From Sipunculus nudus (taxonomy: Eukaryota > Annelida > Sipuncula > Golfingiida > Sipunculidae): 64,000 nt of DNA. The stretch covers positions 96,742,723-96,806,722 of the forward strand of contig CM049309.1 in the NCBI GenBank assembly GCA_026874595.1, in the 5' to 3' direction. The notes under the pieces are model-generated. The model made no database searches. It saw only the letters and a list, made by a program, of their open reading frames with translations, and was not told the origin of the DNA. Positions 1 to 64,000 of this stretch are shown one piece after another; the stretch's first letter is position 1, and every line of letters starts with the position of its first letter. The position numbers and the translations under genes were made by a program.

Positions 1-538
1 TTTGTCTGCCATGGGATAAAATCACTCATATCTCGGCAGTGGTTTGACATATCTGGCTAAAATTTTGCAAGTTTATACATCCCCGACAGCTCTCTTGATT
101 TTATGACAGGTGGTGCCACCTGCATTCTAGTTTATGCAGCAGACATCCAAGCTCATATCTTGGGAACCGTTTGACCGATTGGGCCAAAGTTTTGCATGTG
201 TAGTTCTCACATAGCTCTTTATCATAGGCAAAACTGGTGGCGTCACCTGCAACCATTTTTGCTCAGCGTCCATCTGTTTGTCTGCCACGGGCTAAAATCC
301 CTCATATACATGTAGTGGTTTGACTTATCTGCCTTAAATTTTGCATATGTAAACAATTGGACGGCTTTCTGGATTTTGTGGTAGGGGGGGCAACCTACAT
401 ACACAATTTGCCTGCAGATATCCATGCTAATATGCAACACTCTATTTCCCCTTGCCACTCAATCCATGCCTCACAACACCCGTTCCACTCTGATTTAGGC
501 GGATACACGTAGTCGCTTGTCGACTACCCGTATTCTAG
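1..538 (+). mobile_element. Hel-E non-autonomous Helitron-like element, 3' part (cut by window start)
   Basis: The right end has the Hel-E subterminal repeat (TTAGGCGGATAC, 495-506), a hairpin GTAGTCG (509-515)/CGACTAC (521-527), then CTAG at 535-538 followed by TT. This is a classical Helitron 3' end: hairpin, about 7 nt, CTAG. Inside lie degenerate GGTGGCGCCACC palindromes near 111 and 236. Downstream sequence resumes a Hel-A 3' region, so Hel-E inserted into Hel-A. No protein is encoded. Confidence 0.78.
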
Positions 539-1496
539 TTGTTATTGTTTTCACTGTATCTCCTTAATTGTAATGCTGTTTCCACTCCGATATGCAAAAA
601 CTTTCCTTGAAAAAATAATTCAAGGTGTAATCCAGAAGATGCAATGTTGTGTAATGTAGCATTTTTAAAGAAATCAATTTTCTTTTAAATGATTTTAACA
701 AATATAATTGAACCCATCAGTATGCTTAAATTATTATAAAATATGAAGCACATTATGGATAAATAAAAATTGTGAAATCTAAATCAAGTATTATTTTTAG
801 ATATTTATTGTTTTGCAGATTTAAAAGATATATTTTTGTGGTAAAAAATAAATAAACATTTGTATGCATGATGTGGTGTTATCTGACAAGATTGAGATTA
901 ATGATGATGCAATTGAGAATTATGAATCAACTTTTATATTCAGATATATATGTTAAATTGGATATGTATAGAAATATAAACTTAAATTAGAAAATAATTG
1001 ATGTGATAAAAAAATGAGGATTTAATACAAACATTTGTTCATTATTTTCCTGCCTCAGCAGAATTTGAGATCAGGTTTTGTTTGCCCTGTTTTATGTTGT
1101 TAATTAGCTATATTTCAACTGTATACATTTCATAAAAAAACACATATATATTTAATAATATATATTATACAAAAAAATAGATTCAATTGAACAAATTTGT
1201 AAACTACTGAAATGTCAACAGGTAATCGAAAAACCAACTAATGATCATGGTAATGGTACAGATCATTTGTTCACAAACTGCTCACATGCTTTAGTTTCAA
1301 CATTAGGAAACACATGGTCAGGTCACAAAATATTTTTTGCAACAATTTCTTGCTCATCAATACAAACCAATCATATAAACAAACCATGGCCTTTATTACC
1401 TCTTCCTCTTACACTTTATCTCCATTTGATATTATTTTAGATTTTTACCTTCAAGGTTAACGTCAGCTGAGCACAGTGACCCATAGGTCCCTTGTT
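539..1496 (+). mobile_element. Hel-A element, 3' fragment
   Basis: An AT-rich segment matching 60946-61175 and 22196-22892 in this window. It ends with the Hel-A 3' terminus: CAGCTGAGC at 1464-1472, near-palindrome GACCCATAGGTC (1478-1489), then CCTTGTT. The end lies 98 nt before the acceptor of the first visible GPX4 exon. The remaining 1497-1594 is intron with its T-rich acceptor. Confidence 0.75.
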
Positions 1497-1594
1497 TATT
1501 ATTTAAATATATGATGATGCAGTGTAATAAAATGATATGGAATATAATATGGATGCTCTTGATACAACTGACATAAATTAAATTTTCTTTTCAG

Positions 1595-1742
1595 GGGTCA
1601 TGTTTGCTTAATAGTGAACGTGGCATCAAAATGAGGCTTCACTGATAAAAACTACAAACAACTGCAAGCTATGCACAGTGAGCTTGCAGAATCCAAGGGA
1701 CTCCGGATCCTTGCCTTCCCATGCAACCAGTTTGGGGGCCAG
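1595..1742 (+). CDS. GPX4: GPX4-type selenoprotein glutathione peroxidase, internal exon with the selenocysteine TGA
   Basis: This exon encodes the active-site strand-loop of a glutathione peroxidase, which reduces lipid and other hydroperoxides with glutathione or thiols. Reading from the third base of a split codon gives [12 protein letters not shown], then TGA at 1632-1634, then [11 protein letters not shown], and it ends [14 protein letters not shown]. NVASKxG and FPCNQFG are the family signatures, and TGA falls exactly where Sec (or Cys) sits, so I read it as selenocysteine. The Gln of the catalytic tetrad is the last codon (1740-1742). The acceptor is a T-rich tract ending tcag at 1591-1594; the donor is gtaaaa. 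The exon is 148 nt and ends in phase 0. The split first codon would complete an Arg before Gly-His, as in related proteins. The exon(s) for the N-terminus were not found in 539-1594 and probably lie upstream of the window. Confidence 0.95.
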
Positions 1743-2017
1743 GTAAAAATGGAGAATTACCGTAAATTTACACATATACATTGAGAAATTTGCTCCTAAA
1801 AAAATAATCCAGGAATGGGGGGTTGCCTTATGTGCAGGTCTAAGCCTGACAGTCCAAATTTTATCCAGACTTCGTCAAACTGCCGGCCTGAAAGTCCGGC
1901 TGACACAGGTAGGACTTGCCTAATCGCTCATCAGATGTTCATTTCCAGGGATGTTGAGTACATATGTGGCCCTTTTCAGTCATTAAATACTGTGGAATTA
2001 GACTTCCATACTATTTT
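1743..2017. other. GPX4 intron, low-copy stretch
   Basis: Intron sequence with no recognisable gene or element end. A block beginning taccgtaaattt near 1757 resembles the reverse complement of acggta-type sequence near 9850-9862, which could mark the arms of an old DNA transposon, but the match is short. Confidence 0.4.
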
Positions 2018-3390
2018 TTTAGCGAACCTGTGAGCTTATGCAATGGTGTGGCGTCGTCTGTCGGCCGTCGTCTGTACGTTAACCCATACTATCTTGAAAA
2101 CGGCAAGAGGTAGCATCACGAAATTTTATGCAAAAAATTATATCGGATTTTGCTTATTTTTTGGTAACTGCATTTTCTTAGATTTAATAGGGAAAAAGCT
2201 AAAAAAGCTTTAAAAATCTTCTCCGAAACTGTTCAGCCAAATTGTCAAATATTTCACAGAAATGATTCCTGGAATAATCTTTCTCAAGTTTGTTCGAATG
2301 GTTTAAGTTCGCTGATTTTTGGCCAAGTTACAGGAAGTTGAACTTGGTCATCTGTCCATAAAAGCATACTAAAATTACAATCTCAGAAACAGCTGGAGCT
2401 ATCATCACCAAATTTTATGCCAATGTTGTTCTCATGAGACATATCTGAAATTGAGGTATTGGTGGCGCCACCTGCATCAGCCTTTTTTGTACGGGGGTCA
2501 TCAGTGCCCGTATCATACTGACAGCTACAAAAAACTTCTTCTCTGAAACATATGGCCAAATAGTTAAATATCGCACAGAAATGATCCTAGGGTAGTGCTT
2601 TCTGAAATTTGTTAAAATGGTCTAAGTTCATTGACTTTTGGCTGAGTTATGGGAAGCTGAATTTAGTCATATGCCATAACAGCCCATTTTAGCTCAGTGG
2701 CTACAAAGATCTTCTCCTCAAAAACCACTGGGCCAAATTCTTAAATCTCACACATTAGTTATCCTTAGATGTTGATAATTCAAGTTTGTTCAAATGGTTT
2801 TGGTTTAGTGATTTTTGGCTGAGTTATGGGAAGCTTAACTTAGCCAATTTGCTGTATTTTCCCATATGAGTTATAAACCTGTAAAAATTTTTTTGACTGA
2901 CCCTACTGAGGCCAATATTTTTAATATTTTACAAGAATAATCCCCTGAATAATTCTTATAATAATTGTCTTTTATGGTTCCAAAGAATGAATTTTGGCTG
3001 AATTATAAAGGTTCAATTGAGTCATTTTACCATATATGTTAGCTGTGTGAAGCAGATACACGGATACATCTAGATACATCTAGACTGGCACCAGTTTATC
3101 AGCATTTATTACATCATGCCTCTAGACATTTAGATTTCAGGTTATCTATGGTTAATATTGACAAGAATGTTTTTTAAAAGCTTTTAAAAAATGTAGATTC
3201 ATGATTTTTAGATATTCCTCATGCCAGGCAATGTTTACAATCACAGCTATACAGCTCTCTGTGGGTATATAAAGACAGCTGTACATGGATTATAAATAAT
3301 TGGTATCCATAGTCAAATTAATTCAAGATTTTGCAATCAGTGAGATGTATCTGTATTACAATTTTGCATTCAATATGCATCTGTATTAAT
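2018..3390 (+). mobile_element. Hel-B Helitron-like element, 5' part
   Basis: It begins in a T run, with GCGAACCTGTG at 2022-2032, the left half of the Hel-B subterminal inverted repeat whose partner CACAGGTTCGC stands at each Hel-B 3' end. Exact palindrome GGTGGCGCCACC at 2461-2472. A second Hel-B start follows at 3391, so this copy is truncated or hosts the next one. Confidence 0.72.
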
Positions 3391-5726
3391 TTTTAGTGAA
3401 CCTGTGAACTAATGCGATGGTGTGGCGGCATTTGTCTTCTGTACGTTAACCCATACTATTTTGAAAATGATTGGAGCTAGCATCATAAAATTTATGCAAA
3501 AAATTAGCCATCTGAAAATTTTTTTAAATTTTATAGAGAAAAAGCTAAAAAAACCTTTTAAAATCTTCTCCTCCGAAACACTCAAGCCAAATTGTTCAAT
3601 ATTTCACAGGATTAATCTTTTATACCATCTCCCTCAATTTTGTTCAGGAAGTTGAACTTAGTCATCTGTCCAAAAAAGCATACTAAAATGACAGTCTAAG
3701 AAACAGCCAGAGCTATCATCACCAAATTTTTTGCCAGTGTTGGTCACATGAGTCATATATGAAATTCAGGTATTGGTGGCGCCACCTGAATTGACCTATT
3801 TTTGTACGGGGGTCATTGGTCATCTGTACATTAATCCATAATTTCTCAGGAATAGCAGGAGCTACCATCCCCAGATTTTATGCAATAATCTATCACATAT
3901 CAAATTTTATGATATTCAGCTTATTTTTTTGTTATCTGCATTTACTTAGAAAATTTATAAGGAAAAAGCTGACAATATTTTAAAAGTCGTCTTCTTGTAG
4001 ACGGTCCAGCCAAATTGTTAAATATTTTACATAAATGATCCCAGAGGCAAGCCCTGGCAAGTTTGTTCAAATGGTTTGTATTTGATGAATTTTAGTGGAG
4101 TTACACAAATTTGAACAGTCATTCGGCCAAGTAAGCATACTGACATATTACTCTCAGAAATGACAGAAGCTAGCATTACCAGGTATTGTGCAAATGTTGG
4201 TCACATGACTCATATTTGAAGTTGTAGATTAAGTGGTGCCACCTACATTGACCTGTTTTTTATTAGCAAAAAACCTCATAATTTTAGCCTCTTTCAGCTT
4301 AATGATGAAAATGTCAAGTTGAATTGTTCATTTTTTCAAAAGAATTATCCTAGGATATGGTTCTTTCAATCATATCAGAATATACTGAGTTTGTTGATTT
4401 TTGGTTGAGTTGTGAAAAGCTTAAGTTGGTCTTATGGCCATTATTATGTCTTTTTCAAACTGAGGACTGCAATAGTGTTCTTCTACAAAATTATTATTTC
4501 AATTATATCTTCTGTAACATTGCACAAAAATTATTCTTAGGTGGCCTTTGTACAAGTTTACTAGAATGATTTTTGGCAGAACTATTGGACCTTTAACAAT
4601 GAAAGTACTGCATCTTTTATTATTCTAGATATTTTGATGAATGTTTATGAATATGTCGGCTTGAAAAAAGAAATTTTAACCAAAGTATTTCAGTATGTGT
4701 AAACAGATAAACCAACAGGCCAAGGCTGAATCTGTATCTTTAAATAGGTTGAGAAACTGCCAACTGTTTCAGATTTGGGAACAGATCAAGAGTTCATTCA
4801 GTGCAGCCAGATATAGGTCAAGAGTTCAATCAGTGCAGCCAAGCACATGGCATGTGATCACCTCATGGGTGACATGTGAACACCTCATGGGCACCATGTG
4901 ATCACTTCATGGGTGTCAAGCCCCTCAGGGCATGGCCCCTGCATGAGCTTATGCAATGGTGTGGCTACTATTTCAGATTTGGTAACAGGCTAGAGATCAG
5001 TCTGGATCTATTTATAGCTTTGGCAGACTGCCAACTGTATCAGATTAGGCAACAGGTCAAGAGTTCACTCAGTGCAGCCAGGTATGGGTCAGCAGTTTAC
5101 TCAGTGCAGTAGCTGCATTCTATTTATAGCTTTGGCAGACTGCCAACTGTGTCAGATTATGCAACAGGTCAAGAGTTCACCCAGTGCAGCCAGGTACAGG
5201 TCAAAAGTTCACTCAGTCTGGCCAGGTGCAGGTCATTAGTTCACTCAGTGCAGTAGTCTGAGCAAACAATTTGTCACAGTTCACTAAGGGCAACAGCCTT
5301 TCTCACCTAAGCCTGGTCAGCCCCATGCATCAAACTCAAGGTAAGTTTTATGTATTGGCCTAATATTTTGACCTGTCTATGTGTCTTTGATGGCTTTCTC
5401 GTTCACAAGACAGGTGTCGCCACCTACCATGACTTTTGCACACGTTTTCTCAGGAGGAGTTTGATATATCAGTCTGAAATTGGGCGTATGTATATATCTC
5501 TGATAGCTTCGTTGTATACAAGACTGGTGGTGCCAGCTACAATCTTTTTTGTGTTGTGTGCACCTATGCCAGAATTTCAGCAGTGATGTTTGTGTAATTG
5601 TTTTTTATTCAAAATGTTTAGTACTTGCATAGTTCATATACATGAAAAGTAATGGTCCAGCATTGAAGCATCATACCTGGTGTATTTCCCAATGCACAGG
5701 TTCGCATTAGGCCTGTAGGCCTTGTT
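3391..5726 (+). mobile_element. Hel-B Helitron-like element, near-complete copy
   Basis: The left end GTGAACCTGTG (3396-3406) has one change from the family sequence. The right end is CACAGGTTCGC (5695-5705), then hairpin AGGCCTGTAGGCCT (5709-5722), then TTGTT. The palindrome GGTGGCGCCACC stands at 3775-3786. The copy carries the Hel-B internal short-repeat block at 4740-5260. No helicase or Rep protein is encoded. Confidence 0.78.
4740..5260 (+). repeat. Short tandem-like repeat block of Hel-B (AGGTCAAGAGTTCA units)
   Basis: Variants of a roughly 35-nt unit containing AGGTCAAGAGTTCA followed by CTCAGTGCAG recur near 4790, 4820, 5050, 5165, 5205 and 5225, alternating with a second phrase about a Trp/Leu-like sequence tttggcagactgcc. 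The same block appears in every long Hel-B copy (25680-25960, 54000-54530, 55330-55590, 59280-59720). Confidence 0.7.
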
Positions 5727-6566
5727 TGCAAGTTCGGCCATTTACATTGTCCTTTAATTGGGTAATGCGGTATATCATAATTCATGCGATAAACCTTGAT
5801 GCTGACAACCAGCATGTGACCCCGCGCCTAGTTATAATAAACGAGCTTCATTCATGGGCGATTGAGCATGGGTGCTAGAGGCATGGGTATTGCGTAATCA
5901 ATTGGGGTTTTATCAATGGCATCGACCTCTATGTATTTGACATCAAAGTCTGTTCAAGAATTGCTTTGCAATAACATTTGATGCTTGCACAAGCGAGCAC
6001 ACACGCAGATGACCGCGGAATGCTGTTTTTGTTAATATGAACAGGTGACAAAAGGCGGGCAGTCTTCAGAGGGCAATGGTTTCATAACTGATTCTTCTGA
6101 CAATTAAAATGCTGACAGTTAGCTTGGAATCATATGCCATGACAATCGCCATTACCCGCATATAACTGTGGTCGCCCAAACAGGTCAGACGAGATACGAG
6201 TTCCATTCAGCCAGCGATCGTATCGAGTAGCTGATAAATCCGCAGTCTCTTAAGTACTTGGATTTAAAATACAAAACTATGAATGGATATCATATTTTCA
6301 TTCAAAGGTAATCAATTTTGTACATTGACAAAGATTATTTTATTTGATTGACTGTCAGATAAGCAGAAACGGCAAACTTGAGCTTGATCGTTGATTCTAT
6401 TTTCCATTTTTCTTCACGCAACATTGGCGTCACCTGACGGGAAAAAAGTTGACTATTTTTTTATAGTGATGACAAATTAACCCTTGTTCTGAAAGGTGTA
6501 AAATGAAAACTATTTAGTCTTACGATATATACCTATTCATAACACTTGAAGAGCAAATCTTGTTCA
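5727..6566. other. GPX4 intron, low-copy stretch
   Basis: Between two element ends. It has somewhat higher CpG than its surroundings (for example near 5990-6020 and 6170-6215). No open frame with a recognisable domain, no tRNA and no splice-bounded exon was seen. Confidence 0.4.
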
Positions 6567-9211
6567 TTTTTAGCTCAGCTGACTATAAGTCATCTGAGCT
6601 ATAGTCGTGGTCCATTGTCCGTCGTCTGTCCGTCCGTCCGTCCGTCCGTCCGTCCGTCCGTCCGTCCGTCCGTCCGTCCGTAGATGTGGCACGTTTTGAA
6701 ACCGTAAGACCTAGGAATCCAAAATTCAGCATAATGTTAGATGTCCCCAAGATCTCCTACCAAGCCGAAAACTGGGTCTTTGCGACTTCATTCCTTTGAG
6801 AAAATAAGGAAAAACCTCAATTTTTTATTAAAAACCTATTTTCACACTTTAGGACTGCCTAATATCAAAACCACTCATCTGTTTTTCCTCATATTTCCTA
6901 TAAATAATCCTCTATATAATTCCTATGTACATGCCAGAAATTAGGTCTGTATTATTTAATTTAAAAAAGTTATGGGCCCAAACATAATGCATTTTGTAAA
7001 TAATCAGGAAAGAAATTTTATCACTTAACACAAATATTGTTAAAGCTAAGCACTTTTTTTCCAGTAATATTACTTTTATTAATCAAAATTAAATTGTATA
7101 CCCAAAATTAGATCAAAATCTTTTAAATTTTTAAAAATATTAGCAAAAATAAAAAATTGGTACCTTAAATTTTGCCCAACTTTGACCATGGCACGTTTTT
7201 TTTGCTGTAACTGCTGTGGATTTAATTTTCACAGCATGTTTTTGTTAGCATTTCAACTGTTAACACCAAAAATTTGAAACCAGTTGATCAAAAACTGTAG
7301 ATTTTATTCAAGTTTTCAAGCACCATGTCACATATTGCTAGTGTTATGCAGTTTGCTAGAACTCAGCTCCCGAGCTTCAGCTCTAAGTTCCTTAAATTTG
7401 GCAAACAGTTAGATTTCTCCAAAATCCCCTACCATGCCAAGAATTTGGTCACTAGGACTTAATTCCTTCGAGATATCAATGAAAAACTTCATTTTTTCAT
7501 TAAAAACCCAATGTTACACTTTAAGACTGCCTAATATCAAAACCACTGATCTGACTTTGATCATATATAATATACATATTTTTCTATACATTCACTATGT
7601 GCATGCGAGAAATGATGTCAGTATTGTGTATTTTTTTTAAGTTATGGGCCAAAACATAATGCACTTTGTAAAAAATCAAGAAATATATTTACTCCATTAA
7701 CAAGGGCATTGCTGAAGCTAGAGATTTTTTTTTTGTCAGGGATGTAACATTATTTAATCAAGATTCAATTGAATACCCAAAATTAGTTCTGAATTTTTCA
7801 AATTTTATAAGTTATTAGTATAAATATAAAATTAGTACCTTAAATTTTGCCCAACTGTGACCAAGGCATGTTTGTTTCCCGTGAGCACTGTTGATATAAT
7901 TTTCATATCATGCACACATAAGGATTTCAGCTTTTTAGTTTAGAAAGCTGAAAGAAATTTGCCAAATATGTAGCTTTTATTAATGTTTTTTATGAGACCC
8001 TGTCAGACTTTGGCTCTTTCCAGCCCCTCTTGAGTCACCTGTATGTTGACCTTGTTGACCTTTCATCAAATTATGCACGCTTGAGGGGAGAATCCAGGCA
8101 GCTTATGGCCAGCCACAGTTGATCCAGGTGTTCAACCCAACTCATCTAGTAGTTTTAACCAACAAAATAACAATAAACAATAAATAAATAAATTTTTATT
8201 GGTTTTTAATAACAAATTAAAGAAAAATAGAAAAGGAATTTGTTAGTTTATAATAACAGGAAATTAACTTGCAGTTACTGATGATATAAGAATCTTGTAT
8301 CGATGGGTAGAATGTCACATATTCCAAATAACACCATGCAGTCACCTATGGCATTTTTCAGTTCATTTTTAATGATAAAGAAGTAAATCATATTATTCAT
8401 TACTAATCATTAAGGATTATATGAAGGAAATTAATGATAGACAAAGATGCAGTTGATAATATTAATCTAGATTCCTACTGTGTCTAGTGTGTACATTGAT
8501 GTGAAATTAGTCCAAAATGAATTTTTTACAGTTATTTTTTTAATATAAATAAAAGCCATAAAACCAGGTACTTATGATCATTATTTAAATGTGTGAAATT
8601 TGTATATTCTGGATTCTCAACATCATTGTTTGGTGAAAACTGAATAAATACCAGACATGGTGCGAATACTTTGTAATTGTATTTAAATACGAATATGATT
8701 ATGTACTCCATTATAAAATTTCTTGCATAAAGAATGGGAATTCAGGTAAAAATGAAAGTATTAAATACTCGTGCAAATACTTTAAAAATGTATTCATGAA
8801 TGCATTCATGAATATATTCTTTAATATTGTTTTAATAATCATATCAATTATATTTCATTTTAAAAAATCATATGATTCTATTATTATTTTTAATAAAAAT
8901 TATATTTGGGACAATATTTGTAATTTTTTTAATAAATAGTTAAACTCTTATATTATATGTTCTGCTTATAAATTATATGGCCAAGTCAAAATCTGTGTGA
9001 CAGTAGTACTCCATTTGTTAATGAAATAAATGAAATCAATCCTCTTCCCTGTCTCCAAAGGTACTATCAAAATCATACATAAGCTAAACAACAACAACTC
9101 ATAATACAGCTTATATTTATTACCACACAAAACCAGCATGTGCCTCATTTCTAAATAATATTTTTTTATCATATAAAACAGCTGAGCGTCGTGACCCATA
9201 GGTCCCTTGTT
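6567..9211 (+). mobile_element. Hel-A, full-length copy with GTCC microsatellite
   Basis: The left end is a T run, then AGCTCAGCTG (6572-6581) and a stem-forming GACTATAAGTCATC region. The right end is CAGCTGAGC (9179-9187), near-palindrome GACCCATAGGTC (9193-9204), then CCTTGTT. The inverted pair AGCTCAGCTG/CAGCTGAGC is subterminal, not terminal. A tetranucleotide GTCC array follows the 5' end. This layout (subterminal inverted repeats, 5' microsatellite, 3' hairpin, T-T insertion) is that of Helentron-associated non-autonomous elements. Length about 2.64 kb, AT-rich, non-coding. It is nearly identical to the copy at 29854-32486. Confidence 0.8.
6612..6680 (+). repeat. GTCC/GTCT tetranucleotide microsatellite
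   Basis: About 17 near-perfect tetramers (mainly CCGT in frame) immediately inside the Hel-A 5' end. Confidence 0.93.
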
Positions 9212-10339
9212 ATGTATAAAAAATAAAATTTAAACATGAAATAATGTGAATTCATTTTCTCCCTTTTCTAATAAGCTGAAACGGTCTCCTTGACATTTGA
9301 TTGTCAATTTTCCCAATGTATTTTCACGCAACAGTGGCAACATCTTCCAGAAAAATGTATGACTACTTTTATGCCGTTGGTATAAAGTATTGTCGGTTGT
9401 AAAAGCTAATATGGAATTATGTCTGTAACTATATAGACTTGCGTAAATATACTTACTCATATCATACTTACGTAGATACTTATTCATAAGACTCGGGGAA
9501 ACGTCTTTGTACATTTGAAAGGGACAAGAAGTGAACCCATGTTAATATTGTCACCTAAGATGTCACACGGCGGTCCTTCCCAGGGGTTTCACTTTTAGCT
9601 ATAAATCATGGATCCAGTGGGTTTGACCTTCACTGTAAAGGAATGTTACCTGAACTACAAGCAGTGGTAGTGGGTACTTGTAGCCTGACAACTATGCACC
9701 TATGTTTATTTTTGGGTATGACATTTAAATGACTCATTCCATTAGTTATCATTTACTTAGTTGTGAGCTGGGGACTATCCAGACTCAGTGGGCTCTAAAA
9801 AATTTTCTCCCAATTCCTCTCTTCAAAATCCCACCTCGACTTATATGTGGGGAAATTTACGGTATCAAATAATAATTCCAGCATGAGATAGTCAGTGGGA
9901 TGTCTCCTTCCTTGAATATTTATTTCTATCTTCTTGCAAGAGGAAGTTTACAGTATTTATATTAATTATGAATAAATGTCTTTGAAATGCTAGAAGATGT
10001 AAGTTAAGGGGTCAACTAGTTCTTCAACATGGAGTCTATGCAGTGTACATAGTTCAAAACCCCTGCCGGAAACTAGGTTCATTGCATAGGTTAATTCTTT
10101 AATAACTTGAATTCACCTTTAACTAAAATTACAAGAATATTAATGCAGTGTCTCATTTATTTATGATAAACTGATATAAATTTTCCTTGCATGTTACTAG
10201 TGTTTTAGTTTATTGAGTACTCTTGTAGTGTTGAGCAGAGGAAATTACTTATTTTTAAGGTAACACCATTTTAGTTGTAAAATCATTCAAGATCATAGGC
10301 AGGAATTTTGCAGGATTCTAATAAATTTGTTTTCTTCAG
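9212..10339. other. GPX4 intron before the second visible exon
   Basis: Low-copy AT-rich sequence. It contains a 94-codon minus-strand open frame (9230-9514) with no recognisable domain, in a stretch weakly similar to 6390-6560. The last 9 bases form the exon acceptor. Confidence 0.5.
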
Positions 10340-10488
10340 GAGCCAGGGTCCAATGAGGAAATCAAAAAGTTCGCCACAGAAAAGTATGGTGTAGAGTTTG
10401 ATATGTTCTCCAAGATAGACGTCAATGGCAATGACGCTCATCCCCTGTACAGCTACCTGAAGATGAAACAGAAGGGTACATTGTTAGA
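10340..10488 (+). CDS. GPX4: GPX4-type glutathione peroxidase, second visible exon
   Basis: This exon continues directly from the previous one. It starts [17 protein letters not shown], passes through [20 protein letters not shown] and ends KMKQKGTLL plus two bases of a split codon. NEEI, FDMFSKI and VNG-DAHPL match the central part of GPX4 proteins. The acceptor is tttcttcag (10331-10339). The donor is gtaagg at 10489, a strong consensus; reading on without splicing meets TAA two bases later, so the splice is required. The exon is 149 nt, entered in phase 0 and left in phase 2. As in other GPX4 proteins, and unlike tetrameric GPX1, there is no long oligomerisation-loop insertion between here and the Trp-Asn exon, so the enzyme is probably monomeric. 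That last point is inference from the family. Confidence 0.94.
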
Positions 10489-10717
10489 GTAAGGAGACTC
10501 GAACTTAGAGCAACAGGTCTCTTGTTGTACCTGTAGATATTTGTTCTTGTAGATATATAAGATTTGTATCTCATGTAATTCCATTGAAGCTTTTCAAATC
10601 AGAGATATTTAGATAGACTAATCTGTTAATCAGAACTGTTTCACTGAACCTAATGTATTATATAATGTATACTATATATATGTGCTACATGATTAATTAA
10701 ATAGAAATTAAATACAT
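10489..10717. other. GPX4 intron, low-copy stretch
   Basis: Begins with the gtaagg donor. No gene, hairpin or element end seen. Confidence 0.5.
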
Positions 10718-10858
10718 TTTTAGCTCGGCTGACTAAGTTATCTAATCTATAGTATTGTTCCTTTGTCTGGCAGCCATTGACTGGGCATGTTTTGAAACTG
10801 TTGGACCTACTAAGCAATATACAGTTATATGTTTCTAAGTTCTCCTACTGGTTTAGGT
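10718..10858 (+). mobile_element. Hel-A 5' fragment, old
   Basis: Diverged Hel-A left end (AGCTCGGCTGAC at 10722) followed by about 130 nt of Hel-A sequence without the microsatellite. It breaks off where the foldback arm starts. Confidence 0.6.
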
Positions 10859-11195
10859 ACATATTGGCCGCTGTTGATATCTGCCGCTGGCCTCAAACTG
10901 ACCATGTCCGCCGCCAGCAGTCACCAACAGGCGATTTTGACTGCCAGCTCAAGTGAGACACGTACTGTCCCTGACTCTGGCCAACCATATTGGCCACGGT
11001 GTGAACTGGTGAGCACCATTTTGGCTGCCAGGCCCCTCATCACTTAGTGCAGATAAGCCTTTCAGTAAAAACTACATATTTTTGGCTCCGTTTGCCTTCA
11101 TCTGCTTATAGAAGAACTTGGACTGAGGGGGGCTTTTCATTATAATTTTAAGAAACTTTCAAAGAACTTGGAATTTTTATTGCTAGTATATTAAT

Positions 11196-12339
11196 TGTAT
11201 CCCCAGACAAAGTCGGGATACTATGGTTTCACGACGGTCCCGCCGCCGCCGCAGAAAAACCTTGTGAGCGGGATTACTCAAAAAATATTTCACTGATCTT
11301 TTTCAAACTTTACATTTGTATAGATATAGATAAGGGGATGAAGCCTATTTAAAATAGGGTCATGACCTATGCGAGGAGAGTGACCTTGACCTTGAATAGG
11401 TCCATTTTTGCTGAAAATAACACATATTCTTAAATATCTCAAGAAAGCTTGCAAGGACTGGTCCAAAAATCAAGGTGACCGAAGATCTTGGATAGCCTTG
11501 TGATATACCAGAAACTAGTGGCGCCACCTATTATCCTTTTCTTGTTTTTGCGCCTTTTAATACCCCATAATTGCCACTTGACAGTACTGTAAGCATTATA
11601 AGTCAAAAACTAATGGACAGATTTCTTTCATATTATGCACATGTAGAGAGATGGGTTATGGGATGAGGTCTATTTACATTTGGGTCATGATCTTTACCAT
11701 GAGAGTGGCCTTGACCTTTAATGTGTCCATATTTGGTGAAAATCACACACTTCTTATGATATCTCCAGTGTTGATAGCCATATGGATTTCAAACAAGACT
11801 TATATATGGCCCACCACTAAAGTAAGAACCCTATAGGTTCTAGGGTCATGAGGTCAAAGGTCAAGGTCACTGGACTAGCATCTTAAAAGATACTGTGGAT
11901 GCATTTTAAGCCAAACTTTCATCCCAGGTCTTCCCATCTTGAATATATAGCTCACTTGCCAATAGTGGATGATCCATATCAACTTTGGGGTCACAAGGTC
12001 AAAGGTCAAGGCCACAGGAGCTATCTGTGAAAAATTAGTTTCTGGATTATAATTCCTGCTTTTATTGAAGTATTGATTTCAAACTTGACTAATATATGTC
12101 CCATTGAAAAAGCAAGACTCCAATTGATTTTAGGGGCATGAGGTCAAAGGTCAGGGTCACAGGACCAACATCTTCAAAAAGATTGTGGATTGATAGATGG
12201 AAAAAAAACAATAATTGCTTGCCAAGTGTCAGTATATGCTGCTAAAAATTGGGGCCTATTCTTTAATGGGGGGGGGGGGGGGGGGGGGCATACTATGTCT
12301 GGGGATACTCTGGCACCTGCGGTGCCAAGAAATGTCTAG
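11196..12339 (+). mobile_element. Hel-D Helitron-like element, complete copy
   Basis: Left GTATCCCCAGAC (11197-11208) and right GTCTGGGGATAC (12297-12308) are perfect reverse complements. They are followed by hairpin GGCACC-TGC-GGTGCC (12312-12326), 9 nt, and CTAG (12336-12339) then TT: a textbook Helitron 3' end. Inside are several AGGTCAAAGGTCA motifs (near 11850, 11998, 12140), a CCG-rich start, and a G tract at 12268-12288. Non-coding, 1.14 kb. Confidence 0.85.
12268..12288 (+). repeat. 21-base poly-G tract
   Basis: Uninterrupted G run inside Hel-D. Length is unreliable in sequencing. Confidence 0.9.
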
Positions 12340-12781
12340 TTAACCCTGTTTCTGCTATTTCTACATATAAAGACTAATTTATCACTGGTATCATGTTTTA
12401 GAATTATGTTTATACCTAACATTTATATTTAAACCCCACCTCACACTCCATCAAACAGAATCAAACAGGCTTTACACATCACCCTTTACACATTTGATAA
12501 AATACATTTAATGAAAATAAAAAAAAATTGTTTATTTTTACGTTATCTGCTGCTTCAAAAAATCATCATCACAGCATCTGAGAAACTTTATGCAACTCAA
12601 TAATAATCAGAGCATGTCCTTCAGTATGAGGGGCCTGGCAGCCGAAATGGTGCTCTCCAGTTCACACCACCGCTGGTCTGTGTCTCACTTGAGCTTGTGG
12701 CAGAAATTGCGTGCCTCCTGGTGCTGGCAGCCAACATGGTTGGTTTGAGGTTTGCGGCCAAATTAACGGCGGCAGTTATGT

Positions 12782-14909
12782 CCCTATACCCTCCCCATAA
12801 CCCTTATGCTGTTGTGAGGCCGAGTCTAGCTGTGACAACTCGACTCAGTAGGTAATCTGATAATTAGGCTGGTAAGCCTACTCGAGTTGTGACACAAGTG
12901 ATATCAAGGAATGCATCACAGTGTTCTTGCATCAGGTTGCATTCATATTGTGGTAAACGGCCCATAATCTCAATATTATTCCAAGAATAATGAATTAACA
13001 CAGTAATATACATGTGAGGTCACAACCCAAACTGAAACACCGTCTCCATGGACATGGGTCATTTCCTGTATCGCCTGCAAGCTGCTTGCGTCCTGTCACC
13101 CATGCGAGTCATGCTTGTGTTCATGCGGTCATAAATTCAACCAACATGCCGAGGGGCTTACCAACATGCTGGGTTCAAACAACTTTTCCGCTCATGTTTG
13201 GTATTGTTAGAAAGTACACAAAAAATGCTAACAATTGGTCTGGTTTATGTTGATTGACAGTGTTCCTGTAGGCCATGAAGCGTTGTCAGAAATGATGAAA
13301 ATATTTGCATATTCATAAGGCCTTATAATGCAATCCTTAGACATAGATGTAATGACTTTCTGGCGCCAGTGATCTGGTCGTAATGCCAGAGGGTTGATAT
13401 GACGCTAGGCCCAGTCAGGGCAGTGTCAACCTGACAGTCATTCCTGAATTTGAGACATCAAGTCATAATTTCAATGCTGAGCAGACATGAATTGGGTCTC
13501 TTACATTGATATATTACTTTTACTATCACTTTCAATGTCTAATATTACTATTACTATTACCACATTTTACCATCTTTCACTATTACTATAACTTGGTTGT
13601 CTATTACTATTACTGTGACTATTACTTTTACTTATACTGATGGGAGGGTTCTAGACCTTGCACAGCCAACAGTGCTATGAACTAGCACTACAATCACATT
13701 TATAAACTAATATTACAAGTACCTATATCACCAAGTTATACACAGTTTTTCTTATACTTTGTCTGTCATTTATAGAAGGCCTATTTCCACTGGATTTTCC
13801 AAAAAAAAATCTGAAATTACTGAGAAGAATGCAGGTTAATATGCAACAAGTTGAAACTTTTCCATTTGGATACAAACACAAGCCAAACATTGGTAACTTC
13901 ACACTTTTTGTGAAAATCCACTGTTTTATTGAAGAGAGTGGCCATTGCAAGTTGAAATTATTAGATCATTGTATGAACCCTTGAATATAAAAGTAATTTA
14001 ATGCAAGCCCATTGTAATAAGGCCCTTGCATATGTATAAATATTCATTTATATGCATCTTTGTACATTTTTTCTTTATATACATTTCACCTATATTCATT
14101 TTATTGTGCATACTTTAGTTTAATTTCATCTTCCTCTTATTTATATATTAAGATTTTTAGTGTCACCAGAGGTATGATTCATGATTATTGCATATTTTTA
14201 TCTAGTGTCAAAACTGACAAATTAGTCTTTTATACATATTTGTATCAGGAGAGGAATTAATATAGGGCTATGCCCTGTTTCCAAGTCATTATTGATACAT
14301 TCAGTAAAAATGTTTACATCAACTTCTTGGACAGAACTAAACTTGAGTATCCTAGCTTCTGGAACGTGAATGTTCATTTGGGTGTGATGCCATATTTTAT
14401 TCCATTACATTGGACATCTTGAGTGTGGACAAAGAGGTGGTAAATTTTACAATATTGGTAGCATGTATGGCCTATATTCCTCAGGCATGCCCTTTTTCAT
14501 TGCAGTGATTTCTTTTTATCATTTCCCATTATTTCAATCATTTTCATAAAAATTTGTACAGTCTTGTTCTTTAAATTTTGTACATACCAAGATCTAATTG
14601 ATATCAAAATATCAGTTACAAAAAATAATAAAATATTAACAGTCATGTACTTTATATTCTTATACTATATAATCAAATTAATTAATATTGTAAAAATATG
14701 TTCCTCAAATTTTCAAAATATAAATCAACATAATTAAAGATGCTGAAATGTCTGCAAAATTGGTACTGTCAAATAACAGTCAAGTATTAAAAGAATAATT
14801 TTAAAAGAATATGTATATAAGTTACCTAGATAATAATGTGCTTGTACTAGTTTAGTCAAGTGATTGTAGAACTGGAATGAATTTATAGCATTGTACGCTG
14901 CACTAGTTT
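12782..14909. other. GPX4 intron, low-copy stretch with a triplet-like microsatellite
   Basis: No exon, RNA gene or element end recognised. 13505-13640 is an imperfect ATTACT/TATTAC repeat. Open frames at 13014-13253 and 13723-13950 show no domain and no similarity I recognise. Confidence 0.4.
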
Positions 14910-17390
14910 TTAGCTCAGCCGACTTTAAGTCATCTGAGCTATAGTCGTGGTCCTTTGTCCGTCAGCTGTCTGTCCGTCTGGACAGACAGACAGAGAAACA
15001 GACAGCTTACAGATTTGACATTCACCTTAGCACACCTGTATTTACCGGTCCCTCTAACCTGGAGTAATAAGTTGAGAAAACCGATATCTTTTGCAGTCAT
15101 TCTCGTGTAAGAACATATACTAAATACCTCCGAGAAAAGTGTGCTGCTTCATGGAGAAACAGTGCACATTTAATAATGCACACCTGAGCACACCTGTATT
15201 TACCTGTTATATACCTGGAGTCATAAGTGACAAGTAAATTTGCTGAAATTGAATTTTTTTCCTAATATATGAATTTTTGTTCCTAAGGGGAAATTTTCAA
15301 TGTTCAAAGTTTCAAAGAAATATAAAACTTGCTTATGCACTTGACAAAAAAACTTACCATGGTATTCTGTAACAATGTTCACCTGAACATAACCTGGCTC
15401 ATATATCAGGTGAGATATTAACTAAATTAGTATTATATTTTATTCATCATTAGTGAGTGTCCCAACAATTGAAGATATGCTTAACTTTTCATTTGGTTTC
15501 ATGTTACTGAGTATGTTGACCACATTAACACTACAAGAATTATTCCTCCTGAGCACACCTGTACTTACCTGGGGAACTTACTGGATTAAACCGATTTTTT
15601 ACATTCACCAGTATTCCATTGATTTAGTAGGAAATTACACAGTGAAAAATAGGTAATGAAACTAGTGTCACATCATATTTTTATAAACATATACATGAAT
15701 TTTGTACAGATTCATGAATACACTGTATGCTGATATTTTGTTCCAAGTCTGTACCAGGTTAACATTTTACCTTCAAAATATCTGTTCCAGTATTCGTTAC
15801 TTGTTATATCATTGTTGCTGGAAAGAAAGCTTTTGATCAACTTTATTTTTCAGGTGATCTTACTTCTGTCAAACATGAAGCACATTACTTTATTAAACTA
15901 CCTCTGTTCAATTTAAACAGGCCTTCTCATTTAACTTACCTCGTTTTACCTTTAAAGGTTAATTAATAGACCTGACAAGATGTATAGTAGCACACAATAA
16001 GTCTGATATTTAAAATTGACACTGAAAAAATCAGGAAATTTCATGAAGAAATGACTGTTTGGTGCATCTTCAAACATCTGATGTCCCTTTCATCTATTTT
16101 TGTCAATTTAATTCAAGGATATGGCACTGATGACTGCAGAGTTTTATGAGGGTTCGAGGTTAAATATAATATCAGTACCTTAAATTTGCCCAGATTTGAC
16201 CAAGGCACATTTTATTCCTGTAATTGCTGTGGATTTAATATTCACAGCATGTTTTAATAAGCTTTTCATCTGTTAACTTTTGAAATTTGAGACCAGTTGA
16301 TCAAAAACTGTAGATTTTATTCAAGTTTTCAAGCATTGTGTAAATTACTGTTTAGATTAAGCTCATGTTATGCAGTTTGCTAGAGCTCAGCTCCCCAGCT
16401 TCCTAGGCCAGCTCTCAGCTCCCAAAATTTGGCATACAGTTATATGTCCCAAAATCCCCTACCATACCAAAAGTTTGGTCACTAGGCCTGCATTCTGTCT
16501 AGATATTAAGAAAAAACTTCAATTTTCCATTAAAAACCCATTGTTACACTTCAAGACCACCTAATATCAAAACCACTGATCTGACTTTGACCATGCATAT
16601 ATAATATACATGTTCTCCTATACACTGTATATGCACATGGCTAGAAATTATGTCATTATTGCGTAATCATTTTAAGTTATGGGCCCAAACATAATGCACT
16701 TTGTAAAAAATCAAGATATATAAATTTACTCCCTTAACATGAGAATTGCTGAAGGTGGAGATTTTTTGTCAGGGCTATAACATTATTTAATCAAGATTCA
16801 ATTGTATACCCAAAATTAGTTCTGAATTTTTTCAAATTTTATAAGTTATTAGCATAAATATCAATAAAATCAATGCCTTAAATTTTGCCCAACTTCGGCC
16901 ATGGCACATTTTTTCCCTGTAAGCACAGTTGATTTAATTTTCATATCTTGCACACGTAAGGATTTTAGCTTCTAAATTCTGAAATTTTAAAAGAAATTGA
17001 TCAAAAACTATCTTTTATGAAAGTTTTTATGAGACCATGTCACACCTAGGCTGTACTGAAGCCCCTCTATATGTCCGCACATGACCTTTTCAGGCCAATG
17101 ATGCATGCTTGAAGCGAGGCACTCTGCAGCCAGACAGCTCTTGGGTGGCTTCAGCTGGATCTAACTGTCCAACCCCCCTCCTCTAGTATTTGTTTTGGCC
17201 AAAAACATAACAATAAACTTTTTTTTTAATTATTGGATTATGATAAGAACTTCAAGAAAATATAAATGGAAAAGGAATTCTATAGTTTATGAGTTACAGG
17301 GAATTACCTTGCAATTACTGATCATTTATGGATCTTCCATGGATGGCCATAAATGTATTTCAAATGACACCATGCATTCACCATTGGTTT
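14910..17390 (+). mobile_element. Hel-A element with a divergent internal segment
   Basis: The Hel-A left end is at about 14910 (AGCTCAGCCGAC, then GTCC/GTCT tetramers that fold back on a GACAGACAGACAG run near 14980-15005). 15000-16150 differs from other Hel-A copies and holds three spaced repeats of CACACCTGTATTTACC type (near 15033, 15186, 15549). 16160-17390 is again typical Hel-A and is interrupted by the next copy. Confidence 0.6.
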
Positions 17391-18252
17391 TTTAGCTCAG
17401 CTGACTATAAGTCATCTGAGCTATAGTCTTGGTCCATTGACCGTCGTCCGTCTAGCTGTCCATCCATCTGTCCGTCTGTCTGGATATCCGTCCATAAGAC
17501 TGGCACGTTTCGACACCATTGGACCTACGAATCTGAAATTCGGCATACAGTTAGATGTCCCCGAAATCTCCTACCATGCCAAAAATTGGGTCAATAGGAC
17601 TTTCGTTCTTTGGAGACATTAAGGAAAAACCTCAGTTTTTTATTAGAAATCTATTTTCACATTTCAGGACTGCCTAATATCAAAACCACTCATCTGGTTT
17701 TCTTCATATACCATAAATATTCCTCTATATAGTTTCCATGCCAGAAATTAAGTCAGTATTATATAATTTAAAAAAGTTATGGGCCCAAACATAATGGACT
17801 TTGTAAAAAATCAGGAAAAATATTTGGTCACTTAAGACCAAAAGTGTTAAAGGTAGGGACTTTTTTTCAGTAATACAACTTTAACTAATCAAAATTTAAT
17901 TGTTTACCAAAAATTAGATCAAAATCTGTTAAATTGTTTTAAATATTGGCAAAAATATAAAATTGGTACCTTAAATTTTGCCCAAGTTTGACTATGGCAC
18001 GTTTTTTCTTGTAAGAACATTTGATTTACTTTTCAAAGTCGGTATATATATAGATTTAATCTGTTAAATTCTTAAATTTGAAAGTAAAAGCTTAAAAATT
18101 ATTCTAGTTATTGAAGTTTTTCTGAGGCTCTAATGTATTTAAATTTTGAACCTCCAGACCAGCCATGTCTGGTCCTTACAGCCTTGTCTTGGTAAACGTA
18201 TTAGTGATGCAACACTGCTTTTACAAATGTAGAATCACATGTGGCAACCCTG

Positions 18253-18272
18253 CCCCCCCCCCCCCCCCCCCC
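18253..18272 (+). repeat. 20-base poly-C tract
   Basis: Uninterrupted C run. Similar runs recur at the matching place in the second unit (near 19121) and at 20947, 28232, 32730, 35121, 60834 and 60869. Confidence 0.9.
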
Positions 18273-18845
18273 AACCAGATATGTTGTATTACTTACATTC
18301 TTTAACCAATTGCTGTTTCTGATCCAATGTATACAACTTTTCCAATCCTGAATCAAAGTGTTATTTTCATATATATATTATTTTGCAAATTTTAAAAAAA
18401 TATATATTTTTAGAAAAAATAAATACATCTGTGTTTCTATTAAAAATCTTTTCATACATCAGGACTGCCTAATATCAAAACCACTCATCTGGTTTTCTTC
18501 AAATTTACCATATATATTCCTCTATATAATTCCTATGTACATGCCAGAAATTAAGTCTGTTTTTTATAATTTAAAAAAGTTATGGGCCCAAACATAATGG
18601 ACTTTGTTAAAAAATCAGGAAAGATATTTGGTCACTTAAGACCTAAAATGTTAAACCTAGAGACTTTTTTTCAGTAATACAACTTTAGTTAATCAAAATT
18701 TAATTGTATACCAAAAATAAGATCAAAATCTGTTAAATTTTTTAAAATATTAACAAAAATATAAATTTGGTACCTTAAATTTTGCCCAAGTTTGACCATG
18801 GCATGTTCTTTCTTGTAAGAACATTTGATTTACTTTTCACAGTCA

Positions 18846-18846
<1 letters not shown>

Positions 18847-18911
<65 letters not shown>
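18847..18911 (+). repeat. TA dinucleotide microsatellite
   Basis: About 32 uninterrupted TA units in the second of two duplicated segments; the first has only a few. Confidence 0.95.
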
Positions 18912-18914
<3 letters not shown>

Positions 18915-20324
18915 ATCTGAATTCTTAAATTTGAAAGTAAAAGCTTTAAAATTATTCTAGTTATTGAAGTTTTTCGAGGCTCTAATGTATTTACATTTTG
19001 AACCTACAGGCCAGCCATGTCTGGTCCCTAAAGCCTTGCCTGGGTGAACTTATTAGTGATGCAACACTGCTGTCACAAATGTAGGATCACGTGGCAACCC
19101 TGACCTCCTCCCACCCCACTTCCCCCCCCCCCCCCCCAACCAGATATATTGCATTCATTAATTTCATTGCTGTTTCCAATCCAATGTATACAACATTTCC
19201 TGAATCAAGTGTTATTTCCGACATTTATTATTTTGCAAATTTCAAAAATATATTTTAAGAAAAAATAAATACATCTGTGTATATAATTTTTTGGTTTATT
19301 TTTTATTACAAAATTTAAAAAAAAATGAAATATGTCAAAAATAAAAAAAATTACTCAGACAAGTGTTCATTAAAGATGTCAATATGTTTGAATAATAACA
19401 TTAAGATTTATGGCTGTATCAGCTGTTACATGATACTGGGTAAATGATCAAAATTTATATTTCTGATAATTTTATTTCAGTTAATATAATTATACATTCC
19501 CAACTCCAGTTTGCTCCTTGTATAATATATTGGTTTGTTTTGATCCTTGGGTTATTTTCAACACATGTATTAGTTTCATAGCTGAGATTATTTTCTTTTT
19601 TTTCTGATACATATTTAAAAAAATAAAAATTAATCAAATGTGATATAAAATCAGATCTTAAAGACAAGTGTTGATTATGACGTCTATAATGGTAATAATT
19701 GTCATAAGTGTCTTGACAGTGATGTGAAAGTATTCAAAAGTGAATATAATATTTTTTTTTTATAAATTAAAGCCATAAAACCAGGTAGTTACAATCATTA
19801 TTTAAATTTGTGAAATTTATATACCATGGATTCTCAAAGAAATCTCATCAGATGTTTCTGTTATATTTTGCCAAATAATTCCAATTAATTTTTAATGAAT
19901 AGTTTAACTCTCATATCATTTGTGCTAGTGGTACTTTTGGCTATGGGTAACCTGTAATTATAGAATAACAGTTAACTCCTTTGTAAACAGCATGCATGAT
20001 AATTAACATGACTTACAGTGGACATTTATTTCCTGTTTCTAGTGTTAGTGCTGTGGATTTAATTTTCACAGCATGTACACATAAGCATTTCATCTGTTAA
20101 AATCTGAAATTTTGTAACCAATTGATCAAAAAATGTAGATGTCATTCACGTTTTCAAGCACCATGTCTTGATTGTTTTCATCAAGTCAGTGAAATGTGTG
20201 CTCCCAAGTGTTACATAACCTGTTACATAACTGGCCTGTTACATAACCGGTTCAACTTCTGACCTAGCTACTGCCTCTGTGATTGTCTGGGTCAGACTGG
20301 GTCAGGCAGTAATTACCAGAAAGC

Positions 20325-20440
20325 CTCTCTCTCTCTCTCTGGCAGTCTAGCTTTCTCTCTGTCTCTCTCTCTTTCCCTCTCTCTCTCTCCATGACAGTCT
20401 AGCTCACTCTCTCTTGCTCTCTCTCTCCCATTCTCTCTCA
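20325..20440 (+). repeat. CT-rich microsatellite
   Basis: Imperfect CTCTCT array interrupted by CTGGCAGTCTAGCT-like phrases. Confidence 0.85.
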
Positions 20441-21420
20441 CCCCTAAGCCTCCCATCCTCCCTGCACCCCATTCTGTTGACAGGTACTATTAACCAGATT
20501 AATTAGCTATGAATGTTGAAGCAATTTAGAAATGTGAATCAACTGAAATATTCATATATATATATGTTATACTGTAAATGTGTATTTACATTTTTAAACC
20601 TGGAAAAAATGATGTATTGAAAAAAAGGAATTAAGGCAAATATTGTTAATTTTTGCCCTGCTCAGTAGAATGGGAATTAAAATGATTTGCTTTGTTTCTC
20701 CACCTTTCTGCCTGCATAAATATTTAATAATTATGAATAAACGTTTTTCCCTGTAAGTACTTGAATTAAATTTCATATCCTGTATGAATATGCAAGGGTG
20801 CTTTTAACTTCCACCATCCCCTTCCCCGACCCCCGAGTCCTTGCTCTTTGGCACTGTGAACAATAGTTCTATTGCTATTCCATAAAATTTAATAATTAAA
20901 GATATATACAGAGAGACTGAGGCATTGTACCTCCCATCATAACCCCCTCCCCCCCCCCCCCCCCATCAATCCTTCCACCTGTTAAGTGGGGATTTATGGC
21001 TACTGTATACATATGATAAAATAAAAAATTAGACAAATGTGTAAACTGTTGAACTGTCAAAAACTTATCAAAAAGGTAACCAATGGAAACACATGGTCGG
21101 ATCTCAAAATATTATTTGCAACAATTTCTTCTATCATATCAACCAACCATGGCCAAGATTACCTTTTCCGAACAGACTTTATCTACTTTTCATTATATTT
21201 TAGATTTTAACCTTCCAGGTGTTTAAGTACTGTTGAATGCTCCATCCCCTCTCTCTGCCTCTCTCTCTCCTTTTCTCTCTACATCCACCTCCTTGCTGCC
21301 CTCAAAGTTCCCTTCTCCGAACCCAATCCATATGTCAGCCTCAGTAAACAAGAACAAGATGTATCAGATATATTCATACTTTAATATTTTATATAACTAT
21401 TCCTCCATAGGTACTTTTGT

Positions 21421-21956
21421 ACATGCCAGAAATTATGTCAATATTGTGTAAAATGTAGACATAGTGGGCATCAAAATAATGTACCTTGTCAAGACTTAAG
21501 AGATATTGTGTCATACAGTCACAAATTCATAAATCCCCTCATCAGCATAGTAAATCATAACATCATATCTGTCAAATTGAAATCTTGCAGGATTCCATAC
21601 ACTAAAGATCCTTCAACAAATAGCCTTATCATCATTCTACTACTGCTTATTACTGCTGTCATTGCATTCATATTTGCTCAACCTATGTACATGCCAGAAA
21701 TTATGTCAGTATTGTGTAATATGTAGACATGGTGGGCATCAAAATAATGTACCTTGTCAAGACCGAAGAGATATCATTGTCATACAGTCACAAATTCATA
21801 AATCCCCTTATCAGCATAGTTAATCATTACCTCACATCTGTCAAATTGAAATCTTGCAGACTTCCATACACTATAGATCCTTCAGCAAATAGCCTTATCA
21901 TCATTATACCACTGCTTAGTATACTGTCATTGCATTCATATTTGCTCAAATAAATT
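21421..21956 (+). repeat. 268-nt tandem duplication
   Basis: 21421-21688 and 21689-21956 are about 90 percent alike by eye. Both open with acatgccagaaatt and produce similar 72-74 codon frames, which are a by-product of the duplication. Confidence 0.85.
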
Positions 21957-22195
21957 GCTTTTTTCAACCCCTCCCAAATAAATAAAAAATAAACCACTAT
22001 ACTTTACTACATATTTATCCATCAGTCAGGTTATTTCATATATCATTTATTCACATATTACATTATATTCCTTTATAAAAGCCCAACATGACCATTATAT
22101 TCATAAGCTTTATCGACTCAATATAGTATCACAATGGTGATACTTTGATAGTCCAATCATGATCAGCTGAGCGCCGTGACCCATGGGTCCCTTGT

Positions 22196-22892
22196 TAAGA
22201 AATTATTTCCTTTTAAATAATTAAACAAAATATAATTTAACCCATCATTAGGCATAATTTGATAATATATGAAACAAATCATGGATAAATAAAGGTGCAA
22301 TTTAAAATTGTGAATTCTGGAGTGTTATTTTCATATATTTTTTGCTTTGCAAATTTAAAAAAAAAAAATGTTATCTGACCAAATAAAGTATACATTTTGA
22401 TGCAATTTCGATTTGTGAATCAATTTAAATATTCAGATGTATATGATATACTGTAAATATATAGTAAAATTTATAAACTTTAAAAAAAATGACTTAACAA
22501 AAGAAACAATAGGATCTAATGCAAATATTTGTTCATTATTTTCCTGTCTCAGTAAAATGGAAATTAAAGTTATTTGCTTTGTTTTCCATCTCTCTGCCTG
22601 TTTTTAAATATTCAAAAATAATTTCATTTAAATTAAATTTTATCCTTTACATATATGTAGAGGTGCTGTTACTCCCACCGGTCCCTGTAAGCACCATTGA
22701 ATTTTATTCTGTATTCTGTATTTATATCCAAAGCTGTTGTAACTCTCCCCCCCCCCCCTCCCCCCTCCCCAGTCATTGTCCTAGTTCCTGAGCACTGAGG
22801 ATAGTATTTTTATTGCAACTTCAAAAAATCTATGGTGATGCAGTTATAACTGTCATAATCAGCTGAGCACCATGACCCATGGGTCCCTTGTT
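22196..22892 (+). mobile_element. Hel-A 3' fragment
   Basis: Matches 640-1496 and ends CAGCTGAGC (22860-22868), GACCCATGGGTC-like (22874-22885), CCTTGTT. The next element, Hel-B, starts in the very next bases, so the two families abut at the shared TT. Confidence 0.72.
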
Positions 22893-23854
22893 AGCGAACC
22901 TGTGAGCATATGCGATGGTGCGGCGTCATGCGTCGTGCTTCGTCTGTACGTTAACCATAGCTAAATACAAAAATGGCAGGAGCTAGCATGAAATTTTTTG
23001 CAAATAATCAGTCATCCAAAAAACTATATCGGATTTTGTTTATTTTTTTCTAACTGCATTTTATTAGATTTTATAGGGAAAAAGCTAAAAAAGCTTTAAA
23101 AATCTTCTTCTCCGAAACTGTCCAGCCAAATTGTCCAATATTTCACAGAAATGATCCCAGAAACAATCTTTCTCAAGTTTGTTTGAATGGTTCCAGTTCG
23201 GAGATTTTTGGCCGAGTTACAGGAGGTTTAACTTTGTTAACTGTGCCAAAAAGCATATTAAAATTTAAATCTCAGAAACGGCTGTAGCTATCATCACCAA
23301 ATTTTATGCCAATGTTGGTCACATAGGTCATATCTGAAATTGAGGTATTGGTGGGGCCACCTGCATTGGCCTTTTTTGTACAGGGTCATCAGTGCCTGTA
23401 TCACACTGAGAGCTACAAAAAACTTCTTCTCTGAAACCATACGGCCAAAATGTGTAATATCGCACAGAAATGATCCTAGGGTAGTGCTTTCTGAAGTTTG
23501 TTCAAATGGTCCCTTTTCAGTGACTTTTGGCTAAGTTATGGGAAGCTGAATTTAGTCATATGCCATAACAGCCCATTTTAGCTCAGTGGTTACAAAGATC
23601 TTCTTCTCAAAAACCATTTGGCCAAATATCTAAATCTCACACATTAATTATCCTCAGATGTTGATAATTCAAGTTTGTTCAAATGGTTTTGGTTCAGTGT
23701 TTTTTGGCTGAGTTACGGGAAGCTGAACTTTGCCAGTTTGCTGTATCGTCCTATATGAGTTATAAACCTGCGAAACGTTTTTTGACTGATACCACTGAAG
23801 CCAGTTTGTTAAATATTTTACAAGAATAATTCCGATAATAATCCTTATAATAAT

Positions 23855-25068
23855 TGTATCGCCAGACATAGTCTGGAGATACTATGGTTTAGGCACGGTT
23901 GCGCCGCCGCCGCCGCAGAGATTTCTTTTGGACACAATAGCTCAAAAAATATTTCAAGGATCTTTTTCAAACTTGACACATTTATAGATATAGGTGAGAG
24001 GACGAAGCCTATTTAAAATGGGGTCATGACCTCAACTAGGAGAGTGACCTTGACCTTGAATAGATCCATTTTTGGGGAAAATCACACAAATTCTTAAATA
24101 TCTTAAGAAATCTTTCATGGATTTATCCAAAAATCAAGTTGGACAAAGATCTTGGATAGTGATGTCATGTACCGGAAACTGGTGGTGCCACCTAGTATCC
24201 TTTTCTTGTTTTTGTGCCGTTCAATACCCCCATCATTGCCACTTGACAGTACTTTTAGCATCACAAGTCAAAAACTGATTGACAGATTTCTTTAATATTA
24301 TGCATGTACATAGGTATGGGTTATGGGATGATGTATATTAAATTTGGGGTCATGACCTTTCCTTTGAGAGTGGCTTTGACCTTGAATATTACCATATATG
24401 GTGAAAATCACATAAAATCATGAATATCTTAAAAAGGGATGCATGGATTGGTCCAAAAATCAAGTTGACGGAAGATCTTGGATAGTTTTGTCTTTTGCAG
24501 AAGATAGGTGGCGCCACCTGTTGTCCTTTTCTTGTTTTTTGCGCCTTTGAATACCCCATCATTGCCACTTGACAGTATATACTGTGAGCATTATAAGTCA
24601 AACAGTAATTGACAGATGTCTTTCATGTTATGCATGTATATAGATATGGTTTATGGAATGAGGTATATTTAATTTTAAATTTAATTTTAAAATTTAATTT
24701 AATTTAAATTATTTTTTTTTAATTTAATTTTTTTTTTCAAATGTTGGATATTTTGGAATGCAGTTTATTGATTTGGGGTCATGACCGTGACTATGAGAGT
24801 GACCTTGACCTTGAATATTCCCATATTTGGTGAAAACCATAAAATCATGAATATCTTAAAAAGGGCCACTTGACAGCACTGTGAGCATTATAAGTCAAAA
24901 ACCCTTTGATCAGTTGTCCTTCCCAATCCAAAATATTCCTATATTTTGTACAAATGTTTCTCACATTCATTGCTAAAATACAAATACATCACATTATATC
25001 AACAAAATACCACAAAACCTCATTTGTCTGGCGATACTATGGCACCAGCGGTGCCAAGAAATGTCTAG
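23855..25068 (+). mobile_element. Hel-D element, complete copy inside Hel-B
   Basis: Left GTATCGCCAGAC (23856-23867), right GTCTGGCGATAC (25026-25037), still perfectly complementary although both differ from the copy at 11196. Hairpin GGCACC-AGC-GGTGCC (25041-25055), 9 nt, CTAG (25065-25068). It contains GGTGGCGCCACC at 24507-24518. Comparison with the uninterrupted Hel-B sequence near 2950-2975 shows insertion at TT without duplication. Confidence 0.86.
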
Positions 25069-26425
25069 TTGTCATTAATGGTTCAACATGAATGATTTTT
25101 GGCTGAATTATGGAGATTGAATTGAGTCATTTACCATTTATGTTAGCTGTGTGATGCTGTTACTTCTAGCCTGGCACCAGTTTATCAGCATCTATTCCAT
25201 CATGCCACTAGACATTTAGATTTCAGGTTATCTTTGGTTAATATTGACAAGAAAGTTTTTTTAAAAGCTTTAAAAAAATTAGATTTATGATTTAAGTTAT
25301 TCATCATACCAGGCAATGTTATAATCATGGATATTCAGCTCTCTGTGGCTATATAAAGACAGCTGTACGTGGATTATAAATTATTGGTATTCCTACTGAA
25401 CTTAATTCAAGAATTTGCCATCAGTGAGATATATCTGTATTTTAATTTGCATTAAGTATGCATCTGTAATAATTTTACATATATTCCTGATTTCTTTTTA
25501 ATAAAAAGTCAGCTGAAAAGCATTTTGTATTGGGAAAATAAATTTCAAGGGTATTTCAAGTAGGGACCAATTTTGTGTTCAGATGACAGCACTTGGTTTA
25601 CCATTGGCAGATTGCCAGTGCCTTGATGTTGGCCATTAGCCAAGATGATGTCAGCTCTATAAATAGTTTTGGCACAGTGCCAGGATTGGAAGAAGTGCAG
25701 CCAGGTATAGGTCAAGAGTTCACTCAGTGCAGTAGCTGCATTCTATTTATAGCTTTGTCAGACTGCTCACTGCATCATATTTGGCACCAAAGTTCAGCCT
25801 GAATCTATTAATAGCCTAGACAGACTGCCAACTGTGTCAGATTATGCAACAGGTCAAGAGTTCACTCAGTGCAGCCAGGTACAGGTCAAAAGTTCACTCA
25901 GTCTAGCCAGGTGCAGGTCAAGAGTTCACTCAGTGCAGTAGCTTGAGGCAGCAATTTGTCACAGGTCACTCAGGGGCAACTGCCTTACTCACCTAAGCCT
26001 TGTCAGCCCAGTGCATAAAACTCTGGGGAAGTTTAATGTACTGGACTAATACTTTGACCTGTCTATGCGTCTTTGATGGTATTCTCATTTACAAGACAGG
26101 TGGTGCCACCAACATTGACTTTTGCAGTGTATGCGCCTGCTTTATTTCTACAGAGGAATTTGATACATCAGCCTAAAATTGGGCATGTATATACATATCG
26201 GGTAGCTTTATAGTGTCTGGTGGAATTTGATACATCAGCCTAAAATTGGGCATGTATATACATATCGGGTAGCTTTAACAAGACTGGTGGCGCCACCTAC
26301 AATAATTTTTGCACAGTGTATGTCCCTGCTTATTTCACAGGAGGGGTTTGACATATCAGTCTGACATTGGGCATATGTATATATCTCTTTGATGTAGATA
26401 AGACTGGTGGTGCCAGCTACAATCA

Positions 26426-26745
26426 TTGTATCCACCAAAACAGAGTTGCGACGCTGCCGCCAATGCTGCATAGGTTTCCGTAGATCTCCAACGAACAGAA
26501 TTTTTTTAAAATTCGGAATTATGATCGGTCACATGTGAACTGCTGCGCCCTCATTTTTGGTTGACCTCTGACCTTTCCTCTCTGCCCAGTGTCCATTTTT
26601 GTGTCTGTTTCCACACATAAACCCACATATCTCGGGAACCGTTGGACCGATAAGGCTTTTTGCACAAATGTAGCCCTTGGAAAGCTTTATAACATACACT
26701 AAATTGGGTGGTGCCACCTTGCATTGTTCATATACATGTCGCACA
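26426..26745 (+). mobile_element. Hel-E 5' fragment
   Basis: Starts GTATCCACCAAAAC (26428-26441) within Hel-B and follows the Hel-E sequence (TGACCTCTGACCTTTCC near 26561) before switching to Hel-B terminal sequence with no Hel-E 3' end. This reads as a later deletion. Confidence 0.65.
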
Positions 26746-26834
26746 TGTTCTTGAAAAGTAATGGTCCAGCATTGAAGCATTATACCTGGTGTAATCTCAT
26801 TGCACAGGTTCGCATTAGGCCTGTAGGCCTTGTT

Positions 26835-27294
26835 TTTAATTTAAAATTTATTTGACACAATATTTGTTATTAATTTTTATAAATATTTTAACTTATATTA
26901 TTTGTGCTAGTGCTACTCTTGGGTAGGGATAACATGTTATTATTAAATAACAGTTAACTCATTTGTAAAAAGCATAATTTACATGACTGATATTGGACAG
27001 TTTTTTTTTTTTTGTCAAATAATTCAACTGCAATGTAGATCAAAGTTATATGGCCAATTCAAAACCTATGTGACAATAGCCCACCATTTCCAACTGTAAA
27101 TAATATAAATGACTTCAATCCTCTTCCCTGTTTCCAAGGATCTGATCAAAATCTTACATAACTTAAGTTAAACACCATCAACTCATAATACAGCTTATAT
27201 TATCAAAAAATACAGCATTTGCCTATCGCACTTCCAAATAATATTTTGTGATCATATATAACAGCTGAGCACCGTGACCCATGGGTCCCTTGTT
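26835..27294 (+). mobile_element. Hel-A 3' fragment next to exon 27349
   Basis: Matches 8870-9211 and ends CAGCTGAGC (27262-27270), palindrome GACCCATGGGTC (27276-27287), CCTTGTT. Only 54 nt of low-copy intron separate it from the GPX4 exon. Confidence 0.72.
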
Positions 27295-27348
27295 TGGGTA
27301 GTGAAAACACAATGTATGTGTATATTCTGTCTTATCCCATGTTTGTAG

Positions 27349-27433
27349 TCGTATCAAGTGGAACTTCACAAAGTTTGTTGTGGACAAGAATGGTCAGCCA
27401 GTCAAGCGATATGCACCAACAACAGAACCATTT
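27349..27433 (+). CDS. GPX4: GPX4-type glutathione peroxidase, third visible exon with catalytic Trp-Asn
   Basis: One base completes the Asp codon split from the previous exon, followed by [20 protein letters not shown] and [14 protein letters not shown] is the conserved glutathione peroxidase signature; its Trp (27359-27361) and Asn (27362-27364) are the remaining two tetrad residues, so Sec, Gln, Trp and Asn are all present. The lysine- and arginine-rich tail matches the basic surface GPX4 uses with lipid substrates, according to family knowledge. The acceptor is gtttgtag (27341-27348) and the donor gtgagt at 27434. The exon is 85 nt and ends in phase 0. A Hel-A element ends only 54 bases upstream. 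Confidence 0.94.
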
Positions 27434-28462
27434 GTGAGTGTTCAAGTTTAAATATATATATCTGTTAAAAATTCATTGTTAAATTTAGGAAAGTTGTGGA
27501 GCTAAAAATGTTGGGTCAAGCAATCCTGACCCTTCCTTTTCTTATTCTGTGACTGTTCCTTAATATGAGTATTCAGGATATAGGCACTGTTTCATGAATG
27601 CAGACAAAAAAACATGAAAAATATGTATTAACTTTGCCAGAGGAAAGTAAAGTTATAGTTTTATTAGATATATTGGTTTGATTAAGTGGCTTCTTTGCCA
27701 AAATGTGAATTCTTTATTGTAAAGATCTTAAATGATTGTGTACCAAGACATCATACACTTGTTAACTGTAATATGACTTGTATATAAATGTGTAGTACAA
27801 TATGTCAGACACTGAGATACAGTGAATGGACATTTATATTGTACCTGTTTTTAAAAGGAGGTTCAGTTTGGTTTATAACCATTTAAATTCCTACCCATTC
27901 TAAGATAGCATGTGTGCATCCATCTACGATCCAAAATGAATGAAAAATGGTTATTATAAAAAATGTATATAAAATGTGTAGTACAATATGTCAGACACTG
28001 AGATACAGTGAATGGACATTTATATTGTACTTGCTTTGGCATTAAATTTTTTTGTTCTTTTTTATCAAATTTTTCACTTAAGTCAACCTCAACAGTGCCA
28101 TGTTCTTATCAGGAGATTCAGTTTGATTAATAACCATTTAAATTCCTACCCATTACAAGATAGCATTTCTGCATCCATCTATCTGCGATCCAATACCAAA
28201 ATGAATGAAATATGATAATTATGTCTCCCCTCCCCCCCCCCCCCCCCCCCCCGGGGGAGACGTTGTTTTCAGTGCCATAGTCAGTCATCGTCTGTTGTCA
28301 GTTGTTGTCATCTGAAGGATATCTTGTTAATGTGATAAATTTTGAATGGATGCATATTTTCTTCCAAAATTTAAAACACTAATTGTTCCTACCAAAATAT
28401 CTGAGAGTTTGAAACCAGGTTACCTTGGCCTTCATCTTCAAGTCAAATCTGGCAAAGTGTAA
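27434..28462. other. GPX4 last intron, proximal part with a 186-nt direct duplication
   Basis: Starts with the gtgagt donor. A segment around 27780-27960 recurs at 27966-28215 (both contain CAGACACTGAGATACAGTG). 28222-28462 begins with a C21 run flanked by GTCTCCCC and GGGGGAGAC, probably the hairpin 5' end of another repeat family, truncated by Hel-A. Confidence 0.5.
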
Positions 28463-28881
28463 TTTTTAGCTCAGCTGGCTATAATTCATCTGAGCTATTG
28501 TCATGGTCCTTTGTCCGTCATCTATCTGGCTGTCTGTCCGTTAACAGAAACCATTGGACCTACAAATCCAAAATTTTCCATACAGTTAAATGTCCCCAAA
28601 ATCTCCTACCATACCAAAAATTGGGTCACTAGGACTTTGTTCCTTTGAGATATTAAGGAAAAACCTCCTTTTTCCATAAAATAGCCATTATAACACTTTA
28701 AGACTGCCTAATATCAAAACTGATCTGTTTTTGATCATATGTAGTATGCATATTATTCCATACACTTCCATAGATACCAAAAATTAGGTCAGTATTGTGT
28801 ATTCTCTTAAAGTTATAGGCCCAAACATAGTGAAATTTTTTTTTAGATTAGGAAATATATTTACTCACTTAAAGACCCAAC

Positions 28882-28912
28882 ACCCAATCCGGCGGATTGG
28901 GTCGCATGCGCA
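28882..28912 (+). promoter_or_regulatory. Perfect 9-bp inverted repeat and NRF1-like motif at the left end of the TTAA insert
   Basis: ACCCAATCC (28882-28890) and GGATTGGGT (28894-28902) pair around GGC. GTCGCATGCGCA (28901-28912) resembles the NRF1 palindrome TGCGCATGCGCA. Sequence is seen directly; binding is inference. Confidence 0.45.
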
Positions 28913-28951
28913 GTGCGCGTCTACCTTATATGGTAATAGAGGCGGAGTGAC

Positions 28952-29460
28952 ATGGTGTTTGGCAACATTATCAAGCACGTGTACTTGCGTGAGCTAGGCA
29001 GATATCTGCAGTGCATTTATAACCAGCAATTGACAGGAAATGTATCCTCTTCAAACATTATAAACCATCAACTTTGGTTTTGGCAACGTTGCTCTAAGTG
29101 TAAGAACTTCGATTTCCCTTTGGATTATGGGATTACGTCAGCCTTCCGGATTTGGCAAGACCTCGAAACGCGGGCACATGTTGACACTGTGCGACTCGCG
29201 GCCGCATGGCATATCGAGTGATGTACGCACTAGTTCTTTAACACGTTGTTTGTAGGGATTTATAAAACGATGTATCAAGTAAACGAGGTAGGCGTGTTAG
29301 TGAAATACACTTAAAATATGTGTCATATACTGTGATAACTGTCCACGCGTGACAGTGAAAAACAAACATGGCCGCCGGCAGTGAAAAAATTGACATGACC
29401 AGCGGCAGCATCGACCTACTTTTGTACTGTATGATTACCGCGCTTTATATGTTATTTTGA
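28952..29460 (+). other. GC-richer, CpG-containing stretch with small open frames, no recognised gene
   Basis: Contains an 89-codon frame (28952-29221) with no family I recognise. It also has a 30-codon frame at 29368-29460 starting ATGGCCGCCGGC in a good context, overlapping a YY1-like motif. Base composition differs sharply from the neighbours. It could be part of the TTAA element or a captured promoter; no splice structure supports a gene. Confidence 0.3.
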
Positions 29461-29853
29461 AGACGCTGGCACATTAAAAAGTTTTGCATGAAATGTAAAT
29501 CAGCATGAAGGTAGAAACGATATTAATATCAGACAGATGTCTTTCACTGCAGTTGAGGGGTTTGCTGAAAATAGGCTTCAAACCATGTGCTTGATGACAG
29601 ATGTGGTATCGAAGATTCCGAAAGTTTTGTCATCCAAAAATATTTTGAGAGCAAATATTTAATATGACTGATAAAAAGTTCAATTTACACATTATTGTCT
29701 CCATAGAGATTATTAATAGCCTGATTTGTATTTTATGGATCCGACCACATGTCAGCCAACTTCTTTTACGAAATATCCCCATTTTTTACCAACAAATGTG
29801 TTGTTGCAACTTTGCATGGGCATGAATGAATAAAAAAATCACAGAATATGAGC

Positions 29854-32486
29854 ATTTTTAGCTCAGCTGACTATAAGTCATCTGAGCTATAGTCGTGGTC
29901 CATTGTCCGTCGTCTGTCCGTCTGTCCGTCCGTCCGTCCGTCCGTCCGTCCGTAGATGTGGCACGTTTTGAAACCGTAGGACCTAGGAATCCAAAATCCG
30001 GCATAATGTTAGATGTCCCCAAGATCTCCTACCAAGCCGTAAAAAACTGGGTCTTTTGGACTTCGTTCCTTTGAGAAATTAAGGAAAAACCTCAATTTTT
30101 TATTAAAAACCTATTTTCACACTTCAGGACTGCCTAATATCAAAACCACTCATCTGTTTTTCCTCATATTTACCATAAATATTCCTCTATATAGTTCCTA
30201 TGTACATTCAAGAAAATATGTCTGTATTATATAATTTAAAAAAGTTATGGACCCAAACATAATGCATTTTGTAAAAAATCATGAAAGATATTTGATCACT
30301 TAACACAAAACATGTTAAAGCTATGGACCTTTTTTCCAGTAATATAACTTTAATTAATCAAAATTAAATTGAATACCCAAAATTAGATGAAAATCTTTTA
30401 AATTTTTTTAAATATTAATAAAAATAAAAAATTGGTACCTTAAATTTTGCCCAACTTTGACCATGGCACGTTTTTTTCCTGTAAGTACTGTGGATTTAAT
30501 TTTCACAGCATGTTTTTGTTACCTTTTCAACTGTTAACACCAAAAATTTGAAACCAGTTGATCAAAAACTGTAGATTTTATTCAAGTTTTCAAGCACCAT
30601 GTAACATATTGTATACATCAAGCTAGTGTTATGCAGTTTGCAAGAGCTCAGCTCCCCAGCTTCAGCTCTTAGTTCCTTAAATTCGGCATACAGCTAGATG
30701 TCTCGTAAATCCCCTACCATGCCAAGAATTTGGTCACTAGGACTTAATACCTTCAAGATATTAATGAAAAACCTCATTTTTCCATTAAAAACCCATTGTT
30801 ACACTTCAAGACTGCCTAAAATCAAAACCACTGATCTGACTTTAATCATAAATAATATACATATTTTTCATTCTCTATGCACATGCCAGAATGATGTCAG
30901 TATTGGGTAATTGTTTTAAGTTATGGGCCCAAACATAATGCACTTTGTAAAAAATCAAGAAATATATTTACTCCCTTAACAAGGGGATTGCTGAAGCTAG
31001 AGATTTTTTGTCAGGGATGTAACATTATTTAATCAAGATTCAATTGAATACCCAAAATTAGTTATGAATTTTTCAAATTTTATAAGTTATTAGTATAAAT
31101 GTAAAATTAGTAACTTAAATTTTGCCCAACTTTGACCATGGCACGTTTGTTTCCTGTGCGCACTGTTGATATAATTTTCATATCATGCACACATAAGGAT
31201 TTCAGCTTTTAAGTTTAGAAAGCTGAAAGAAATTGGCCAAAAATTGTAGCTTTTATTAATGTTTTTATGAGACCCTGTCAGACTTTGGCTCTCTCCAGCC
31301 CCTCTTGAGTCACCTGTATGTTGACCTTGTTGACCTTTCATCAAATTATGCACGCTTGAGGGGAGAATCCAGGCAGCTTATGGCCAGCCACAGTTGATCC
31401 AGGTGTTCAGCCCAACTCATCTAGTAGTTTTAACCAACAAAATAACAATAAACAATAAATTAATAAATTTTTATTGGTTTTTAATAAAAAATTAATGAAA
31501 AATAGAAAAGGAATTTGTTAGTTTATTATAACAGGAAATTAACTTGCAGTTACTGATGATATAAGAATCTTGTATCGATGATAGAATGTCACGTATTCCA
31601 AATAACACCATGCAGTCACCTATGGTATTTTTCAGTTCAATTTTAATGATAAAGAAGTAAATCATATCATTCATTACTAATCATTAGGGATCATATGATG
31701 GAAATTAATGAAAGACAAAGATGCAGTTGATAATATTAATCTAGATTCCTACTGTGTCTAGTGTGTACATTGATGTGAAATTAGTCCAAAATGAATTTAT
31801 TACAGTTATTTTTTAATATAAATAAAAGCCATAAAACCAGGTACTTATGATCATTATTTAAATGTGTGAATTTTGTATATTCTGGATTCTCAACATCATT
31901 GTTTGGTGAAAACTGAATAAATACCAGACATGGTGCGAATACTTTGTAATTGTATTTAAATACGAATATGATTATGTACTCCATTATAAAATTTCTTGCA
32001 TAAAGAATGGGAATTCAGGTAAAAATGAAAGTATATGAATACCAGTGCAAATACTTTCAAAATGTATTCATGAATGCATTCATGAATATATTCTTTAATA
32101 TTATTTTAATAATCATTTCAGTTATATTTCATTTTAAAAAATCATATGATTCTCTTATTATTTTTAATAAAAATTATATTTGGGACAATATTTGTAATTT
32201 TTTTTAATTAATAGTTAAACCCTTACATTATATATTCTGCTTATAAGTTATATTGCCAAGTCAAAATCTGTGTGACAATAGTACTCCATTTGTTAATAAA
32301 ATAAATGAAATCAATCCTCTTCCCTGTCTCCAAAGGTACTATCAAAATCATACAAAAGCTAAACAACAACAACTCATATTACAGCTTATATTTATTACCA
32401 CACAAAACCAGCATGTGCCTCATTTCTAAATAATATTTTCTTATCATATATAACAGCTGAGCGTCGTGACCCATAGGTCCCTTGTT
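29854..32486 (+). mobile_element. Hel-A, full-length copy nested in the TTAA insert
   Basis: AGCTCAGCTG at 29860-29869, GTCC microsatellite 29905-29953, right end CAGCTGAGC (32454-32462), GACCCATAGGTC (32468-32479), CCTTGTT. About 2.63 kb and nearly identical to 6567-9211, hence a recent copy. Confidence 0.82.
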
Positions 32487-33060
32487 ATTTTCAGCACTTA
32501 CGACATTGTGACCTTGCGGTTTTGATCTGTAACAATGTAACACCACAGAGGTTCAACGTGTGCATGCACATACAGATGAAAGTTGGTTATGACGAGCAGT
32601 ATAGGCCTATAAAAAGATCAAAATTACAATTACTTTCCATGAGGCAATGTAATATATAAGAGGAGGCCTTTTATAGGTTCCTAACTGAAATGATATTGTT
32701 TGGAGTCCAGATGAGGAATCATTTGCCCTTCCCCCCCCCCCCCCCCAAAAAAGAAAACGAAGTTTGGAACTTTGGATATATATACATGTAAATGTATATT
32801 TACAAACATGTATACCTATGTGAATGTATCAGTCAGTATGTGCTTTGAAACAGGAGGAAAATTGTTTAAAGTATCATATGTGTCCACCAAATAAGACAGA
32901 CGTGCAAAAAGAATCCTGCATCCACGACTTTAAAATTAAACCAAAACTCTCCTTGTCACAAAACCTATCTTTCCTCTAGATTTATTTCACTGAAGTTACA
33001 CAAGACAGACAAAAAAAGAAAAAAAGTTATAACATAACCTCATTGAAAATGTATATGCGA
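32487..33060. other. Middle portion of the TTAA insert
   Basis: Low-copy sequence with a C17 tract near 32730. No gene recognised. Confidence 0.4.
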
Positions 33061-33216
33061 TTTTTAGCTCAGCTGACTATAAGTTTCGACACCATTGGAC
33101 CTACAAATCTGAAATTTCATATACTGTTAGATGTCCCTAAAATCTCCTTCCATGACGAAAATTGGGTCAATAGGACTTCGTTCCTTCCAGATATTAAGGA
33201 AAAAACCTCAATTTTT

Positions 33217-34395
33217 ATGCCCCCGCCACAAAATGGCTGGGGCATATAGTTTTACCCATGTCCTTTATTCCGCCCTTCCGTCATTCCAAAATCAAACAGT
33301 TGTACGGACTTTTTTTCGCAGTGACTGCAGACATTGGCCTGATTTTTAGTGTGTGGGCAGATAATGACCAGTTACAGACCGAGTTCGCATTTAGTCCCGG
33401 TTGACCTACTTTTGACCGTTTTACGCCTCCTTAACTGAGAAAATTTTATGAAAACTAGAAATTTTCATGACAAATACACATGTACGGACTTTTTTTCGCA
33501 ATGCCTGCAGATATTGGCCTGATTTTTGGTGTGTTGGCAGATATAGACCAGATACAGATCGAGTTCGCGTTTTGTCCCGGTTGACCTACTTTTGACCGTT
33601 TTACGGCTCCTGAACAGAGAAAATTTCATGAAAAATATATATTTTCATGAGAAATACACATGTACAGACTTTTTTTTCGCAATACCTGCAGGTATTGGCC
33701 TGATTTTTGGTGTGTGGGCAGATAATGATCAGTTACAGATCAAGTTCATGTTTTGTCCCAGTTGACCTACTTTTGACTGTTTGACAATGCTCTAACATAG
33801 AAAATTTCATAAAAAAGTGCACATGTATGGACTTTTTTTCACAGTGCCTGCAGATATGGGCCTGATTTTTGGTGTGTAGGCAGATAATGACCAGTTACAG
33901 ATTGAGTTCTTGTTTAGTCCCAGATGACCTACTTTTGACCATTTGACTGCTCCTGAACATAGAAAGTTTCATGAAAATTAGAAATTTTCATAACAAATGC
34001 ATATGTACTGACTTTTTTCCTCAATGCCTGCAGATACCACCCTGATTTTATATGTATGGGCAGATAATGACAGTTACAGATCGAGTTCGCGTTTCATCCC
34101 GGTTGACCTACTTTTGATTGTTTTACAGCTCCTAAACATGGAAAGTTTCATGAAAGACAGAAATTTTTATGGAAAATGCACATGTATGGACTTTTTTCAC
34201 AATGCCTGCAGATACTGGCCTGATTTTTGGTGTGTTGCTTGATAATGACCCTTTACAGATTGAGTTTGCATTTTGCCCTTGTCGACCTACTTTTGACCAT
34301 ACAAAACCTCCTGATCTTAAAAAATTTTTCAAAATTTAACAAATGTTTCTAATTTGCCCCAGGCGGGGGCATTCATGTCGTTCCGACTCATCTAG
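33217..34395 (+). mobile_element. Hel-C Helitron-like element, complete copy
   Basis: Left ATGCCCCCGCC (33217-33227) and right GGCGGGGGCAT (34362-34372) are perfect reverse complements. Then come a hairpin TGTCG-TTC-CGACT and CTAG (34392-34395) followed by T's. The inside is a tandem array of about 180-nt units, each with a TTGACCTACTTTTGACC phrase. It is inserted in the T run of Hel-A. Confidence 0.82.
33300..34330 (+). repeat. Hel-C internal tandem array, ~180-nt unit, about six copies
   Basis: Units start near 33307, 33487, 33667, 33827, 34010 and 34190 with gactttttttcgcaatgcc, and progressively diverge. Confidence 0.82.
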
Positions 34396-35630
34396 TTTAT
34401 TAGAAATTTATTTTCACACTTCAGGACTGCCTAATATCAAAACCACTCATCTGGTTTTCTTCGTATTTACCATAAATATTCCTCTATATAGTTCCTATGT
34501 ACATGCCAGATATTAAGTCAGTATTATATAATTTTAAAAAGTTATGGGCCCAAACATAATGGACTTTGTAAAAAAGTCAGGAAGATATTTGGTCACTTAA
34601 GACCAAAAGTGTTAAAGGTAGGGACTTTTTTCCAGTAATACAACTTTAATTAATCAAAATTTAATTGTATACCAAAAATTAGATCAAAATCTGTTAATTT
34701 TTTTTAAATATTGGTAAAAATATAAAATTTGTACCTTAAATTTTGCCCAACTTGGGCCACGGCACGTTTTTTTCCTGTAAGTACTGTGGATTTAATTTTC
34801 ACAGCATGTATACATAAGGATTTAATCTGTTAAAATCTGAAATTAGAAAATAAAAGCTGCAAAATTAGGCTAGTAATTGAATTTATTTTGGAGGCTCTTG
34901 TATTCCTTTACATTGTCAAGCAGTCCACTTCGGTGACTGTAGGTCATTCTGTGCAGCTCTATCCACTGAGTTGAGCTTGATCAGGCTGTCTGCAGTTAAT
35001 ACCATACCACAGGGAGCCTTTTTCTCTGGCAACCCCCCCCCCCTTCTGTTGACATACCTGTACTATGAACTAGATGAATCTTAAAATTAACATGAACAAG
35101 CAGTATCAACTGAGACCTCTCCCCCCCCCCCCCCCCTTATATAATCCTTATATTCAATTGTGATAAAATATTAGGATCTAATGTAAGTGCTAACTGACAA
35201 GATTTAAGAAGATATAAATACTTTGTAGCATTTCATTCATATCTCTAGTTGGCGGGGCCTAGGTGTGAATAACACTGTTAACTTAGTATTAAAATTAGGA
35301 ATATTGGTCAAACTTTGTGGGATTAACTTTTAACTCATATGGCCATATATTTAACTTTAAAAACTTAATTACCTTCACACATTATTTGTTCATGAAATGT
35401 TATTTTTATATAACACTTACCATAGGCCTATTTGTTCCCTTGGTGCATCACTAAATGGTTTAGCTCATGTCCATTATTCTATAATTTACAGAGTTTCATT
35501 TTAGCAGGGCCATTTTCTCATAGCTTTTCTAATAATAACATACATGAAAACCAAAAGAAATAAAAATATTTTGCAGTTACTAATATTTTCCAAAATTCAG
35601 CTGAGCGATGTGACCCATGGGTCCCTTGTT

Positions 35631-37023
35631 TTTCAAGTGCTATTATATCTGGTGAGGGCCGGGTATATTTTATTGCTTTCAACGTTGCATCTGTGTTTTA
35701 TATAAAATGGTGAAGCCGGTCCTTAATCTAGCATTGTTGCATAAACAAAATTATACATCTGTTTGTAATGCAAAAAATTAAAAAAATAAAGTGAATTATT
35801 AGGTAAACCTTTTTTTATTATTGAAATAAAAAAATAGTATTTTTAAAGTGATATTTGTGTCATAATTTATAATATTACTACAATATTCGGCACACACACA
35901 TACTTAACAATACATGTAAACATGACCCATTTCTTATCCAGCATACCTGATTCACATATATAAGACCACATTCATTATGAGCAATAACCTTCTTCTTTGG
36001 TTTAATATTTATACAACTTGTTTTTTTTTGTGATGATGTATATCATTTTAGTTTTATATTAGCCCTATCTTAAACTATGAATCTGATTAATACAGATCAT
36101 TATGAGATTGGTCAAACATGAAATGTTTTAATTCTAAGGCCAAAAATTCATTAATTGCTCATCAGATGCCCAGTCTCCGTGGCTTGAAATTGTTAAATTT
36201 ATCTTTGTCGTGAAATCAAGACAGTTGGAAAATAAACCAATATTATTCTTCACATGGTTGGTATAAGACAAGGGACTAGAATGTTAATTTACTGAACATG
36301 TCTAGTGTCCATTTTTTAATGACCATGCAGACTCCATACACTATATAACACAGAGAAAAGTTGAGATAACTATTTAGAATAAGTTATTTAAGTAATATAT
36401 ATATGTGTGTGTGTGGTGACAAAGGATGATAAATTTGTTCTGTTACACATAACATAAAATTATATATTGTGTAATTATTTTAAAATATGAATAATATCTA
36501 ATTGTTAAGTCAATAGCGTCATTCCGATTTGTATGCTGTCTGCGATTATTCTACGTGACCCCCAACTGCCATTTCAAACCTATGCAACCTGACAGTCTGC
36601 CTCGGCACTAGAACTGGAAATATCTACAAAAATATTTGATTTTATCACTTTAAAAAATAAAACAATAATATTTGATGTATCAATAAGACATAGGTTTTGT
36701 CTGAGAGAGAAACTCGCTTGATTAATCTAAAATTATCCAGTCTTTCCCAGCGGGGGGCGATCGGCACTGACAGCTGGCCAGCTTGTGAGCAACATCGTCA
36801 GATATTGGAGAAAATATATAACGTATGATAATTTTAATGGTCACATTTGATTCCTTGAGTTAAAATGCATATGTCAGACAAATCTTAGTCGGAATAATGG
36901 CCTAGAATTCAAGCATGATGACTTTTTTCATGATTTCGGGCGATGTGTCTTGACAGGTATTTAAAATTCAATGAATGACAGCTTCGCCATCTTGCGGCCC
37001 TTTTGTATACCCTGGGTGGGTCT
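35631..37023. other. Right portion of the TTAA insert
   Basis: Low-copy AT-rich sequence with no recognised gene. The terminal 50 nt are GC-richer, and on the minus strand contain CAAGATGGCG (36986-36995), a YY1-like motif. Confidence 0.4.
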
Positions 37024-37129
37024 TTAACATGAGAATTGCTGAGGCTGGAGACTTTTTATCTCGGATATATCTTTATTTAATCAAGATTCAATTATTTAAC
37101 CAAAATTAGATCTGAATTTTGCAAAATTT

Positions 37130-37346
37130 TGATGTACAGACATTTTTTTGCAATGCCTGCAGATATTGGCCTAATTTTTGGTGTGTTGCAACAAAATGAC
37201 CACTTACAGTTCTAGTTCGCATTTTGTCCTGGTTTACCTACTTTTGACCTTATGACAGCTCCTTAACACAGAAAATTTTACAAACTTTAACTGATATTTC
37301 TAATTTGCTCCAGGAGGGGGCATTTGTGTCGTTCCGACACATCTAG
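37130..37346 (+). mobile_element. Hel-C 3' fragment
   Basis: One 180-nt type unit, then GGAGGGGGCAT, hairpin GTGTCG-TTC-CGACAC and CTAG (37343-37346). The left end is missing. Confidence 0.7.
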
Positions 37347-37999
37347 TTTGAGGATATAACTTTATTTAATCAAGATTCAAATGTGTCAAAATTAGATTGT
37401 ATTTTGTAAATTATTTAAGTTATTAGCATAAATAAAAAATCAATACCTTAAATTTTGTCCAACTTTGGCCACGGCACGTTTTTTCCTTATATGCACTGTT
37501 GATTTAATTTTCACAGCATATATACCTAAAGATGTAATCTTTTAAATCTGAAATTTCAAAGGAATTGATTGAAAAGAGTAGCTTTGATTCAAGTTCTCAT
37601 ACACCATGTCAAGTGTTGTTTACATCAAGCCCACCTAGTAGTACAGCCTTCACCTCTGTTAAGTTACCCACTTAAGGCAGCTTGCCTTGGCTCAGCTTGG
37701 CCACTACTGGCAGGTTTCCCCTCTGCCCTGCCCTTTCCCCCTCCCCCCTCCCCCAGATGATGCATAAACTAGATGAATGTTAAAATGTTCTGTATTGGAT
37801 TCATTCTTATTCTAGACTATGCAACATTTTAGATTTTGTATTGTACCACCAGGGTTACAATGATTAAAGTGCACATTTAATTGTGTCCACAATGTGGTTT
37901 ATTGAAAGTGTGGATGTTCATCAGATAAGGAATTCCTTACTTAACCAGGTGTGAAATTGAATATTAATTCCAGTAAGATATTATAGCTGAGATAGTAAT

Positions 38000-38825
38000 T
38001 GTATCCGCCAAAACGAAGTTTTTTTACTTTGTTTTTGACCGGGTTCCGCCGCCGCCGCCTTCGTTTCCGGAGAACTCATCTGAGACTACTGGACGGATTT
38101 TTCCAAAACTTACACAAATTATCGGGTCACATGTGAACTGGTGCCTAACCAAGTGACCTTGACCTCTGACCTTTCCCCATTAACCCACATATCTCTGGAA
38201 CAGTTTGACCGATCAGGAAAAAAATTTTACACAAATGTACCCCATGGATAGCTTTATAACATACACAAAAAAAGGTGGCGCCACCTGCTACCATGTTTGC
38301 ACAGTGTCCATCTGTTCATCTGCCTTGGGATAAAATCTCTCATATCTCTGCAGTGGTTTGACTAATTCACCTGAAATTTGGCATGCTTATACATCCTAGA
38401 TAGCTTTCTTGATTTTATGACAGGTGGCGCCACCTACATTCATGCTGCAGACATTAATGCTTATATCTCCGGACTCGTTTGACCAATCAGGAAAAAAATT
38501 TTACACAAATGTAGCCCTTGCATATCTTTATAACATACACAAAAATGATGGCGTCACCTGCAGCCATTTTTGCATAGCATCCATCTGTTTGTCTGCTGTG
38601 GGATAAAATCACTCATATCTCTGCAGTGGTTTGACTTTTCCACATGAAATTTTGCATGTGTATACATCTTGGATAGTTTCTCATTCAAATAACAGGTGGC
38701 GCCACCTACAATCATGTTTATGTGATGTGTGTTTCCCCTTGCCACTCAATCCATGGCTCACTTCACCCGTCCTTCTCTGATTTTGGCGAATACACGTAGT
38801 CGCTTGTCGACTACCCATATGCTAG
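38000..38825 (+). mobile_element. Hel-E Helitron-like element, complete copy
   Basis: Left GTATCCGCCAAAAC (38001-38014) and right TTTTGGCGAATAC (38781-38793) are inverted with one mismatch. Hairpin GTAGTCG (38796-38802)/CGACTAC (38808-38814), 7 nt, CTAG (38822-38825), TT. Three exact GGTGGCGCCACC sites (38274, 38423, 38695) and TGACCTTGACCTCTGACC near 38154. Non-coding. Confidence 0.86.
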
Positions 38826-39013
38826 TTAGCACAATGATATTGTTTGTCCCTCATTCAACCAACAATATATTTGAAAAGATGTTTTTATTATAGCAAATTT
38901 ACTTAATCTTTTATTTCTGTGAAAAAATTAAGCATGTACTGAAAACTCCAATGTACAAAACTTTTTAATAGTTATTCAAGGAATAATCTTGAAGATGCCA
39001 TGTTGTGGCATTA

Positions 39014-40308
39014 TTGTATCCGCCAAAACAGTTTTGCGGATACTATGTTTTCAGCTGCACGCGGCCGCCGCGGCGGCGGCGGTGTCCGGAGAACTCCTCC
39101 GTAACAGCTGGGCAGAACTTTACGAAACCCGGGATTCTGTTAGGGTCACATGTGAACTGCTGCGCCCCGATTTTGTTTTGACCTCTGACCTTTCCTCTGC
39201 GCTCTGCGTCCGTTTGTGCGTCTGTTTCCACACATAAACCCACATATCTCGGGAACCTTTTGACAGATCAGGAAAATTTTTTTGCACAAATGTAGCCCTT
39301 GGAGAGCTTTATAACATACACAAGAAATGGTGGCGCCACCTGCAACCATGTTTGCACAGTGTCCATCTGTTCATCTGCCTTGGGTTAAAATCACTCACAT
39401 CTCTGCAGTGATTTGACTAATTCACCTGAAATTCGGCATGCGTATACATCCTGGATAGCTTTTCTGATTTTGACAGGTGGCGCCACCTACATTCAGGTTT
39501 ATGCTGCAGACATCCAAGCTCATATCTGGGGAACCGTTTGACCGATATGGCCAAAATTTTGCATGTGTATAGGTCTCATGTAGCTCTTTATCATACGCAA
39601 AACTGGTGGCGCCACCTGCAGCCATTTTTGCACAGTTCCCGTCTGGTTGCCATGGGATAAAATCACTCATATCTCTGCAGTGATTTGACTAATTCACCTG
39701 AAATTTGGCATGCGTATACATCCTGGATAGCTTCTCTGATTTTATGACAGGTGGCGCCACCTACATTCAGGTTAACGCTGCAGACATCCAAGCTCATATC
39801 TCGGGAACCGTTTGACCGATTGAGCCAAAATTTTGCATGTGTATAGATCTCACATAGCTCTTTATCATACGCAAAACTGGTGGCGCAACCTGCAGCCATT
39901 TTTGCACAGCTCCCGTCTGTTTGTTTGCCATGGGATAAGATCACTCATATCTCTGCAGTGATTTGACTAATTCACCTGAAATTTGGCATGCGTATACATC
40001 CTGGATAGCTTATCTGATTTTATGACAGGTGGCGCCACCTACATTCACGTTTACGCTGCAGACGTCGAAGCTCATATCTTGGGAACCGTTTGACCGATTG
40101 GGCCAAAATTTTGCATGTGTATAGATCTCACATAGCTCTTTATCATACGCAAAACTGGTGGCGCCACCTGCAGCCATTTTTGCACAGCTCCCGTCTGTTT
40201 GTCTGCCATGGGATAAAATCACTCATATCTCAGCAGTGGTTTGACATATCTGCCTAAAATTTTGCAGGTTTATACATCCCTGACAGCTCTCTTGATTTTA
40301 TGACAGGT
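39014..40308 (+). mobile_element. Hel-E copy with amplified internal units, 3' end lost
   Basis: Left GTATCCGCCAAAAC at 39016-39029. The copy stops without hairpin or CTAG near 40308. Inside, a roughly 275-nt unit repeats (palindromes at 39476, 39750, 40028 and, half a unit away, 39605, a mutated one near 39878, 40157). Confidence 0.78.
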
Positions 40309-40625
40309 ATCCCAAAACATTTACTGTTTTTCTTCATGACAGTCTTGTCAGAGTATTAGTAGTTTTGAAGTCATATATTTAGAACTTTACTCTAACCAAG
40401 TAGGAGGGCCCCTTTCCTCTTAGCTTCTCATATGGTTATATATATGAAAAACATTTCAGTAGAATATTTTGCATATTTTGCTTTTGCTAAAATTTCAAGC
40501 TTCAGCTGAGCGCCATGACCCAATGGTCCCTTGTTTTTATCTGCCTTACCTTGGCTTTGTCTCTATTTTGACATTAAACTACCTGAATGCAGGATTTGAT
40601 TAAGTTTTGTTCTGTTTTCTTTCAG

Positions 40626-40658
40626 TCTATTAAGAAGGATCTGGAGGAGTTTTTCTGA
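40626..40658 (+). CDS. GPX4: GPX4-type glutathione peroxidase, terminal coding exon
   Basis: Ten codons, SIKKDLEEFF, followed by TGA at 40656-40658. They correspond to the short C-terminal helix (in mammals an E-K-D-L stretch ending in aromatic residues). The acceptor is ttttctttcag ending at 40625, and phase 0 matches the preceding exon. This TGA is read as the true stop: it stands at the family's usual C-terminus, and only vertebrate-style termination fits here. The four exons together give about 137 residues of a protein normally near 170 residues without transit peptide, so roughly 30 or more N-terminal residues are outside the window. Confidence 0.9.
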   Translation, partial: SIKKDLEEFF

Positions 40659-40756
40659 CTGGAACAAGGGGAAAGGGTCCAACACAAACTTTAAAAACCA
40701 GGTCATATTGACCTCTTTTTTGTCTTTCTTGTTGGTTTGAAGGATAGATGAATCAT

Positions 40757-40816
40757 GGATGTTATGAAGGCTGACCCAGAAACCAGAACTTGGTAGGGTT
40801 TGCTGGATATCTTCTA
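40757..40816 (+). promoter_or_regulatory. SECIS-like element (form 2 geometry)
   Basis: The SECIS element recruits SECISBP2 and eEFSec so that UGA is read as selenocysteine. The 5' quartet is ATGA (40764-40767) and the 3' quartet GGAT (40805-40808), which fits NGAN. Between them a stem of about nine pairs forms (AG-C-GACCC against GGGTTTGCT, one bulge and one T-T mismatch). The unpaired AA lies at 40780-40782, 12 nt after the quartet, the expected 11-12 nt spacing. Beyond it a mini-stem ACCA (40782-40785)/TGGT (40791-40794) with a 5-nt loop makes this a form 2 apex. The basal helix is present but has two T-T mismatches. Pairing was done by eye. Confidence 0.82.
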
Positions 40817-41257
40817 CTGTGCACCGTTTCCAGTGACTTGTTTAAAGTTTGAACCAAGAGAAAGAGAAAAAGAGAGGAAAATGTGAACCTGGATGTTTGT
40901 ATCATGGAATATTTTAGTTTCTTTTATTTTAATTTTTTTATTAATTCAGTGGTATATATTATATTATACATGTCTTAAGTAACATTATTTGAAACTTTTT
41001 CCAAGTCAAACTTGTCATCAATCAGTGGCTTATATTTTACCAAACACACTTAGCTCTTGGAGTCTGATGTAACATTAGCTAACTTTCTTGATATGGTATA
41101 GATTCATGCCCTTTTGTTAAAAAATTATAGTATAAATGGTATGTCCCAAAGTGTTTTGCCATAATTTATCATTAATTGATTTTCACATTTGAAGTCATAT
41201 TTTTTTTTACATTGACATGGTAATTATACATAAACTTATTCTTCAAACTGAGAAATC

Positions 41258-41267
41258 AATAAATAAA
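41258..41267 (+). terminator. Overlapping poly(A) signals of the GPX4-type gene
   Basis: AATAAA occurs at 41258-41263 and again at 41262-41267. About 15 nt later comes a GT-rich then T-rich run (41281-41296), the usual downstream element, so cleavage near 41275-41285 is likely. Confidence 0.72.
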
Positions 41268-41280
41268 TTGTATATGACCA

Positions 41281-42249
41281 TGTGTGTGCCTTTTTATATA
41301 TTGATACGGGACCCGGTCTCCACCATAATGATATAGAGGAGGGGTTCGGGGATGTCCCCACCTGTATCACATACGGTTGCTGGAAGTGGTGGCTGACAAT
41401 GTTCCAAGACCAGTTTGATGATAGAAGTCTTTATTCAATAGCAAGCGGTCTGGGACAGTCTCTCTCTCTGAGAGAGCCGCCCAGCCTCCCTGAATCTCTC
41501 TGACTCTCAGTGCGCACTACAGATAGTTTTGTTACAGAGCTTTCACGTGACATATGAGACGTACATATCCTTATTTCTGCATTTCCTCATAAAAGCTAAA
41601 CCTTATTGGATGACCCAAAGTAGGTCACAATTACATCAGAGTTATAAGTTGACTTTATAAGTTTTGCCAGATTTTACTGGATGAAAGTATTCTGGAAAAT
41701 CCCAAGTCTGACCTGACATACATCCAGTTATAGACTGACCTACAAGTCATATTTGGAGGACAGTGCTTATATACACATGCGGGGTCTCATAAAATAACAT
41801 GTTTTAATTGTGTTCTACCATTCCCTCATAAAGACTAAACACATAAGTCATTCTGTGACACTATTTCTGTTTGTACAGACTTAAAATAGACCTTAATGGT
41901 TTGGTGTACTGTTCTCTGATTAAACTGGGAGAGAAGCCTATATGTGTGTGACTGGATGACTGGTTGTCGGGTGTCATCAATTATGAGAAGTCATTAATTG
42001 TTCAGTCTGACATGCCTGAAACTGAGCTTAAATTTGTGAAATATGAAATGTGAAATATTCCTTGAAATATGTGTTAAGTCTCAAATATGCACTTTCCTAC
42101 TCCATAACAATATGAATTTACATCTTTTAATAGTTTAATGCAGGAAAACCTATCAAGAATACTACATGAAAACTACTCCTGTATTAATTTAACCATTTAA
42201 AATGGATACTAACCCTTTTCCAGTCTACCTGTTCAGATTTGGCAAAAGT
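41281..42249. other. Downstream of the GPX4 gene; possible LTR-like remnant on the minus strand
   Basis: Read on the minus strand there is a TATATAAG box near 41770, AATAAA near 41435, an end ...TATCA at 41329-41334, and three bases later TGGTGGAGACCGGG (41312-41325), which could be a primer-binding site. No second LTR, gag or pol sequence is visible, so this is only a possibility. The rest is low-copy. Confidence 0.25.
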
Positions 42250-42921
42250 AACAAGGGACCTATGGGTCACGACGATCAGCTGTTATATATGATTAAAAAT
42301 ATTATTTAGAAATGAGGCACATGCTGGTTTTGTGTGGTAATAAATATAAGCTGTATTATGAGTTGTTGTTGTTTAGCTTATGTATGATTTTGATAGTACC
42401 TTTGGAGACAGGGAAGAGGATTGATTTCATTTATTTTATTAACAAATGGAGTACTATTGTCACACAGATTTTGACTTGGCCATAACTTATAAGCAGAATA
42501 TATAATATAAGGGTTTAACTATTAATTAAAAAAAATTACAAATAGTCCCAAATATAATTTTTATTAAAAATAATAAGAGAATCATGATTTTTTAAAATGA
42601 AATATAACTGAAATGATTATTAAAATAATATTAAAGAATATATTCATGAATGCATTCATGAATACATTTTGAAAGTATTTGCACTGGTATTCATATACTT
42701 TCATTTTTACCTGAATTCCCATTCTTTATGCAAGAAATTTTTATAATGGAGTACATAATCATATTCGTATTTAAATACAATTACAAAGTATTCGCACCAT
42801 GTCTGGTATTTATTCAGTTTTCACCAAACAATGACGTTGAGAATCCAGAATATACAAAATTCACACATTTAAATAATGATCATAAGTACCTGGTTTTATG
42901 GCTTTTATTTATATTAAAAAA

Positions 42922-45900
42922 CTAGACATTTCTTGGCACCGCAGGTGCCAGAGTATCCCCAGACATAATAGCCCCCCCCCCCCCCTTTAAGAATAGACCC
43001 CCATTTTTAGCAGCATATACTGACACTTGGCATATTTATTGTTTCTTCCACCTAACAATCAACAATCTTGTTGAAGATGTTGGTCCTGTGACCTTGATCT
43101 TTTTAAAGATGTGTCCTGTGACCTTGACCTTTGACCTCATGACCCCAAAATCAATTCGGGGCTTGCTTTCCAATGGGACATATGCAAGTCGGGTTTGAAA
43201 TCTATACATCAATAAAGCAGGAATTATTATCCAGAAACTAATTTTTTGACAGATGGCTCCTGTGACCTTCACCTTTGACCTTGTGACCTCAAAATGGATA
43301 GTGTTCTTCCTCTCTTGGCAGGAGAACTATATGTGCAAGATGAAAGATCTGAGATGAAATGTTTGGCTGAAAATGCATCCACATCTTTTTAAAGATGTGA
43401 CCTTGACCTTTGACCCCAAAATCAATTTTGGTCTTGCTTTTCCAATAGGACATATACAAGTCAAGTTTGAAATCCATACATCAATAAAAGTAGGAATTAT
43501 CATCAGGAAAATAATTTTTGGACAGATGGCTCCTGTGACCTTCATCTTTGACCTTGTGACCTCAAAAATTGATAGGGGTCTTCCACTCTTGGCAGGTGAA
43601 CTTTATGTGCAAGATAAAAGATCTGAGATGAATTGTTTGGCTGAAAATGCATCCACAATCTTTTTAAAGAGTTTCCCGTGACCTTGACCTTTGACCTCAT
43701 GACCCAAGAATCAATTTTGGTCTTGCTTTTTCAATAAGACATATACAAGTCAAGTTTGAAATCCATACATTAATAAAAGAAGATATTATCATCCAGAAAC
43801 AAATTTTTGGACAGATGGCTTCTGTGACCTTCACCTTTGACCTTGTGACCTCAAAAATTGATAGGGGTCTTCCACTCTTGGCAGGTGAACTTTATGTGCA
43901 AGATGAAAGATCTGAGATGAATCGTTTGGCTAAAAATGCATCCACAATCTTTTTAAAGAGGTTTCCTGTGACCTTGACCTTTGACCTCATGACCCCAAAA
44001 TCAATTCGGGTCTTGCTTTTCCAATGGATCAAATACAAGTCGAATTTGAAATCCATACATCAATAAAAGAAGATATTATCATCCAGAAACTAATTTTTGG
44101 ACAGATGGCTCCTGTGACCTTCACCTTTGACATCGTGACCTCAAAATTGATAGGGTTCTTCCTCTCTTGGCAGGTGAACTATATGTGCAAGATGAAAGAT
44201 CTGAGATGAAAGGTTTGGCTGAAAATGTATCCACATCTTTTTAAAGATGTGTCCTGTGACCTTGACCTTTGACCTCATGACCCCAAAATCAATTTTGGTC
44301 TTGCTTTTCCAATGGGACATATACGAGTCAAGTTTGAAATCCATATATCAATAAAAGCAGGAATTATCATTCAGAAACTAATTTTTGGACAGATGGCTCC
44401 TGTGACCTTCACCTTTGACCTTGTGAACTCAATATTGATAGGGGTCTTCCACTCTTGGCAGGTGAACTATATGTGCATGATGAAAGATCTAAGATGAATT
44501 GTTTGGCTGAAAATGCATCCACAATCTTTTTAAAGAGGTTTCCTGTGACCTTGACCTTTGACCTCATGACCCCAAAAACAATTCAGGTCTTACTTTTCCA
44601 ATGGGTCAAATACAAGTCAAGTTTGAAATCCATACATCAATAAAAGTAGGAATTATAATCCAGAAACTAATTTTTGGACAGATGGCTCCTGTGACCTTCA
44701 CCTTTGACCTTGTGACCTCAACATTTATAGGGTTCTTCCTCTCTTGGCAGGTGAACTATATGTGCAAGATGAAAGATCTAAGATGAAATATTTGGCTGAA
44801 AATGCATCCACAATCTTTTTAAAGAAGCGTCCTGTGACCTTGACCTTTGACCTCATGACCCCAAAATCAATTTTTGTCATGCTTTTCGAATGGGACATAT
44901 ACGTCAAGTTTGAAATCCATACATCAATAAAAGTAGGAATTATCATCCAGAAACTCTTTTTTGGACAGATGGCTCCTGTGACCTTCATCTTTGACCTTGT
45001 GACCTCAAAAATTGATAGGGGTCTTCCACTCTTGGCAGGTGAACTTTATGTGCAAGATAAAAGATCTGAGATGAATTGTTTGGCTGAAAATGCATCCACA
45101 ATCTTTTTAAAGAGTTTCCCGTGACCTTGACCTTTGACCTCATGACCCCAGAATCAATTTTGGTCTTGCTTTTTCAATAAGACATATACAAGTCAAGTTT
45201 GAAATCCATACATTAATAAAAGAAGATATTATCATCCAGAAACAAATTTTTGGACAGATGGCTCCTGTGACCTTCACCTTTGACCTTGTGACCTCAAAAA
45301 TTGATAGGGGTCTTCCACTCTTGGCAGGTGAACTTTATGTGCAAGATGAAAGATCTGAGATGAATCGTTTGGCTAAAAATGCATCCACAATCTTTTTAAA
45401 GAGGTTTCCTGTGACCTTGACCTTTGACCTCATGACCCCAAAATCAATTCGGGTCTTGCTTTTCCAATGGATCAAATACAAGTCAAATTTGAAATCCATA
45501 CATCAATAAAAGAAGATATTATCATCCAGAAACTAATTTTTGGACAGATGGCTCCTGTGACCTTCACCTTTGACATCGTGACCTCAAAATTGATAGGGTT
45601 CTTCCTCTCTTGGCAGGTGAACTATATGTGCAAGATGAAAGATCTGAGATGAAAGGTTTGGCTGAAAATGTATCCACATCTTTCTAAAGATGTGTCCTGT
45701 GACCTTGACCTTTGACCTCATGACCCAAAAATCAATTTTGGTCTTGCTTTTTCAATAAGACATATACAAGTCAAGTTTGAAATCCATATATCAATAAAAG
45801 CAGGAATTATCATCCAGAAACTAATTTTTGGACAGATGGCTCCTGTGACCTTCACCTTTGACCTTGTGAACTCAAAATTGATAGGGGTCTTCCACTCTTG

Positions 45901-47528
45901 GCAGGTGAACTATATGTGCATGATGAAAGATCTAAGATGAATTGTTTGGCTGAAAATGCATCCACAATCTTTTTAAAGAGGTTTCCTGTGACCTTGACCT
46001 TTGACCTCATGACCCCAAAAACAATTCAGGTCTAACTTTTCCAATGGGTCAAATACAAGTCAAGTTTGAAATCCATACATCAATAAAAGTAGGAATTATA
46101 ATCCAGAAACTAATTTTTGGACAGATGGCTCCTGTGACCTTCACCTTTGACCTTGTGACCTCAACATTTATAGGGTTCTTCCTCTCTTGGCAGGTGAACT
46201 ATATGTGCAAGATGAAAGATCTAAGATGAAATATTTGGCTGAAAATGCATCCACAATCTTTTTAAAGAAGTGTCCTGTGACCTTGACCTTTGACCTCATG
46301 ACCCCAAAATCAATTTTGGTCATGCTTTTCGAATGGGACATATACAAGTCAAGTTTGAAATCCATACATCAATAAAAGCAGGAATTATCATCCAGGAACT
46401 AATTTTTGGACAGATGGCTCCTGTGACCTTCACCTTTGACCTTGTGACCTCAAAACTGATAGGGGTCGTCCTCTATTGGCAGATGACTTATATGTGCAAG
46501 ATGAAAGGTCTGAGACGAAATGTTTGGCTGAAAATGCATCCACAATCTTTTTAAAGATGTGTCCTGTGACCTTGACCTTTGACCTCATGACCCCAAAATC
46601 AATTGGAGTCTTGCTTTTTCAATAGGACATATATAAGTCTAGTTTGAAATCCATAAATCAATAAAAGCAGGAATTATCATCCAGAAACTAATTTTTGGAC
46701 AGATAGCTCTTGTGGCCTTGACCTTTGACCTTGTGACCCCAAAATTTATATAGATCATCCACTATTGGCAAGTGAGCTATATATTCAAGATGGAAGATCT
46801 AGGATGAAAGTTTGGCTTAAAATGCATCCACAGTATCTATTAAAATGCCAGTCCAGTGACCTTGACCTTTGACCTCATGACCCTAGAACCTATAGGGTTC
46901 TTACTTTAGTGGTGGGCCATACATAAGTCATGTTTGAAATCCATATGGCTATCAACACTGGAGATATCATAAGAGGTGTGTGATTTTCACCATATACGGC
47001 AATATTCAAGGTCAAGGCCACTATCATAGGAAAGGTCATGACCCCAATTTAAATAAACATCATCCCATAACCCATACCTATGTATATGCATAATATAAAA
47101 GAAATCTGTCCATTAGTTTTTGACTTATAATGCTCACAGTACTGTAAGGTGGCAATTTTGGGGGTATTAAACAGGCACGAAAACAAGTAAAGAATAATAG
47201 GTGGCGCCACCAGTTTCTGGAATATGACAACCCTATCCATGATCTTCCATCAACTTGATTTTGGGATAAATCCATGCAAGATTTCTTGAGATATTAAAGA
47301 ATTTGTGTGATTTTCCCCAAAATTGGACCTATTCAAGGTCAAAGACACTCTCCTAGTAAAGGTCATGACCTCATTTTAATTAGGCGTCGTCCTCTTACCC
47401 ATATCTATACATATACCAAGTTTGGTAAAGTTCCGTGAAATATTTTTTGGGTTATCGCGCCAACAAGATTTATATGCGGCGGCGGCGGTATGAAAACATA
47501 GTATCCCCCGACTTTGTCTGGGGATACA
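42922..47528 (-). mobile_element. Hel-D on the minus strand, expanded to 4.6 kb
   Basis: CTAG (42922-42925), hairpin GGCACC-GCA-GGTGCC (42935-42949), GTATCCCCAGAC (42953-42964) at one end and GTCTGGGGATAC (47516-47527) at the other. The flanks rejoin to the intact Hel-A phrase with no duplication. The size difference from the 1.1-1.2 kb copies is due to an internal satellite array. GGTGGCGCCACC at 47200-47211. Confidence 0.86.
43119..46876 (+). repeat. Satellite array, ~289-nt monomer, 14 copies, with a 1,443-nt higher-order unit
   Basis: TGACCTTGACCTTTGACC starts at 43119, 43398, 43679, 43969, 44257, 44546, 44835, 45122, 45412, 45700, 45989, 46278, 46567 and 46858. Offsets between the third to seventh and the eighth to twelfth are all exactly 1,443. 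Each monomer is two related halves of about 145 nt. The many 60-126 codon frames here are by-products: 289 is not a multiple of 3. Confidence 0.92.
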
Positions 47529-49540
47529 ATAACTGTAATAAATTCTTTTTGGACTAATTTCACATTAATGTACACACTAGACACAGTAGGAATCTAGATT
47601 AATATTATCAACTGCATCTTTGTCTATCATTAATTTCCATCATATGATCCCTAATGATTAGTAATGAATGATATGATTTACTTCTTTATCATTAAAATTG
47701 AACTGAAAAATACCATAGGTGACTGCATGGTATTATTTGGAATATGTGACATTCTATCCATCGATACAAGATTCTTATATCATCAGTAACTGCAACTTAA
47801 TTTCCTGTTATTATAAACTAACAAATTCCTTTTCTATTTTTCTTTAATTTTTTATTAAAAAACCAATAAAAATTTATTAATTTTATTGTTTATTGTTATG
47901 TAGTTGGTTAAAACTACTAGATGAGTTGGGTTGGACACCTGGATCAACTGTGGCTGGCCATAAGCTGCCTGGATTCCGGTGTATGCCTCGCCCCAGGCAT
48001 GCATAATTTGCTGAAAGTTCAACAAGGTCAACATACAGGTGACTCAAGAGGGGCTTGAGAGAGCCAAAGTCTGACAGGGTCTCATAAAAACATTAATAAA
48101 AGCTACAATTTTTGGCCAATTTCTTTCAGCTTTCTAAATTTAAAAGCTGAAATCCTTATGTGTGCATGATATGAAAATTATATCAACAGTGCTCACAGGA
48201 AACAAACGTGCCATGGTCAAAGTTGGGCAAAATTTAAGTTACTAATTTTACATTTATACTAATAACTTATAAAATTTGAAAAATTCATAACTAATTTTGG
48301 GTATTCAATTGAATCTTGATTAAATAATGTTACATTCCTGACAAAAAATCTCTAGCTTCAGCAATCTCCTTTTTAATGGAGTAAATATATTTCTTGATTT
48401 TTTACAAAGTGCATTATGTTTGGGCCCTAATTTAAAACAAATACGCAATACTGATATCATTCTGGCATGTGCATAGAGAATGAAAATTATGTATATTATT
48501 TATGATTAAAGTCAGATCAGTGGTTTTGATATTAGGCAGTCTTGAAGTGTAACAATGGGTTTTTAATGGAAAAATGAAGTTTTTCAATAATATCTTGAAG
48601 GTATTAAGTCCTAGTGACCAAATTCTTGGCATGGTTGGGGATTTTGGAGACATCTAGCTGTATGCCGAATTTAAGGAACTAAGAGCTGAAGCTGGGGAGC
48701 TGAGCTCTTGCAAACTGCATAACACTAGCTTGATGTAAAATATATGTTACATGGTGCTTGAAAACCTGAATAAAATCTACAGTTTTTGATCAACTGGTTT
48801 CAAATTTTTGGTGTTAACAGTTGAAAAGGTAGCAAAAACATGCTGTGAAAATTAAATCCACAGTACTTATGGGAAACAAACGTGCCATGGTCAAAGTTGG
48901 GCAAAATTTAAGGTACCAATTTTTTATTTTTATTAATATTTTAAAAAATTTAAAAGATTTTCATCTAATTTTGGGTATACAATTTAATTTTGATTAATTA
49001 AAGTTATATTACTGGAAAAAAGGTCCATAGCTTTAACATGTTTTGTGTTAAGTGATCAAATATCTTTCCTGATTTTTTACAAAATGCATTATGTTTGGGT
49101 CCATAACTTTTTAAATTATATAATACAGACATAATTTCTTGAATGTACATAGGAACTATATAGAGGAATATTTATAGTAAATATGAAGAAAAACAGATGA
49201 GTGGTTTTGAAATTAGGCAGTCCTGAAGTGTGAAAATAGGTTTTTAATAAAAAATTGAGGTTTTTCCTTAATTTCTCGAAGGAACGAAGTCGAAAAGACC
49301 CAGTTTTCGGCTTGGTAGGAGATCTTGGGGACATCTAACATTATGCCGAATTTTGGATTCCTAGGTCTTACGGTTTCAAAACGTGCCACATCTACGGACG
49401 GACGGACGGACAGACGGACGGACGACGGACAATGGACCACGACTATAGCTCAGATGACTTATAGTCAGCAGAGCTAATAACATCAGTGCCCATTAGCTGA
49501 CTTCTGTTGCATTTATGTATCTTCAGGGTGGTCTTCAGTT

Positions 49541-50930
49541 TTTAGTGAACCTGTGAGCTTATGCGATGGTGTGGTGTCGTCCGGCGGCCGTTGTCTGTAC
49601 ATTAACCCATACTATCTTGAAAACGGCAAGAGTTAGCATAACGAAGTTTTATGCAAAAAATTATTCATCTAAAAAAGTCTATCGGATTTTGCTTATTTTT
49701 TGGCTAACTGCATTTTCTTAGATTTTATAGAGAAAAAGCTAAAAACCTTTAAAAGTCTTCTCCTCTGAAATGGTCAAGCAAATTTGTTCAATATTTCACA
49801 GAAATAATCTTTTATACCAGTTTGATCAAATGGTTCAAGTTCTGTGAATTTTTGCCGAATTACAGGAAGTTGAACCTAGTCATCTGTCCAAAAAAGCATA
49901 CTAAAATGACAATCTCAGAAACGGCTGGAGCTATCATCACCAAAATTTATGCCAATGTTGGTCACATGAGTCATATCTGAAATTCAGGTATTGATGGCGC
50001 CACCTGCATTGACCTTTTTTTGTACGGGGGTCATTGGTCATCTGTATATCAACCCATAATTTCTCAGGAATTGCAGGAGCTACCATCCCCAGACTTTATG
50101 CAATTATCTGTCACATATCCAATGTTGTGGGATTCAGCTTATGTTTTTTGCTATCTGCATTTACTTAGATTTTATAGGGGAAAAGCTGAAAAACCTTTAA
50201 AAGTCTTCTTGTAAACGGTCCAGCCAAATTGTTCAATATTTTACAGAAATGATCCGAGAGACAAGCACTCTCAAGTTTATTCAAATGGTTTGCATTTGAT
50301 GAATTTCAGTTAATTTGAATGGCCATTTGGCCAAGTAAGCATACTGACATAGTTATCTCAGAAATGACAGAAGCTAGCATTACCAAGTATTGTGCAATTG
50401 TTGGTCACATGACTCATATTTGAAGATGCAGATTTTGATGTGCCACCTACATTGACCTGTTTTTTTTATGGGCAAAAACCTCATAATTTTAGCCTCTTTC
50501 AGCTTAAAATGTTTATGATGAAACTGTCAAGTTGAATCATTCAATTATTCAAAAGAATTATCGTAGGACATGGTTCTTTCAATCATATCAGAAAAACATA
50601 AGTTGGTCTCATGTCCATTATTATGTCTAACTCAAACTGAGGACTGCAAAACTGTTCTTCTACAAAATTATTGTTTCAATTTTAACTTCTGTTACATTGC
50701 ACAAAAATTATTCTTAGGTGGCCTTTGTTCAAGTTTACTTGAATGATTTTTGGCAGAATTATTGGACCTTTAACAATGAAAGAACTGAATATTTTTTTTT
50801 CTAGATATTTTGATAAAAAGTTTATGAATATTTCAGCTTGAAAAAAAAAACATTTTAGCCAAAGTCTTTCAGTATGTGTAAACAGATTTGCCAACAGGCC
50901 AAGATTGTGTCTGTATCTTTAAATAGGTTA
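49541..50930 (+). mobile_element. Hel-B 5' part
   Basis: GTGAACCTGTG at 49545-49555 and the same block order as 3391-4780. It stops near 50930 without a 3' end. The palindrome is degenerate (ATGGCGCCACC near 49995). Confidence 0.7.
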
Positions 50931-51456
50931 AATATGGTCCAGCATTACCATAGCTTTATTTGAAGGCATTAACTGGAAGAAAGAAAATATCCATTAGATT
51001 GACATGAAGTTACAATAATTGTATCCCCAGACTGAGAAGTTCATACTATGGTTTCAGCTAACATATATGACACAGGCAAACTGTATAATCAGGCATAAAG
51101 TGAAATGACTGAAAATTTCAGGAACTACATGAAATGACAGCATTTCATGAAATATCAAAAATGTCCAGGTATTACACATAATGTTGGCATGTAAATTACT
51201 CCTGAATGACAACATGCATTTGTTGCTGTAACAATGATTATTCCACTTAAATATAGCTTTAATGCAGTCACGTTTTAGAACTACCTATCAGGAACAAATA
51301 GTTTTATGCTATGATTGTTTTGTCAGTTTAGTCCACACTTCAGATATTTGTCATACTACAAGGTCATTCTTCTTCTTCTTCTTTCTATATAGTACCACTA
51401 TTTACCACTCCATAGTCCACACTTCAAAATTATGTCTGAATAAGAAATAGTCCATT
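50931..51456. other. Low-copy stretch with a short Hel-D-like scrap
   Basis: About 38 nt at 51017-51054 resemble the Hel-D 5' end (GTATCCCCAGAC, then catactatggttt). No gene seen. Confidence 0.4.
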
Positions 51457-54400
51457 TTTAGCGAACCTGTGAGCTTATGCGATGGTGCGGTGTCGTGCGT
51501 CCTCTGTCGAGCGTCGTGCGTCGTCTGTATGTTAACCATAGCTATCTCAAAAATGGCAGGAGCTAGCATCACCTAATTTTTTGCAAATAATCAGTCATCC
51601 AAAAAACTATATTGGATTTTGTTTATTTTTTTTCTTACTGCGTTTTCTTAGATTTTATAGGGAAATAGCTAAAAAGGATTTAAAAATCTTCTTCACCGAA
51701 ACTGGCCAGCCAAATTGTCCAATATTTCACAGAAATGATCCCTGGAACAATCTTTCTCAAGTTTGTTTGAATGGTTCCAGTTCGGAGATTTTTGGCCGAG
51801 ATACAGGAGGTTGAACTTTGTTAACTGTGCAAAAAAGCATATTAAAATTTAAATCTCAGAAACGGCTGTAGCTATCATCACCAAATTTTATGCCAATGTT
51901 GGTCACATGAGTCATATCTGAAATTGAGGTATTGGTGGCGCCACCTGCATCGGCCTTTTTTGTACAGGGTCATCAGTGCCTGTATCACACTGAGGGCTAC
52001 AAAAAACTTCTCCTCTGAAACCATATGGTCAAAATGTTTAATATCGCACAGATATGATCCTAGGGTAGTGCTTTCTGAAGTTTGTTCAAATGGCTTCAGT
52101 TCAGTGACTTTTGGCTAAGTTATGGGAAGCTGAATTTAGTCATATGCCATAACAGCCCATTTTAGCTCAGTGGCTACAAAGATCTTCTTCTCAAAAACCA
52201 CTGGGCCAAAATCTTAAATCTCACACATTAATTATCCTCAGATGTTGATAATTCAAGTTTGTTCAAATGGTTTTGGTTCAGTGCTTTTTGGCTGAGTTAC
52301 AGGAAGCTGAACTTAGCCAGTTTGCTGTATCGTCCTATATGAGTTATAAACCTGCGAAATGTTTTTCGACTGATGCCACTGAAGCCAGTTTGTTAAATAT
52401 TTTACAAGAATAATCCCCTGAATAATTGTCTTTTATGGTTCCAAAGAATGAATTATGGCTGAATTATAAAGATTAAATTGAGTCATTTTACCATATATGT
52501 TAGCTGTGTGAAGCAGATACATCTAGCCTGGCACCAGTTTATCAGCATCCGTTACATCATGCCTAGACATTTAGATTTCAGGTTATCTATGGTTAATATT
52601 GACAAGAATGTTTTTTAAAAGCTTTTAAAAACCGTAGATTTATGATTTTTAGCTCAGCTGACTATAAGTCATCTGAGCTATAGTCGTGGTCTATTGTCCG
52701 TCGTCCGTCCGTCTGTCTGTCCGTCTTTCCGTCTGGATGTCCGTCCGTAAGACTGGCACGTTTCGACACCGTTGGACCTACGAATCTAAAATTCGGCATA
52801 CAGTTAGATGTCCCCAAAATCTCCTACCATACCGAAAATTGGGTCAATAGGACTTCGTTCCTTCGAGATATTAAGGAAAAACCTCAATTTTTTATTAGAA
52901 ATCTATTTTCACACTTCAGGACTGCCTGATATCAAAACCACTCATCTGGTTTTCTTCATATTTACCATAAATATTCCTCTATATAGTTTCTATGTACATG
53001 CCAGATATTGCCAGTTATGGCCCCAAACATAATGGACTTTGTAAAAAAATCAGGAAGATATTTGGTCACCTAAGACCAAAAGTGTTAAAGGTAGGGACTT
53101 TTTTCCAGTAATACAACTTTAATTAATCAAAATTTAATTGTATACCAAAAATTAGATCAAAATCTGTTAATTTTTTTTTAAATATTGGCAAAAATATAAA
53201 ATTGGTACCTTAAATTTTGCCCAACTTGGGCCACGGCACGTTTTTTCCTGTAAGTACTGTGGATTTAATTTTCACAGCATGTATACATAAGGATTTAATC
53301 TGTTAAAATCTGAAATTTGAAAATAAAAGCTGCAAAATAAGGCTAGTTATTGAATTTTTTTGGAGGCTCTTGTTGTATTCCCTTACATTGTCAAGCAGTC
53401 CACTTTGATGACTGTAGGTCATTCAGTGCACATCTCTATGCTCCCCAGGCTGTTGGCATAACTTTAGATGTCCCCAAATCTCCTACTATACCAAAAATTG
53501 GGTCATTAGGACTTTGTTCCTTCGAGATATTAAGGAAACAGATATTAAGGAAAAAAACTCTGTTTTCCATAAAAAAAAGCCATTGTTACACTTCTAGGCT
53601 GCCTAATATCAAAACCACTGATCTGTTTTTGATTGTATTTAGTATTCACATTCTTTCATACATTTTCAATGAACATACCAAAAATTAGGTCAGTATTGGG
53701 TATTATTTTGAAGTTATGTGCCAAAACATAATGCAATTTTTAAAAAAATTAGAAAATATATTTACTCACCTAACATGAGAATTGCTGAACCTAGAGACTT
53801 TTTTTCAGGAATATAACTTTATTTAATCAAGATTCAATTGTTTACCCAAAATTAGATCTGAATTTTGCAATTTTTTCAAGTTATTAGCATAAATAAAAAA
53901 AAAATCAATACCTTCAATTTTGTCCAACTTTGGCACTGTTGATTTAATTTTCACAGCATATATACATAAGGATTTAATCTTTTAATAGAATAGGCAACAG
54001 ATCAAGAGTTCATTCAGTGCAGCCAGATTTAGGTCAAGAGTTCAATCAGTGCAGCCAAGCACAAGGCATGTGATCACCTCATGGGTGACATGTGATCATC
54101 TCATGGGCGACATGTGAACACCTCATGGGCACCATGTGAACACCTCATGGGTGTCATGCCCCACAGGGCAGGGCCCCTGCATGAGCTTATGCAATGGTGT
54201 GGCTACTATTTCAGACTTGGCAACAGGCTAGAGGTCAGTCTCGATCTATTTATAGCTTTGGCAGACTGCCAACTGTATCAGATTAGGCAGCAGGTCAAGA
54301 GTTCACTCAGTGCAGCCAGGTATGGGTCAGGAGTTCACTCAGTGCAGTAGCTGCATTCTATTTATAGTGTTAGCAGACTGTCCACTGCATCAGATTTGGC

Positions 54401-55134
54401 ACCAAAGTCCAGCCTTGATCTATTTATAGCTTTGGCAGACTGTCAACTGTGTCAGATTATGCAACAGGTCAAGAGTTCACTCAATCTAGCCAGGTGCAGG
54501 TCATGAGTTCACTCAGTGCAGTAGCCTGAGCCAGCAAATTTGTCACAGTTCACTCGGGGTAACTGCCTTTCTCACCTAAGCCTGGTCAGCCCCATGCATC
54601 AGAGTCAAGGTAATTTTGATGTATTGGCCTGATATTTTGACCTGTCTATGTGTCTTTGATGGCTTTCTCGTTCACAAGACATTTGTCGCCACTTACAATG
54701 ACTTTTGCACAGTGTATGTGCCTGCTTATTTCTACAGAGGAATTTGATATATCAGCCTGAAATTGGGCATATATAGACATATCGAATAGCTTTGCCTTAT
54801 ACAAGACTGGTGGTGCCACCTACAATAATTTTTGCACAGTGTGTGTCCCTGCTTATTTTCAGGAGGGGTTTAATATATCAGTCTGAAATTGGACATATGT
54901 ATATATCTCTGATAGCTTTGTTGTACACAAGACCGGTGGTGCCAGCTACAATCATTTTTGTGTTGTGTGCACCCATGCCAGAATTTCAGCAGTGATGTTT
55001 GTGTAATTGTTTCTTATTCAAAATGTTTAGTACTTGCATTGTTCTTATACATGAGAAGTAATGGTCCAGCATTGAAGCATTATACCTGGTGTATTTCCCA
55101 ATGCACAGGTTCGCATTAGGCCTGTAGGCCTTGT
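51457..55134 (+). mobile_element. Hel-B element, interrupted by a Hel-A 5' part
   Basis: GCGAACCTGTG at 51461-51471; GGTGGCGCCACC at 51934-51945. Hel-B proper is at 51457-52645 and 53991-55134, ending CACAGGTTCGC (55104-55114), AGGCCTGTAGGCCT, TTGTT. Hel-A sequence lies between, and its junction back to Hel-B lacks the Hel-A 3' end, so a deletion occurred. Confidence 0.7.
52646..53990 (+). mobile_element. Hel-A 5' part inside Hel-B
   Basis: AGCTCAGCTG at 52651-52660, then GTCC/GTCT tetramers (52695-52750). Hel-A sequence ends abruptly at about 53990. An internal partial repeat begins near 53460. Confidence 0.72.
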
Positions 55135-55929
55135 TTTATAAAAAGTCAGCTGAAATGCATTTTGTATTGGGAAAATAAATTTCAAAGTTATTTCAAGTAG
55201 GGACCACTTTTGTGTTCAGATGGCAGCACTTGGTTTACCATTGGCAGATTGCCAGTGCCTTGATGTTAGGCATTAGCCAAGATGATGTCAGCTCTATAAA
55301 TAGTTTTGGCACAGTGCCAGGATTGGAAAAAGTGCAGCCAGGTATAGGTCAAGAGTTCACTCAGTGCAGAAGCTGCATTCTACTTATAGCTTTGGCAGAC
55401 TGCTCACTGCATCATATTTGGCACCAAAGTTCAGCCTGAATCTATTTATAGCTTTGGAAAACTGCCAACTGTGTCAGATTATGCAATAGGTCAAGAGTTC
55501 ACTCAGTGCAGCCAGGTACAGGTCAAAAGTCCACTCAGTCTAGCCAGGTGCAGGTCAAGAGTTCACTCAGTGCAATAGCTTGAGGCAGCATTTTCACAGG
55601 TCACTCGGGGGCAACTGCCTTACCTAAGTCTTGTCAGCCAAGTGCATCAAACTCTGGGGAGTGTGGCGTCGTCCGGCGGCCGTCGTCCGTCGTCTGTACG
55701 TTAACCCATATTATCTTGAAAACGGCAAGAGATAGCATCACCAAATTTTATGCAAAAAGTAAGTCACCCATGCCAGAATTTCAGCAGTGATGTTTGTGTA
55801 ATTGTTTCATATTCAAAATGTTTACTACTTGTATTGTTCATATACATGAAAAGTAATGGTCCAGCATTGAAGCATTATACCTGGTGTATTTCCAAATGCA
55901 CAGGTTCGCATTAGGCCTATAGGCCTTTT
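55135..55929 (+). mobile_element. Rearranged Hel-B pieces
   Basis: Internal Hel-B (55135-55660) joins a 5' Hel-B piece (about 55661-55760) and then a 3' end (CACAGGTTCGC at 55899-55909), skipping the middle. This fits recombination between copies. Confidence 0.62.
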
Positions 55930-56563
55930 TTTTATGCCCCCGCCACAAAGTGGCCGGGGCATATAGTTTTACCCATGTCCGTCATTCCGTCATTCCGAAA
56001 TCAAACAGTTGTACTGACTTTTTTTCGCAATGCCTGCAGATATTGGCCTGATTTTTGGTGTATGGGCAGATAATGACCAGTTACAGATCGAGTTCGCGTT
56101 CCGTCCTGGTTGACCTACTTTTGACCGTTTTACGGCTCCTAAACTTGGAAAATTTCATGAAAAATAGAAATTTTCATGACAAATACACATGTACGGATTT
56201 TTTTTCGCAATGCCTGCAGATATTGGCCTGATTTTTGGTGTGTGGGCAGATAATGACCAGTTACAGATCGAGTTCGCGTTTCGCCCCGGTTGACCTACTT
56301 TTGACAGTTTTACGGCTCCTAAACTTAGAAAAATTCATGAAAAATAGAAATTTTCATGACAAATACACATGTACGGACTTTTTTTCGCAATGCCTGCTGA
56401 TATTGGCCTGATTTTTGGTGTGTGGGCAGATAATGACCAGTTACAGATCGAGTTCGCGTTTCGTCCTGGTTGCCCTACTTTTGACCGTTTTACGGCTCCT
56501 AAACTTAGAAAAATTCATGAAAAATAGAAATTTTCATGACAAATACACATGTACAGCCGTTTT

Positions 56564-56934
56564 TAGCCCTTAGCTCATAGGCTGATGGGCTATTGTCGTC
56601 ACCCAAGCTGCCCGTCTGTCCGTCCGTCCATCTGTCTGTCCGGTGTCTGTCCGTCCGTCCGTTCCGCGTCTGTTAACTTTTACCTTGTGAGCGGGATATC
56701 TCTAAAAGGATTCACAGTTCGAATTTTATTTCATCAGTGAAGATGTATATCGATAAAATCTCGGTCAAGTTCGAAGATGGGTGACCTTGACCTACTTTTC
56801 AAGGTCACAGAGCTTAGTATAGAAAAAACTTAGGAGCTTATTTCTCAGGAAGCATTTGGTGGATTGTTATGAAACATGGTATATACCTCTCCAATTTAAA
56901 TTTATAAATGATTATCAACTTTTGCTAATATTCT
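56564..56934 (+). mobile_element. Hel-F, putative further Helitron-like family
   Basis: Starts in a T run with AGCCCTTAGCTC and a complementary GGGCT 17 nt on, then GTCC/GTCT tetramers, and ends ATATTCTAG just before Hel-C sequence resumes (TTTCGCAATGC). It contains TGACCTTGACCTACTTTTC and AAGGTCACAG. The 3' hairpin is not obvious, so assignment is tentative. Confidence 0.5.
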
Positions 56935-58135
56935 AGTTTCGCAATGCAATGCTTACAGATACTGGCCTAATGTTTGGTCTGTGGGTGCATAATGACCACT
57001 TACAGATCGAGTTTGCGTTTCGTCCCAGTTAACCTATTTTTCTACATTTTAGAGCTGATTATAGAAAAACACTCAGAAGTTTATATCTCAGGAACCATTG
57101 TGTGGATTTTCACAAAACTTACTATGATCATTGGGACTGATGGTCTGTATGTGCTGCACAATTTTGGTGGCGCCACCTGCAATTTCTGATTTTTTAATGA
57201 AATTTTATCGGATTTTTTCAATTTTGACCTTTTGTGCAGGATATCTCCAAAGGTATTCAACACAGGAACTTCATTTCTTCAGTGCTATTGCATTATATTT
57301 ACACAATCTTGGTCAAGTTCAAAGATGGGTGATCTTGACCTACTTTTCAAGGTCACAGAGCTTAGTACAGAAAAAAACTTAGGAGCTTATTTCTCAGGAA
57401 GCATTTGGTGGATTGTTATGAAACATGGTATATACCTCTCCAATTTAAATTTATAAATGATAATCAACTTTTGCTAATATTCTAGTTTCGCAATGCAATG
57501 CTTACAGATACTGGCATAATGTTTGGTCTGTGGGCGCATAATGACCACTTACAGATCGAGTTTGCGTTTCGTCCCAGTTTACCTATTTTTCTACATTTTA
57601 GAGCTGATTATAGAAAAACACTCAGAAGTTTATATCTCAGGAACCATTGTGTGGATTTTCACAAAACTTACTATGATCATTGGGACTGATGGTCTGTATG
57701 TGCTGCACAATTTTGGTGGCGCCACCTGCAATTTCTGATTTTTTAATGAAATTTTATCGGATTTTTTCAATTTTGACCTTTTGTGCAGGATATCTCCAAA
57801 GGTATTCAACACAGGAACTTCATTTCTTCAGTGCTATTGCATTATATTTACACAATCTTGGTCAAGTTCAAAGATGGGTGATCTTGACCTACTTTTCAAG
57901 GTCACAGAGCTTAGTACAGAAAAAAACTTAGGAGCTTATTTCTCAGGAAGCATTTGGTGGATTGTTATGAAACATGGTATATACCTCTCCAATTTAAATT
58001 TATAAATGATAATCAACTTTTGCTAATATTCTAGTTTCGCAATGCAATGCTTACAGATACTGGCATAATGTTTGGTCTGTGGGCGCATAATGACCACTTA
58101 CAGATCGAGTTTGCGTTTCGTCCCAGTTTACCTAT
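56935..58135 (+). repeat. 549-nt tandem duplication spanning a Hel-C/Hel-F junction
   Basis: 56935-57483 and 57484-58032 are nearly identical (a few substitutions near the start), followed by a partial third copy to 58135. Each carries GGTGGCGCCACC (57166, 57715) exactly 549 apart. The identical 60-83 codon frames are by-products. Confidence 0.92.
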
Positions 58136-58420
58136 TTTTCACCATATGACAGATCCTGAACATAGAAAATTTCATGAAAGACAGAAATTTTCATGAAAAA
58201 TGCACATATATGGACTTTTTTTTCACAATGCCTGCAGATACTGGCCTGATTTTGGTGTGTTGCTTGATAATGACCCTTTACAGATCGAGTTTGCATTTTG
58301 CCCTTGTTGACCTACTTTTGACCATACAACACCTCCTGAACTTAAAAAAATTTACAAAATTTAACAAATGTTTCTAATTTGCCCCAGGCGGGGGCATTCG
58401 TGTCCTTCCGACACATCTAG

Positions 58421-60240
58421 TTTTTTTTTTTTTTGTTATCTGCATTTACTTAGATTTTATAGGGAAAAAGCTGAAAAACCTTTAGTCTTCTTCTTGTAAA
58501 TGGTCCAGCCACATTGTTCAATATTTTACAGAAATGATCCCAGAGGCAAGCCCTCTTAAGTTTGTTCAAATGGTTTGCATTTGATGAATTTTAGCGGAGT
58601 TACACGAATTTGAACATAGTCATTTGGCCAAGTAAGCATACTCACGTAGTAATCTCAGAAATGACAGAAGCTAGCATCACCAAGGATTGTGCGAATGTTG
58701 GTCACATGACTCATATTTGAAGTTGCAGATTTCATGGTGCCACCTACATTGACCTGTTTTTTTATGGGCAAAAACCTCATAATTTTAGCCTCATAAAATG
58801 TTTATGAAGAAACTGTCAAGTTGAATCGTTCGATTTTTCAAAAGAATTATTCTAGGACATGGTTCTTTCAATCATATCAGAATAGATTGAGTTTCTGATT
58901 TTTGGTTGGGTCGTGAAAAGCTTAAGTTGGTCTTATGTCCATTATTATGTCTTTTTCAAACTGAGGACTGCAATAGTGTTCTTCTACAAAATTTTTGTTT
59001 CAATTATAACTCCTGTAACATTGCACACAAATTATTCTTAGGTGGCCTTTGTTAAAGTTTACTTGAATGATTTTTGGCAGAATTATTGAACCTTTAACAA
59101 TGAAAGGACTGCATCTTTTATTCTTCTAGATATTTTGATAAGAAGTTTATGAATATGTCAGCTTGAAAAAAAAGCATTTTAGCAAAAGTCTTTCAGTATG
59201 TGTAAACAGATTTACCAACGGGCCAAGATTGTGTCTGTATCTTTGAATAGGTTGAGAAACTGCCAAATGTTTCAGATTTGGCAACAGATCAAGAGTTCAT
59301 TCAGTCCGGCCAGATATAGGTCAAGAGTTCAATCAGTACAGCCAAGCACAAGGCATGCGATCTTCTCAAGGGTGACATGTGAACACCTCATTGGCACCAT
59401 GTGATCATCTCATAGATAGCATGTGATCACCTCATGAGTATCTTATGATCACCTCATGTGTGTCATGCCCCTCAGGGCTGCATGTCGAGCCAATATGTGA
59501 GCTTATGCAATGGTGTGGGTACTATTTTAAATTTGGAAACAGGCCAAAGGTCAGTCCGGATCTATTTATAGCTTTGGCAGACTGGCCACTGCGTCAGATT
59601 ATGCAACAGGTCAAGAGTTCATTCAGTGCAGCCAGGTACAGGTCAAAAGTTAACTCAGTCGAGCCAGGTGTAGGTCATGAGTTCACTCAGTGCAGTAGCC
59701 TGAACTAGCAATTTGTCACAGTTCACTCGGGGCAACTGCCTTTCTCTATGTGTTTTTGATGGCTTTCTCGTTCACAAGACAGGTGTCGCCACCTACAATG
59801 ACTTTTGCACAGTGAATGTGCCTGCTTATTTCTACAGAGGAATTTGATATATCAGCCTGAAATTGGGCATGTTTATACATTTCGTATAGCTTTGTCGTTT
59901 ACAAGACTGGTGGTGCCACCTACAATAATTTTTGCACAGTGTGTGTCCCTGCTTATTTCTCAGGAGGGGTTTGATATATCAGTCTGAAATTGGGCATATA
60001 TATATATATATCTCTGATAGCTTCGTTGTATACAAGACTGGTGGTGCCAGCTACAATCATTTTTGTGTTATGTGCACCCATGCCAGAATTTCAGCTGTGA
60101 TGTCTATGTAATTTTTTCTTATTCAAAATGTTTAGTACTTGCATTGTCCATATACATGAAAAGTAATGGTCCAGCATTGAAGCATTATACCTGATGTATT
60201 TACCAATGCACAGGTTCGCATTAGGCCTGTAGGCCTTGTT
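58421..60240 (+). mobile_element. Hel-B 3' part
   Basis: Internal Hel-B sequence resumes after the Hel-C CTAG and a T13 run, includes the AGGTCAAGAGTTCA block (59280-59720), and ends CACAGGTTCGC (60209-60219), AGGCCTGTAGGCCT, TTGTT. Confidence 0.72.
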
Positions 60241-61175
60241 CTTAATATTTACCAGAAGTATTCTCCTATATATTTCCTAAATACATGCCAGAAATTAAGT
60301 CCATAAGGTGTAATTTCTTTAAGTTATGGGCCCGAACATAATGGATTTTGTAAAAATTCAGGAAAAATATTTACTCACTTAACATGAAAACTTTTGAAAC
60401 TAGAGACTTTTTCCCCCAAGTATTTAACTTTGTTTAATTAATAAGATTCATTTGTATAACCAAAATTATGTCTGAATTTGGTAAATTTTTTTAAGTTATT
60501 AGCATAAAGAAAAATTAGTACCCTAAATTTTGCCCATCTTTGACCATGGCAGATTTTTTCCTGTGAGTACAGTTGATTTAATTTTCACAGCATGTAAACG
60601 TAAGTATTTTATTTGTTTTTAAATCTGGAATTTGAAAATTAAAGCTTGAAAATTAGGCTCGTTATTGAATTTTTTGTTGAGGCTCTGTTGCAGTCACTTG
60701 CTTTGTCCAGATGCAGGCCCGCACTCCTGGTCCCTGGAAGTCAGCTATGCCAGGGTTCTTGATCTGTTACAGTCACTTGGGGAGATGCCCTGCTGTGCCA
60801 GGTGTACAGTTATTCTCATATAAGCATCAATCACCCCCCCCCCCCCCCCACATCCCCACCAATGGCCACCCCCCCCCCCCCCCCGCCAAACCCAACCCAC
60901 CAAGTGTTATGCAGTAATTTTCATTGTTTGCACTGATTTTGTCCATTGTAATGCTGTTTTCATTCCAATAGGCAAAACTATCCTTTAAAAAGTAATTCAA
61001 GGAGAAATCTGGAAGATACCATGTTGGGTTAATGTAGCATTTTTAAAGAAATCAGTTATCTTTTAAATGATTTTAACCAATTTAAATATAATTAGACCTA
61101 TCAGTATGCAAAAATTTATAAAATATAAAGCAAATTATGGATAAATAAAGGCAATCAAAGATTTCGGCAAACGTG
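60241..61175 (+). mobile_element. Hel-A internal fragment
   Basis: Matches Hel-A interior (17740-18280 and 565-760). Both ends are missing; it hosts two 16-base C tracts (60834-60849, 60869-60884). Confidence 0.65.
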
Positions 61176-62935
61176 TTGTTCAGGTCCGTATTTTAAAGGC
61201 AATGTTGATGTTGATCACACGCGTATGTTTGTATGTCTGTCTGTATGTCCGCGCTCTATGGGCCACAATTTTGCACCAACCACCCTGAAACTTATAAAAT
61301 CAGTGTAAAATCGGGGCCTATTGTTTTTGGTCATGATCAGTCAAAGGTCAAGGTCAGGGTAACTGAAAAACCTTTAAAGGGTTTTTTCTTTATATCTTCG
61401 TTAAAATTTATCGTAGCCACATAAATTGTTCTTTGTTTTGCCTGGCATTCCTAGGCCTTTCCTCCAGTGACCTAATTGTCCCAGTCTGTTGTAATCATAG
61501 GTGCGTATAAATGGGGGAAGGTAACAAAATTAGAATTTTTTTCTTACTTTTCCATTTTTAGAGCTAGAGACGTCTGGGTTTTTTTTTGCATTAGGTAGTA
61601 TTCAATGAAGTATTTATCATAAAGTATCAAGTCTCGTAGAATCTTGTGCCAATTTTCGTCAAAAGAGATCTTTCGAGATTTCATTAAATGTGACCTGGAG
61701 GTCACAATTTTTTAACTATGACTTTGAAAGTGATATATTTTATGTTATTTCTAAATATCTCAAAATTGTTTTTTCATTTTTTTGGAAATAGCCACCAAGG
61801 GCCGTTGTACCTGAAACACTGTAACATATCATTTTTCTGCAATATCTCAAAAAATATTAAACGTGACACAATTTTTATGATCTTATCTGAAACTAGGATC
61901 ATTAGCTTATTCCTGCGCACATGCAGCCGTGTGCTGCTGTTACCATGGTAACCAAATTTTGTGTTAAAACTTGGCAATCTGAAAAATAATTAATTTTTTG
62001 CTTCTATCTCTGTTGATATGTATACTGCAAGGGATTATTTTAATGCATGAGGTAGCATTCCCTTCGTTCTAAGTCAGTCAACTGCAAGTCACGTAGAATC
62101 TCGCTCTGTTTTCCGTCAAACGAGAAATTACAAGATTTTGCAGAAATGCTGATAACTCGGTCACGTTTTAGGTTAAAGAGTAGTAGTTTTCAGCATCTAG
62201 TAGCCTTTCGGAAGCTTAACATGATAAAACTGCAAATCTTGCCAAATCTATTATCATCCCCCGCCAAACTAGAGTAATTGAGATTTCGTAAATTTGCCGT
62301 ATGTCTTTGTCATTTTATTGCTACAGATGTCTGTTTTTTATTGTTCAAGAATCATTTGACTAGTTTTAAGTGACATTAGTGTATATCTCGTCATGTCTCT
62401 CACCATTTGTTGTCAAACGAGAACAGAGGACCATTTAAACAAATGCCTATAATGCTGTCATTTTTTTACGCTACAGACATATAGAATTCAGCATTTGACA
62501 GGGTCTGACACTCTCGGTCACATTATGTGATTATATTGCAATTCTCTTCAAAACTCGCATCGTTTTCGACCAAATAATGAAGACATATCCGTGAGCACAA
62601 GTGGCTTCAGGGTTGACCGGTAAGTGCCGTCAAGGCTATTACAGTTCCCATGAACTTCACAAAGCAGCATTGAATAGAGGACAAAACCGCAAAATGTAAA
62701 GTTAACGCACCTGTTATTTTCATTGTTTCCCCTGGTGCGGCCCCTTGTGTTGCCAAGAACCACTGGCAAATCTTTCAAACCAGGGACGGATCCCCAATTT
62801 TGTAATTGGGTGTGTCAAAATATGGGTGGATCTCTGGTTTAGCAGATGGGGGCAGGGGTTAAATTTTAATTATACATCAAATATATATAATTAAAAATAA
62901 AATATCTCGAAACTTATTTTTTTCATTTTAGAAAA

Positions 62936-62955
62936 TAGCCACCAGATGGCGCTGC
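62936..62955 (+). promoter_or_regulatory. CTCF-like motif
   Basis: TAGCCACCAGATGGCGCTGC matches the vertebrate CTCF core CCASYAGRKGGCRS at every core position. It lies in a Hel-G unit. Occupancy is inference. Confidence 0.5.
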
Positions 62956-63841
62956 AGCAATCATTATTGTGCCATACCTCAAAACTATAGACAGTGTCAC
63001 AACACTGATTGCAGCATCTGAAACTAGTTTAATGCGTTTATCCTCGTGGTGACTCTGTCATATTCTTTCGTTACCTTGGTGACCTAATATAGATTACAAT
63101 TTAATTCTTCCTTTTCTTGAAATTCAAAATATTGAGATTTATTTTTATAGACTGCTTTCCATTTTCCATGACATGAGTACATGGCCTTCACATGGAGTTT
63201 TTTTCCGTCTGTCTGTCTGTTTTTCTGTCTCTTCATCTGCGACTCTTAAAAATCAACATAACCACATAATAGTGTGCTTCTGTTTCCCCCATAATTAGGG
63301 TTATTCATTGACCAGTTCCAAATATTACCTGCCTGTCTGCTGTTTGCTGTCTGCTAGTTTGACTTTCTTATTCCTGCTTCCAGCATGCTCTCGACCTATG
63401 GTCGTCTAGTTTGTTTGTTTGTTTCTTTGTTTGTTTGTCCCACATCTACTGGCTAAAATTTTGCTGTAATTGCTCTCAAACTTATATGATCACTATAAAA
63501 TTGTCCCCAATAGAAGCCTATTGTTTTTGGTTATCATGGATCAAAGGTCAACCTCAGGGTCACCAAGACCCCTAAAAAATGCACTTTTCTCCATAACTTT
63601 GTCAAGAATGCTCGTAGCCGCATAAACTTTAACTCATTTTATTCGTCATTAATTGGCCTTTCACCTTAATGCACAACTGCCTCAATCTTATGTAACCATG
63701 GCTACGTCATTTTAAAGAAAAAATCATGAAGTTTAAAATTTGAAAAATGATTTTTGTAACTTTGTCATTTTTAATGCTAGAGAGGTCTAATTTTTTTAAG
63801 AGTGTAAATAGTATAACGTAATTTTTTTAAGTTTCCGGATC

Positions 63842-63860
63842 TGGCCACTAGGGGGCGCTG
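63842..63860 (+). promoter_or_regulatory. CTCF-like motif, near-perfect
   Basis: TGGCCACTAGGGGGCGCTG agrees with the vertebrate 19-base CTCF consensus at all but two positions, both tolerated. It is at the equivalent place in the next Hel-G unit. Confidence 0.55.
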
Positions 63861-64000
63861 TACAACAATTTTGCCAGATTTCATTAATCATGCCCCAGAG
63901 GTCCCAATTTTAAAGTAATCGCTTCAAAACTGATACATTTTGTGCTAAATAGAAATATATCTCGAAATAAATTTTTCATGTTTGGAATATAGCCACCAGG

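Follow-up and report, generated by a model that had tools for sequence, protein, structure and literature searches.

A GPX4-type glutathione peroxidase gene of Sipunculus nudus with an in-frame TGA at the selenocysteine position and a candidate SECIS element in its 3′ untranslated region

The window analysed here is a stretch of 64,000 nucleotides from the Sipunculus nudus genome (assembly GCA_026874595.1, contig CM049309.1, positions 96,742,723 to 96,806,722). It carries four exons of a glutathione peroxidase (GPX) gene on the + strand, followed by a 3′ untranslated region (UTR) with a SECIS-like hairpin. In window positions, the features are as follows.

1595 to 1742, + strand: exon with the catalytic TGA (translation; tblastn with human GPX4; genome search with PF00255)
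1632 to 1634, + strand: TGA at the catalytic position, putative selenocysteine (Sec) codon (alignment with solved GPX proteins puts it at their catalytic residue)
10340 to 10488, + strand: coding exon of 49 residues plus two bases (tblastn; acceptor and donor read; in phase)
27349 to 27433, + strand: coding exon with the catalytic Trp-Asn (IKWNFTKF) (tblastn; phase kept on splicing)
40626 to 40658, + strand: last coding exon, SIKKDLEEFF and the terminator TGA at 40656-40658 (C-terminal end aligned with the final residue of the GPX4 chain 7l8m in the PDB)
40659 to 41280, + strand: 3′ UTR (3′ end presumed from the AATAAA at 41258 and 41262)
40754 to 40821, + strand: form 2 SECIS candidate (Rfam RF00031 at 21.6 bits, below the gathering score; fold; only + strand descriptor match in the window)

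On translation, the TGA at 1632-1634 lies in the frame of the 148-base exon 1595-1742, between NVASK and GFT. Each of the four exons in the window is preceded by an AG acceptor, and all but the last, which closes with the stop codon, are followed by a GT donor. For the second exon 10482 was considered as the donor and replaced by 10488 (gtaagg), phase being kept likewise. A further coding exon of 101 nt, at G000:C4:96727166-96727266, precedes the window start by 15.5 kb; the TGA counted inside this match is intronic and sits at the donor. The gene extends beyond the window and its in-window part is incomplete; an exon with the start codon was looked for and not found. Spliced together, the five exons encode 171 codons and a stop with phase kept throughout, and the known coding part spans about 56 kb. 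Numbered from the first exon found, the catalytic TGA is codon 47. It is more than a chance occurrence because it is the sole internal stop in 171 codons and falls on the catalytic position. A first-pass annotation of the window had placed the TGA exactly at the catalytic site and had described four exons that keep phase. The former is re-derived here by translation and by alignment to solved GPX proteins, and splicing confirms the latter while adding the fifth, upstream exon.

The spliced protein matches PF00255 (GSHPx) at 164.1 bits, against a cut-off of 27, over profile positions 1-108 of 108. The highest scores among PDB entries are those of 2v1m (254 bits) and 2wgr (250 bits), in a near full-length alignment of residues 10-169 with one single-residue gap and none at the catalytic site. 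We take both entries to be the selenoprotein GPx of Schistosoma mansoni with its Sec replaced; in the deposited proteins Cys or Ser occupies the catalytic position, where the present gene has TGA. PDB entries named GPX4 or phospholipid hydroperoxide GPX score 205-219 bits, a range that leaves out de novo designs. Other PDB glutathione peroxidases score 139.5 (GPX7), 128-130 (GPX8), 95 (GPX1), 93 (GPX2) and 85 bits (GPX3), and the NCBIfam gpx7 model gives 163.8 bits, which is short of its cut-off of 207.3. Judged by the PDB scores the protein appears nearer to GPX4 than to GPX1-3 or GPX7/8, and the original assignment to the GPX4 type is borne out by these scores and by PF00255. The catalytic tetrad is complete, with the Sec codon, Gln in FPCNQF, and Trp and Asn in KWNF, the last three being intact as first claimed. 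In common with animal GPX4, the gene has a Sec codon at an NVAxxU motif, the Gln, Trp and Asn residues and a C-terminus that matches the last residue of 7l8m; no difference in kind from animal GPX4 was found. PMC8614756 describes UGA in the NVAxxU motif from Porifera and Ctenophora up to vertebrates and in most animal GPx04. Sec at this motif is usual in animals, and the present gene is thus as expected.

The hairpin in the 3′ UTR has an ATGA core at 40764-40767, an apical AAA, a 4-bp mini-stem and a GA on the 3′ side. Its minimum-energy fold consists of a helix, an unpaired AGAA and the 4-bp mini-stem, as in form 2. The Rfam model SECIS_1 (RF00031) aligns over model positions 1 to 64 with AUGA, AAA and GA in register, and the hairpin differs from the model by non-pairing positions in the helix above the core. 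This match, at 40754-40821, is the same hairpin as the form 2 candidate proposed in the first-pass annotation at 40757-40816. Three Rfam matches fall in 40600-41300, SECIS_1 ranking first with an E of 0.16 over 4227 families, or approximately 4e-5 for the SECIS_1 family alone in 701 bases. The score of 21.6 bits does not reach the Rfam gathering score of 35. No matches were obtained when the whole window was scanned with Rfam at the gathering threshold. SECIS is absent among the 10 matches of a permissive whole-window scan, as expected from the scaling of E with length, 0.16 in 701 bases becoming about 15 in 64 kb. Taken alone, a score of 21.6 would occur by chance many times in a genome this large. 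The stability of the hairpin is not above that of shuffled sequences (z +0.74; 156 of 200 shuffles at least as stable). A descriptor (TGA, helix, apical AA, GA), composed after the candidate was seen, finds one + strand match in the 64 kb window, the candidate itself, and one - strand match at 13177. On the + strand of shuffled sequences it is matched in 20 of 2000 UTR shuffles (1%) and in 0 of 10 whole-window shuffles.

A genome-wide SECIS_1 search, in which the best candidates were scored, lists five matches with E no higher than 10, all under the cut-off, the last at 25.3 bits (E 7.4). The top three of these five, taken for comparison, lie downstream of a thioredoxin reductase-like gene and two deiodinase-like genes. 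At 34.9, 28.0 and 26.4 bits all three miss the threshold of 35, and the GPX4 element is the weakest of the four compared. Scanning the hairpin for SECIS had been set beforehand as a test, and the outcome is mixed but favourable: the hairpin falls under the Rfam cut-off (21.6 against 35), but the same cut-off also rejects all three of the other elements checked. The SECIS_1 model probably misses many SECIS of this genome.

Upstream of the 34.9-bit element lie two exon pieces matching Pyr_redox_dim, one at 20.7 bits (below the cut-off of 25.3) and one at 32.2 bits (above it), and then a C-terminal GCUG followed by TAG, with TGA at the known Sec site. This gene is presumably a thioredoxin reductase, going by the GCUG motif. 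The 28.0- and 26.4-bit elements each follow a T4_deiodinase frame whose catalytic site has a TGA. The genome contains at least 13 deiodinase-like single-exon frames, which cover 173-230 of the 237 PF00837 positions and score 164-222 bits.

Deiodinase-like loci L013 to L025, genome G000: C3:7890680; C3:7903462; C17 (eight places, 9.4-21.6 Mb); C16:59300803; C9:14659589; C9:31101768

These 13 frames were read out of 24 matches, the other 11 being fragments or weaker and left out. Each contains one TGA, located at the catalytic UPPF in 13 of 13. Protein identity among the frames ranges from 36 to 100%; L017 and L018 share 99.2% identical DNA over 3.2 kb and one of them may be a recent or assembly duplicate. 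Two such deiodinase genes are reported for the species of a mussel paper (PMC8481496). Rfam SECIS matches are listed for L013 and L014 only and for 0 of the 11 further deiodinase stretches (L015-L025). With settings slightly relaxed, the descriptor matches the sense strand in 8 of the 13 deiodinase 3′ stretches and the antisense strand in none of them. Since L013 and L014 were picked for their Rfam match, 6 of 11 loci count as independent finds, some of them weak, and at L021 the search started 3′ of the probable true stop. The only Rdx (PF10262) match listed in the genome, at G000:C119:138735-138953, is without TGA and possibly a contaminant. A search with a haemocyanin model has no match here or in the control genomes.

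No second GPX4-like copy is present among the 28 matches listed in the genome search, for which the best candidates were scored. The other GPX matches, all in the same Pfam family, are a copy with Cys on C4, a C2 cluster at about 30.17-30.20 Mb and a further gene on C2, at 16.78 Mb. The C4 copy (C4:33503183) has Cys at the active site, in contrast to the TGA of the present gene. The C2 cluster is of classical type in look, judged by eye from motif and insert. In three of its stretches (L006, L007 and L010; 30.16-30.20 Mb) an exon ends with the Sec codon in the motif ATY-U-G, and what looks like a donor comes directly after TGAG. Among the five cluster stretches examined (L006-L010), the ATYUG motif was not found in L008 and L009. 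No Rfam SECIS is listed in these five stretches, outside which the 3′ ends of the genes may fall.

Two tRNA-Sec genes (RF01852), each with a TCA anticodon, score 80.6 and 79.2 bits, where the cut-off is 47. Of the 52 matches listed, the third, at 47.6 bits, is barely above the cut-off; it stands first among the lower ones and is left out of the count. SepSecS (PF05889) is represented by seven exon matches on C1. Both models also match control genomes, the tRNA-Sec model in 14 of 14 (above cut-off in 5) and the SepSecS model in 3 of 14, one of which is Bacillus subtilis; low scores with either therefore mean little. On the basis of the tRNA-Sec and SepSecS matches, the Sec machinery appears to be represented in the genome.

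The best explanation is that this is a gene for a monomeric glutathione peroxidase of the GPX4 (phospholipid hydroperoxide) type and that its UGA at codon 47 would be read as Sec via the 3′ UTR SECIS. Direct observation covers the reading frame, exons, tetrad residues and SECIS motif of the gene, and the tRNA-Sec and SepSecS matches in the genome; the probability of this reading, made from sequence, is put at roughly 96%. From what is established of Sec decoding elsewhere, the ribosome would read codon 47 UGA as Sec, the Sec-tRNA(Sec) being delivered by SBP2 and EFSec recruited by the SECIS. Together with Gln, Trp and Asn, the resulting selenol would be expected to form the active site and to reduce lipid hydroperoxides, using glutathione as the reductant. 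That the in-frame TGA stands for Sec in a GPX4-type gene with a matching SECIS was the central proposal of the first-pass annotation, and it is supported by the frame, the tetrad and the SECIS motif. TGA occurs at the known Sec site elsewhere in the genome, namely in the thioredoxin reductase-like gene (GCUG), in 13 of 13 deiodinase-like frames and in three classical GPX exons (ATYUG). The Sec codon is real and correctly read, in an ordinary GPX4 gene. The finding supports annotating the apparent mid-gene stop as Sec and indicates that the animal retains GPX4 as a selenoenzyme; little is learned beyond annotation, because Sec-GPX4 is the usual state in animals. Vertebrate selenoproteins are widely misannotated according to PMC12822975. 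In line with that account, it is plausible that automatic annotation would call this TGA a stop or the gene a pseudogene.

The TGA could also be a nonsense mutation of a Cys codon in a gene that has recently become a pseudogene. It is one base away from both Cys codons, TGT and TGC, and Cys homologues exist in other kingdoms and in some animals (PMC8614756). But the 171 codons bear no other lesion, the splice borders are intact, no second GPX4-like copy that could take over is among the matches listed, and the gene has a SECIS in its 3′ UTR in a genome with matches to the Sec machinery, all of which makes inactivation very improbable. As a single base decides the codon, a true TGT, TGC or TGG may have been misread in sequencing or assembly. 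This is hardly credible given that a like TGA occupies the Sec site in all 13 deiodinase-like frames and three classical GPX exons, and that a SECIS accompanies the GPX4 gene. Read-through of the TGA with another amino acid, or splicing that removes its exon, has just as slight a chance: a SECIS and tRNA-Sec are present, and the exon at 1595-1742 also carries the catalytic Gln.

Under the preferred Sec reading of codon 47, the true terminator of the gene is likewise a UGA (40656-40658). It lies 105 nt upstream of the SECIS core, and the Sec codon lies about 480 nt upstream in the spliced mRNA. UGA-to-SECIS distances in mammals are given as 207-5207 nt and the minimal spacing, from one study of Dio1, as 51-111 nt (PMC3316567). 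At 105 nt, within the 51-111 nt range, the terminator is therefore in a zone where, going by these figures, a SECIS is expected to act poorly. By the same source Dio2 has a second in-frame UGA, and the extension behind that UGA is not conserved (PMC3316567). The terminator of the thioredoxin reductase-like gene is TAG and those of the deiodinase-like frames are TAA or TAG in 12 of 13; L021 probably ends in TGA, after the catalytic site, and a UGA terminator is thus not unique to the GPX4 gene. The terminator at 40656-40658 is taken to be an ordinary stop. Occasional decoding of it as Sec too, which would make a second form of GPX4 extended at its C-terminus by U-LEQGERVQHKL, seems very unlikely. 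Since 105 nt is inside the minimal-spacing range cited, one SECIS could help the codon 47 UGA and just fail the terminator UGA. A UGA terminator so near the SECIS is a small natural test of the spacing rule.

The last intron contains, at 38178-40292, repeats rich in GGTGGCGCCACCT, of which one family is spaced approximately 274-278 nt. Three families can be distinguished, with 3-5 copies each and 63-96% identity to the reference copy. By eye, sequence resembling these repeats is also seen at the window start and in other introns.
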